Under the pieces are notes generated by a model, which did no database searches, was not told the DNA's origin, and saw only the letters and a program-made list of their open reading frames with translations. Of a DNA stretch of 39,258 bases, positions 1 to 39,258 are shown one piece after another. Within the stretch, counting starts at the first letter, position 1; each line of letters starts with the position of its first letter. The translations under genes were made by a program, and so were the position numbers. This stretch comes from a virus. The stretch covers positions 1 through 39,258 of IMG/VR virus record IMGVR_UViG_3300027985_001637; one strand, written 5' to 3'.

Positions 1-141
1 GTGTCGGTATTCTCAGTGTCGGTATTCTCAGTGTCGGTATTCTCAGTGTCGGTATTCTCAGTGTCGGTATTCTCAGTGTCGGTATTCTCAGTGTCGGTAT
101 TCTCAGTGTCGGTATTCTCAGTGTCGGTATTCTCAGTGTCG
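1..141. repeat. 15-bp tandem repeat array, left copy
   Basis: Nine perfect head-to-tail copies of GTGTCGGTATTCTCA plus six bases (GTGTCG) of a tenth. On the minus strand each unit encodes TENTD. The same array ends the window at 39133-39258, so the first 126 bases duplicate the last 126. The window ends are therefore an assembly cut inside the array of a circular or circularly permuted molecule, and the true copy number cannot be read here. Confidence 0.97.
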
Positions 142-350
142 CTCATGCCGAAGTTAAATTTCTCAGCAAGAGCGATGATACGAGATATACCGACTTTCTT
201 AGTTGAGAACTTTTTTACAGTATTCGGAACATCTGCAATGTCGTATTCATTCAGTGTTTCGATACAGTCGTTGTACAGATCAGCAAGCTGTTTGATAGTC
301 ATGTTTTCGAGAGTTTCAGAGTCGAGATTTACATTATTGAATGTTGTCAT
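1..350 (-). CDS. TENTD-repeat linker protein, N-terminal part (continues at the right end)
   Basis: This is the first part of a minus-strand gene that runs off the left edge and resumes at 39258. The ATG at 350 is preceded by AGGA eight bases upstream; an in-frame ATG at 359 lacks a well-spaced site. About 70 residues form a small helical domain ([14 protein letters not shown], then [20 protein letters not shown]). From position 141 down, the pentapeptide TENTD repeats without interruption to the edge. The KKF-STKK-type N-terminal domain resembles the start of small phage proteins of unknown function, but I cannot name the family. Because the repeat unit is 15 bp, copy-number change keeps the frame. 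The continuation carries a C-terminal winged helix, so the whole is probably a DNA-binding or regulatory protein with a long acidic flexible linker. It is divergent from the late operon. Confidence 0.75.
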
Positions 351-399
351 TTTAGCCATCCTGTCTGTTTGGTGTTGGTGTTTTGTTTAAGTTAAAAGT

Positions 400-428
400 A
401 GACTATCATGATTTGTTCAGCTTGTAAA
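400..428 (-). promoter_or_regulatory. Candidate early promoter for the repeat-linker gene
   Basis: On the minus strand: an A-rich tract, then TTTACA (428-423), 17 bases, then TAGTCT (405-400). The -10 hexamer is poor. The -35 hexamer, preceding A-tract and ATGA immediately before the -10 position are shared with elements upstream of other minus-strand genes (31400, 31512, 37559). It lies about 50 bases upstream of the start at 350. Confidence 0.4.
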
Positions 429-655
429 CATATTTTTTAGATTTTTTTTAACTTTTTTTCTTTTTATCAAATATTAGTTGAAAAATACAAGCATTTAAGT
501 TACTTATATTTTTGTTTGTAAAAAGGAAGCTTTATAAAGTTTAGTAAGTATTAGATTTAAAAAGCTTTTCTTTATACCAGAACCAGCTATAGGATACTAA
601 TATAGTTAAGAAAAATTTAAGAGCTTGGCTTTTTTAATTACTTATTAATTATATA

Positions 656-684
656 TTTACAAGGAGTTATTAATATACTAATAT
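656..684 (+). promoter_or_regulatory. Candidate late-operon promoter
   Basis: TTTACA at 656-661, a 17-base spacer and TAATAT at 679-684, ending 18 bases before the small-terminase ATG. The -10 box lies inside ATACTAATATA, which also occurs at 594-604. The short distance to the start would leave a very short leader that still includes AGGA at 691-694. A late-activator site cannot be excluded. Confidence 0.35.
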
Positions 685-702
685 AAAAATCAGGAATATA
701 TT

Positions 703-1230
703 ATGGATATTAATAAACAAGAAATATACCGTAAACTTTACGAGTTTGGCGGGCTGGACCTTAAAGAAATCGCTAAGCAGTACCAGCTAAATTTGTTTGA
801 GCTTGAGGCTTATGCAAATAATGAAGGCTGGGAAAAAGCTGAACAACCTGTATTGGCTGATGCTGATAGTGTCAATGAATTTTATTCATTGCAAAGACGT
901 TGGTTGTCTGTAGAAACTGCTAAGAGAGCTGTGACTACTTGGGTTAACTTAGTACAGATTGAGGATGGTCTGCTTAAGAGTTTACAAGCTCGTATTGAGC
1001 ATCTTGAGCAGAACCCTGATGCTGACTTTGATGGCTCCGTTACAGCAAGGCTCGTTAAAAGTTTTGAACGATTGTATAAAGTACGACAAATATACGAGTC
1101 TGCTAATACAATTCCTACTCTTGCTGATAAAGATTTACGGAGTCTTTTAAAAGAGTTCAAGAGCTTAACTCCTGAAGAAATAGAAAATCAGTTGAAGCTA
1201 AGAGGCATTCCTATGCCTACAGACTTATAG
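703..1230 (+). CDS. Terminase small subunit (probable)
   Basis: A 175-residue protein at the head of the late operon, two genes before the large terminase. It should recognise phage DNA and load the large subunit for packaging. The N-terminus (about residues 1-45: LYEFGGLDLKEIAKQYQLN, then ELEAYANNEGW) reads as a helix-turn-helix. The middle (about 60-130) is helical and charged, as in the oligomerisation region of small terminases. The start is supported by AGGA nine bases upstream. The call rests on position, size and the HTH; the primary sequence is not diagnostic. The protein differs from the Nu1 and P22 gp3 types as far as I can see. Confidence 0.65.
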   Translation: MDINKQEIYRKLYEFGGLDLKEIAKQYQLNLFELEAYANNEGWEKAEQPVLADADSVNEFYSLQRRWLSVETAKRAVTTWVNLVQIEDGLLKSLQARIEHLEQNPDADFDGSVTARLVKSFERLYKVRQIYESANTIPTLADKDLRSLLKEFKSLTPEEIENQLKLRGIPMPTDL

Positions 1231-1238
1231 GATATGAT

Positions 1239-1562
1239 ATGCTTGAATTTTCAGCTAAATACAGTAGTTTTTTTACAATGTTTTTCGGTTTACTGATAAC
1301 ATTGTTTAATATAGGCATCGGTTGGCTGGTACTCAGTGTTAAACTGAAGAAAGATCAAGAGTACCTCAAACAAAGCATTGCTGATAGCTTCAAACGTATT
1401 GAAAAACTGGAGCAAGCAAGAGAAGCAGATTATCGGCAATTTCACGAAGACCTTCAGCATGCTTTAGAGGTCCAGCAAACCAATATATGCCGAAAGGTTT
1501 CACAGTTACGAGATGAAATTTTTCGTAACTGTGAAATCCATCTTAAAACTCGTAGGAATTAA
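1239..1562 (+). CDS. Single-TM coiled-coil protein (DUF2730-like; possible lysis role)
   Basis: A 107-residue protein between the two terminase genes; its stop is followed directly by the large-terminase ATG. Residues about 11-35 form one hydrophobic membrane segment (FFTMFFGLLITLFNIGIGWL). The rest is a charged heptad-rich helix (KKDQEYLKQSIADSFKRIEK onwards). This plan and the place next to terminase genes recall the Mu gp25/DUF2730 proteins, which are of unproven function. A holin or inner-membrane spanin-like role is possible because no other small membrane protein is seen in the genome. There is no lipobox and no signal-peptidase site. Confidence 0.5.
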   Translation: MLEFSAKYSSFFTMFFGLLITLFNIGIGWLVLSVKLKKDQEYLKQSIADSFKRIEKLEQAREADYRQFHEDLQHALEVQQTNICRKVSQLRDEIFRNCEIHLKTRRN

Positions 1563-3008
1563 ATGCGAGAATTGAGTATCAAAGATATTGAATTACTTGA
1601 ACAATGGTGGATAAGTAAGTCACAGCAAAGTTTTTTAGCTTATCGGCAATTTATTCGTCCAGTAGAGTTTAAGAATTCATGGTTTGTTCGTGAGCTTTGT
1701 AGGTATCTTCAGGAGTTTTACGACGACTATATTGCAGGTAAACGACCAATATTATTGATACAAGCACCACCTCAGCATGGAAAGTCCTGGGCTGTAACTG
1801 ACTTTATCTCATGGGTGGTTGGCAAAAATAATGGTATAAAGCTAATTTTTGCTTCTTACTCAGAAGTGCTTGGAATAAGATGTAATACACAATTACAACG
1901 TCTTTTTGGTACTGAAAAGTATAACAAGATATTTCCTGACACTAATATCAGCCGGTCAAGTATAACATCGATAGCTGATAAAGCAAAACGGAATGCCTCA
2001 CTCATTGAGTTTCTCGATAACAGAGGCAATGCTACGAATGGCCAGTTCAGAAATACAACCGTGGCAGGTCAAGTAACTGGTGAGTCTTTGGATATTGGTA
2101 TTATCGACGATGCTATTAAAGGTCGTGAGCAAGCTAACAATGTTAAGTATAATGAGAAAATCTGGGACTGGTATTGTGACGATTTCGGAACTCGCTTTGC
2201 TGATAATGCTGGGCTCTTAGTCGTAGCTACAAGATGGTCTACATTTGACCTGCTAAGTAAGATTCAGGAAAAAGAGACAAATGTTAAGGTTGTAAATTTT
2301 GAAGCAATAGCTTCGCAAGATGAAAAATATCGTAAGCAAGGCGAAGCACTTTTTCCTGAGCTTAAATCATTAGAGTTCCTGTTAAAACGTAAAGCCGTGA
2401 TGGGCTCCTCTTCGTGGGAGAGTCTCTATCAGGGTAAACCAGCACCCCCTGAAGGTACCCTGGTCAAGAAAAGCTGGCTTACTAATCGATGGCTTGAGTT
2501 ACCAAGAACTGACTTTAATATGATTGTACAGTCTTGGGATACAGCTCAAAAAGCTAAAGATGAAAGTGACTATGCTTCTTGTACTACCTGGGGTGTAACA
2601 GAAAAAGCATATTATTTAATTCATGTTTTTCGTGAGAAGTTAGAGTTTCCAGAGCTTAATCGTAAGGTACGAAGTCTATATGAGCTATTTAAGCCACAAG
2701 CAGTTCTTATAGAGGATAAGTCAAGCGGAACAAGTCTTATTCAGATGCTACGAAGCGAAACGGTTATTCCAGTTATTGCTATTAATCCGGTACAAGACAA
2801 AGAAACTCGTCTGTACTGTGAGACTCCAAAAATTGAGGCTGGATTAGTTATTCTTCCAGCAAAAGCTATTTGGCTTGAAGACTTTGAAGACGAACTTTTC
2901 AGTTTTCCTAACTCTCCTCATGACGATCAAGTAGATAGTCTAAGCCAGTTTTTGGCTTGGATTTCAGAACGGGCTGGCGGAGTAATATCGGGAGCAGAGA
3001 TTTTCTAA
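1563..3008 (+). CDS. terL: Terminase large subunit (packaging ATPase-nuclease)
   Basis: This is the packaging motor that translocates DNA into the prohead and cuts it. The 481 residues match the usual length. Walker A is APPQHGKS (68-75) and Walker B is IGIIDD (178-183), followed by the motif III-like VVATRW. The C-terminal RNase H-fold nuclease shows QSWDTA (D325), LIEDKSSGTS (E383/D384) and SPHDDQVDSL (D453, D454, D457). This is the Terminase_6N/6C type. The ATG follows the previous stop directly, and the gene's TAA overlaps the next ATG (TAATG), so translation is coupled. The chemistry at the genome ends (cos or headful) cannot be deduced from it here. Confidence 0.95.
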   Translation: MRELSIKDIELLEQWWISKSQQSFLAYRQFIRPVEFKNSWFVRELCRYLQEFYDDYIAGKRPILLIQAPPQHGKSWAVTDFISWVVGKNNGIKLIFASYSEVLGIRCNTQLQRLFGTEKYNKIFPDTNISRSSITSIADKAKRNASLIEFLDNRGNATNGQFRNTTVAGQVTGESLDIGIIDDAIKGREQANNVKYNEKIWDWYCDDFGTRFADNAGLLVVATRWSTFDLLSKIQEKETNVKVVNFEAIASQDEKYRKQGEALFPELKSLEFLLKRKAVMGSSSWESLYQGKPAPPEGTLVKKSWLTNRWLELPRTDFNMIVQSWDTAQKAKDESDYASCTTWGVTEKAYYLIHVFREKLEFPELNRKVRSLYELFKPQAVLIEDKSSGTSLIQMLRSETVIPVIAINPVQDKETRLYCETPKIEAGLVILPAKAIWLEDFEDELFSFPNSPHDDQVDSLSQFLAWISERAGGVISGAEIF

Positions 3009-3877
3009 TGCTTGAATATGCTAAGCTATTACAGTCAATTAAAAAAGCTTCAGCTGATTTGTCAATTGATGAACTGATTGACGAGCTTGCTGTAACTTTG
3101 CGAACTGCTTGGGCTCGTCAAGTTGATAGTGTAGCTTCTGATATATTAGCTGATCTGATTGATTCTAAGAAACCTATTCCCACAAGTCTCTCACAGTGGA
3201 AACGGTATGATGCCAGAATGGCTCAACTCCTTGGCTCTGTTTATGCAACGTCCATCTATTCATCTTTGGCAGACGGAACAGAAGCTTCGTACCTTATGGG
3301 TATGAAGGGTGGTGGTGGAGTAAATGTTGTGTGGGGCCAGAAAGATCTGCTTAGCCTTGATATACTTAATAAAAATACTCGATTTTGGATAGGCACACAT
3401 TTTTCTGACAACTTGCAAGAGGGCTTCAGAGCAGTTCTTCAAGATTATTTCGATGGCGGGTATAACCGGGCTGACTTTGTGTCTCTTTTAGAAACACATT
3501 TTTCATCCCTGGTCAGTAGGTCAGAAAGCTATTGGAATCTTTTTGCAGATCATTTAGCCACAAAAACTCGAGAAATTGGCAGAGTTTCTGGTTATGAGCA
3601 AGCAGGTGTTGAACGAGTGATATGGCAAAGCTGGCTTGATGGCAGAACTTCTAAATTTTGCAGGCAGATGAATGGCGAAGTCATTGAAGTTAGGTATCTG
3701 CGAAAAGGTGTTGACAACTATTTAAAAGCCTGTGAAACTGAAGACAAAGAGACCATCAAAAAGGCTTGGAAATGGTGGACTGATAAAGAAGTTGAGCAAA
3801 CGTTGACGTCAGAAGGTGCAATTCGTAGGGAGATAGAAAGCGGAAGCATTTTTTCTCCCCCTGCTCATGGGGGCTGA
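3008..3877 (+). CDS. Mu F-like minor head protein
   Basis: A 289-residue head morphogenesis protein of the Mu gpF/SPP1 gp7 group, thought to sit at the portal and help head assembly or DNA ejection. The C-terminal signature is visible: GYEQAGVERVIWQSWLDGR, then CRQMNGEVIEVRYL (residues about 200-245), matching the domain's W-x-D-x-R/C-x-x-x-G pattern. The N-terminus is helical. I chose the ATG at 3008, which overlaps the terminase stop, over an upstream in-frame ATG at 2957 that would lie deep in terminase coding sequence. The gene precedes the portal gene, whereas in Mu, HK97-like and SPP1-like phages it usually follows it. Confidence 0.8.
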   Translation: MLEYAKLLQSIKKASADLSIDELIDELAVTLRTAWARQVDSVASDILADLIDSKKPIPTSLSQWKRYDARMAQLLGSVYATSIYSSLADGTEASYLMGMKGGGGVNVVWGQKDLLSLDILNKNTRFWIGTHFSDNLQEGFRAVLQDYFDGGYNRADFVSLLETHFSSLVSRSESYWNLFADHLATKTREIGRVSGYEQAGVERVIWQSWLDGRTSKFCRQMNGEVIEVRYLRKGVDNYLKACETEDKETIKKAWKWWTDKEVEQTLTSEGAIRREIESGSIFSPPAHGG

Positions 3878-3923
3878 CGGTCAATAACAGTTACTGAGTT
3901 TTCAGTGACCTGAGAGTAAGTAT

Positions 3924-5207
3924 ATGAGTGACGAAAAAGTCTTCGGTGGTGCTAAATTAGTCTATACGGCTCGGATAGTAAAAGAGTCAGTTCAAGACGA
4001 AATGGTTTATAGTGACGAGGTTCCACATCCCTATAGCCCTATTTATGGTGATGCTATTGCATATTACTCGTACTTACCTGAACAGTCCGCCTGGCATGCT
4101 GGGTGTTTAAGTGTCAAAGCTGACTGTACTGTTAGTATGGGCTTTGATATTACTGGTGTTTCTAATGAAGCTGGCATTAAAGACCGTTTAGAGGTTGTTA
4201 ATGATAAAGGTCAGAGCTTCATAGAAGTAATGAATCGAGTCGCTTATGACTATGAGTCTGGTAATGGCTATTTAGAAGTTGTACGAGATGGCTCGGGTTA
4301 TATTGCTGAGCTTTACCACATTCCACCTACAACAGTATGGCTCCGTCCTACAGGTTGTGATACTGAATTTAGGTATCGCAATAGAATGGGTAATGTAGAT
4401 TTGCCTGCCTTCAGAGCTGGCGATTCAGCATCTAACTCTATACTACATTTTTCTAAGTCTTCTGTAGTTGATGTGTATTATGGTCTGCCTGAGTGGCGAG
4501 GATGTATTCCTGACATTCGTTTAGCTTATTATGCGAGTCTTTATAACCAAAAGTTTTTTATAAATTCTGGTATTCCTGATTTTGCGATTATTACTGAAGG
4601 TGGTAAGTTTGATGCTGATACCGAGAAAAAGGTAACAGAGTTTGTTCAGCAGAATTTTAAAGGCTTTGACAATGCCCACCGGACACTTTATTTGCCTATT
4701 ACAAATCCGAGTGCAAAGGTTCGCTTTGAGAAAATAGCTTCTGACTTGAAAGACCGTGACAGTTCTTTTGAGAAACTCAATATACAGTCACGAGACTCAA
4801 TTATAGGGGCCCATCGTGTTCCTTCTCGATTACTCAGTATTATGTCAGCTGGACAGCTTGGGGGTGGTGGCGAGGTAAGTTCTCAGATTGGTATGTTTCA
4901 AGAAGTAACAATTAACCCTCGACAGACTTTTTTTGAGAGCAAAATTGGACCTATATTAAACGATATGGGTTTTCCTGGAGCTAAATTTCGTTTTCGTAAA
5001 ATCAACACAAGAGCTTTCGAGTCTCCTTCACAGTTTTACCCTGCTATGGTTACAGGTGGTATATTAACAGTTGACGAGGCTCGAGCTGAGCTTGGCTATG
5101 GCCCTAAAGTAGTTAAGCCCCAAGAAGCAGGCACACCAGCTATATCTCCAGAACGTTTGTTGCTCAAACAGCTTAGGCAGAAGCAAGCTATGTATGATGT
5201 GAGGTAA
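3924..5207 (+). CDS. Portal protein
   Basis: A 427-residue portal of the PBSX/HK97-like group, forming the dodecameric ring at the head vertex. Supporting features are the aromatic-rich N-terminal clip/stem region (SAWHAGCLSVKADCTV), the central wing with IAELYHIPPTTVWLRP and FSKSSVVDVYYGLPEW, the stem-helix region with KLNIQSRDSIIGAHRVPSRL, and a glycine loop AGQLGGGGEVSSQIGMFQE followed by the TINPRQTFFESKI helix. Length and order are typical. The ATG is preceded by GAGAG. Forty-six non-coding bases separate it from the Mu F-like gene, and the next gene starts four bases after its stop. Confidence 0.9.
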   Translation: MSDEKVFGGAKLVYTARIVKESVQDEMVYSDEVPHPYSPIYGDAIAYYSYLPEQSAWHAGCLSVKADCTVSMGFDITGVSNEAGIKDRLEVVNDKGQSFIEVMNRVAYDYESGNGYLEVVRDGSGYIAELYHIPPTTVWLRPTGCDTEFRYRNRMGNVDLPAFRAGDSASNSILHFSKSSVVDVYYGLPEWRGCIPDIRLAYYASLYNQKFFINSGIPDFAIITEGGKFDADTEKKVTEFVQQNFKGFDNAHRTLYLPITNPSAKVRFEKIASDLKDRDSSFEKLNIQSRDSIIGAHRVPSRLLSIMSAGQLGGGGEVSSQIGMFQEVTINPRQTFFESKIGPILNDMGFPGAKFRFRKINTRAFESPSQFYPAMVTGGILTVDEARAELGYGPKVVKPQEAGTPAISPERLLLKQLRQKQAMYDVR

Positions 5208-5211
5208 TACA

Positions 5212-5637
5212 ATGCCACTTGATAGACAAAAGATAATTTTAAAAGTAGGTTATCGGATAAGAGATTATGCCACGGCTCAGGGAAATATTCCTTTTGTGAC
5301 TGGTGATCTACGAAAGTCTATTCAAGTCGAATCAGCAGGTTCTGGCAGAGTAAGAATAGGCTCAAACTTGTCATATGCTAAAGCGGTGCATGATGGACGT
5401 CCTGAAATAACTTTCGGGCCTAAAGCTGGAAAAAAAGCATTAAAGTTTAAACTTAATGGCAAATGGGTATTCAGTAAAAAAGTAACACAACCTGCTCGAA
5501 AACCTCAGCCCTTCATTACCAGAGCCATTGAGAAAGTTAAGCGAGAAGGCTTTCAGTTCATTGCTAAGGACATTGTAACAGACCTTGCTAAGGACTTCAG
5601 AAAAGAGCTGAGAGATATTAAGATAGTGATAGGATAA
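5212..5637 (+). CDS. HK97 gp10-like / tail completion protein
   Basis: A 141-residue protein resembling the HK97 gp10 and Mu-type virion morphogenesis families, which act at the head-tail joint. The recognisable core is TGDLRKSIQVE, then RVRIGSNLSYAKAVHDGRPE and the late ARKPQPFITRAIEK, the usual G-L-R/YA-x-x-VHDG/R-x-P-F-I progression. Such proteins normally lie with the connector genes after the capsid, but here the gene sits directly behind the portal. It starts four bases after the portal stop. The family is fairly sure from the motif string; the exact role is inferred. Confidence 0.65.
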   Translation: MPLDRQKIILKVGYRIRDYATAQGNIPFVTGDLRKSIQVESAGSGRVRIGSNLSYAKAVHDGRPEITFGPKAGKKALKFKLNGKWVFSKKVTQPARKPQPFITRAIEKVKREGFQFIAKDIVTDLAKDFRKELRDIKIVIG

Positions 5638-5647
5638 GGAGGTATCT

Positions 5648-6007
5648 ATGAAGCATAATTTTTATGAAACAAAACACATGTCATTGGGTGAAAAGCAAAG
5701 AGTGCTCCCTCTGATGATTGCAGACTTGATTGTTTATGCTTATTCATTGGGCTTTCAGCTTCGCTTCGATGATGCTTTCAGAGCTCCGTCAGTGACATAT
5801 GGCAAAAAGAACAGTCTGCACAAAAAACACCTGGCAGTAGATTTCAGCCTTTTCCGCTTTAACAAGCAGACAAAACGTTGGGACTACTGTGACAAAACAG
5901 AAGATCATCAGCTCTTAGGCGAATTCTGGGAGCAGATTGGCGGTTCCTGGGGTGGACGATTCAGCGATGGAAATCATTACTCAATTGCTCATGAGGGCAT
6001 GAAATAA
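5648..6007 (+). CDS. M15-family peptidoglycan peptidase (candidate endolysin)
   Basis: A 119-residue single-domain zinc peptidase of the M15 (VanY / L-alanyl-D-glutamate endopeptidase) fold. The metal site is readable: S56-x-H58-x6-D65 (in NSLHKKHLAVDF) and D107-x-x-H110 (in SDGNHYSI), so H58, D65 and H110 are the ligands. It would cleave cross-links or stem peptides in peptidoglycan. No signal peptide or binding domain is present, so release needs a holin; the single-TM protein at 1239 is the only candidate. GGAGG lies six bases before the ATG. Its place inside the head gene block is unusual for an endolysin, and a virion-associated role is an alternative. Confidence 0.85.
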   Translation: MKHNFYETKHMSLGEKQRVLPLMIADLIVYAYSLGFQLRFDDAFRAPSVTYGKKNSLHKKHLAVDFSLFRFNKQTKRWDYCDKTEDHQLLGEFWEQIGGSWGGRFSDGNHYSIAHEGMK

Positions 6008-6030
6008 CCCCTGGCCAAGGGGGCTTTGCA

Positions 6031-6930
6031 GTGAGTATATATAGGGTACATGGTATGAAAAAACCGGTTCTTTTAAAAAATATTGATATTCAGTTTATTT
6101 CATTGGTTCCTAATGGGGCTAATCGTAGACAAATAATCGCTAAGAGCAAAAGCCAGCATAAAGTAGTTCGGCAGATCGCTATTAGCAAGCAAAATGTGCC
6201 TAAACAAATGGTTTATGGTATTGTGTGCACGCCTGATGAAGTAGATACACAAGGTGAGTATACAACAATCGCTGAGATCGAAAAAGCTCAACAACGTTTT
6301 ATGCGAAACCTGAGTCTCAGAAATATCGATGTCGATCATAGCTATGTGAAGGCAGAAGCTTATGTAGCAGAGTCCTGGCTTATCCGAAAGGGCGATCCTA
6401 TGTTTCCTAATGAGCGAGTAGGAGCCTGGGCTGTGGGTATTAAGGTTGAAGGACCTAAGCTTTGGGAAAAGGTCCGTAAAGGCAAAATTAAAGCCCTTTC
6501 TATGGGCGGAATAGCCGACAAGGTTATCACAAAACAAGACGAGCGGAGAAACAACATGGATGCAGAAACTTTTGCAAAATTTCAGGAAGCACTCACAGCT
6601 CTGTTTACAGAGTTTGGCATTATCGAAAAGCCTGAAGGAAATGCTGAAGGTACTGATGGAGCCGAAGGTGCTGAAGACAATGAAGATGCGAGCATGAACA
6701 AAGCCAGTACTGATGCTATCATTAAAGCTGTTACCGGTATTGTGAAGCCCCTGAAAGAAGCGGTTGAAAAGGCAGGCAAAACAACATCTTCTATGGAAGC
6801 GAGACTCAAAAAGCTGGAAGGTAAGAGTGCTGGGTCTATTCAGGATAACCAGCCGGTGGACAAAAGTGGTACTTCTAAAACTCGGCGGGACCTTGGTGCC
6901 GAAATCGCCAAAAGTCTGGGGGTAAAGTAA
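6031..6930 (+). CDS. Prohead protease-scaffold fusion (XkdF-like)
   Basis: A 299-residue head maturation protease joined to a scaffold. The N-terminal domain (about 10-165) carries the herpesvirus-assemblin-like pattern of XkdF-type proteases: DVDHSY (candidate H103), VAESWLIRKG, GAWAVGIKVEG and KIKALSMGG (candidate nucleophile S157). The C-terminal part is low-complexity acidic (EGTDGAEGAEDNEDAS), then a basic coiled coil, as expected for scaffold. The GTG start at 6031 is preceded by AAGGGGG seven bases upstream; an ATG at 6055 is the alternative. An internal in-frame start probably yields scaffold alone. The decoration and capsid genes follow directly. Confidence 0.8.
   Translation: MSIYRVHGMKKPVLLKNIDIQFISLVPNGANRRQIIAKSKSQHKVVRQIAISKQNVPKQMVYGIVCTPDEVDTQGEYTTIAEIEKAQQRFMRNLSLRNIDVDHSYVKAEAYVAESWLIRKGDPMFPNERVGAWAVGIKVEGPKLWEKVRKGKIKALSMGGIADKVITKQDERRNNMDAETFAKFQEALTALFTEFGIIEKPEGNAEGTDGAEGAEDNEDASMNKASTDAIIKAVTGIVKPLKEAVEKAGKTTSSMEARLKKLEGKSAGSIQDNQPVDKSGTSKTRRDLGAEIAKSLGVK
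6556..6930 (+). CDS. Nested in-frame scaffold protein (predicted)
   Basis: Inside the protease gene, ATG at 6556 (residue M176) has GGAG seven bases upstream (6543-6546) and begins exactly where the protease domain ends. The 125-residue product (MDAETFAKFQEALTALFTEF onwards) is acidic, then coiled-coil, and contains no protease motif. This copies the lambda C/Nu3 arrangement, where an internal start gives free scaffold in excess of the protease fusion. The arrangement is established for lambda; here it is inferred from the ribosome binding site and domain boundary. Confidence 0.55.
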   Translation: MDAETFAKFQEALTALFTEFGIIEKPEGNAEGTDGAEGAEDNEDASMNKASTDAIIKAVTGIVKPLKEAVEKAGKTTSSMEARLKKLEGKSAGSIQDNQPVDKSGTSKTRRDLGAEIAKSLGVK

Positions 6931-7314
6931 ATGTCTGAAGTATATGGAATGAATGCAAGTGTGCTTCGGCGAGATACTCTTTTAGCAGGGCATGAGCCTG
7001 TTTCAAAGCCTGTTACCCTGCTCTCAAACGGAACGTCTGATGTTTCTTATCTCAAAGGCACTGTACTCGGTGTTATTACTGCATCTGGTAAATGTACTGG
7101 GTTCTCTGCAAGTGCCTCAGATGGCTCTGAAAAAGCCAAATATATCCTGGCCAGGGATATTACTGTTCTGGCTTCGGCTGATGCTAAGTGTGAGGCTTAT
7201 CGTCATGGGGAATTTGATGCTAAGTCGCTTATCTGGACTGACGAAACAACTACAGACGAGCAGAAAACTCAGGCATATGCTGACCTGGAGTCTGCTGGTG
7301 TGTATGTAAAATAG
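6931..7314 (+). CDS. Head decoration protein (lambda gpD-like)
   Basis: A 127-residue protein with the plan of the HDPD/gpD family, trimeric spikes that clamp expanded capsids. Readable elements are the N-terminal LLAGHEPVSKPVTLLSNG, GTVLGVITASGKCTGFSAS, then SDGSEKAKYILARDI, CEAYRHGEFDAKSLI and the C-terminal LESAGVYVK, matching the family's order of beta segments. The gene lies between the protease and the major capsid gene, as in lambda (C-Nu3-D-E). It starts immediately after the protease stop, so translation is likely coupled. It would be translated at high level with the capsid protein. Confidence 0.85.
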   Translation: MSEVYGMNASVLRRDTLLAGHEPVSKPVTLLSNGTSDVSYLKGTVLGVITASGKCTGFSASASDGSEKAKYILARDITVLASADAKCEAYRHGEFDAKSLIWTDETTTDEQKTQAYADLESAGVYVK

Positions 7315-7324
7315 GACTAAAATT

Positions 7325-8341
7325 ATGCCTCTTGATAGTATGGATGATTTTCACTGGGAAACTTTGACTGAAGCTGTTAACAGACTTTATACAGCTCCGA
7401 AGTTTTTGAGGGATATGGTTTTTAAAGAGGGTCGTGTCAACTCTTCTGAAAACATCTCATTTGACGTAACCATCGGTGGTCGTCAGGTTTTGCCTGTTGT
7501 ATCAAACGTGTCTGCTGGAACTGTTATTGATAAGCTCGGTCGTGAAAAGGTGTATGTGAAAGCACCTCGTGTTCGCCCGAAGAAGTCTTTCGATGCTTTC
7601 GAGCTTTTGGCTGAAACTCCTGCTGGTAGGCATGTTTTTGCAAATGGTGGTGACATCAGCAGTGCCCGTAGGCAGAGAATCGGCGAAGAACTGCTTGACC
7701 AGAAAGAGAGTATCGAACGTACAAAAGAAGCCTGGTGTGCTGAAGCTCTTAAGGGTATTCTCAGTATTGAGCAGGAGGATATTGCTTTTTCTGTTGACTA
7801 TCGCGTGCCTACTGAGCATAAGATCACACCTGCAGTTTTGTGGGACTCTGAGAGTGAGGATATTCTCAAGGACCTTGAAACTATGGCTGATCTCATTATC
7901 GACAAAAACTTTACCCCTTCTTTTGCTATTATGGGTAAAGATGCCTGGTCTGCAATTCAGGGAAGTACCAAGACGATGAATGCCCTCGATAAAAGAAGAC
8001 TTGATCCTGGGGCCCTGAAGCTCGATGTGAACAGTCTGTATAAGGGTAATCTCAATGGTATTGATCTGTACCGTTACAATGCCATATATACTCCCTGGGG
8101 GTCCAGTACAACTCAGAAATTGATTCCGGACAATGCTTTTATTTTGTTCGCGAATGACGGTGATTTCAAGATTGAGTATGCTCCTGTCATGGACCTTGAA
8201 GCTGGCAATGTGCTCACAAAGTATTTTTCTAAGTCCTGGATTGAGAAAGACCCGTCGGTTCTCTGGATGATCGCAGAATCAAGGCCTCTGCCCCTTATCA
8301 AAACACCTGAAGCTTTTGTGTATGCCACTGTAACAGCTTAG
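7325..8341 (+). CDS. Major capsid protein (lambda gpE-like)
   Basis: A 338-residue shell subunit of the phage capsid E family (HK97 fold). Typical segments are the N-terminal LYTAPKFLRDMVFKEGRVNS, the VDVxxxGR-like ISFDVTIGGRQVLPVVS, KAPRVRPKKSFDA, the long helix RQRIGEELLDQKESIERTKE, GILSIEQEDIAFSVDY, and the C-terminal DPSVLWMIAESRPLPLIKTP. The length is close to lambda gpE (341). It lies directly behind the decoration gene. Codon use around here is richer in CTC, GGT and GAC than in the tail-tip genes, consistent with high expression. No N-terminal delta domain is seen, which fits a separate scaffold. Confidence 0.92.
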   Translation: MPLDSMDDFHWETLTEAVNRLYTAPKFLRDMVFKEGRVNSSENISFDVTIGGRQVLPVVSNVSAGTVIDKLGREKVYVKAPRVRPKKSFDAFELLAETPAGRHVFANGGDISSARRQRIGEELLDQKESIERTKEAWCAEALKGILSIEQEDIAFSVDYRVPTEHKITPAVLWDSESEDILKDLETMADLIIDKNFTPSFAIMGKDAWSAIQGSTKTMNALDKRRLDPGALKLDVNSLYKGNLNGIDLYRYNAIYTPWGSSTTQKLIPDNAFILFANDGDFKIEYAPVMDLEAGNVLTKYFSKSWIEKDPSVLWMIAESRPLPLIKTPEAFVYATVTA

Positions 8342-8374
8342 GCATAGGCTTCTTTTCAAAGTTTAGAGGTTGAT

Positions 8375-8767
8375 ATGTTTGCTTTTCCTGCAGATGTTAG
8401 AGCACTGGGTGGTTTACCAGCTATTGAAAAAATGGGTGATTCTGTTATCCAGCCTCATTTAGACTCTGCCGGGCGAGAGCTGACAGATTGGATAGGGCCC
8501 TACTCAACTATTTCTGCCTCGGCGATTCCGGATGTAAGAGAGGCTGAGTGCTGTTTGTGTATGTACTATCTACTGCCAAGTTGTAACACTTTCTTTACAG
8601 AGGGTGTAACGTCTATCAGAGCAGAAGTTGAGGACTTGAACTTTCAGTTTTACTCTCCGAGCCAACTTGCTTTAGTTCGAGCAAGCTGGCTCGAAAGAGC
8701 AAAGAGTGCAATAGCCCGTATAAATAGTAAAGAAAACCCAGAAGCTTTTAGGATGTATGCGATATGA
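8375..8767 (+). CDS. Putative head-tail connector protein
   Basis: A 130-residue protein I cannot assign by motif. It starts after a short gap behind the capsid gene with GAGG six bases before the ATG, and overlaps the next gene by four bases. It looks mostly helical, with a central Cys-Cys-Leu-Cys segment (ECCLCMYYLLPS) and an amphipathic C-terminus (LVRASWLERAKSAIARINSK). The position directly after the capsid gene is where adaptor and head-completion proteins (HK97 gp6 or lambda FII type) are encoded. The function is by position only. Confidence 0.55.
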   Translation: MFAFPADVRALGGLPAIEKMGDSVIQPHLDSAGRELTDWIGPYSTISASAIPDVREAECCLCMYYLLPSCNTFFTEGVTSIRAEVEDLNFQFYSPSQLALVRASWLERAKSAIARINSKENPEAFRMYAI

Positions 8768-9141
8768 CTTTTGATGAAGCTCTTGAAGAATATCTCCTGG
8801 CCAAGGTGCTTATAGCTTTTCCTGACATTTCTGAAAAAGAAGTTCGCATCAGACTTGTTGAGGCTGAGTTTGTGCCTACGACCAGCTCTCGAAGACTATC
8901 TGGGTGTAAAATGAGTATTGGGCGAGAAGAAGTAACAGCTCTTATCATTGTTGACATGCCCTCTTTTGGTAATAGAGAGAATCTCATTAAGCTTTTGCCT
9001 CTTGAACGAGTTACTTTTGGAGACGAAGCTAACACTTATAATGCTGAACAGTATTATAAGAAATGTCAACGAGCTGACTATGTTGAATTAACTAAGCATA
9101 AAGCAGTGGTTTATACTGTGAAATATGCACATGACATGTGA
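8764..9141 (+). CDS. Putative connector or tail-terminator protein
   Basis: A 125-residue mixed alpha/beta protein without a motif I recognise. The ATG overlaps the preceding stop (ATGA-type), so the two are translationally coupled. Residues 1-30 are an amphipathic helix rich in Glu and Leu. The middle has beta-like stretches (EVTALIIVDMP, RVTFGDEA) and the end is KAVVYTVKYAHDM. Size and place between capsid and tail tube fit head-closure or tail-terminator proteins. Naming one specifically would be guesswork. Confidence 0.5.
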   Translation: MTFDEALEEYLLAKVLIAFPDISEKEVRIRLVEAEFVPTTSSRRLSGCKMSIGREEVTALIIVDMPSFGNRENLIKLLPLERVTFGDEANTYNAEQYYKKCQRADYVELTKHKAVVYTVKYAHDM

Positions 9142-9148
9142 GGACATT

Positions 9149-9400
9149 ATGAAAGTTATTGTAAAGCCTGGCAATACAGTTATGTATAAAGGTGCTTTTT
9201 ATGCTCCTGGTGAGAGCCTTGAGCTTGCTGATCTGGATGCTGAGCGTCTTATTAAAACAGGCAGAGTTTTTAATCCTGAGGCTTCACAAACTGCAGACGA
9301 ACAGTCTGCTACTTCGGTAAAAGTGCCTTCGAAGGCTAAAGCATCAGTCCAGACTCAGAGCCCGACAAAAACTGAGTCCAGTGGTACTGAAAAGGAGTAA
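9149..9400 (+). CDS. Small phage protein, unknown function, in the connector region
   Basis: An 83-residue protein. I chose ATG 9149 because GAGG lies five bases upstream and it begins just after the previous stop; an in-frame ATG at 9125 would overlap that gene. The first 45 residues form a compact beta-rich unit (VKPGNTVMYKGAFYAPGESL, then DLDAERLIKTGRV). The rest is a Ser/Thr/Lys-rich disordered tail. Small proteins with this kind of N-terminal unit are common between capsid and tail genes of tailed phages, without an assigned role. The tail-tube gene follows three bases later. Confidence 0.6.
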   Translation: MKVIVKPGNTVMYKGAFYAPGESLELADLDAERLIKTGRVFNPEASQTADEQSATSVKVPSKAKASVQTQSPTKTESSGTEKE

Positions 9401-9403
9401 CGA

Positions 9404-10135
9404 ATGAATCCCAGTTCTGACAACCTTGTGATCGGCAAGGGGATCGCGGCATTCGGTGATCCCCTTATGGACTTCGGCGAAATCTCTGACTTTGCAGTTT
9501 CTGTGGCAATTGAGACCCTTCCTTTTTATTCGAACAGAGGAGGTCTGAAAAAGAAAGTCATTGACCCCAACATCAGTGTTGACCCGACATTCGGTTTCAC
9601 TGTTCACGAAATGTCCGTTGAAAACATTGGCATGTACACTCTCGGCGAGCGGACTCAGGTGAGCCAGATTGCTCAGTCCGATGGCTCTCTTGAGATAAGT
9701 CTCAAGAAAGGTGCTTGGTATGACCTGGGCTATAGAAATCTGACAACTGTAACCATTCCTTCCGGAACAGCAGGTGTAGATTTCATCATCTATGCGACTC
9801 TGGGAATGATTTTCATTCCGCATAGCTCAACTCTCACTGAAGGCACTGTTACTGTTACCTTCAGTGCCGAGGCTCTTACTTACGAGCGAGTCAAGCTGTA
9901 CAAACAGACTCAGCTTACAGGGCCTTTCATGTTTATGGCTGATCCGCCTATCGGTACGTCTATGCAGGGAGGCAAGCTCTATTGGCCCAAAGTGTCACTT
10001 AAGCCGAGCGGTGATTTCGGTCTTATCTCAGACGAGTACCTCACTTTCGCAATGGAAGGCTCTGTTCTGTCTGATGATGCGAACAACCCGGATACACCTT
10101 ACGGAACTTTTGACCTGCCCCAAATGACTGAATAA
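9404..10135 (+). CDS. Major tail tube protein (probable)
   Basis: A 243-residue, beta-rich protein directly before the tail assembly chaperones and the tape measure, the usual place of the tube subunit in long-tailed phages. Features include LVIGKGIAAFGDPLMDFGEI at the start, the SNRGGLKKKVIDPNISVDP segment, KKGAWYDLGYRNL and a final LISDEYLTFAMEGSVLSDD. The ATG is three bases after the previous stop, with AAGGAG upstream. Expression appears high from its codon choice. No sheath gene is present anywhere, so the tail should be non-contractile. Confidence 0.75.
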   Translation: MNPSSDNLVIGKGIAAFGDPLMDFGEISDFAVSVAIETLPFYSNRGGLKKKVIDPNISVDPTFGFTVHEMSVENIGMYTLGERTQVSQIAQSDGSLEISLKKGAWYDLGYRNLTTVTIPSGTAGVDFIIYATLGMIFIPHSSTLTEGTVTVTFSAEALTYERVKLYKQTQLTGPFMFMADPPIGTSMQGGKLYWPKVSLKPSGDFGLISDEYLTFAMEGSVLSDDANNPDTPYGTFDLPQMTE

Positions 10136-10149
10136 GGAGTAAACGAGGT

Positions 10150-10599
10150 ATGACAGTACGAACTGAAACAATCCAGGTTAGCTCTCTGGGGCACTCTGTT
10201 GTTGTACGAGAGGTGACCAATGGATTTGTGAAAAAAGTTCTTGAAATGATCAATCAGGGTGGTCCTGAGAAACGAAAAATGACTGTCATGGAATGGATCG
10301 AGGGCCACATGGCTGAGTTTTTGAGTGCTACCTGTGAGAATCTTTCTGTTGAAGAGTTCTGGAACCTCACAGGCTCAGAAACTGAGGCTCTTTTCGAAGC
10401 CATAAAAAAGGTTAACACTTTTTTTTTAAAAATCCTGGAACAGTTGAAAGTGATCGAGACAGTGACCACAGCTCTGAACTTGAGCCGGGCAAGCTTTATG
10501 CAAAGTTTTGTAAGCTCCTTGCCCGGCTTATCAGGTCCGGCCACACAGGCACTCTCGGATATGGATGGGAGTTCACACGTTTCGCCCTCAGTGAGTTAA
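10150..10599 (+). CDS. Tail assembly chaperone, short form (lambda gpG-like)
   Basis: A 149-residue protein between tail tube and tape measure, equivalent to lambda gpG. It should bind the tape measure during tail polymerisation. It is predominantly helical, with VREVTNGFVKKVLEMI and SVEEFWNLTGSETEALFEAI. Codons 92-94 lie on a slippery run (TTTTTTTAAAA) from which a -1 shift enters a second open frame. In the zero frame translation continues to TAA at 10597. AAGGAG lies well upstream of the ATG at 10150, and a GAGG lies closer. Identification is by position plus the frameshift design. Confidence 0.75.
   Translation: MTVRTETIQVSSLGHSVVVREVTNGFVKKVLEMINQGGPEKRKMTVMEWIEGHMAEFLSATCENLSVEEFWNLTGSETEALFEAIKKVNTFFLKILEQLKVIETVTTALNLSRASFMQSFVSSLPGLSGPATQALSDMDGSSHVSPSVS
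10425..10431 (+). promoter_or_regulatory. Programmed -1 frameshift slippery site (T TTA AAA)
   Basis: The heptamer T TTA AAA at 10425-10431 fits X-XXY-YYZ, with TTA and AAA as zero-frame codons. It is embedded in a longer T run that also offers T TTT TTA at 10422-10428. The -1 frame is closed upstream by TAA at 10413 but open from 10416 to the stop at 10860-10862, so the only way to translate it from a known start is by slippage here. Confidence 0.7.
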
Positions 10600-10862
10600 G
10601 AGCTACAGAAAAAGTACGTACGGAGTTACAGCTTAGAGAACTCGCATGTGCTGTTAGGGCTGGTGCTTGGATGCAGGATGATGCCTGGCGGAAGTTTATA
10701 CAACGGAAAATCGAGATACCTGATGAAAATGAAGACACGGCAAGTCCTGCATCCAAGAAAAAATCAGCTAAAGAGGGAAACACTATGGATAACTACCGAC
10801 AATTCTGTAAACTGGCACAACTTATGGGGTCTATGAATGCACAAAAAAGTCAAAAAGGCTAA
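10431..10862 (+). CDS. Tail assembly chaperone extension (T part of G-T), reached by -1 frameshift
   Basis: In the -1 frame relative to the short chaperone there are 143 sense codons from the slip site to TAA at 10860. The sequence reads like protein, with LARLIRSGHTGTLGYGWEF, then ELRATEKVRTELQLRELACA and DAWRKFIQRKIEIPDE. It lacks an upstream start with a proper site. Fused to the first 94 residues of the short form it gives a 237-residue G-T-like protein. In lambda both forms are needed in a fixed ratio for tape-measure loading. The next gene's ATG at 10837 overlaps its end. Confidence 0.7.
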   Translation, partial: NPGTVESDRDSDHSSELEPGKLYAKFCKLLARLIRSGHTGTLGYGWEFTRFALSELRATEKVRTELQLRELACAVRAGAWMQDDAWRKFIQRKIEIPDENEDTASPASKKKSAKEGNTMDNYRQFCKLAQLMGSMNAQKSQKG

Positions 10863-11238
10863 AAATAAAACAACGAATCTTGCTGTGACGAAAAGGCCTT
10901 TAGGAGGCTATAGGGCTATACCTACAACTGAGCTTATACTTCGGGAATACTTGTTTGTAAAAGCGATAGTTGAAATTACTCACGGCTTGTACGTCTATAA
11001 GACTGATAAGGGACCCATATTAGCCATTTGTGGTAACTCCGAAACTGTTTCTTTCTTCCGGGCCCACCGAGGCCAAAGCTTTATTAAGTTTCGTGTGTCA
11101 AGTGATCTACGAGTGTCTGCCCCTTCTGCAGATTTTATGGCTAAGGTTTCCGAAGCTCTCCTGGCCAGTAGTCCTGTTATGCCTGTAAAACACTGGTATG
11201 ATAGTATCATGAAAGCAGTCAGCTTGCTTTCCAAGTAA
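10837..11238 (+). CDS. Hypothetical protein between chaperone and tape measure
   Basis: A 133-residue protein with a basic start (MHKKVKKAKNKTTNL), a beta-rich core (YLFVKAIVEITHGLYVYK, then GPILAICGNSETVSFFRAH) and a helical C-terminus. It overlaps the end of the frameshift product by 26 bases. I recognise no family. In some phages a third small gene sits between the chaperones and the tape measure, so a tail-assembly role is possible. The reading frame is open, well filled and followed by a 118-base gap with stem-loops. Confidence 0.55.
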   Translation: MHKKVKKAKNKTTNLAVTKRPLGGYRAIPTTELILREYLFVKAIVEITHGLYVYKTDKGPILAICGNSETVSFFRAHRGQSFIKFRVSSDLRVSAPSADFMAKVSEALLASSPVMPVKHWYDSIMKAVSLLSK

Positions 11239-11252
11239 GTGTGGGTGCGTTA

Positions 11253-11314
11253 AAAATTAGGGGATAGGCTCGCTACCGAACACTGAAAAGCTCTGTTTCA
11301 GTTTCCCCTATTTT
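11253..11314 (+). terminator. Two-tier stem-loop before the tape-measure gene
   Basis: Inner stem ACTGAAA (11282-11288) / TTTCAGT (11296-11302) has a 7-base loop. An outer pairing AAAATTAGGGG (11253-11263) / CCCCTATTTT (11305-11314), with one bulge, encloses it. TATTTTATT follows. It could attenuate or partially terminate the late transcript, or modulate tape-measure translation. There is no other gene in the 118-base gap. Confidence 0.45.
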
Positions 11315-11356
11315 ATTCAGAGAGGCTCTAAGAGCAAGCCATTGTGTGTTGACACC

Positions 11357-14300
11357 ATGAGTAATGACCAACTGAGTATTATTGTAGCTCTCAAAGATGC
11401 CACAAAAGCAGGTGCTCGTACAGCTGTACAAAGCATTGATAGCATTAGGAAAAGTGCAGACACTGCAATTTCCAGTGCTCTTAATCTTAAGTCAGCTCTA
11501 ACAAGTATTGGTGCTGGCTTAGCTCTAAAAGACGTTATGGGCACCTTTATGGGCTTTAATGATCGCATGTTAGAAGTTCAAGCGATCACAAATGCCAGTG
11601 GTGACACAATGGAGCGAATGAGTGCTCTTGCTCAGAAAATGGGAGCAGACACTCGATTCTCAGCCTCTCAAAGTGCTGATGCCCTTAAATTTCTCAGTAT
11701 GGCTGGATTTGATGCTGAGAAAGCTATGTCAGCACTTCCCGGTGTACTTGATTTAGCTTCTGCTGGGAACCTGGAATTAGGGGAAGCCGCAGATATTGCT
11801 ACAAATGTTCTCGCAGGTCTCCAGTTACCTGTTGAACAATTAGGTCGGGTTAATGATAATTTGGCCTTAACTGCTTCCAGAGCAAATACAGACGTACGAG
11901 CACTTGGCGAAGCTTTTAAAATTGCGGCGCCGAGTGCAGCAAGTTCGGGTATGGCTCTGGAAGAAGTATCTGCTGTTCTTGGTGGTCTTGCTGATAATGG
12001 TATCAGAGGTGGTGAAGCTGGTAATGCAGTTAAACGTATGCTTATCATGCTTCAAAATCCCACTAAGAAAGCAAAAGATGCTCTTAAAGAGCTTGGTGTA
12101 ACAACTGTTGACACTGATGGTAAGTTTAGAGGCTTGATTCCAGTTCTTCAGGACTTGAAAAATGCCAACATGAATCTTACCCAAAGCTCTAAAATATTCG
12201 GGATGTATGCCGCAACTTCTGCAATCGCGGCATCCGGAGTGTCTGAAAAGATTGCAAATCTCTCCGAAGAGCTACTCGATGCTGATGGTACTACTAAAAG
12301 AATGGCCACGACCATGGAGAGTGGCTTAGGTGGTGCTCTTAGAGCTCTTTTGAGTGCTTGGGAAGGCTTGAGGCTAACTATTGGCCAGGGGTTTTCTGGA
12401 GCTGTTACTCAAACTATTAAAGCTTTAACTCTTGAGTTTAGGTCTTTAATAGAAATTGTTAAACAGCTAAATGCAGACGGCACTCTTAACACCTGGGCAT
12501 CGAAGATTGGAGAGGCTTTTCTCCAAACTGTTGAGTATATTAAAGCTTTTGCAAGTGGTATTTCAACAATTTTAACAGGCCTCTCGCCTCTTATAAGCTT
12601 ATTTATACAGTGGTCCCCTGAACTTTTAGCAATTGCAGTAGGCTTTAAAACTCTTAATATCGTAGTAGGCTTGACGTCAGCCAGTATGAGCTTGCTTAAT
12701 ATAGCAATGTCCTCAACTACTTGGGGCACTTATCTTAAGCATGTTATAGAGTCTACCAAGCACACAAATTTGTTCGCTGTGGCCACGGCTTCAGCCGGAA
12801 ATGCTCTTACAATTGCGACAGGTGCTGTAACTGCATTTTTTGCAGGCTGGCAGATAGGCAAAATTATTTCAGCTTCTGATTTATTTGGGCTCTTACCTTT
12901 AACAGTAGGTGAGTATGTCCAAATAGCTATTGGTAAAATAGACGGAATGTTTTCTGAGCTGTATATCAAAATGCTCGAAATCAGAAAAGCTTGGAATGAT
13001 GTTACAGGTGACTCAGAAGAGTCTGCTTCAATTGCTTTAGCTATTGAAGCAGAACGTCAGCATTTAACTGAAATTCAAAATACTATTAATAGTATTAAAG
13101 AAAAAGGTAGAGTAGCAAGCGAAGTTAATACAAATCAGGCCTCACAAGCAAGAGAAGTTATTAATGCAGAAACAACGGCACAAAATGAGAGAATTGCTGT
13201 AGTTGAGTCTGCTGAGCAACAACTCAATAACATTCTAAAGAAGAATGCAGACAAGTATCTTAAAAGCATAGAAGAAACTTCAGAGAAAGCTAAAAAAGCA
13301 TATGATGAACGTATAGAAGCAATAAACAAAGCTGAAGCCTCTGGGGCTAAATCAGTTGATGAAGCTCTTACAGAACGACTAAAGCTTGAAGAAGAGTATA
13401 ATGCAGAACGTTTAAAAGTTGCAGAACTTGGCTTAGAAGACGTTTTAGAGATTTATGGTAAAGACACTAAAGAGTATAAGCAAGCACTGAAAGCAAAAGA
13501 AAGTGCCGCAAACCAGTATGCCGCAACGGAGCAAAAAGTTCATGATCGTATAAAGAAAATGAATGATATTATAGCTGACTCAGAACAGTCTGCTCAGGAT
13601 AAGATTAATAGCATCCGGCGGAAAGGCATGTCTGACCTTGAGCTATATAAAGACAAACAAAAAGAGTACTACTCGACTTTAGCAATGGCTAATCAAATGA
13701 GCCGGTCAAATGCTGAGGGGTCTATAGCTTTGTATAATAAAGCTATGGAGCTTGCATCTGACTTAGCTGAAGAGGTTGTTGATGGCGAAAGAGTAATAGT
13801 CAGCCAGTCAAAAGCTGAGCAAGATGCTATAAATATGATAAAAACAGCTCAGGCTGGGCTGGCACAAGCGGCACGGGGCCAGAGAGATGTTATCGAGAGA
13901 TCATTTTCAGATATGACTTCTGGTGGTAAAACTGCAGAAAAGTCTGTCTCCGGTGCTACTGATGCTATGGAGAACTTGAGTAAGAAATCTGATATTGGTA
14001 GTGATCTTGAGAAGGCTTTATCCCCATTAAAAGAAACCTATAAGCTCGGTCTTGATACGAGCAAAGCTGTAAATAGCTTAGATAGCATAGGTAGAAAAGC
14101 CTATGAGACTCTAAGTGAAACTTATGAAGTTAAGCTTGATACTTCATCTGCTGAAGCCTCTATAGCAAAAGTTAAAAAAGAGCTGGCAGAGCTGGCTAAA
14201 CAATCAAGCTCAACACATACAGTTGAAATCAAAGGCAAAGCTTCACCTGTAGATGAATTTACAAAAACTATGGGTCGAGTAAGTACACTAATGGCTAACT

Positions 14301-16144
14301 TTAAGTCCTTAGTAAATGATCCGTCTAAACAGATAGTTACTATAGAAGCTGATACTTCTGGCCATCCGGAAAGTTTTACCAAAGCCACGGCAGGTATTAT
14401 TTCTGAATACGAGGACTTAAAAGCAACATTTGAGCGAAATGATATAAAGGGAAATATAACATTCGGTGACGAGCTTGTTAACTTTCAACAGTCAGCCAGC
14501 CTGCTGAAACAGACTTACTCTACTCTCTACTCAGATATGCAGGCTGGAATAGCAAAGTATGGTACTGATTTTGCAACGGTATCTTCAGCTATTACAGTAG
14601 ATACAGATACCATGATACAGGGCATAAAGAGTGGAGCAACTTCTGTAAGTAACGATTTTGCAACAATGGGACAAGGTGCTTCAGCCTTTAGTGAAGATAT
14701 TCGAGAGGCTCTGATTACGGGAAACACAGAAGTCTTTGACGAAATGACGACAAGCCTGCAGGAGTATGGTACTGATTTTATTGATACTATGCAGGCTCAG
14801 TCAGATGCCACTAAAGCTATGGCTGATGAGGTTATTGCCCAGGGTGAAGAAATGATGTCTGCTCTTACTGAGCAGATTCAATCTCTCAGTGAAGAGATTC
14901 TTAGTGTCTCTGAAGAAATTGACAATATTGGCTCATCTACCGATGATAAGTTAAAAGAAATTAGGCAGAACCAGCAGGATGATTATACAAACTGGCTGGA
15001 AGATAGAGAAGAAGCTTATGCCAAATATGCTGAAGCTCAGAGTGCTTTAGAAGCTGGTAATTTCGAGCTATCCAAACAGCTTTTTCTTGAAACACAGGAG
15101 CTCGCTTCAAGTTTAGCCACAACAATTGAGGATGAAAATGGTAAATCCCTGGTTAGTTTAGGCGAGTCGTCTACACTAGCATCTGAGCTAATTCAGAAAG
15201 CTGGAGACGGTGCAACTGAGGCTCTTACAGAGCATAAAAAGCTTTTAGTGGAACAACAAGAAGAAGCTCGCAATCAGCTTTCAGAAACTGAAGCTGTGGT
15301 CGATGGTCTTCAGAGTATGTCAGAAAGCATGAATGATTCCATGGAAGAAATGATGGATAGATTCACTAAGAACATGGAAAGCATGCTGACAACTATGGTT
15401 GACGAAATAAGCACTATGGCATCAGAGCTTAAAGAGCAAGTTGAAGAGCCCATGACACCTCAGATTGACACGAATCCGATAAGTCAGGCTTACCAAGAAC
15501 TTGCAGATACTCAAGCAAAGAACTATGTGCTTTTAAAAGAACAGTTTAAGACTTATAGTGGAGAAGTTAATTATCTTTCAAGCAAGCTACGAAAAGCTAC
15601 TTTTATTCAAATGCAAGAAGCTCAATCAGAGTATAAACGTTTGCAGAGTTTAGCTAATAAAAGCCTCTCTACTAATGTAAATTTCTATGGTACTGCAAGC
15701 CCGAAAAAGCCTCTTACAGAAACATTAAATGCTGTAAGTGCTAAGTTCGATGCTTTAATAGCAAAAGCTCAACAACAGATTAATCTCAACGTACAAATGA
15801 CTGGTACTGGGAGCCCTACGATGCCCCTTTCAGAGAAGTTGAGCTCAATGGCTAATGCTCTTGCTAACTTTGCTGATAATATTCCACAACCGACCATGGA
15901 TATACTTTTTAATAAAAACACTGCTCTTGCGGATATTCCTGAAGCTATAGGTGCTGAGCTATCAGCTATTACGAAGCTTGACACACTTAACCAAAATATT
16001 GACGTAACTGGAATGCAAAATCCCTTTGATAACATGAAGGACTGGGGACGTTTTGAGTTAGGCCAGCAGGAGTATATTGGTAGTAATAGTAGTATTTCTG
16101 ATCTTGAGACAACTCTACGGCGAGAACGTTTAACGAGAAATTAA
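11357..16144 (+). CDS. Tail tape measure protein
   Basis: A 1595-residue protein that sets tail length and passes through the tube. The N-terminal region (about 60-330) matches the phage minor tail/TP901 tape-measure domain: MEVQ-type LEVQAITNASGD, MGADTRFSASQSADALKFLS, AGNLELGEAADIATNVLAGL, RANTDVRALGEAFKIAAP, ADNGIRGGEAGNAVKRML. Hydrophobic stretches at about 400-520 may be membrane-active during ejection. Long coiled coils follow, with three related G-x-x-SP-x-x-PL/EF-x-E segments near residues 955, 1440 and 1478. The ATG at 11357 is preferred over a TTG at 11342, but no strong ribosome site precedes either. It is unusually long for a 39-kb genome. Confidence 0.93.
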   Translation: MSNDQLSIIVALKDATKAGARTAVQSIDSIRKSADTAISSALNLKSALTSIGAGLALKDVMGTFMGFNDRMLEVQAITNASGDTMERMSALAQKMGADTRFSASQSADALKFLSMAGFDAEKAMSALPGVLDLASAGNLELGEAADIATNVLAGLQLPVEQLGRVNDNLALTASRANTDVRALGEAFKIAAPSAASSGMALEEVSAVLGGLADNGIRGGEAGNAVKRMLIMLQNPTKKAKDALKELGVTTVDTDGKFRGLIPVLQDLKNANMNLTQSSKIFGMYAATSAIAASGVSEKIANLSEELLDADGTTKRMATTMESGLGGALRALLSAWEGLRLTIGQGFSGAVTQTIKALTLEFRSLIEIVKQLNADGTLNTWASKIGEAFLQTVEYIKAFASGISTILTGLSPLISLFIQWSPELLAIAVGFKTLNIVVGLTSASMSLLNIAMSSTTWGTYLKHVIESTKHTNLFAVATASAGNALTIATGAVTAFFAGWQIGKIISASDLFGLLPLTVGEYVQIAIGKIDGMFSELYIKMLEIRKAWNDVTGDSEESASIALAIEAERQHLTEIQNTINSIKEKGRVASEVNTNQASQAREVINAETTAQNERIAVVESAEQQLNNILKKNADKYLKSIEETSEKAKKAYDERIEAINKAEASGAKSVDEALTERLKLEEEYNAERLKVAELGLEDVLEIYGKDTKEYKQALKAKESAANQYAATEQKVHDRIKKMNDIIADSEQSAQDKINSIRRKGMSDLELYKDKQKEYYSTLAMANQMSRSNAEGSIALYNKAMELASDLAEEVVDGERVIVSQSKAEQDAINMIKTAQAGLAQAARGQRDVIERSFSDMTSGGKTAEKSVSGATDAMENLSKKSDIGSDLEKALSPLKETYKLGLDTSKAVNSLDSIGRKAYETLSETYEVKLDTSSAEASIAKVKKELAELAKQSSSTHTVEIKGKASPVDEFTKTMGRVSTLMANFKSLVNDPSKQIVTIEADTSGHPESFTKATAGIISEYEDLKATFERNDIKGNITFGDELVNFQQSASLLKQTYSTLYSDMQAGIAKYGTDFATVSSAITVDTDTMIQGIKSGATSVSNDFATMGQGASAFSEDIREALITGNTEVFDEMTTSLQEYGTDFIDTMQAQSDATKAMADEVIAQGEEMMSALTEQIQSLSEEILSVSEEIDNIGSSTDDKLKEIRQNQQDDYTNWLEDREEAYAKYAEAQSALEAGNFELSKQLFLETQELASSLATTIEDENGKSLVSLGESSTLASELIQKAGDGATEALTEHKKLLVEQQEEARNQLSETEAVVDGLQSMSESMNDSMEEMMDRFTKNMESMLTTMVDEISTMASELKEQVEEPMTPQIDTNPISQAYQELADTQAKNYVLLKEQFKTYSGEVNYLSSKLRKATFIQMQEAQSEYKRLQSLANKSLSTNVNFYGTASPKKPLTETLNAVSAKFDALIAKAQQQINLNVQMTGTGSPTMPLSEKLSSMANALANFADNIPQPTMDILFNKNTALADIPEAIGAELSAITKLDTLNQNIDVTGMQNPFDNMKDWGRFELGQQEYIGSNSSISDLETTLRRERLTRN

Positions 16145-16145
16145 C

Positions 16146-17831
16146 ATGATAACTCCTGATGATGTTAAAATCTATCTAAAAATTGAGGACGTTTGGACTG
16201 ATATTAGTGCTTATGTCACTCAATGGTCTCGAAAAGATGGAGAATACTGCTTAACAGGCAGAGTATCTATAGAGAGTGTTGATCTTTTTGAGTATTGTGA
16301 CCCGACACAGGACTTCGGGGTACTACGACTTCGATTTGAAATAGGCTCTGAAGTCACTGATTTCTTTATTGAAGAACAACAGACAACAGTTGGCCGAGCT
16401 AAATTCAGCTTTGAAATTTGGGGACGTTCTTCTCATGCTTATTTATCAGATTCTTATGCTCGTACTCTTAATGATTCAGACAAAACAAGGCCTTATGTTG
16501 ACGACGAAATAACCTCTTCAACTGAGTGTGAGAGTGCTAATGGCATTTGGTCTGCTGGTAAATGCTCTTTTGAGAACTCTACTCCTGAAGCCTGTGTTTC
16601 TGCAGGTGGTTACTGGTCTGATGGAGCTTGCTTGGCTCCATCAAGCGGTATGACAGAAGCTGTTTGTCTTGCTTCACAAGGTGTCTGGGATGCCGAAACA
16701 AGTATTTGCTACTTACCTATTACTGACTCAACATTATGCACACAATATGAAGGTGACTGGTTAGCTGAAAAGTGTACTCTTGCTGAAACTATTCCACATA
16801 TTTGGCAAACTCGAGACGTTTATGCTAGCGAAGTTCTTGGTATTGTTCTGCTTTATACTGACTTTGATAAAACCATACACTGGGACATTGAAGATTACTT
16901 TATCAAGCGAGGTAGTTTTAGTGTTTCCAACATGTCACCGATAGAAGTTATTAAACGTTTAGCAGAAACACTGGGAGCTGATGTTATTGGTGAAGCAAAT
17001 GGGGATATAAGAGTACAAGCTTATCTGGTTGAAGCAGACTCACCATCTTCTATGGCCAGTTATGACGAGTACGATGATATTGTAGCTCTTTCAGCTCGTA
17101 TTGAAAAAACAAGTGGGTACAATAGTGTAGTCGTAAATGGGCAAACTCTTGACGTCGGTAATGCTTATCTTTCTGCATCACGAATAGACAGTGATCCACT
17201 TAGTGTAGGTGTGCCTTTTGTTATCAGAGTCCATTACTACCACCCTTCTTTACTTCCAGTATTTTGGCAACTTGAGAGTACATATGTTCAGGATGAGGGT
17301 GGAGCTTATGTTCCAGCTATAGAGCATGACCGAACTGTAAAACAAATAGACCGTATTGAAGATGAACTCGTTATTTTAGACTACGGTGTTGGTCGTTTAT
17401 CTCGTCCAAGATCAACAGATGGTAGTACAGTAGTAGAATCAGATTATACAGAACGACTATTTGACTCTAAAACTGTTAGTTATAGTTGTTATTATGTTGA
17501 TTTTACTTTAACCATAAATGCAACTGGAACATATAAAGTAGCTTTCTATTTTACTGATAAATCTGCAAAACAGATAATGGAATTCGAGATTCAGGAGCCT
17601 GCATATACACCTTTAACTATCGTAGGCTATGATGATTGTACGAGCATCCTGCTTCCTCAAGGTACCTATGTTGAACTTGATGGTGTTCTGAAAGGCACTT
17701 TAGATGCTGATGGGTCATTATTCATTAATGAGAATTTTCTCGTAGGCTCAACACACACTATTCGGCTATATGATGGAACAGGCCAACTTGATTTCTACCA
17801 AGACTTTACAGTACAAGAGGATGCTTCATGA
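16146..17831 (+). CDS. Tail hub / distal tail protein with Cys-Trp repeat insertion
   Basis: A 561-residue protein starting one base after the tape measure, where distal-tail and hub proteins lie. Residues 1-120 form a beta-rich domain (VWTDISAYVTQWSRKDGEYC). Residues about 128-210 are a Cys-rich insertion of four C-x(5,7)-W-x(4,5)-C units. Residues about 215-370 resemble a gp27/gp44-like hub (SPIEVIKRLAETLGADVIGE, then YNSVVVNGQ). The C-terminus carries further beta domains (VDFTLTINATGTYKVAFYFT). The first and hub domains read as one protein split by the insertion. It likely forms the tail-tip ring. The next gene overlaps by four bases. Confidence 0.65.
   Translation: MITPDDVKIYLKIEDVWTDISAYVTQWSRKDGEYCLTGRVSIESVDLFEYCDPTQDFGVLRLRFEIGSEVTDFFIEEQQTTVGRAKFSFEIWGRSSHAYLSDSYARTLNDSDKTRPYVDDEITSSTECESANGIWSAGKCSFENSTPEACVSAGGYWSDGACLAPSSGMTEAVCLASQGVWDAETSICYLPITDSTLCTQYEGDWLAEKCTLAETIPHIWQTRDVYASEVLGIVLLYTDFDKTIHWDIEDYFIKRGSFSVSNMSPIEVIKRLAETLGADVIGEANGDIRVQAYLVEADSPSSMASYDEYDDIVALSARIEKTSGYNSVVVNGQTLDVGNAYLSASRIDSDPLSVGVPFVIRVHYYHPSLLPVFWQLESTYVQDEGGAYVPAIEHDRTVKQIDRIEDELVILDYGVGRLSRPRSTDGSTVVESDYTERLFDSKTVSYSCYYVDFTLTINATGTYKVAFYFTDKSAKQIMEFEIQEPAYTPLTIVGYDDCTSILLPQGTYVELDGVLKGTLDADGSLFINENFLVGSTHTIRLYDGTGQLDFYQDFTVQEDAS
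16524..16775 (+). repeat. Four tandem Cys-Trp units in the hub protein
   Basis: Residues 127-210 hold four degenerate units: CESANGIWSAGKC, CVSAGGYWSDGAC, CLASQGVWDAETSIC and CTQYEGDWLAEKC. Each has a small residue before the Gly and ends in a second Cys, spaced by about 8-10 residues of Ser/Thr/Pro-rich linker. The DNA of the units differs, so the duplication is old and kept by selection on the protein. Confidence 0.85.
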
Positions 17832-18529
17832 CAGTAGTTATAAGAGCTACATATGTTGATGCCTTTTGTCCCGTTGACTATAGAAAACCAAGAGGAGTTG
17901 AGTTTTCTAATGGAATATATAGTATCTATACTATTAAGCAAGAACGTATCGGTGGCAGATGTATTCATTTTATCAAGCCTTGCCTTGCTTGTTATTGGGA
18001 CGATAATTTTGACGAGGGAGTCCTTGATCTCGACAAGTGGGAGAACCCGACACCAACAGAAGATGTAACAGTTAATGAAAATGGAAAGCTGAATTTATAC
18101 TCTAACTGGTCACAAACTTCTGTTACACTCAAAGCAAACTTTGTTGGTGATTTTGAGCTACAATACAAGGCAAGCTACTTTTGTCCTGGTGGTGGTACAG
18201 CTTATCTTGACTTTATTTTTGCGAGTGCTACAGAGTCAATACAGTTACACTTAAACTCAATTTGGAACTGTGAAGTATGGAGCAGTTTGAGTGACTTTTC
18301 ACCAACAGAATACCCAATAGACTTAGCTGAATATGAGGAAGTTTTAATATCACTTAAAAGGGAAGACATAACAATAACAGTAACAGTTGATGGAAATGAG
18401 TTTGTAAGCACAGATAGTCAATTTTCTACATTAAACACTTTTACTCTTGTTGGTAGTGCTTATGGCTATGGCTGTAATTCAATGTTCGACGACTTGGAGA
18501 TATTATCAGGATGCCCAGCATTACCATAA
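17828..18529 (+). CDS. Tail-tip protein with concanavalin-like jelly roll
   Basis: A 233-residue protein overlapping the hub gene by four bases. The N-terminus (1-60) has several Cys (VDAFCPVDY, GGRCIHFIKPCLACYWDD). Residues about 60-230 read as a jelly-roll lectin-like domain: DDNFDEGVLDLDKWENP, FELQYKASYF, YLDFIFASATESIQLHL, then SLKREDITITVTVDGNEFV, the last resembling the D-G-x-x-x strand of LamG folds. It may bind host glycan or act as a tail-tip adaptor. No specific family is certain. Confidence 0.5.
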   Translation: MTVVIRATYVDAFCPVDYRKPRGVEFSNGIYSIYTIKQERIGGRCIHFIKPCLACYWDDNFDEGVLDLDKWENPTPTEDVTVNENGKLNLYSNWSQTSVTLKANFVGDFELQYKASYFCPGGGTAYLDFIFASATESIQLHLNSIWNCEVWSSLSDFSPTEYPIDLAEYEEVLISLKREDITITVTVDGNEFVSTDSQFSTLNTFTLVGSAYGYGCNSMFDDLEILSGCPALP

Positions 18530-19095
18530 AACTTGTACAGATGTGGTTTGACCAGGTAATACCAGAGCCAATAGCTAAATGTATGGACAAGATGGCTAAG
18601 AGCTTGCCTATAAGTGAAATTCTGCTTGTAAGAGCAAATGGATGTACTGACTATCCTTACTCAACTTCATGCCCTGTTAAAGTATTAGATAGGGACGTAT
18701 TAACTGAAACTGCTTTAATTTCAGCATGCTGTGAAGAAGCCTGGTGGAAAGAGTATATAAGTAGAGGTCATAACTACTGGTCAGACTTTATTCGTTTTTA
18801 CTTAGCCACTCAGACACCTTCAATGTTTTATGCTGATGCTGATATTTACCCAGAAGCAACTTTTAACCCAGCTATAAATAAGACTCAGGTTTCTTTTGGC
18901 CTTTGGGGAGCTGGACAAGATATAAACATATTTAGTGTAAATCAGCAATGCTCATTTTTTAGACAACTTATTTTTAATTTAGAGCAAAGGCGAGTTAGCC
19001 TGCCTCACCATTGGATTTCACAGCATTATATTAAAGTACGAACAAAACGAATAACTGGTTTTACAGAGATAACAAAAGGGATTACAGTGAAATGA
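18511..19095 (+). CDS. Glycosyltransferase, DXD sugar-binding type (GT32-like)
   Basis: A 194-residue protein resembling the DXD sugar-binding glycosyltransferases (Gly_transf_sug group, GT-A fold). The N-terminus has the family-like opening ITIKLVQMWFDQVIPEP. The core has YWSDFIRFYLA (S91, D92, R95) and then FYADADIYP with D109-A-D111, which corresponds to the family's SD-x-x-R ... Y-x-D-x-D block. The DXD binds Mn and the nucleotide sugar. The gene overlaps its neighbours on both sides (19 and 4 bases), so it is part of the tail-tip operon. There is no signal peptide or TM. It may glycosylate a tail protein or cell-surface component. A pseudoenzyme structural role cannot be excluded. Confidence 0.65.
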   Translation: MPSITIKLVQMWFDQVIPEPIAKCMDKMAKSLPISEILLVRANGCTDYPYSTSCPVKVLDRDVLTETALISACCEEAWWKEYISRGHNYWSDFIRFYLATQTPSMFYADADIYPEATFNPAINKTQVSFGLWGAGQDINIFSVNQQCSFFRQLIFNLEQRRVSLPHHWISQHYIKVRTKRITGFTEITKGITVK

Positions 19096-19427
19096 GCTTA
19101 AAAGTTACTTGTGAACGAGACTTTGGTGATAAAGTAGCAGACGCTATTTCTGAACCACTTATAACTACCTCTACACAAGCAGTAATACGAGGTAAACGAT
19201 TTCTTGACGACCCAGCACTTGGTGGGTACTATATTACAAAGACTTTTGCTATACAAGTACCTCATAAAGTGGAGGGCCTTAAAAAAGGTGACTTTATTGA
19301 CTTGACTGAAAGCACCTTAAAGTTAAGTACAAAAGTTGTTAAAGTGACTGAGTGTGAGCTCGTTGGAACACGAGACACTGTTTGGGCAAACTTAACAGTA
19401 CAAAGCTATGAGGCACCTGTAATATGA
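19092..19427 (+). CDS. Small tail-tip protein, unknown
   Basis: A 111-residue beta-rich protein overlapping the glycosyltransferase by four bases and the next gene by four. Sequence elements are VTCERDFGDKVADAISEPL, FLDDPALGGYYITKTFAIQV, GDFIDLTESTLKLSTKVVKV. These suggest a compact beta barrel like small hub or baseplate plugs. I recognise no family. The chain of 4-base overlaps shows it is co-translated with the tip proteins. Confidence 0.5.
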   Translation: MSLKVTCERDFGDKVADAISEPLITTSTQAVIRGKRFLDDPALGGYYITKTFAIQVPHKVEGLKKGDFIDLTESTLKLSTKVVKVTECELVGTRDTVWANLTVQSYEAPVI

Positions 19428-19675
19428 GCTTATCTGACCAGATAGATAAAAGTGTAAGTACACCAGTTACACAGCACGTAACTGGTACAATTAAAGCTGT
19501 TCGCGAAATAACTTACGATGTAGCACTCGATAGTGGACAGTTACTTTATGATGTATCAGGGCCAGCTGATTTGTCTTCTGATTTTCGAGTAACTCTTATT
19601 AAAACAGATGGGCACTATGTTATAACAGGTCGTTATAACAGTGGTTTCCGTGATGATGGAGTGTTTGTCGTATGA
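19424..19675 (+). CDS. Small tail-tip protein, OB-like (unknown)
   Basis: An 83-residue protein in the same overlapping run. After a short helix (LSDQIDKSVSTPVTQHV) the rest is beta: GTIKAVREITYDVALDSGQL, then FRVTLIKTDGHYVITGRYNS. That alternation is compatible with an OB-fold barrel, as found at the base of some tail spikes and hubs. This is a fold impression only. It has four-base overlaps with both neighbours. Confidence 0.5.
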   Translation: MSLSDQIDKSVSTPVTQHVTGTIKAVREITYDVALDSGQLLYDVSGPADLSSDFRVTLIKTDGHYVITGRYNSGFRDDGVFVV

Positions 19676-20142
19676 TAATACTCACGCCTATAGATATAGA
19701 TACTGGTCTTTTACAGCATGATGACGCTCTTACATTCGAACGAGATATGTTGATTAAAGAGTGGCGAGGTTGGAGTTCTGTTATTTCAACAGTAACTCCA
19801 ACCTTAAGAGGTGTTGTAAAACAGGAGTCCACCAGAAGTGAAAAAGGTAGACCTTTAACATTAGAGGCATCTGATGGCTATGGCTATCAAACTTTAGAAA
19901 CAGTTATAGCTTTAGAAACTATGGCTAGTGTTAAAGGGGCTATATACGAACTTCTTATAACACCGACAGACCGTGAAGATTCGTTAGCGCTTATAAAACC
20001 TGTAAGCTTTAGAACTGAGCTTGCTCAAGCAGTTCTTATGGAGCCTGCTTACTCTGTTGATGGAGTACCACCTTTGACAACTTTTTGTAAAGGTAGTATT
20101 TTCTTTATGGTCGAAGTATTAGACTACGATAGCTCAAGCTAA
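19672..20142 (+). CDS. Tail-tip protein, unknown
   Basis: A 156-residue protein overlapping its upstream neighbour by four bases and separated by 27 bases from the next gene. The start, MIILTPIDIDTGLLQHDDAL, resembles baseplate gp46-like peripheral proteins in length and style, but I see no diagnostic motif. The middle has SEKGRPLTLEASDGYGYQTL followed by an ETVIALETMASVKGA helix; the end is beta-rich. It is probably a virion component of the tip. Confidence 0.5.
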   Translation: MIILTPIDIDTGLLQHDDALTFERDMLIKEWRGWSSVISTVTPTLRGVVKQESTRSEKGRPLTLEASDGYGYQTLETVIALETMASVKGAIYELLITPTDREDSLALIKPVSFRTELAQAVLMEPAYSVDGVPPLTTFCKGSIFFMVEVLDYDSSS

Positions 20143-20169
20143 TTTTTAGTTTTACTAAGGACTTGCTCA

Positions 20170-20916
20170 ATGTCACTTGGGTCTGAATTTTTGCTACTAG
20201 TTCGCGGAACTGCTGATGGAATTGTCGACGTTACTGGTAATCACACTATCAGTAACAGTGGGGACGGGGAAACAACAGGAGCCCTTGTAGGAGACGAGAA
20301 TAGTGGGCCATTTGCAAATAGTCGAGGCTTGGTTTTTACAAACGACTATTTATCTATAGCAACAAGTTCAATGTTTAATTTTTACGGTTTGTCTGAATTC
20401 ACAATAGACGGGTGGTTTCGCGAAGACGGGCTTCACTGGTTAGAAACTGGTAGTAGTATCTATTATGGCCTTATTATGGGCTACTTTTCTGCTACAGGGT
20501 ACCACAGATGGTATATGCAAATAAAACAAACTTCTACAGTGAAAACTATAGAGTTTACTTGGTACCCGACTGGTTACTATACGTCAAGACAAACTATTTT
20601 AGCGGAATTGACAGTTTCAATAGGAACTTGGTTCCATTATGCGATAGTCAAAAATGGTGATGACTATAAAGTTTTTATAAATGGCGTAGAAGTTGTAAGT
20701 GTTACTAACTCAAGCGCTTTTTATGACTCAGATGTACCTATAAAAATAGGTTCAGCAAGGGCTGGAACATGGGTTATGGACTTTAATGGGGCAATGGCTG
20801 AACTGACAATTCGTAATATTGCAGTAAGCTCTACAGTATTCCCACCTACAAAGCCATACGGTGCTATCAGCGGAAAAAACTTAATTGATGGATTTGACGG
20901 AAGGATAATAGTGTGA
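20170..20916 (+). CDS. LamG/concanavalin A-like lectin tail protein
   Basis: A 248-residue protein with a clear laminin-G-type jelly roll (LamG_3/Laminin_G_3 style): LSIATSSMFNFYGLSEFTID, then WFREDG, WYMQIKQTST, SIGTWFHYAIVKNGDDYKVF, INGVEV and PIKIGSARAGTWVMDFNGA, followed by MAELTIRN. These match the strand order W-F-H-x-A-x-V-x-x-G, F-x-N-G and F-x-G-x-x-x-E-x-x-I of the fold. It should bind carbohydrate on the host surface or form part of the fibre. It is not an enzyme as far as can be seen. Its stop overlaps the next gene's GTG. Confidence 0.75.
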   Translation: MSLGSEFLLLVRGTADGIVDVTGNHTISNSGDGETTGALVGDENSGPFANSRGLVFTNDYLSIATSSMFNFYGLSEFTIDGWFREDGLHWLETGSSIYYGLIMGYFSATGYHRWYMQIKQTSTVKTIEFTWYPTGYYTSRQTILAELTVSIGTWFHYAIVKNGDDYKVFINGVEVVSVTNSSAFYDSDVPIKIGSARAGTWVMDFNGAMAELTIRNIAVSSTVFPPTKPYGAISGKNLIDGFDGRIIV

Positions 20917-23051
20917 GATATTTTTATCCAAACATTTTTAATGACTATATACTTTTCGCCGTACAGTGTAGCTCAGCTGATGGAGCTAAAGTTGACCCAA
21001 CAGCATATAGTCTTGCTGTGTATGAAATAGATGGTTCTGTCAGTACAATTGCTGGAACTGCTATAACTGGGAGTCCCTTTACTCCGGCTCAGCTTGAAGC
21101 CAAAACAGGCTTATGGGCTGTAAAAATTGCTAAAACTGCATTCACTGTCGACAAACAGTATTTATTTATATGGGAAATGACAGTTGATGGAGTAAGTGCT
21201 GCAAAGCAGGAAATCTGGTGTGCTGTTAACACAACCAGCTTTATGACAGATACTACTGGTTTATCAACTTTCGACCCAGCATCTGACTCAGTGATTGTTG
21301 ATTTTACTGGTGTAGCTATGCAAACTGATATAGCAGATAGTGAGGATACTCTTCTTACAGCAATATCGAATGCAACCAAGGGCTTAAGCACTTTTGATCC
21401 TGTAACAGATACTGTTATAGCTGACCTTACAGGTGTAGCTATGCAAGCTGACCTTCAAGGCATAGCTATGCAAACTGACCTTGAAGGCATAGCTATGCAG
21501 GCTGACCTTATAGGTGTAGCTATGCAAACTGATATAGCAGATAGTGAGGATACTCTTCTTACAGCAATATCGAATGCAACCAAGGGCTTAAGCACTTTTG
21601 ATCCTGTAACAGATACTGTTATAGCTGACCTTACAGGTGTAGCTATGCAGGCTGACCTTGAAGGCGTAGCTATGCAGGCTGACCTTATAGGTGTAGCTAT
21701 GCAAACTGATATTCAAGCACACCAAGAGTATATGGTTACAACACTTTCTGGTCTTCAGACGACAGTCAGCAATATCTCCAATGTTGTCAGGCTAAATGTC
21801 GCAATTCCAAATGAGGTGCCAATACCCGAGACTGGATATGTAGTAGTCAGATGTGATATTGCCTTGCATGATAGCGATGGTAATATGGAAGACCCCGACG
21901 ATAACTACTTAACAATAAACTTTTTTGATATATACGAAAATAGCATGACTGATATGCTATTTCAAGATTCTACTGCAACAACCCCCCTGGCCAGTGTTCC
22001 CTCAGGTGATTTAATTGGACGTCTGTACGCAGTTCGTCAAGAGACTGGGCTTTATACTTTGTATATAAAAGTTGTTTCTGAAGTAAGTCCAAAACAGCTT
22101 ATTATGAAGTTCAGATGGCAAGAAAATGGCACCATGCTTTATGAATTTAAGTCAATACAGCTTGTAGATGTGCCTTCACTTAGTGACATCCAAACAGGTC
22201 TTTTAGCAATTAAAGAACGTACTGACAACTTGCCTGACGATCCTGCAGGAATTACAGATATTGAGTCTGCTCTTGTTGTTGCGACATCAGGCCTATCAGT
22301 ATTTGATTCTACTGTTAACCTTGTTAGAGTAGGCTATATTCGTGACGAAGCTGTTACGTCTACTCAGGATTTTATGCCCTCACAGGGAAGCAGTGTTGAC
22401 TTATCGCCTGTTTTAGATAGACTACCTGTGAATACACCTGACTTACTTGTTAACTTAGATATGCCTATAAGTGATATTGCTGAAGATATAGAAGCCTTAG
22501 GAGCTATGATTCAAGGCAAAGGTATTTACCTTGTGACTTTTTCTGTTGTCGACTCTGAAGGTTCTTCAGTACCTAACTTTGTTATTTCTATCAGACAAGC
22601 TGGAACGAGTACTGACCTTATTCCACGACTATCTTCTGGCATCGATGGCTTAGCTTATGCTTCTTTAGAGGCTGGGAGCTATTATGTACAGGCTTGGCGG
22701 GCTGGCTGGGGTGTTGTAGCTCAGGAAATAACAGTGCTTGCAGACACAACTATTGTACTAACAGCTACACCTGCTTCTGGAGTAGCACCAACACCAGTTA
22801 ATCCATATCATTGTTTATGCTACATATCACTCGCTGAAAACACAAAAGCCAGTGGGAGAATTATAAATCTGCCATATGCTCATGATGGAATATATCAAAA
22901 TGGCGATGAAGTAGTGGGAGTTTGGGACGAAGAGTCAAGCTTAATGACTTGGGAAATGCCTTGGGGCGCTACTGTACAGTTTTCAATACCGACCTACCAG
23001 ATTTTCGTTGTTCAAGAAATTCCTACTACAGACTCTTTCAAAATTATGTAG
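20913..23051 (+). CDS. Tail fibre / receptor-binding protein with internal repeats
   Basis: A 712-residue terminal gene of the late operon. The GTG at 20913 overlaps the preceding stop. Residues 1-110 form a beta sandwich typical of fibre attachment domains (DYILFAVQCSSADGAKVDP). Residues about 115-275 hold repeats of GLSTFDPVTDTV and a 9-residue G-V/I-A-M-Q-A/T-D-L/I-x unit. These are likely a trimeric coiled or beta-helical shaft. Residues about 280-400 contain another beta domain. Residues 540-630 are an Ig-like/CarboxypepD_reg-type domain (VTFSVVDSEGSSVPNFVIS, then ASLEAGSYYVQAWRAG). The tip (about 650-712) has aromatic-rich sequence. It probably makes the side or central fibre. Confidence 0.75.
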   Translation: MRYFYPNIFNDYILFAVQCSSADGAKVDPTAYSLAVYEIDGSVSTIAGTAITGSPFTPAQLEAKTGLWAVKIAKTAFTVDKQYLFIWEMTVDGVSAAKQEIWCAVNTTSFMTDTTGLSTFDPASDSVIVDFTGVAMQTDIADSEDTLLTAISNATKGLSTFDPVTDTVIADLTGVAMQADLQGIAMQTDLEGIAMQADLIGVAMQTDIADSEDTLLTAISNATKGLSTFDPVTDTVIADLTGVAMQADLEGVAMQADLIGVAMQTDIQAHQEYMVTTLSGLQTTVSNISNVVRLNVAIPNEVPIPETGYVVVRCDIALHDSDGNMEDPDDNYLTINFFDIYENSMTDMLFQDSTATTPLASVPSGDLIGRLYAVRQETGLYTLYIKVVSEVSPKQLIMKFRWQENGTMLYEFKSIQLVDVPSLSDIQTGLLAIKERTDNLPDDPAGITDIESALVVATSGLSVFDSTVNLVRVGYIRDEAVTSTQDFMPSQGSSVDLSPVLDRLPVNTPDLLVNLDMPISDIAEDIEALGAMIQGKGIYLVTFSVVDSEGSSVPNFVISIRQAGTSTDLIPRLSSGIDGLAYASLEAGSYYVQAWRAGWGVVAQEITVLADTTIVLTATPASGVAPTPVNPYHCLCYISLAENTKASGRIINLPYAHDGIYQNGDEVVGVWDEESSLMTWEMPWGATVQFSIPTYQIFVVQEIPTTDSFKIM
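21309..21649 (+). repeat. 137-bp direct repeat in the fibre gene
   Basis: Bases 21309-21445 and 21513-21649 are identical over 137 bp, at a spacing of 204 bp (68 codons, in frame). The intervening part and flanks contain shorter 27-bp units coding for the 9-residue G-x-A-M-Q-x-D-x-x motif. Perfect identity implies a recent duplication or ongoing gene conversion. Confidence 0.95.
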
Positions 23052-23054
23052 CTC

Positions 23055-23090
23055 AGTATGTCGCTTATTTTGTAAGATAAGCGACATACT
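23055..23090. terminator. Bidirectional terminator between late and early operons
   Basis: A perfect 14-bp inverted repeat, AGTATGTCGCTTAT (23055-23068) / ATAAGCGACATACT (23077-23090), with an 8-base loop, lies in the 47-base gap between convergent genes. There is no long T run on either side, but it is placed to stop both operons. Confidence 0.75.
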
Positions 23091-23098
23091 TACATATC

Positions 23099-23554
23099 TC
23101 AATTATAATGGATTATTTTTACTCCAGCACTCACAAACATCTGACAGGCTATTTCCATTGACTCTGCCCAGGATGATTTAGAGCTTTCAATCTGGGGAGC
23201 AATCACAGTTTGAACATTTGTCTGTAGCATGAGTGCGGCACATTGAGCGCACGGGAAACCCCCATAAACATAAAAGTCTAAAGGGAGCTCTAGGTACTTT
23301 CTATCCAACCGTAGAAGTGCATTGGCTTCAGCATGTACTGTTTTCATTCGCTTAACATCAACTGTTTCAAACTTGTCAACCAAACGTCTCGAAAAGCCAT
23401 TATAGCCCATTGACAGTATATGCTTATTATGTACTATAATAGCTCCCACCTTTCGGTCTTCGTCTTTACTCCAGGAAGCTATTCCTTTTGCCATGGCGAA
23501 AAACCGCCGGTCCCAAAGTGATGCTGAGCTACTCCGGGTTACTAAGTCAGTCAT
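23099..23554 (-). CDS. dCMP deaminase
   Basis: A 151-residue zinc deaminase converting dCMP to dUMP for thymidylate synthesis. The signature is H74-A-E76 (VHAEANALLRLD) and P101-C102-A-Q-C105 (FPCAQCAALML), with G-Y-N-G-F nearby (MGYNGFSRRL), as in ComEB/T4 CD-type dCMP deaminases. It is the last gene of the early minus-strand module and overlaps the helicase gene by eight bases. It supplies dUMP to ThyX encoded upstream. Length is typical. Confidence 0.92.
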   Translation of the reverse strand: MTDLVTRSSSASLWDRRFFAMAKGIASWSKDEDRKVGAIIVHNKHILSMGYNGFSRRLVDKFETVDVKRMKTVHAEANALLRLDRKYLELPLDFYVYGGFPCAQCAALMLQTNVQTVIAPQIESSKSSWAESMEIACQMFVSAGVKIIHYN

Positions 23555-24953
23555 TTTCGTCCTCTTTCTTTAATGCTTGTTTTAGGTAGTCTAAAAGCTT
23601 TTGCTGTGTTATGTTTTTAACATTTAAAGCTTTTATTATAGTCTCGTCAATTGTTTTTTCAAGTATTAAATGAATAATTTGTACTGTTTTTGTCTGTCCT
23701 GGGCGATGTAGTCGTCTGTTAAACTGCAAATAAATTCCTAAATCCCAAGTTAAGCCATACCATACGGCAATGCACCCACCAGTCTGAAGATTTGTACCGT
23801 GAGATATTGAAGCTGGGTGGCATAGTAAAATAGGTACTAAGCCTTTGTTCCAATTTTGAATTATCTGCTGAGCTTTTATTGCTGATACTCCACCGGCTAT
23901 AACCTCAGCAGACGGAAAAGCTTTTTTAAGTACAGAGAGCTCATACTTAAACTGTATGGCACAAAGTATAGGTTGATTAACTTCTTCGACGAGCTCTTTA
24001 AAAGCCTGTAGCTTAATCTGATGTATAGGCTCAGCTTTTTGTTCTGGGGGCTTGCCTGGCTCTATAGACTCATAGTATATAAAACCTTGTATAAATTGAC
24101 GTAACTTACTATTAAGTGCCCCAGTATTTACAGCAGAACACTCAACTTGACTGTCAAGTGTAAGACAAAAATCCCGTTTTAGCTTAGCATAAAGTTCTTT
24201 TAGCTCAGCAGTAAGTTGAAGTTTTCTATATTTATATTCTATAGGTGGACGCTCAATATAGTCGTCAGCATCTAAACGAAATGTGTATGGAGCTATTATT
24301 TTATATATTCTTTTTTCACTTTCTTCATTTCGTAGCTTATAAGAATATTTTAAATAGCTATCTGCAATAAAGTATGTATTTCTATAAGCTCCATAAGATT
24401 TAAAAGACTTATGAAGCTTACCTTCCAGCAGAAAATAATACTGAGACCACAAGTCGAGTAAACCATTGGGTGCTGGAGTGCCACTTAAAATAGCCCTATA
24501 ACCACTAAAAATAGGTAATAAAGCATGCAAGTATTTCCAACGTTTTGCTTGAGGGCTTTTTATATAAGTCCCTTCGTCGACAATACAGTTTTCAAAAGGA
24601 AAAGGCCTGCCCTCTTTTTGAAAACTTATTAACTCTTTATATAAAAAAGGGATAGCATCGAAATTTAATAAGTAAATATCAGCTGGCTTTCTTAAATTCT
24701 TTGCTTTGTCTACCCCATGAATAATTTCATAAGACAACTCTTGACTCCACTTTTCTCGTTCTTCTGGCCAAGTAGTATAAAGAGGCTTTATAGGAGCTAT
24801 TACAAGAGTTCCACCCTGCATATGTCGCATAGCTGATAATGCTATAGCTGTTTTTCCCATAGCCATATCTACAGCAAAATATACACGTTTCTTAGCTAAA
24901 AAGAACTCAACACCTCGTTCTTGATACTTTCTCAGCTTGTACTCTGTTGTCAT
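23547..24953 (-). CDS. SNF2-family DEAD-like helicase
   Basis: A 468-residue SF2 ATPase of the phage SNF2 type. Motif I is MAMGKTA (GKT at 33-35), motif II is VDEGTY (D126, E127), motif III is LSGTPAPNGL (about 160), and the C-terminal half ends with NRRLHRPGQTKTVQIIH (motif VI). Such proteins recur beside VRR-NUC and PolA genes in phages, probably as DNA translocases in replication or recombination. It overlaps the nuclease gene by four bases. The DEGT in motif II replaces the usual DEAH; this variant is common in phage homologues. Confidence 0.9.
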   Translation of the reverse strand: MTTEYKLRKYQERGVEFFLAKKRVYFAVDMAMGKTAIALSAMRHMQGGTLVIAPIKPLYTTWPEEREKWSQELSYEIIHGVDKAKNLRKPADIYLLNFDAIPFLYKELISFQKEGRPFPFENCIVDEGTYIKSPQAKRWKYLHALLPIFSGYRAILSGTPAPNGLLDLWSQYYFLLEGKLHKSFKSYGAYRNTYFIADSYLKYSYKLRNEESEKRIYKIIAPYTFRLDADDYIERPPIEYKYRKLQLTAELKELYAKLKRDFCLTLDSQVECSAVNTGALNSKLRQFIQGFIYYESIEPGKPPEQKAEPIHQIKLQAFKELVEEVNQPILCAIQFKYELSVLKKAFPSAEVIAGGVSAIKAQQIIQNWNKGLVPILLCHPASISHGTNLQTGGCIAVWYGLTWDLGIYLQFNRRLHRPGQTKTVQIIHLILEKTIDETIIKALNVKNITQQKLLDYLKQALKKEDEND

Positions 24954-25324
24954 AGTTTTGCCAACTCACTAAGAATTTGTTTAACCCGTTCTATAAACGA
25001 GATAATATCATCATAGGACTTAACAACATATACAAAGCATCCAAAATTACTAAGCTTCAAACACTCTTTAGCTTGTGCCGTTGTTAAAGACTTTTTAGGA
25101 GCTTTGCACTCAACATAAAAATGAACTGGAGTACACTTGTCTCTAACTTTAACAGTGAATATACAAAGTCTGTCAGGTACAGCTCTATGACCAGGGGATG
25201 AAAACTTATAGCAAAGACCACCCATAGCTTTAACTATCCTAACAAGTTTCTGCTCTATGTCCTCTTCAGAAATAGCTGAAACATCAGCCAATTTGATAAC
25301 TGGGCCTTTTATACCACTTGACAT
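24950..25324 (-). CDS. VRR-NUC domain nuclease
   Basis: A 124-residue stand-alone VRR-NUC (PD-(D/E)XK) nuclease. The active-site pattern is SPGHRAVPDRL (D51), YVECKAPKKSL (E72, K74) and the following Q of the SLTTAQ segment; an early Glu (about E21/E24) begins the fold. Phage and FAN1 relatives cleave branched or flap DNA. It overlaps the SNF2 gene by four bases, a pairing seen often, so they probably work together on replication intermediates. The length equals that of other stand-alone members. Confidence 0.88.
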   Translation of the reverse strand: MSSGIKGPVIKLADVSAISEEDIEQKLVRIVKAMGGLCYKFSSPGHRAVPDRLCIFTVKVRDKCTPVHFYVECKAPKKSLTTAQAKECLKLSNFGCFVYVVKSYDDIISFIERVKQILSELAKL

Positions 25325-25331
25325 TTATACA

Positions 25332-25565
25332 CTACCTTTCTACTGTGTTAAAGTTAGTGTCTTCAGCACATTTTTTAAACACTTTTGTATCATAAGCTAT
25401 ACCAGCAAGAGTTCTTATTCGCTGGCGAATCCGGCTAATTATATGAGCACGTCTTTTGTTTGACATTTCATATACAAGTAACTCTTTGCAAAACAGCAAA
25501 CTAACTGTGTCTCTAAGAGGCTTTTGAAGTGTATGCCAGCCTCTCATGATTTCAGTAATATCCAT
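25332..25565 (-). CDS. Small helical protein, unknown
   Basis: A 77-residue basic protein between VRR-NUC and PolA. Its start has AGGAG eight bases upstream (TATAGGAGATAAATA before ATG). It is mostly helical, with RRAHIISRIRQRIRTL in the middle and many Arg/Lys residues, so it could bind nucleic acid. I recognise no family. It is seven bases from the nuclease start and preceded by a stem-loop at 25605-25652. Confidence 0.6.
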   Translation of the reverse strand: MDITEIMRGWHTLQKPLRDTVSLLFCKELLVYEMSNKRRAHIISRIRQRIRTLAGIAYDTKVFKKCAEDTNFNTVER

Positions 25566-25604
25566 TTATTTATCTCCTATACTTGTTTTATAAAAGTAAT
25601 AATT

Positions 25605-25652
25605 AAGCTCTACAAGAGCACTGGCTATAACTTACAAACTCTTGCAGAGCTT
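25605..25652 (-). terminator. Stem-loop after the polymerase gene
   Basis: Arms AAGCTCTACAAGAG (25605-25618) and CTCTTGCAGAGCTT (25639-25652) pair over 14 bp with a G-U, with a 20-base loop. It begins four bases after the polA stop on the minus strand. There is no U tract; it may end or process the transcript. Confidence 0.55.
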
Positions 25653-25655
25653 GGC

Positions 25656-27650
25656 TCAGTCTTTTTTATACCTCTTGGCTATATAGCCATCTGCTTTGAG
25701 TGGAAGATCTCGATACCAGTCTTTCTTGCAACACATGGCTTTATTAAAATCAGCCAGGGCATCATCATAAAGGTCTGACTCATTTACTAAAACACCAGCT
25801 TCATCGTGAACTGAGATAATGAGTTGGTACTGGGGAAATGTCTTTTTTATGTTCAGTTTTCCGTTACCGAGAATGTCACGAGCCGTGGCTTGTACTATGT
25901 TCTCAGTGGCGAGTCCAGGAGAAATCTCAGTAAACTTCATCGAGTTTGTTTTTGAGTCATAACCAAAATACTCAACAGTTGAACCAAAACGACCATTCAC
26001 TAAACGAGGCTTCGCATACATTAAAGCTCTACCAGAGGGCAGGGTTAAGCGAAGCCAGGACATATTATTATGGTCTTTGACAACTTTAAAAGAACAACTG
26101 TTAGCCTCAAATGCTGTACCCGGGTACACTACTGCAGACTTTACAGCTCTATGATAGTTATCCCAGGTTTTAACAACTAAGTTATACTTCTCACGATAAG
26201 CTCCAACATACTGTTGTGCCTGCTCAAGAGTAAGTACAACACCATAGCTTTTTGAAGACTCTATAAACCGAGAAGCCCCCATCTGATAGCCACAACCCAG
26301 AACAAGCATCTTTCCAATCTGGTACTCGAAGCTTTTTTTCTGTATATCTGAGCTCTTACAATGAAAAACATGCGAAGCCATATCAGAGTAGACACATAGC
26401 CCTTTTTCAAACAACTTGAGTGTCTCGAAATCACCACTCAAAAAAGCCAGCACTCTGTTTTCGATAGATGTGTAGTCAGAAACCATCAGAAGCTTGCCAG
26501 CAGGAGCACAAATCATAGGCCTAATCAGAGCTTTTGCGATCTGCATAGGTTTATCTATGTGGTCTCCTGCAATGAACTTCTTAATATACTCTTCAGGATT
26601 GTCCACTTTAGCCCGGGGAAGGTTATGATACTGAAACCCTTGACCACCCCACCTACCAGTGCCTGCTCTATGATGATTTAGGTTCCCCTGGACATACCCG
26701 TTGTTTTCCATGTTAGCCAGAGTTATAAACTTCTTCGTAGAAGACAAACCAGTTAACTGACGTATCGTGAGAACATCATAAACAGCTTCGTCAATAAGAA
26801 CAGAACCATTATCATGCTGTTCAAGAACTCTATTGACTGTTTCAGCTCGAAGATCAGATAACTCCAAGCCTTTTGATTCACAGAATTGCCGAATTTTTTG
26901 AATCTGTCCGGGTGTTTCAACTACACCACCAGTCAATTCAGGCAAAAATTCAAGCATTGATTGTGCATATGTACCAAGATAACGAATAATGCTTCTTACA
27001 GCTTTAACGTCTATAGGTACTCCAATGTTGTTCATTTCATATGTCACACACCACAACTCATGTTCAAGTGCTGTAAAATGATCGGCAGGAAGCTTACTAA
27101 TAATCTCAGCAAGCACTTCAACGTCTATCCGACAATACTCGTATAAGTCAAGAAAGTCTTGTTCAGTTGGTATAAGACCTGGCTTACAGCACTTGTTAAT
27201 AAGCTGTTTGCCTATACTCATTTTCTCAGTTTGACATTCCAGAGCTCGAGCTACAATAGCCAGTGCTTGGGGGTACCTAAAACGAGCAGTAAGAGACCTA
27301 ACATCTATATACTGCTCAGGAGCTATATTTACAAACTTAGCACCTTGCTCAAACTCAATGTCACATTTAAGCCCCAAAATATTCCAAGCCAGCAAATCAA
27401 ATTCGCCGAAACCGTAGACCAAGGTCTTAGGGTCTTTGAGAACTTTGGTTATTTCTTCTGGCCAGGGGAGAGAAGGGTACCAAACAGAAGCACTATCCAT
27501 AGCCAATGAATGATCTGTGTCACTCTTACGAGCTTCTATCTTATAAGCGAAACACAATAGCTTGGCTGACTTATGCTCCATGTACTTTCTGGCTCCAACA
27601 TCTTTTATGTTGAGCTCAGAATAGGTTTCGAAGTCAATAATAAGTCGCAT
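25656..27650 (-). CDS. Family A DNA polymerase with 3'-5' exonuclease
   Basis: A 664-residue replicative polymerase of the phage PolA type. The N-terminal DnaQ-fold proofreading domain starts at once (LIIDFETYSE). The polymerase half has RHRAGTGRW-like HHRAGTGRWGGQGFQYHN, motif A SDYTSIENRVLAFLSG, motif B KMLVLGCGYQMG and motif C ISVHDEAGVL. There is no 5'-3' exonuclease. I start it at ATG 27650, with GAGGGAG eight bases upstream; a GTG two codons earlier has too short a spacing. A 20-bp palindrome lies 84 bases upstream. Confidence 0.95.
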   Translation of the reverse strand: MRLIIDFETYSELNIKDVGARKYMEHKSAKLLCFAYKIEARKSDTDHSLAMDSASVWYPSLPWPEEITKVLKDPKTLVYGFGEFDLLAWNILGLKCDIEFEQGAKFVNIAPEQYIDVRSLTARFRYPQALAIVARALECQTEKMSIGKQLINKCCKPGLIPTEQDFLDLYEYCRIDVEVLAEIISKLPADHFTALEHELWCVTYEMNNIGVPIDVKAVRSIIRYLGTYAQSMLEFLPELTGGVVETPGQIQKIRQFCESKGLELSDLRAETVNRVLEQHDNGSVLIDEAVYDVLTIRQLTGLSSTKKFITLANMENNGYVQGNLNHHRAGTGRWGGQGFQYHNLPRAKVDNPEEYIKKFIAGDHIDKPMQIAKALIRPMICAPAGKLLMVSDYTSIENRVLAFLSGDFETLKLFEKGLCVYSDMASHVFHCKSSDIQKKSFEYQIGKMLVLGCGYQMGASRFIESSKSYGVVLTLEQAQQYVGAYREKYNLVVKTWDNYHRAVKSAVVYPGTAFEANSCSFKVVKDHNNMSWLRLTLPSGRALMYAKPRLVNGRFGSTVEYFGYDSKTNSMKFTEISPGLATENIVQATARDILGNGKLNIKKTFPQYQLIISVHDEAGVLVNESDLYDDALADFNKAMCCKKDWYRDLPLKADGYIAKRYKKD

Positions 27651-27733
27651 AGGCACACTCCCTCTTAGTGTAAATAAATGATTTTAGGCATTCTAATTCA
27701 GCTCTATTCTTATTCTATCCTAAGTCTAATGGG

Positions 27734-27753
27734 TTATCCTAAATTTAGGATAA
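27734..27753. promoter_or_regulatory. 20-bp perfect palindrome upstream of polA (candidate operator)
   Basis: TTATCCTAAATTTAGGATAA is a perfect palindrome without a spacer; a half-site TATCCTAA repeats at 27716-27723. It lies 84-103 bases before the polymerase start and downstream of the DUF2815 gene, well suited to bind a dimeric regulator. No other gene is in this 180-base gap. Confidence 0.55.
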
Positions 27754-27789
27754 AATAAGAACAGACGAGCTATTATAAGCTCTAAATTA

Positions 27790-27824
27790 GCACTATCTAT
27801 ATCATTATAGACTATAGATAGTGC
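27790..27824 (-). terminator. Stem-loop after the DUF2815 gene
   Basis: Arms GCACTATCTATA (27790-27801) and TATAGATAGTGC (27813-27824) are a perfect 12-bp match with an 11-base loop, six bases after the DUF2815 stop on the minus strand. On that strand it is followed by TAATTTAGAG, only weakly U-rich. Confidence 0.6.
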
Positions 27825-27830
27825 CTGTTG

Positions 27831-28427
27831 TTATGCCAGGGAGTCGTCTTCGTTATCTGCCGACTCAGATTCAGCCTCGTTCAGGGGGAGAGCAAATGAA
27901 GCAAAGGCTGTAAGTGCATTCATACGTCCATCAAGCCTTTCACCATCTGCAACAAACATGACATTGTTCAAGCCCCAGGCAACACCCTTGTTGGACGTAT
28001 TGTTGTATGGATAGGCATTGACATCAGCATGAACGATGCACCCTGAGTAAATTGTACCAGGCTCTGTAATAGGTCTGCAGTGAGCGTCTACGAGGCCGGG
28101 TTTACGAGGCTCAGGATTGTTCTTCGAAGCCTTAGACGAAGCATTGATAAAAAAGTGGCCCACATACTCTTCGCCTTCCCGTTTTCCAGACTCGAGTTCA
28201 GCATCGCCATCCCGCAAAGCTTTGTTCTCGAAGTGGGGCACTTTTCCACCCCAGAATCTCTCTTTGCCTTTGGAAATTGCTGAAGCAATTTCAGCCTCGA
28301 TTGCTTTCACCAAAGCCTTGTCTGTCTTCGGGATCAAGAATGTGGCTGAATAGCCGAGCCGGCCTGAAGGGTCTTCTTTGGGCACATCGAGTACAGCAAA
28401 CGAAATTCGTACATTTGTGATAATCAT
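27831..28427 (-). CDS. DUF2815 family protein, probable ssDNA-binding protein
   Basis: A 198-residue protein with the DUF2815 pattern: start MIITNVRISFAVLDVPKEDP, GRLGYSATFLIPKTD, FINASSKASKNNPEPRKPGL, then EPGTIYSGCIVHADVNAYPY, NNTSNKGVAWGLNNVMFVAD and an acidic C-terminus (ESESADNEDDS). Family members are thought to be single-stranded DNA-binding proteins because of OB-like strands and the acidic tail, and their constant place next to PolA and DUF2800. Here it lies directly upstream of polA. The family call is strong; the role is an inference from the family. Confidence 0.88.
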   Translation of the reverse strand: MIITNVRISFAVLDVPKEDPSGRLGYSATFLIPKTDKALVKAIEAEIASAISKGKERFWGGKVPHFENKALRDGDAELESGKREGEEYVGHFFINASSKASKNNPEPRKPGLVDAHCRPITEPGTIYSGCIVHADVNAYPYNNTSNKGVAWGLNNVMFVADGERLDGRMNALTAFASFALPLNEAESESADNEDDSLA

Positions 28428-28455
28428 AATACTTGCCTTTCATGTTATGTGTTTT

Positions 28456-28481
28456 GTGACTACTTATAGCTAAGTAGTCAC
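28456..28481 (-). terminator. Stem-loop between dUTPase-like and DUF2815 genes
   Basis: GTGACTACTTA (28456-28466) / TAAGTAGTCAC (28471-28481) is a perfect 11-bp stem with a 4-base loop, TAGC on the plus strand. It lies in the 93-base gap and has AAAACAC, not U, on its minus-strand 3' side. Confidence 0.55.
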
Positions 28482-28520
28482 TGTTATAAATTGCTATAGC
28501 TGGTACTGTCTCATAAAAAG

Positions 28521-28928
28521 TCAGCTTTTGTGAGCTTTGTGATCTCCTGACTTCAAACGATCTATATTGAGTCGTATCTTACCCGATATAAGCTCACCGA
28601 AAAGCTCGTCGATAGGCTCTTCAGGGGACTGTACAAATACTTCGTCAGAAGCTTCAGTTGTTACTCTTTCATCTGCTGTAAGTGCGACATAAATATCAAT
28701 CGCAAAAATAACAACATCAGCAAGTTCGTCAAGTGCTCTATTCTTGTTATTGACCTGAGTCTCTCTTGACTTCCAGGGCTTCCAGGGGAGCTCTTGCAAG
28801 AGCTCGGCGAGCTCTACATGTGTAGCAAGAACTAAGTCTCTGACATACTTAATCGGGTCGTCAGGGGGGTACTGGCCAATGAGTGCTTGCTGTTCTCGAG
28901 CAAGCTGAACAAGTTCAGAAACTTTCAT
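28521..28928 (-). CDS. MazG/dUTPase-like all-alpha nucleotide pyrophosphatase
   Basis: A 135-residue all-alpha NTP pyrophosphohydrolase of the dimeric dUTPase/MazG superfamily. The metal motif is E39-L-A-E42 (THVELAELLQELPWKPWK) and E68-L-A-D71 (ALDELADVVIFAID). The W-K-P-W-K segment is typical of phage dUTPase_2-like members. It should remove dUTP, leaving dUMP for ThyX. I chose ATG 28928, with GGAG five bases upstream; a longer frame to 29117 would overlap thyX. A degenerate copy of this start region lies just upstream. Confidence 0.78.
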   Translation of the reverse strand: MKVSELVQLAREQQALIGQYPPDDPIKYVRDLVLATHVELAELLQELPWKPWKSRETQVNNKNRALDELADVVIFAIDIYVALTADERVTTEASDEVFVQSPEEPIDELFGELISGKIRLNIDRLKSGDHKAHKS

Positions 28929-28995
28929 ATCAGCTCCAGTCTTTTTTATAATATGTTTCTCTTGGGTAAAATGAGCAAAATCAGAAACTTTTATA

Positions 28996-29736
28996 TCAGC
29001 TCCAGCCTTTTCTACGACACACTTCAGCCTGCATTCTGCCCTGTCTGCAGGGGCCATAAGCACACTCTGGCTGAGCATACTTCGAGTTAAAAAGCTGGGG
29101 GAACCACTGGCTTGCAATAGTTAGCCAAGCTTTAGCGAAGCTGATCATTTCAGCAACATTTCGTTCACACAGTCTCTGCCGAAAAAAGAGCATCATATTC
29201 CGAGCATCTGCAGTAAGCATGAGATTCTTCCGGGAAGCCATAGGCAAAACCATTCTTGCTTCTTCTCTCGGCACATCCAGAGCAATCAAACGTTTATACG
29301 AGTCCTGAGCATGTTCAAAAGCCGATTTGTAAATCTCAAAAGCAGTTTCTTGCTTAAGATGCTGAGCTCCTGAACTACCGAAAGAATTTCCGGCATACCC
29401 GGGATGAACCAAAAAATCGTAGTCACTGTAATCTTGATAATGCTGGGAGCCTGCAGTAGGCTTAAAAGTTCGCTGACGAAGTATCTGGTCAAGAAGAGCT
29501 CTGCTTATGTTATGCACTTCTATCGTCATAGTAAGATGCTCAAGCACCGATGTATGACTTGCAGATACAAGATAGTCAATGACATGCTGTTTCAGGGTGC
29601 CATTTGCTTCGTAGTACAGTGTATCGTGCATACAAGTATTGAGAGCTTTCTGTACTACCAGCTTAGGTCTGCTGGTTTGCGAAACGACACTTATATCTAC
29701 AGCATCGTACGAGATAATACTAACGGAGTCCGTCAT
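28996..29736 (-). CDS. thyX: Flavin-dependent thymidylate synthase ThyX
   Basis: A 246-residue FAD-dependent thymidylate synthase making dTMP from dUMP. Family features are HTSVLEHLTM (61-70), the signature R87-Q-R89-x7-S97 in place of the usual R-H-R-x7-S, then REEARMVLPMASRKNLMLTA, ARNMMLFFRQRLCERNVAEM and the C-terminal ECAYGPCRQG. The His of the signature is Gln. It overlaps the upstream gene by 17 bases and is followed by the dUTPase-like gene, and dCMP deaminase lies further down, giving a complete dCMP-dUMP-dTMP route. The start is ATG 29736 with AGTGAGAAA upstream. Confidence 0.9.
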   Translation of the reverse strand: MTDSVSIISYDAVDISVVSQTSRPKLVVQKALNTCMHDTLYYEANGTLKQHVIDYLVSASHTSVLEHLTMTIEVHNISRALLDQILRQRTFKPTAGSQHYQDYSDYDFLVHPGYAGNSFGSSGAQHLKQETAFEIYKSAFEHAQDSYKRLIALDVPREEARMVLPMASRKNLMLTADARNMMLFFRQRLCERNVAEMISFAKAWLTIASQWFPQLFNSKYAQPECAYGPCRQGRMQAEVCRRKGWS

Positions 29737-30412
29737 ACTTTCTCACTTTCATGTAGAGTTTGTCTTGCTTGTTTTTGGCATAAGTATCTCTTAGTAAACA
29801 ACTTTGTTGCTGAAGAAAATAGTGTAAAAACATAGCATTTGTTGCCAGGTGATCAACATGAAGCAGGCCTGAATCTTTATCGAGCTGACTTAAAACTTCG
29901 TGATTCATGTAGGCTCGACGACTCTTATTGAGATGTCTCTGTAAAGCTGAAAAATAATACATAGGGTCTACTTCTCGCCAAGAGTAGGCCCCGTACTTAA
30001 TAGCCCCGTGAGTTAAACAGCAAGCTAAACTGTCTTCAAAATCAGGGTCTATCAGCTCATACATAACTTTACTTTTGAAAGACTTCGGTGTAAAGTCAAT
30101 ATTTGAATTCCCCCCTGGTCCTGGTGATTCTATAGTAGATGCTGAGAAAGCGTCTACATTTGTCATATAGGGCTCTTCACTGACAAAATCAAAGTCATTA
30201 AGCTTTACATCAGACTTCTTTTCAATATAGGGCTCAGCTAGCTTGTGAAGCTTATCTGCTTCACAAGCTATTATGAAAGCAGGATCACCCTGTTGCATAT
30301 ATTCATTCAGAAGATTGTGATAGACACTACGAGCTTTTATAACTCGCTGGGCTCTTGTCTTAAGCCTAAAAATAGATCGCACTCGGCGAAAAAACTTATT
30401 TATTTTTTTCAT
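29720..30412 (-). CDS. dATP/dGTP diphosphohydrolase N-terminal-like (DUF5664) protein
   Basis: A 230-residue protein. Residues about 112-190 match the dATP/dGTP diphosphohydrolase N-terminal (DUF5664) pattern: MYELIDPDFEDSLACCLTHG, AIKYGAYSWREV, FSALQRHLNKSRRAYMN, then DKDSGLLHVDHLATNAMFL. It resembles HD-like metal sites in that group and may hydrolyse purine dNTPs. The first 110 residues, basic then acidic and Ser/Gly-rich, are not part of that domain and may bind DNA or a partner. It overlaps thyX by 17 bases. Its substrate cannot be read from sequence. Confidence 0.7.
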   Translation of the reverse strand: MKKINKFFRRVRSIFRLKTRAQRVIKARSVYHNLLNEYMQQGDPAFIIACEADKLHKLAEPYIEKKSDVKLNDFDFVSEEPYMTNVDAFSASTIESPGPGGNSNIDFTPKSFKSKVMYELIDPDFEDSLACCLTHGAIKYGAYSWREVDPMYYFSALQRHLNKSRRAYMNHEVLSQLDKDSGLLHVDHLATNAMFLHYFLQQQSCLLRDTYAKNKQDKLYMKVRKYDGLR

Positions 30413-30450
30413 TTACTTTTTAACTTTCAGGTAAATCGTTAGTCTTAAGA

Positions 30451-30483
30451 AAGCTACACCTAACAGGTCGTCAAGTGTAGCTT
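30451..30483 (-). terminator. Stem-loop upstream of the DUF5664 gene
   Basis: AAGCTACAC (30451-30459) and GTGTAGCTT (30475-30483) form a perfect 9-bp stem with a 15-base loop. It lies in the 246-base gap between the winged-helix gene and the DUF5664 gene. Confidence 0.45.
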
Positions 30484-30608
30484 CTGTATAACTAGGAGAA
30501 TTCTAAAGTTGAGTCTTTCATAATGTATCTAAGCAAATCCGGTTGGGTACCGACCGATGATATACACCGGAATCTTAGTCAGAATGACAATCATGCACTT
30601 GCTGGTAT

Positions 30609-30646
30609 ACTTGTCAGCAAGCTTATTCTTAGGCTTGCTGACAAGT
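30609..30646 (-). terminator. Stem-loop after the acidic-tail winged-helix gene
   Basis: A perfect 14-bp stem, ACTTGTCAGCAAGC (30609-30622) / GCTTGCTGACAAGT (30633-30646), with a 10-base loop, located 12 bases after the gene's stop on the minus strand. No T tract follows. The rest of the 30413-30658 gap holds the weaker hairpin at 30451 and no gene. Confidence 0.6.
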
Positions 30647-30658
30647 CGGGCCGGCTTA

Positions 30659-31327
30659 TTACACGAAATCGTCGTTTTCTTCAGCTTCAGCATCAGCTTC
30701 GTCAGCATCCACTTCATCTTCTTCAACATCAGCATCAGCATCAGTATCAGAATCATCAATGTCAACTTCAGCTTCAGCTTCATCAGTGATCTCGGTATCA
30801 TCAGTGCTCTCGGTATCATCAGTACTCTCGGCATCATTTGCAGAAAGCTCGCTGTCAATTTCGACTTTGTGTGCATTGTAGAAAGCCTCTTTCTCCAGAA
30901 GAGCAACACGAGTTGCATACATAGAAGCGAAGAACCTGGCATGAGTGATAGAGCCATCGGTCTGCTCGGCTTCCGAAGCATCATCGAAAAACTGTTTCGC
31001 TTTTGCTTCGGCTTTCTGGAGTCTCAAAAATTTGTTCAAAAGGCTTGTGTACTGCTCGAACACAGTCTTCTTTGTAGCAGGCTTGGCTGAAGAACTCTTT
31101 GCTTTCTTGTCAGCCTGCAAAGCTTCAAAAGTTTTGGTGTCGACGAAGCTCAGCTCGCCACTCTCGTCATTAGAGACAGGATGAACACCCTGGAGCTTGA
31201 GCTGAAAAAAGATAGACGACAGTCCGGTGGGCTTGATTCCTAGGGTCTCACAGATAGACGTACGAGTAGCTCCGCCCTGCTCAATCAATTCACGAACTCG
31301 TTCACGATTCGGTTTCTTACTGGTCAT
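30659..31327 (-). CDS. Winged-helix protein with long acidic tail
   Basis: A 222-residue protein. Residues about 5-60 are a winged helix (NRERVRELIEQGGATRTSIC, then LGIKPTGLSSIFFQLKLQG). The middle (70-150) is helical and basic (ALQADKKAKSSSAKPATKK). The last 70 residues are almost wholly acidic, with ESTDDTESTDDTEITD and Asp/Glu/Ala runs. The acidic repeats, and their 21-bp DNA unit, resemble the TENTD linker of the gene across the window ends, which also carries a winged helix. It may be a transcriptional or replication regulator or a DNA mimic-like tail. Two promoter-like elements lie upstream. Confidence 0.7.
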   Translation of the reverse strand: MTSKKPNRERVRELIEQGGATRTSICETLGIKPTGLSSIFFQLKLQGVHPVSNDESGELSFVDTKTFEALQADKKAKSSSAKPATKKTVFEQYTSLLNKFLRLQKAEAKAKQFFDDASEAEQTDGSITHARFFASMYATRVALLEKEAFYNAHKVEIDSELSANDAESTDDTESTDDTEITDEAEAEVDIDDSDTDADADVEEDEVDADEADAEAEENDDFV

Positions 31328-31370
31328 GTTAGCCTCTCTTTGTAGTTAAAGTATTCTGTTTTCAAAAGTG

Positions 31371-31420
31371 ATTATATGTATGTCATATTTTAAAAGCTTT
31401 GTAAACACTTTTTTATTTTT
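31371..31420 (-). promoter_or_regulatory. Promoter-like repeat, copy A
   Basis: On the minus strand: AAAAAAGTGTTTACA (TTTACA at 31405-31400), 17 bases, then CATACA and TATAAT (31376-31371). It is about 80% identical over some 45 bp to the copy at 31483-31530, 112 bases upstream. It is the nearer of two elements in front of the acidic-tail winged-helix gene. Confidence 0.5.
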
Positions 31421-31482
31421 TTTTTTTTACTTTTTATCAACTTTTATTCTATAACTGTAAAGCTAATTCAAAGCACATTGTG

Positions 31483-31530
31483 ATTTTATTTATGTCACAT
31501 ATTAAAAACTTTGTAAACACTTTTTTTCTA
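31483..31530 (-). promoter_or_regulatory. Promoter-like repeat, copy B
   Basis: On the minus strand: AAAAAAAGTGTTTACA (TTTACA at 31517-31512), 17 bases ending TATGTGA, then CATAAA and TAAAAT at the same offset as in copy A. The TATGTGA before the -10 position also occurs in the element upstream of the tandem-HTH gene. Either copy may serve as promoter or as a regulator site. Confidence 0.45.
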
Positions 31531-31536
31531 CTTTTT

Positions 31537-31580
31537 GCTTTTTCTCTCTCTTTTATAAAAGAAGAGAGAGAGAAAAAAGC
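31537..31580 (-). terminator. Terminator-like hairpin after the exonuclease gene
   Basis: An AG/CT-rich inverted repeat, GCTTTTTCTCTCTC (31537-31550) with GAGAGAGAGAAAAAAGC (31564-31580), whose loop is built around TTTTATAAAA, lies 27 bases after the exonuclease stop on the minus strand. It sits between that stop and the promoter copies of the next gene, where a terminator is expected. The gap 31328-31606 has no gene. Confidence 0.6.
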
Positions 31581-31606
31581 TTACATCTATTTCTGCTAAG
31601 CTGGAA

Positions 31607-32203
31607 CTATGCTATAAAATGAGTCTTAAAAGCACCAGTACTCATTGCATCTTGCAGGTACTTCATGACTTTCTGAACATTAAAAATCTGAGCTACACAG
31701 TCAGCCATAGGATCATGTGGATTTACAGGTTTTGTTTGCTCATACTCACTGGGAAGAACATGAGTATAAGACCGTACATCACACTCATTCCAAAAATACC
31801 ACGGAAGTTCTCTGAAGCCATGAGACTTAAACATGTAGTCCAAAGATGTCATATCAAGTCGACCTTTACTCCATACATAGGCACCGGTTAAACCAGCTTT
31901 TTTAAACCAGTTTTCAAAGTTGGTAAGAAAAGCTGTATTATCTGCATAACGACTACCCTGTATCACAGTTTCAGCTAAATCTTTGCTCTGCATACAGTTC
32001 TGTATCCAAAATTTGACTGTACTAAAGTCAATTGCTGAGCCTCTATTGATCTGGCTATCAACATTCGGCAAGCCGACAAAAGCATTTTCGACCTGAATAG
32101 TGTTAATGTTAAAAGGTACTGCAACAAGCTCTAAAATAGTTGCATTTGGCTGTATACTCAGTGTCTCAATATCAATCATAACATGCTGGCCATAAACATC
32201 CAT
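31607..32203 (-). CDS. 3'-5' exonuclease, DnaQ/RNase T fold (Rv2179c-like)
   Basis: A 198-residue exonuclease. Catalytic motif I is MIDIET (D11, E13), followed by LSIQPNATILELVAVPFN. Motif II is in YVWSKGRLDMTSLDYMF (Asp of RLD) and motif III is HDPMADCVAQ (H and D). This is the DEDDh plan of the Rv2179c-like/DUF5051 family of phage exonucleases, which act on RNA or DNA 3' ends. I start it at ATG 32203, with GAGGAGA seven bases upstream; a longer frame lacks a site. A degenerate paralogue lies two genes upstream. Confidence 0.85.
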   Translation of the reverse strand: MDVYGQHVMIDIETLSIQPNATILELVAVPFNINTIQVENAFVGLPNVDSQINRGSAIDFSTVKFWIQNCMQSKDLAETVIQGSRYADNTAFLTNFENWFKKAGLTGAYVWSKGRLDMTSLDYMFKSHGFRELPWYFWNECDVRSYTHVLPSEYEQTKPVNPHDPMADCVAQIFNVQKVMKYLQDAMSTGAFKTHFIA

Positions 32204-32216
32204 AACACAATCTCCT

Positions 32217-32417
32217 CTACGAGTGAGCCAAAGCCTCAGTGACTGTATAAAATTCTTTACAAGTACCATGACCAGGGGTTATAACACGAAGGCTTTCAAG
32301 ATCGAAGTATTTATACCGACGACGTTTAGCATCGTAGATGATAACCACTAAAGGATTATCAGGAAACTCAACTGCAACTTCGAAACATTGGCCTCGCCCA
32401 TCATGTACAAAGTCCAT
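32217..32417 (-). CDS. Small protein between the exonuclease paralogues, unknown
   Basis: A 66-residue protein with an excellent ribosome site (AAGGAGAG before ATG 32417), in the same direction as both flanking exonucleases and 13 bases from the next start. It is beta-rich: GQCFEVAVEFPDNPLVVIIY, then RRRYKYFDLESLRVITPGHG. I recognise no family. It could be an accessory to the exonuclease pair. Confidence 0.65.
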   Translation of the reverse strand: MDFVHDGRGQCFEVAVEFPDNPLVVIIYDAKRRRYKYFDLESLRVITPGHGTCKEFYTVTEALAHS

Positions 32418-32447
32418 ACAGCTCTCCTTTTCAAGTTTGGCAGAAGC

Positions 32448-32984
32448 TTAACTCATATGCTTTATAAGAGCTTCTGCTCTAAGTACACACTCATAGTCAC
32501 GGTTCATCGGAGCAAATATATTGCCTTCCTTCAGCTCGTCAGATATGTTATCAACAAACTTGGTACAGTTCGTTACAAAAGTATCCTGAAACAGGGACAA
32601 CTGGCCGATAGAGGCACACATTTTTCTGAGGCCCCGAAACTCACTTTTTGTAATGAAATAATAAGCCCCTTCACCCTGCCTCATATTCTCAAGCCATCTG
32701 AAAAAACGTTCGACTACTATAGCATTCTCAACATGCTGTACAGAGGTTCCGAACAAAGCATTAACATGGTCAACATTGTTCGGAACTTTGGGGTCATGCC
32801 ATGAAGCCAAAGAACTGAGATCAATCTCAGCATGGTGCTCGCTAACCTGCTCTCCGACATTGAAATGGCAGGCAAAACGTATACCAGTATGCACTGAAGT
32901 ATCGAAAGGAACTGCAGATATATCAAAAATTGCAGAATTGCTCGATGCTCCAAGCCGGCCAACTAATACATAAAAGTTTTTCAC
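32448..32984 (-). CDS. Degenerate exonuclease paralogue (catalytic residues lost)
   Basis: A 178-residue protein aligned along its length with the neighbouring exonuclease. FYVLVGRL stands for VMIDIETL, and NSAIFDISAVPFD for NATILELVAVPFN, so D11 and E13 become L7 and G9. The motif II Asp aligns with Arg (KSEFRG for KGRLDM), and the motif III His is missing (MNRDYECV for PHDPMADCV). The start is GTG 32984, with AGAGAGG six bases upstream; an ATG at 33020 gives a longer frame but lacks a site. It is probably a non-catalytic partner or a regulator. Promoter-like TTTACA lies upstream. Confidence 0.7.
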   Translation of the reverse strand: MKNFYVLVGRLGASSNSAIFDISAVPFDTSVHTGIRFACHFNVGEQVSEHHAEIDLSSLASWHDPKVPNNVDHVNALFGTSVQHVENAIVVERFFRWLENMRQGEGAYYFITKSEFRGLRKMCASIGQLSLFQDTFVTNCTKFVDNISDELKEGNIFAPMNRDYECVLRAEALIKHMS

Positions 32985-33029
32985 AGCTTGCCTCTCTTTA
33001 TATAAATATGTTGTTGCCAAAGATGATAT

Positions 33030-33058
33030 AAATTAACACAAGCACAGTCATTTGTAAA
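33030..33058 (-). promoter_or_regulatory. Promoter-like element upstream of the degenerate exonuclease
   Basis: On the minus strand: ATAAAAAAGTATTTACA (TTTACA at 33058-33053), 17 bases, then TAATTT. The upstream A-tract and -35 match the other early elements; the -10 is weak. It lies in a 182-base gap between the DUF2800 gene and this gene. Confidence 0.4.
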
Positions 33059-33121
33059 TACTTTTTTATGACTATTTAAAAATAATTCTAATAGCTAACT
33101 TAATAGTGTTATTTATCTACA

Positions 33122-33157
33122 TATAGCAGGCACTTATACTAACGAGTGCCTGCTATA
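33122..33157 (-). terminator. Stem-loop after the DUF2800 gene
   Basis: A perfect 13-bp stem, TATAGCAGGCACT (33122-33134) / AGTGCCTGCTATA (33145-33157), with a 10-base loop, nine bases after the DUF2800 stop on the minus strand. GC-rich in the middle. No strong T tract follows. It probably ends the primase-DUF2800 unit. Confidence 0.65.
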
Positions 33158-33166
33158 AATCTTTAT

Positions 33167-34420
33167 TTAAGCTTTTGCGAGCTTCATAACTTCTGCAAAA
33201 GCAGACCTCGGGTCGTTAGGCTGAATAGCCGGACGTACGTCGTCTTCAGTAACGAGTGTCGGTGAGCCAGGCTTTTTAGTCCACAGCTTCTGAAAGCTCT
33301 CATTCTTCTTCAAGCTCTTGTGCACTTTTTCTGCCTGAGCAACAGACAGAACCTTGGTATCGACAAACTGCTCAAAATCAATACCGAGTGCACTTGCAAG
33401 AGAAGCTAGACCCAGAAGAGCTTTCTTCTCATTTTTCCAAACTCTGGAGCTCCGGCCTTCAACCATCTTAAAACCGGGATAAGCTTTACCAGCAGACAGT
33501 CTGTTCGAGATTCCGAGTTTCACAGTTTTGATAAACTGCTCAACATCCTTAGCCTTTTCAAGCAATTGAGCAACACTCTCATGGTCGTTCAGAAAATCTG
33601 TCATAGTAGTCTCTCCTGAATTTATATGATCCAACACTGACATAACATCATCCAGCATGTTAAAAACACTCCGTACATACCCTTCACAGTTTGTGCCAGC
33701 ACACCAACGACACTGCTCTCGCCCCGGAATGCAAGGTGCTTCAGGGTCTCGTGTAGCTTGTATCCCCCTGGTCAAGTCGATATAGACCCAATTGTAAAGC
33801 TCTGTACTGCTATATGTACAACTGTTATAGCAATCCAGCCTGGGTTGGACTATATGTGTGTGTATCTTCAAAGGACTACTGGGAGACAGAAGAACTGATC
33901 CTGAGGCATAGCTCATTGCCTGAACGTTCCGCTCAGGGTCAACCCAGACACCTCGTCCAAACTTCCAGTCAAACACATCAACATTTTTTGCGGACATGAT
34001 TATAGCATCTGCAGTACCTGACACCTCAGGAAGCCCTGCATATGCTAAAGACGTTGAAGCTTCAACTTTTACTGTCAGCTCACCATCTGTCAATAAACGT
34101 CTACTGTAAATCTGCATGAAATAGTCAAAGCACTCTTCAGTAACCAGACGTTGTTCGCGACTCAACTGTTCATACAGTGACTCCCACAGACTTCTTGCAG
34201 AGGCTTTAGAAGTCTGTGAGCCAACAGACAACTTGTCATAAAACTTGTAGCGAAGTTTTGCTTCTACAACCTTATGCAGTAACGATCCTTCTTCAGCATA
34301 AACAGAAGAAGGAGAAGGGTAGAGTCTCTGAATTCGTCGAGACCCCGGGCATGCCAGTCTCCGACTTACCGAAGACGGACTACACTCAGCATGTATCTGA
34401 TTTTGTACAACATCAGTCAT
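33167..34420 (-). CDS. DUF2800 protein, Cas4/RecB-like PD-(D/E)XK nuclease
   Basis: A 417-residue DUF2800 protein. Visible family elements are CSPSSVSRRLACPGSRRIQ, YAEEGSLLHKVVEAKL (the early E/H of Cas4-like folds), EVSGTADAIIMS then DVFDWKFGRGVWVDPERNVQ (catalytic D-x-K and following Q), and a Cys cluster C-x2-C-x3-C near ECRWCAGTNCEGY that may hold an Fe-S centre as in Cas4/AddB relatives. Other phages carry it beside DUF2815 and PolA. It probably processes DNA ends in recombination or replication. It begins 18 bases after the primase-helicase gene ends. Confidence 0.85.
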   Translation of the reverse strand: MTDVVQNQIHAECSPSSVSRRLACPGSRRIQRLYPSPSSVYAEEGSLLHKVVEAKLRYKFYDKLSVGSQTSKASARSLWESLYEQLSREQRLVTEECFDYFMQIYSRRLLTDGELTVKVEASTSLAYAGLPEVSGTADAIIMSAKNVDVFDWKFGRGVWVDPERNVQAMSYASGSVLLSPSSPLKIHTHIVQPRLDCYNSCTYSSTELYNWVYIDLTRGIQATRDPEAPCIPGREQCRWCAGTNCEGYVRSVFNMLDDVMSVLDHINSGETTMTDFLNDHESVAQLLEKAKDVEQFIKTVKLGISNRLSAGKAYPGFKMVEGRSSRVWKNEKKALLGLASLASALGIDFEQFVDTKVLSVAQAEKVHKSLKKNESFQKLWTKKPGSPTLVTEDDVRPAIQPNDPRSAFAEVMKLAKA

Positions 34421-34438
34421 ATCATAGCTCCTGTAAAA

Positions 34439-36943
34439 TTAGCCCCTAAGCTCGATGTGCAACTCAACATCTGTGGCTTTAACTAACGGGGGTAATAGAA
34501 AAAACTTCTGCCTTTTCCGGGTAACATAGCCTTTAAAAACTCTCAAATTTTTTGTAAATTCTTTCGATGCCAGCTTAGTGAATGGTGTTTTTGCTTTATG
34601 CAAAGTCCCTGTATAAACTCCACAGTATTCTTCTAAAGCATATTTAACCTCAGCCACGGTGTGTTTAGCATTGCCTACAAGATTTACAAGCTTAGCTAAT
34701 TCACTCTGAGTCCAAAGCCGAGGCATAGCTTGTGTTTCAGCTATATAAAAGCTATACATATCAGCTTGACCTATGTCACCAGTAAACCAGCCAATACTAC
34801 TTAAATAATCAGACCAATTGATAGACTTAGGCTCAGCATACCCGAAAAGCTGGCATAGATGCTGAGATACACCTCGTTCACAATCTTTAAAATCTCGGTT
34901 AGTCTGCTCAATCAGCTCTATGATATGGTCATTCAAACTCCAAGCCTTCTGAATAGGCCTTTTAGGGTGTTTCTTTTTATACTCTTGCAGATGAAAAAGT
35001 ATTTCAGCATATAACTGTTGTCTATCCATCTGTTTAAGAGCTTCAGAATCGCACATATCGACAGGGATATACCCAAACTTTCTTGAACCTGTGGCTGGTG
35101 TAAATAAATCCAGTTTATTAGTTGTGCCGATAATGAGTGCTGTTCTAAGCCGGCTTCGCATATACGAATCCCATAAGTCCCGAAATGTTGCAGTATGTGT
35201 ATCAATACTCTCTTTAAGCTTATTTATATGCAGAGGATTGAATAACTCTTCACATTCATCAACTCGTACCACAGCTTTCGTAACCAAGAGTCGTCGCCAA
35301 TCATCACTCCCAGATTTGACCAGGGATGCAGGAGCTTCAGCTCTATAGTTTTCGAGCTCTTTAGGTATGAGAAAGTCGACCCAAGTTGACTTTCTTGTAT
35401 GCTGAGTGCCTGCAAGAACAAGCATGAGGTTTATTTTAGGCTCTTCTTGTTCAAAGAAATGTATACCGACTAACGAGTAAAGAGCCATTCTGATAAGGTC
35501 TTTATAGTGAGGTCTATCATCTGATGTTTTCAGAGACTCAATAACTGAGTGAAATCGCTCAACACCATCCCAGGGCTTAGACTTAATCCACCGCTTGAAG
35601 GCATTCTCGTCTTTAGCCATACTGATAAGATAATCAAGAAGTTGAGCGGTATTCTTCTGAGAAATACTGGTTTTATACCGATTCTGCAAAAAAGCCTGAA
35701 GTACAGGTACAAGAGGCTTGTACGGATAGACCTGACTAAAACCTTCAGGCCTAAAACTTTTATAGTACTCATTTGCACAAAACCAGCGGGTAACTGTTTC
35801 TTCAGGGCCTTTAAAACAGTATCCACCACCCATTGAGTCAAAATATAACTCAAGCTCTTCATAATCCATCAAAGCTTTGACATTTCTCAGAGACTGAACA
35901 TCAGGCACAAAAACCTTATTGCCTTTCGACCCTCGTTCAAGCAGGTCAGGAAAATTAAACTGGCAGTATTTAGCGATATGAATAAGAGTTTTCATCGAAA
36001 CTATACTCTTATCGAGCTTCAGCATCTTAGATTTAGTTGATGCTAAAAGCTTGTTAAACTTGTCTTGTACATCGTCTTCACTGACAAAACCAGCCTTATC
36101 TTTTTTAGACCAATTGAGAAAACACTGATATACAGTTTCAGTATCATCACTATCAATCATTGATAGCATAATGCTTTGGTGAGCACAGGCTTGCCCTACA
36201 AGCACCCAATAATCATAATTCGTCTCAACATTGAGAAACCGTAGAGCACTACAAGCTTCTCGTATTTTAGCATTTATCGTAGGCGGAATAACTTCGAAAA
36301 TATCTTTGACTTTCTCGATACTAACAATTTTGCTAAGCCCGCTAAACTTAGCCAGTGTAACTGAACTACCCTGAGTCAGGCTATTTTCTGTTACAGGGCC
36401 AGCATTACCAGCCAAAGACGGTACGAGCTTAGCTAAAGTCTCAAAAGAAATATCACTAATTTTGTCAGTTGACGAAAAAAGCTTGTCTGTAATGGTGAGA
36501 AAACAGCTTTTATACCGTATATCACCACTAAACAAATCGCCAGGCTTAGTGGCACACTGTGTTAAAGCTATTTCATCAAGCTTCTTGGCACACTCAGGAG
36601 TCGCCCTATATATAAGATGTACACCATGGCCTGACGGGGAATAGTGGGCATGTGTAGGGTTTTCAGCTAAAAAGAACTTAACTGAGGCAGGAATTTCTTT
36701 CGTCGTGTTGGCTTTCTTGCCTGTAGGATCAACGTCTATATCAATACCAACATAGCCATTTCCGTTAGGCGGAAAGACAATGCCATACCATGGTGATCCA
36801 GCTATCAAGTTTTTTGCATTTTGTCTTGCAATTTCATATGAGAGAGGCTTCCCTTTGCCCAAACCTGTGGCAGGAGCTTTGTTTTTCTTGTTGGGTGTGG
36901 CCTCACAATGTGTCCAATAAACCTCTGCTTTCAACCTATCCAT
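34439..36943 (-). CDS. Primase-helicase with VapE-like ATPase domain
   Basis: An 834-residue replication protein. Residues about 1-150 form an AEP/PrimPol-like primase: YVGIDIDVDPTG (acidic D-x-D pair), then HYSPSGHGVHLIY and the KSCFLTITD segment. A linker region about 230-380 may be PriCT-like. Residues about 480-660 match the VapE (virulence-associated E) P-loop domain: LAGTQHTRKST near 515 in place of the classical GxxxxGKS, VRVDECEELF near 560, the TATFRDLWDS and LIIGTTNKLDLFTPATGSRK block. It would unwind and prime at the phage origin. It lies 39 bases downstream of the tandem-HTH gene. Confidence 0.85.
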   Translation of the reverse strand: MDRLKAEVYWTHCEATPNKKNKAPATGLGKGKPLSYEIARQNAKNLIAGSPWYGIVFPPNGNGYVGIDIDVDPTGKKANTTKEIPASVKFFLAENPTHAHYSPSGHGVHLIYRATPECAKKLDEIALTQCATKPGDLFSGDIRYKSCFLTITDKLFSSTDKISDISFETLAKLVPSLAGNAGPVTENSLTQGSSVTLAKFSGLSKIVSIEKVKDIFEVIPPTINAKIREACSALRFLNVETNYDYWVLVGQACAHQSIMLSMIDSDDTETVYQCFLNWSKKDKAGFVSEDDVQDKFNKLLASTKSKMLKLDKSIVSMKTLIHIAKYCQFNFPDLLERGSKGNKVFVPDVQSLRNVKALMDYEELELYFDSMGGGYCFKGPEETVTRWFCANEYYKSFRPEGFSQVYPYKPLVPVLQAFLQNRYKTSISQKNTAQLLDYLISMAKDENAFKRWIKSKPWDGVERFHSVIESLKTSDDRPHYKDLIRMALYSLVGIHFFEQEEPKINLMLVLAGTQHTRKSTWVDFLIPKELENYRAEAPASLVKSGSDDWRRLLVTKAVVRVDECEELFNPLHINKLKESIDTHTATFRDLWDSYMRSRLRTALIIGTTNKLDLFTPATGSRKFGYIPVDMCDSEALKQMDRQQLYAEILFHLQEYKKKHPKRPIQKAWSLNDHIIELIEQTNRDFKDCERGVSQHLCQLFGYAEPKSINWSDYLSSIGWFTGDIGQADMYSFYIAETQAMPRLWTQSELAKLVNLVGNAKHTVAEVKYALEEYCGVYTGTLHKAKTPFTKLASKEFTKNLRVFKGYVTRKRQKFFLLPPLVKATDVELHIELRG

Positions 36944-36982
36944 AGATAATCACTCTCAAGTTGGTAGAAAACTGCAAAATAA

Positions 36983-37480
36983 CTACTCAGCATTATGCTC
37001 AGTCACAAAAACACCCTCAGTCAAGAGTATTTCGCCTATCGTCATTTGGCTATTCTGAGCAACACCCTGACTTTTTAACTGTGAAAACCGATACTGAATG
37101 GCTGACTGAGAACATGAAAACAGCTTAGCCACTTGCTTCTGGGGTATATCGTAGATATAGCATAGACGTAAAAAAGCTTTTTGATACAGAGTAAAAGAAC
37201 GTTTATTACTGCATCGCTTGACAACTTTCTTTTTATCTATATCATACTTGACCAGGAGTTCAGGGAGACTCATTTTTTTATCCTGGTCCACACCAGACCT
37301 TTTCAGCTTTTTGTACCGACGTCCTATGGCTTGAGGGGTTACTCCAAAAAACTTTCCAGCATCTACTTGCGAAACACCATACTGATACAAGACCGTTAAA
37401 GCTTGTTCCTGCTCAGCATTCAGCCGGATAAAGACCTGATTATTAGCTGGGCATACCAATGTTTGCTTCACTCCGCTCAT
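36983..37480 (-). CDS. Tandem helix-turn-helix protein (candidate origin-binding or early regulator)
   Basis: A 165-residue basic protein made of two copies of one HTH unit. Residues 25-76 (ALTVLYQYGVSQVDAGKFFG, then AIGRRYKKLKRSGV) align with 100-152 (FLRLCYIYDIPQKQVAKLFS, then AIQYRFSQLKSQGV); both end in M-x(3)-E-x-L. I prefer ATG 37480 with AAAAGGA six bases upstream; an ATG at 37516 has a weaker site. It is the first early gene, behind a good promoter and beside the iteron region. It could recognise paired GGTGAAR sites and act as initiator or regulator. The family is not recognised beyond the HTH. Confidence 0.7.
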   Translation of the reverse strand: MSGVKQTLVCPANNQVFIRLNAEQEQALTVLYQYGVSQVDAGKFFGVTPQAIGRRYKKLKRSGVDQDKKMSLPELLVKYDIDKKKVVKRCSNKRSFTLYQKAFLRLCYIYDIPQKQVAKLFSCSQSAIQYRFSQLKSQGVAQNSQMTIGEILLTEGVFVTEHNAE

Positions 37481-37535
37481 ATTTTGTCCTTTTGGTATAG
37501 AAATTCTTACTTTCATTCATCTTAATTATACACAT

Positions 37536-37564
37536 CTTATATCACATAAAGTTCTTAATGTAAA
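37536..37564 (-). promoter_or_regulatory. Early operon promoter
   Basis: TTTACA (37564-37559), 17 bases containing TTTATGTGA, then TATAAG (37541-37536); both hexamers match sigma-70 at five of six positions. It lies upstream of the tandem-HTH gene, the first of the minus-strand replication genes. TATGTGA just before the -10 is shared with the element at 31483. It is the best promoter in the window. Confidence 0.65.
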
Positions 37565-37844
37565 CAAGAAAAATTCTTAATAAAATAAAATAGTTAGAAG
37601 GCTTAAATATTTATAATAAAATAAAGCATTTACGAGGAAAGAACTATTTACAGTGAAATAAGGATCTTATGTAAGTAACTTATTTTGTTTAGAATATTTG
37701 TGGGGCTTAAGTGCCTAACTTTATTAGTTAAAACACCTTCAATTTATAACAGGTATGCAGTAAGTAATAAAAAATTGAGACAAAAAGTCATAACTAACTA
37801 AATTTACTATGAATATGTGGTTTAATTAAATTCAGACCCCGGAT

Positions 37845-38262
37845 TTCACCGGTATGCTTTTCGTTATGTCGTCCATATCTGTATTTATATTAAATAGTTA
37901 AGCCCCAAAGTGGTGAAAAGAGGTGAAAAATAGGGGTGAAGTCTTTCACCCCTATTTTCTGTAATAATTTTAAAGTGTTACAGCGAAAAAGGGTGAAGGG
38001 GTGAAAAAATTTGCCTCTTCAGATTCATATATAAAAAAAAACATTTTTTTCCTAAAGTCAGTATAAAAAGTATACTCAATTTCACCCCTTTTATACATAA
38101 CTATATAATATTACTATATATTTCTATATATATTATTTCACTTTACTTTCACCGGTATAATTTAAGTTATAGAAAAAATTAGCTTAACTATTTAATATTA
38201 TTATAAATTAGGTTTTTGCAAAACGGTGAAAACAAGTAACCCTTTTTCACCCCTTCTTCACC
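37845..38262. repeat. GGTGAAR iteron cluster (candidate replication origin)
   Basis: Twelve copies of GGTGAAA/G lie within 420 bp: plus strand at 37913, 37923, 37936, 37992, 38000 and 38225; minus strand at 37845, 37945, 38080, 38147, 38245 and 38256. Most are GGGGTGAA, ACCGGTGAAA or close. Close pairs occur at spacings of 10, 13, 8 and 11 bases, and one inverted pair forms a hairpin. Between them (38030-38220) the DNA is nearly all A and T, suiting an unwinding element. Iterons plus AT-rich DNA beside an HTH gene and primase-helicase are the standard picture of an origin. Not proven from sequence. Confidence 0.7.
37928..37959. repeat. Perfect hairpin within the iteron cluster
   Basis: AAAATAGGGGTGAA (37928-37941) and TTCACCCCTATTTT (37946-37959) form a perfect 14-bp stem with a 4-base loop, GTCT, and join an inverted pair of iterons. 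On either strand the arm ends in a T-rich end, so it could also terminate transcripts. A folded strand could act as an initiation structure for the primase-helicase. Confidence 0.7.
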
Positions 38263-38550
38263 ACCTTTTAGCTGGGCTTAAAATTAAACCTTATTCCAGC
38301 CTATTTTCATCGACGAAGAAACACCTGGTCAAAATGACAGTAGTTCTCGTATTTTTAAATTAAGGAATCCAGTGGGTTTTAAAGGTAGGTTTTGTAAGAG
38401 TAGAACAGAGTAGGCTTTTAAATTTGATCCTAGGATCCACCATTAATACCTTATTCAATACTTTTTTTAAAGAGAGTAGGGTTACAAGGGCTAAGGGTTA
38501 CTGGGTTTTTTAGGCCCCTTAAACAGCGAGGTTCCATGTGAAGTGTTAAA

Positions 38551-38580
38551 AAGTAGAGCTTTAGTTCGCTAAAGCTCTAC
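38551..38580 (-). terminator. Intrinsic terminator of the repeat-linker gene
   Basis: A perfect 13-bp stem, AGTAGAGCTTTAG (38551-38563) / CTAAAGCTCTACT (38568-38580), with tetraloop TTCG on the plus strand (CGAA on the minus strand), followed on the minus strand by TTTTAAC. It lies 14 bases after the gene's stop and is the clearest rho-independent terminator in the window. Confidence 0.85.
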
Positions 38581-38594
38581 TCAAAATCTGTTAC

Positions 38595-39258
38595 TCAGTC
38601 AACCAGGCAGAATACTGTATCTTTACCGAGCCGAACAGATTCAATTACGAACTCGTCTCTTTTGAGATACATGATAATCGAGCTGACGTTCTTGTTCGAA
38701 ATGCCGATGTTCTTGGCAAGAGCACTCACAGTAATCGGGCCCCGGAGCAGGTATCGCAGAACTTCGTCTTTTCTCAAGCCTCTCCGGACAACTGTTGTGT
38801 CGTCATAAAGAAGCAGATCATTTTCAGGGGTCTCGCCAACGGTTTTCACTTTAAAAGCTGTGTTGTTGAGTTGGCCGTACTGAGAAATCAGCTTTTCAGC
38901 TTCTTTCAGCTTAGCCAGTCTCTTAGCCTGTTGGGACTCCGATCTCTCTCTGGTCAGAGTAATAGTTTTGGTAGTTTCTGCTATGCCGAATGGGCCATCT
39001 GAGCGACGACGATCTGTCTTATTCAGAATTACCAAGTAGCTCTCAGCACTCTCTTCTGTTGCGAACTGTTTGACACAGGAGCCGTTCTTATCGACTATGA
39101 CAAATACTTTTACAGTTCTTGTCATAGGGTCTGTGTCGGTATTCTCAGTGTCGGTATTCTCAGTGTCGGTATTCTCAGTGTCGGTATTCTCAGTGTCGGT
39201 ATTCTCAGTGTCGGTATTCTCAGTGTCGGTATTCTCAGTGTCGGTATTCTCAGTGTCG
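38595..39258 (-). CDS. TENTD-repeat linker protein, C-terminal part with winged helix
   Basis: This continues the frame that leaves the left edge. From the right end the pentapeptide TENTD repeats about eight times, then TDP leads into a folded part that can also start at ATG 39125 (MTRTVKVFVIVDKNGSCVKQ), 176 residues to the stop. A coiled middle (ERSESQQAKRLAKLKEAEKL) is followed by a winged helix (about the last 60 residues: LRKDEVLRYLLRGPITVSAL, then NIGISNKNVSSIIMYLKRDE and FVIESVRLGKDTVFCLV). The whole gene would encode at least 290 residues when the array is merged. Its role may be DNA binding in replication or regulation. It lies beside the non-coding origin region. An isolated start at 39125 has no Shine-Dalgarno site, which supports the fusion. 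Confidence 0.75.
   Translation of the reverse strand, partial: DTENTDTENTDTENTDTENTDTENTDTENTDTENTDTENTDTDPMTRTVKVFVIVDKNGSCVKQFATEESAESYLVILNKTDRRRSDGPFGIAETTKTITLTRERSESQQAKRLAKLKEAEKLISQYGQLNNTAFKVKTVGETPENDLLLYDDTTVVRRGLRKDEVLRYLLRGPITVSALAKNIGISNKNVSSIIMYLKRDEFVIESVRLGKDTVFCLVD
39133..39258. repeat. 15-bp tandem repeat array, right copy
   Basis: Eight full copies of GTGTCGGTATTCTCA plus GTGTCG fill the last 126 bases and are identical to bases 1-126. If the two ends are joined at this overlap, the merged array is 141 bp (9.4 copies) and the reading frame stays open on the minus strand. Joining the ends without removing the overlap would break the period after GTGTCG. Confidence 0.97.

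Follow-up and report, generated by a model that had tools for sequence, protein, structure and literature searches.

We report that the stretch at positions 37844-38262 of the window, by which we mean the complete 39,258-base record of an uncultured virus, with 126 bases common to its two ends, is very probably a phage replication origin. The repeat array found there brings together the core word of the P4 origin, a layout like that of PICI origins and a proposed initiator of the VapE type, in a phage that has its own structural genes. A first-pass annotation of this DNA had suggested an iteron origin with an unwinding element, and the suggestion is supported by a both-strand array that is unique in the window, a minimum of duplex stability inside it, a turn in GC skew, a primase-helicase of initiator type nearby and arrays beside homologous primases.

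The annotation had described twelve copies of GGTGAAR, half on each strand, in some 420 bp of non-coding DNA, with few expected elsewhere. An exact search bore this out: six words lie on the + strand and six on the - strand within 419 bp, in the order - + + + - + + - - + - - (starts at 37844, 37912, 37922, 37935, 37944, 37992, 38000, 38080, 38147, 38225, 38245 and 38256), and nine more are scattered over the other 38.8 kb (21 in total), giving about 29 per kb in the array vs 0.23 per kb outside. The end of the array was correctly placed at 38262, but its first word begins at 37844 and not at 37845. No other gap of the window holds a GGTGAAR cluster, as judged by exact search of the whole window. 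Dinucleotide shuffles of the whole window gave 9.65 +/- 2.8 words in total, with a largest value of 16, and the best hexamer in 200 shuffles of the non-coding gap that contains the array (37517-38594, 30% GC) reached at most nine copies, vs twelve of GGTGAA in the gap itself. Ranked by both-strand clustering among all hexamers of the window, GGTGAA came first. These are iteron-type repeats gathered in one non-coding stretch far above chance, and it is this density, unique in the window and beyond all shuffles, that argues first for an origin. The base after GGTGAA is A in nine words and G in three, never C. The close grouping originally described applies to some of the words, namely those of the left cluster (+ + + -, 37912-37950; start spacings 10, 13 and 10 bp), of a '++' pair 8 bp apart (37992-38006, + strand) and of the right cluster (+ - -, 38225-38262; 21 and 11 bp); the remaining words lie 47-81 bp from a neighbour.

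The '++' pair faces an AT-rich gap (38007-38079, 78% AT) that extends to the next '-' iteron. Nearest-neighbour energies place both the least stable 50-bp duplex of the whole window (starting at 38088) and its least stable 150-bp duplex, the probable unwinding element (38061-38210), inside the array, so that the AT-rich middle noted earlier is real, and easily melted DNA lies beside and between the repeats as in iteron origins. That the weakest duplex of the entire window should fall here is a further argument for an origin. The second least stable duplex of the window (588-740) precedes the small terminase gene, in a gap where no repeats were recognised. The perfect hairpin of the first description also exists: two face-to-face iterons form a 14-bp inverted repeat (37927-37958; arms 37927-37940 and 37945-37958, 4-nt loop) with a DNA folding z of -5.2, and its 22-bp core has no match in other viral contigs.

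The cumulative GC skew is highest near 23 kb and turns again at the end of the map where the array lies. An extremum at the array had been predicted, and the turn in this region may fit an origin there, but gene direction alone could give it. The genes on both sides of the array point away from it: packaging, head and tail genes occupy about 0.7 to 23 kb and are read rightward, and the replication and nucleotide genes, which start at about 37.5 kb, are read leftward as far as 23 kb; this divergence, together with the skew turn, is consistent with an origin at the array. The array does not, as had been thought, lie beside the first replication gene, since the gene of a protein with two HTH motifs (sigma70 region-4-like; 36983-37516, - strand), a candidate regulator or alternative binder, intervenes and the primase start is 0.9 kb off. 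The other flank carries the C-terminal part of a winged-HTH protein (38595-39125, - strand), whose gene spans the contig ends by way of a TENTD repeat. The 126-base terminal overlap (1-141 and 39133-39258) consists of 15-bp units repeated in tandem within a single gene; read across the joined ends, this gene encodes an N-terminal segment, then TENTD repeats and then the winged HTH, and the true copy number of the 15-bp repeat, hence the genome length, is uncertain. Two further repeats were seen in the window, a non-coding gap with AGAGAG/CTCTCT three times per strand, beyond shuffles (31328-31606), and a nearly perfect 204-bp tandem duplication built of 27-bp units in a gene of the tail region (21309-21703).

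Besides the primase, the early operon codes for a DUF2800 nuclease, an ssDNA-binding protein, a family-A polymerase, a VRR-NUC protein and an SNF2 helicase, and its part at 23099-30412 for ThyX, dUTPase, dCMP deaminase and a dGTP/dATP diphosphohydrolase-like protein. No DnaA-, RepA- or O-like initiator was found among the early proteins scanned, and this lack of a competitor also favours the origin reading with the primase-helicase as its proposed initiator (834 aa, 34439-36943, - strand; PrimPol-like N-terminus, PriCT_2, VapE/SF3 helicase and a probable winged-helix C-terminus). The sole PDB match of this protein by sequence is described as 'similar to D. nodosus vapE' (7pds, E 1.8e-5), and the best structural match of its AlphaFold2 model (four sequences, pLDDT 62) is the same entry, SaPI PriRep1 with dsDNA (Foldseek 1e-8, well above the next rows; Z 11.8, rmsd 7.0, 372 residues aligned), with residues 1-320 aligning at low Z with the NrS-1 primase-polymerase. 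On these sequence and structure matches to 7pds, the proposed initiator is of the PriRep/VapE self-loading helicase type, as in PICIs. The last 180 residues modelled alone gave helices and a hairpin (pLDDT about 61); Foldseek returned nothing significant for them (best E 1.4), and winged helices (Fur, MecI, PerR; Z 3-5.3) make up many of their low-Z matches. The C-terminus of P4 alpha (1ka8) was absent among the listed matches, which does not exclude it. This low-confidence model points to a likely C-terminal DNA-binding domain, probably a winged helix. In SaPI Rep it is the C-terminal domain that reads the origin iterons (PMC7581432), and the resemblance to PriRep1 counts in favour of an origin as well.

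The iteron had been thought to match none from a described phage. This was wrong, since the core GGTGAA is, letter for letter, the core of the P4 ori type 1 repeat. The P4 record (NC_001609) annotates 'ori type 1 repeats' in ori and crr; they read TGTTCACC, equal to GGTGAACA, with slight variants, occur in both orientations and start 7-11 bp apart within clusters. The window shares with them the core word, the two orientations, the close spacing in clusters and the AT-rich neighbourhood, and has a candidate for the single multifunctional primase-helicase that serves P4 as initiator (alpha). The two systems differ in that P4 ori words continue with CA, whereas those of the window continue with A or G, so that the full repeat GGTGAACA is not found among them; in that P4 splits its words between ori and crr; and in that alpha has the domain set zinc ribbon/Toprim, D5_N and Pox_D5, whereas the window protein has PriCT_2 and VapE with a PrimPol-like N-terminus. 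Alpha is thus linked to the window primase by layout and word, not by direct alignment. Because there are about 2,000 possible hexamers and the window's leading hexamer had been settled before P4, a candidate named ahead of the test, was inspected, an exact match to the P4 core by chance would be rare, and the shared core of an annotated origin repeat counts in favour of an origin here. Among papers retrieved for these words with 'iterons', none describes them, by title and abstract, as phage iterons.

A second comparison is offered by the PICI and SaPI islands. In EcCICFT073 of E. coli CFT073, eleven GGTAGA words on both strands lie directly 3' of the primase gene, and its ori and rep are reported to be both required for plasmid maintenance (PMC6092414), a parallel that favours an origin in the window. 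In PICI origins an AT-rich region is reported to have an iteron set on either side in every case (PMC6092414), and the window shows the same arrangement, with opposed sets around its AT-rich region, a similar number of hexamers (11-12) and a candidate initiator of the primase-helicase kind whose best structural match is PriRep1. The word is another one in EcCICFT073, and PICIs are satellites, whereas the window belongs to a phage that encodes capsid, terminase and tail proteins of its own. Position also differs and counts against the origin reading: PICI origins lie directly 3' of pri-rep, whereas the window array is upstream of the primase gene, with an HTH gene between.

Arrays of the same kind accompany homologous primases in tailed phages. 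The nearest VapE primases among annotated phages include those of Mica, PPpW-3, Arya and Murka. A scan of all hexamers put GGTGAC, one base off the window word, first in Burkholderia phage Mica (9 copies) and Enterobacter phage Arya (12), whose primases are homologous to that of the window at about 21-23% identity; neither PPpW-3 nor Murka has a GGTGA cluster within 5 kb of the primase. The Mica and Arya arrays differ from that of the window in that they sit 2-3 kb downstream of the primase gene, in non-coding gaps that adjoin lysis genes, and the records as shown carry no origin annotation at them. Scanning IMG/VR with a primase alignment added contigs L273 and L256 with GGTGAC arrays and L230 and L267 with GGGTA(G) arrays. 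A common skeleton runs through the window, Arya, L273, L256 and L230, in which a '++' pair, its words 8-10 bp apart, follows a gap of 42-60 bp and is separated by an AT-rich gap of 81-98 bp from a '-' word; the '++' pair of the window takes the same place in it as those of the other four. Measured start to start, the distances are 47/8/81 in the window, 42/10/90 in Arya, 53/10/89 in L273, 60/10/98 in L256 and 57/10/91 in L230, while Mica is a partial likeness with gaps of 50 and 89 bp and a single word in place of the pair. Permuting distances and orientations in the window alone produced the skeleton in 1% of trials (0.01), a value that applies to a rule seen after the fact and that tempers the argument. 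The shared skeleton may thus be taken as support, not proof, for a common origin class as defined here, and with the GGTGAC arrays it speaks for an origin in the window.

Both-strand non-coding arrays were found within 5 kb at 8 of 32 VapE loci, of which six are clearly iteron-like and two (L226 and L228) strongly one-sided, vs none of 65 polymerase-A control loci, which were centred on the locus and not on the primase; this contrast, too, favours an origin. Neither GGTGAA nor GGTGAC ever topped the hexamer ranking in polymerase-A relatives. A scan for triple GGTGAA words returned at least 120 stretches, many of which, L104 among them, had the look of repeats that are coding or confined to one strand, and among the matches listed only L105, L118, L198 and L128 are substantial both-strand clusters. 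IMG/VR contig L105 has eight GGTGAA words, four on each strand, that overlap the 3' end of a primase gene and extend beyond it; the gene differs in coding for PrimPol with a DUF3987 helicase, of another helicase family; having been found by searching for GGTGAA, it is not independent evidence. The clusters of viral contigs L118 (1581-1967), L198 (3177-3471) and L128 (5023-5154) were set aside, as no recognised primase or replication gene lies nearby. Both-strand arrays of other words, near primase genes of the DUF3987/PrimPol type, are likely unannotated origins: CAGACA (9 copies) in Moraxella phage Mcat11 (L306, 3557-3813), TATACA (21) in Dickeya phage Sucellus (L308, 22450-22900) and ATAGTA (8) in Acinetobacter phage D0 (L309, 14944-15400).

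Close relatives give a less uniform picture. The closest by replication genes (L223, record G001, 42.4 kb; 47% identity to the window in polA, 48% in SNF2 and 38% in the primase) has a rearranged operon with the primase in its middle, and no both-strand array like that of the window occurs in its 42 kb. The long gap upstream of the primase is kept in L224 (primase 40%) and in L225 and L226 (25%). The gap of L224 is rich in GTAAAC-like words and that of L225 in TAGTGA, which beat shuffles in a mismatch-tolerant test (0/60) and only marginally as exact hexamers; no word in the L226 gap was significant against shuffles, and a small gene with an HTH-like look and no Pfam match adjoins the primase there. 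Single-protein pattern scans with the primase (viral and genome contigs) and the DUF2800 protein (viral contigs) gave no close relatives, and terminase relatives had little in common beyond the terminase. The conservation expected by the first-pass annotation was therefore found in part: the layout recurs widely, the word in P4 and a one-letter variant in VapE phages, but G001 is without an array and L224 and L225 have other words. These relatives, with the L226 gap, count against the origin reading. Either the place of the array is partly conserved with a drifting word, or relatives of the L223-L226 type start replication elsewhere.

Might the words instead serve transcription, with the two-HTH or the winged-HTH protein using them as operators for the early operon and the hairpin as a terminator? 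HTH genes do lie on both flanks, L225 and L226 have a winged-HTH relative at the same place, and on the - strand the hairpin fits a weak intrinsic-terminator pattern. Yet the fit is not above chance in the scan, nor is anything else in the promoter and terminator scans, and the word forms no cluster in any other gap. Operator sets usually need fewer than the twelve both-strand copies that are spread here over 419 bp around the weakest duplex, and the distance between array and initiator gene varies among Mica, Arya and P4, the array of P4 being an annotated origin. We therefore regard transcriptional control as improbable. Still more improbable is that a ParB-like protein uses the words as a centromere-like partition site, or a small terminase protein as a packaging (pac) site: iteron-like repeats mark centromeres too, and once the ends are joined about 1.6 kb separates the array from the start of the small terminase gene, but there is no ParA or ParB among the proteins scanned (a subset of genes), TerS-bound pac sites are usually within or next to terS, and the Mica and Arya arrays adjoin lysis genes instead. 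As for an artefact of chance or composition, the gap is AT-rich and the word searches were post hoc, but no gap shuffle out of 200 reached the observed count and no hexamer of the window outranks GGTGAA, which leaves this explanation a negligible weight.

The chief alternative lies within the origin reading, and concerns what binds the words. The adjacent winged-HTH protein could do so and recruit the primase-helicase afterwards, much as RSF1010 has separate RepC and RepA proteins. Its gene, through the C-terminal domain, is kept beside the array locus in the window, L225 and L226 (41-43% identity) while the words vary, and the fold of the primase C-terminus is uncertain; but next to the L224 gap no winged-HTH homologue turned up, and in P4, PICI and SaPI-type elements the helicase itself is the origin binder (PMC4234260, PMC7581432). 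We consider this arrangement unlikely, though less so than the readings that deny an origin.

With the primase-helicase as the binder, initiation may be pictured as follows. The 834-aa protein would bind the GGTGAA words of both orientations, probably via its C-terminal winged helix, the weakness of that model being a point against the reading as a whole. Multimers on the two opposed iteron sets would melt the AT-rich DNA between and beside them and load as SF3/VapE helicase rings on both strands; the protein's own PrimPol domain would prime, and synthesis would pass to the phage family-A polymerase and ssDNA-binding protein. Divergent forks would leave the array in both directions, and thus both the leftward early and the rightward late genes would be co-directional with replication.

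In a wider view, we tentatively suggest, as a serious possibility that falls somewhat short of probable, that tailed phages with VapE primases share a hitherto undescribed origin class, built of opposed iteron sets around an AT-rich gap as in the PICI/P4 layout, in which the skeleton (42-60 / 8-10 / 81-98 bp) is fixed while the core word drifts slowly (GGTGAA, GGTGAC, GGGTAG, GGTAGA). If so, a layout that has been called exclusive to PICIs would be common in free phages, and word and C-terminal domain would co-evolve as a readable recognition code. Most phage origins are unmapped, and the core shared with P4 together with the skeleton may offer a route, by sequence alone, to the origins of uncultured VapE-primase phages.
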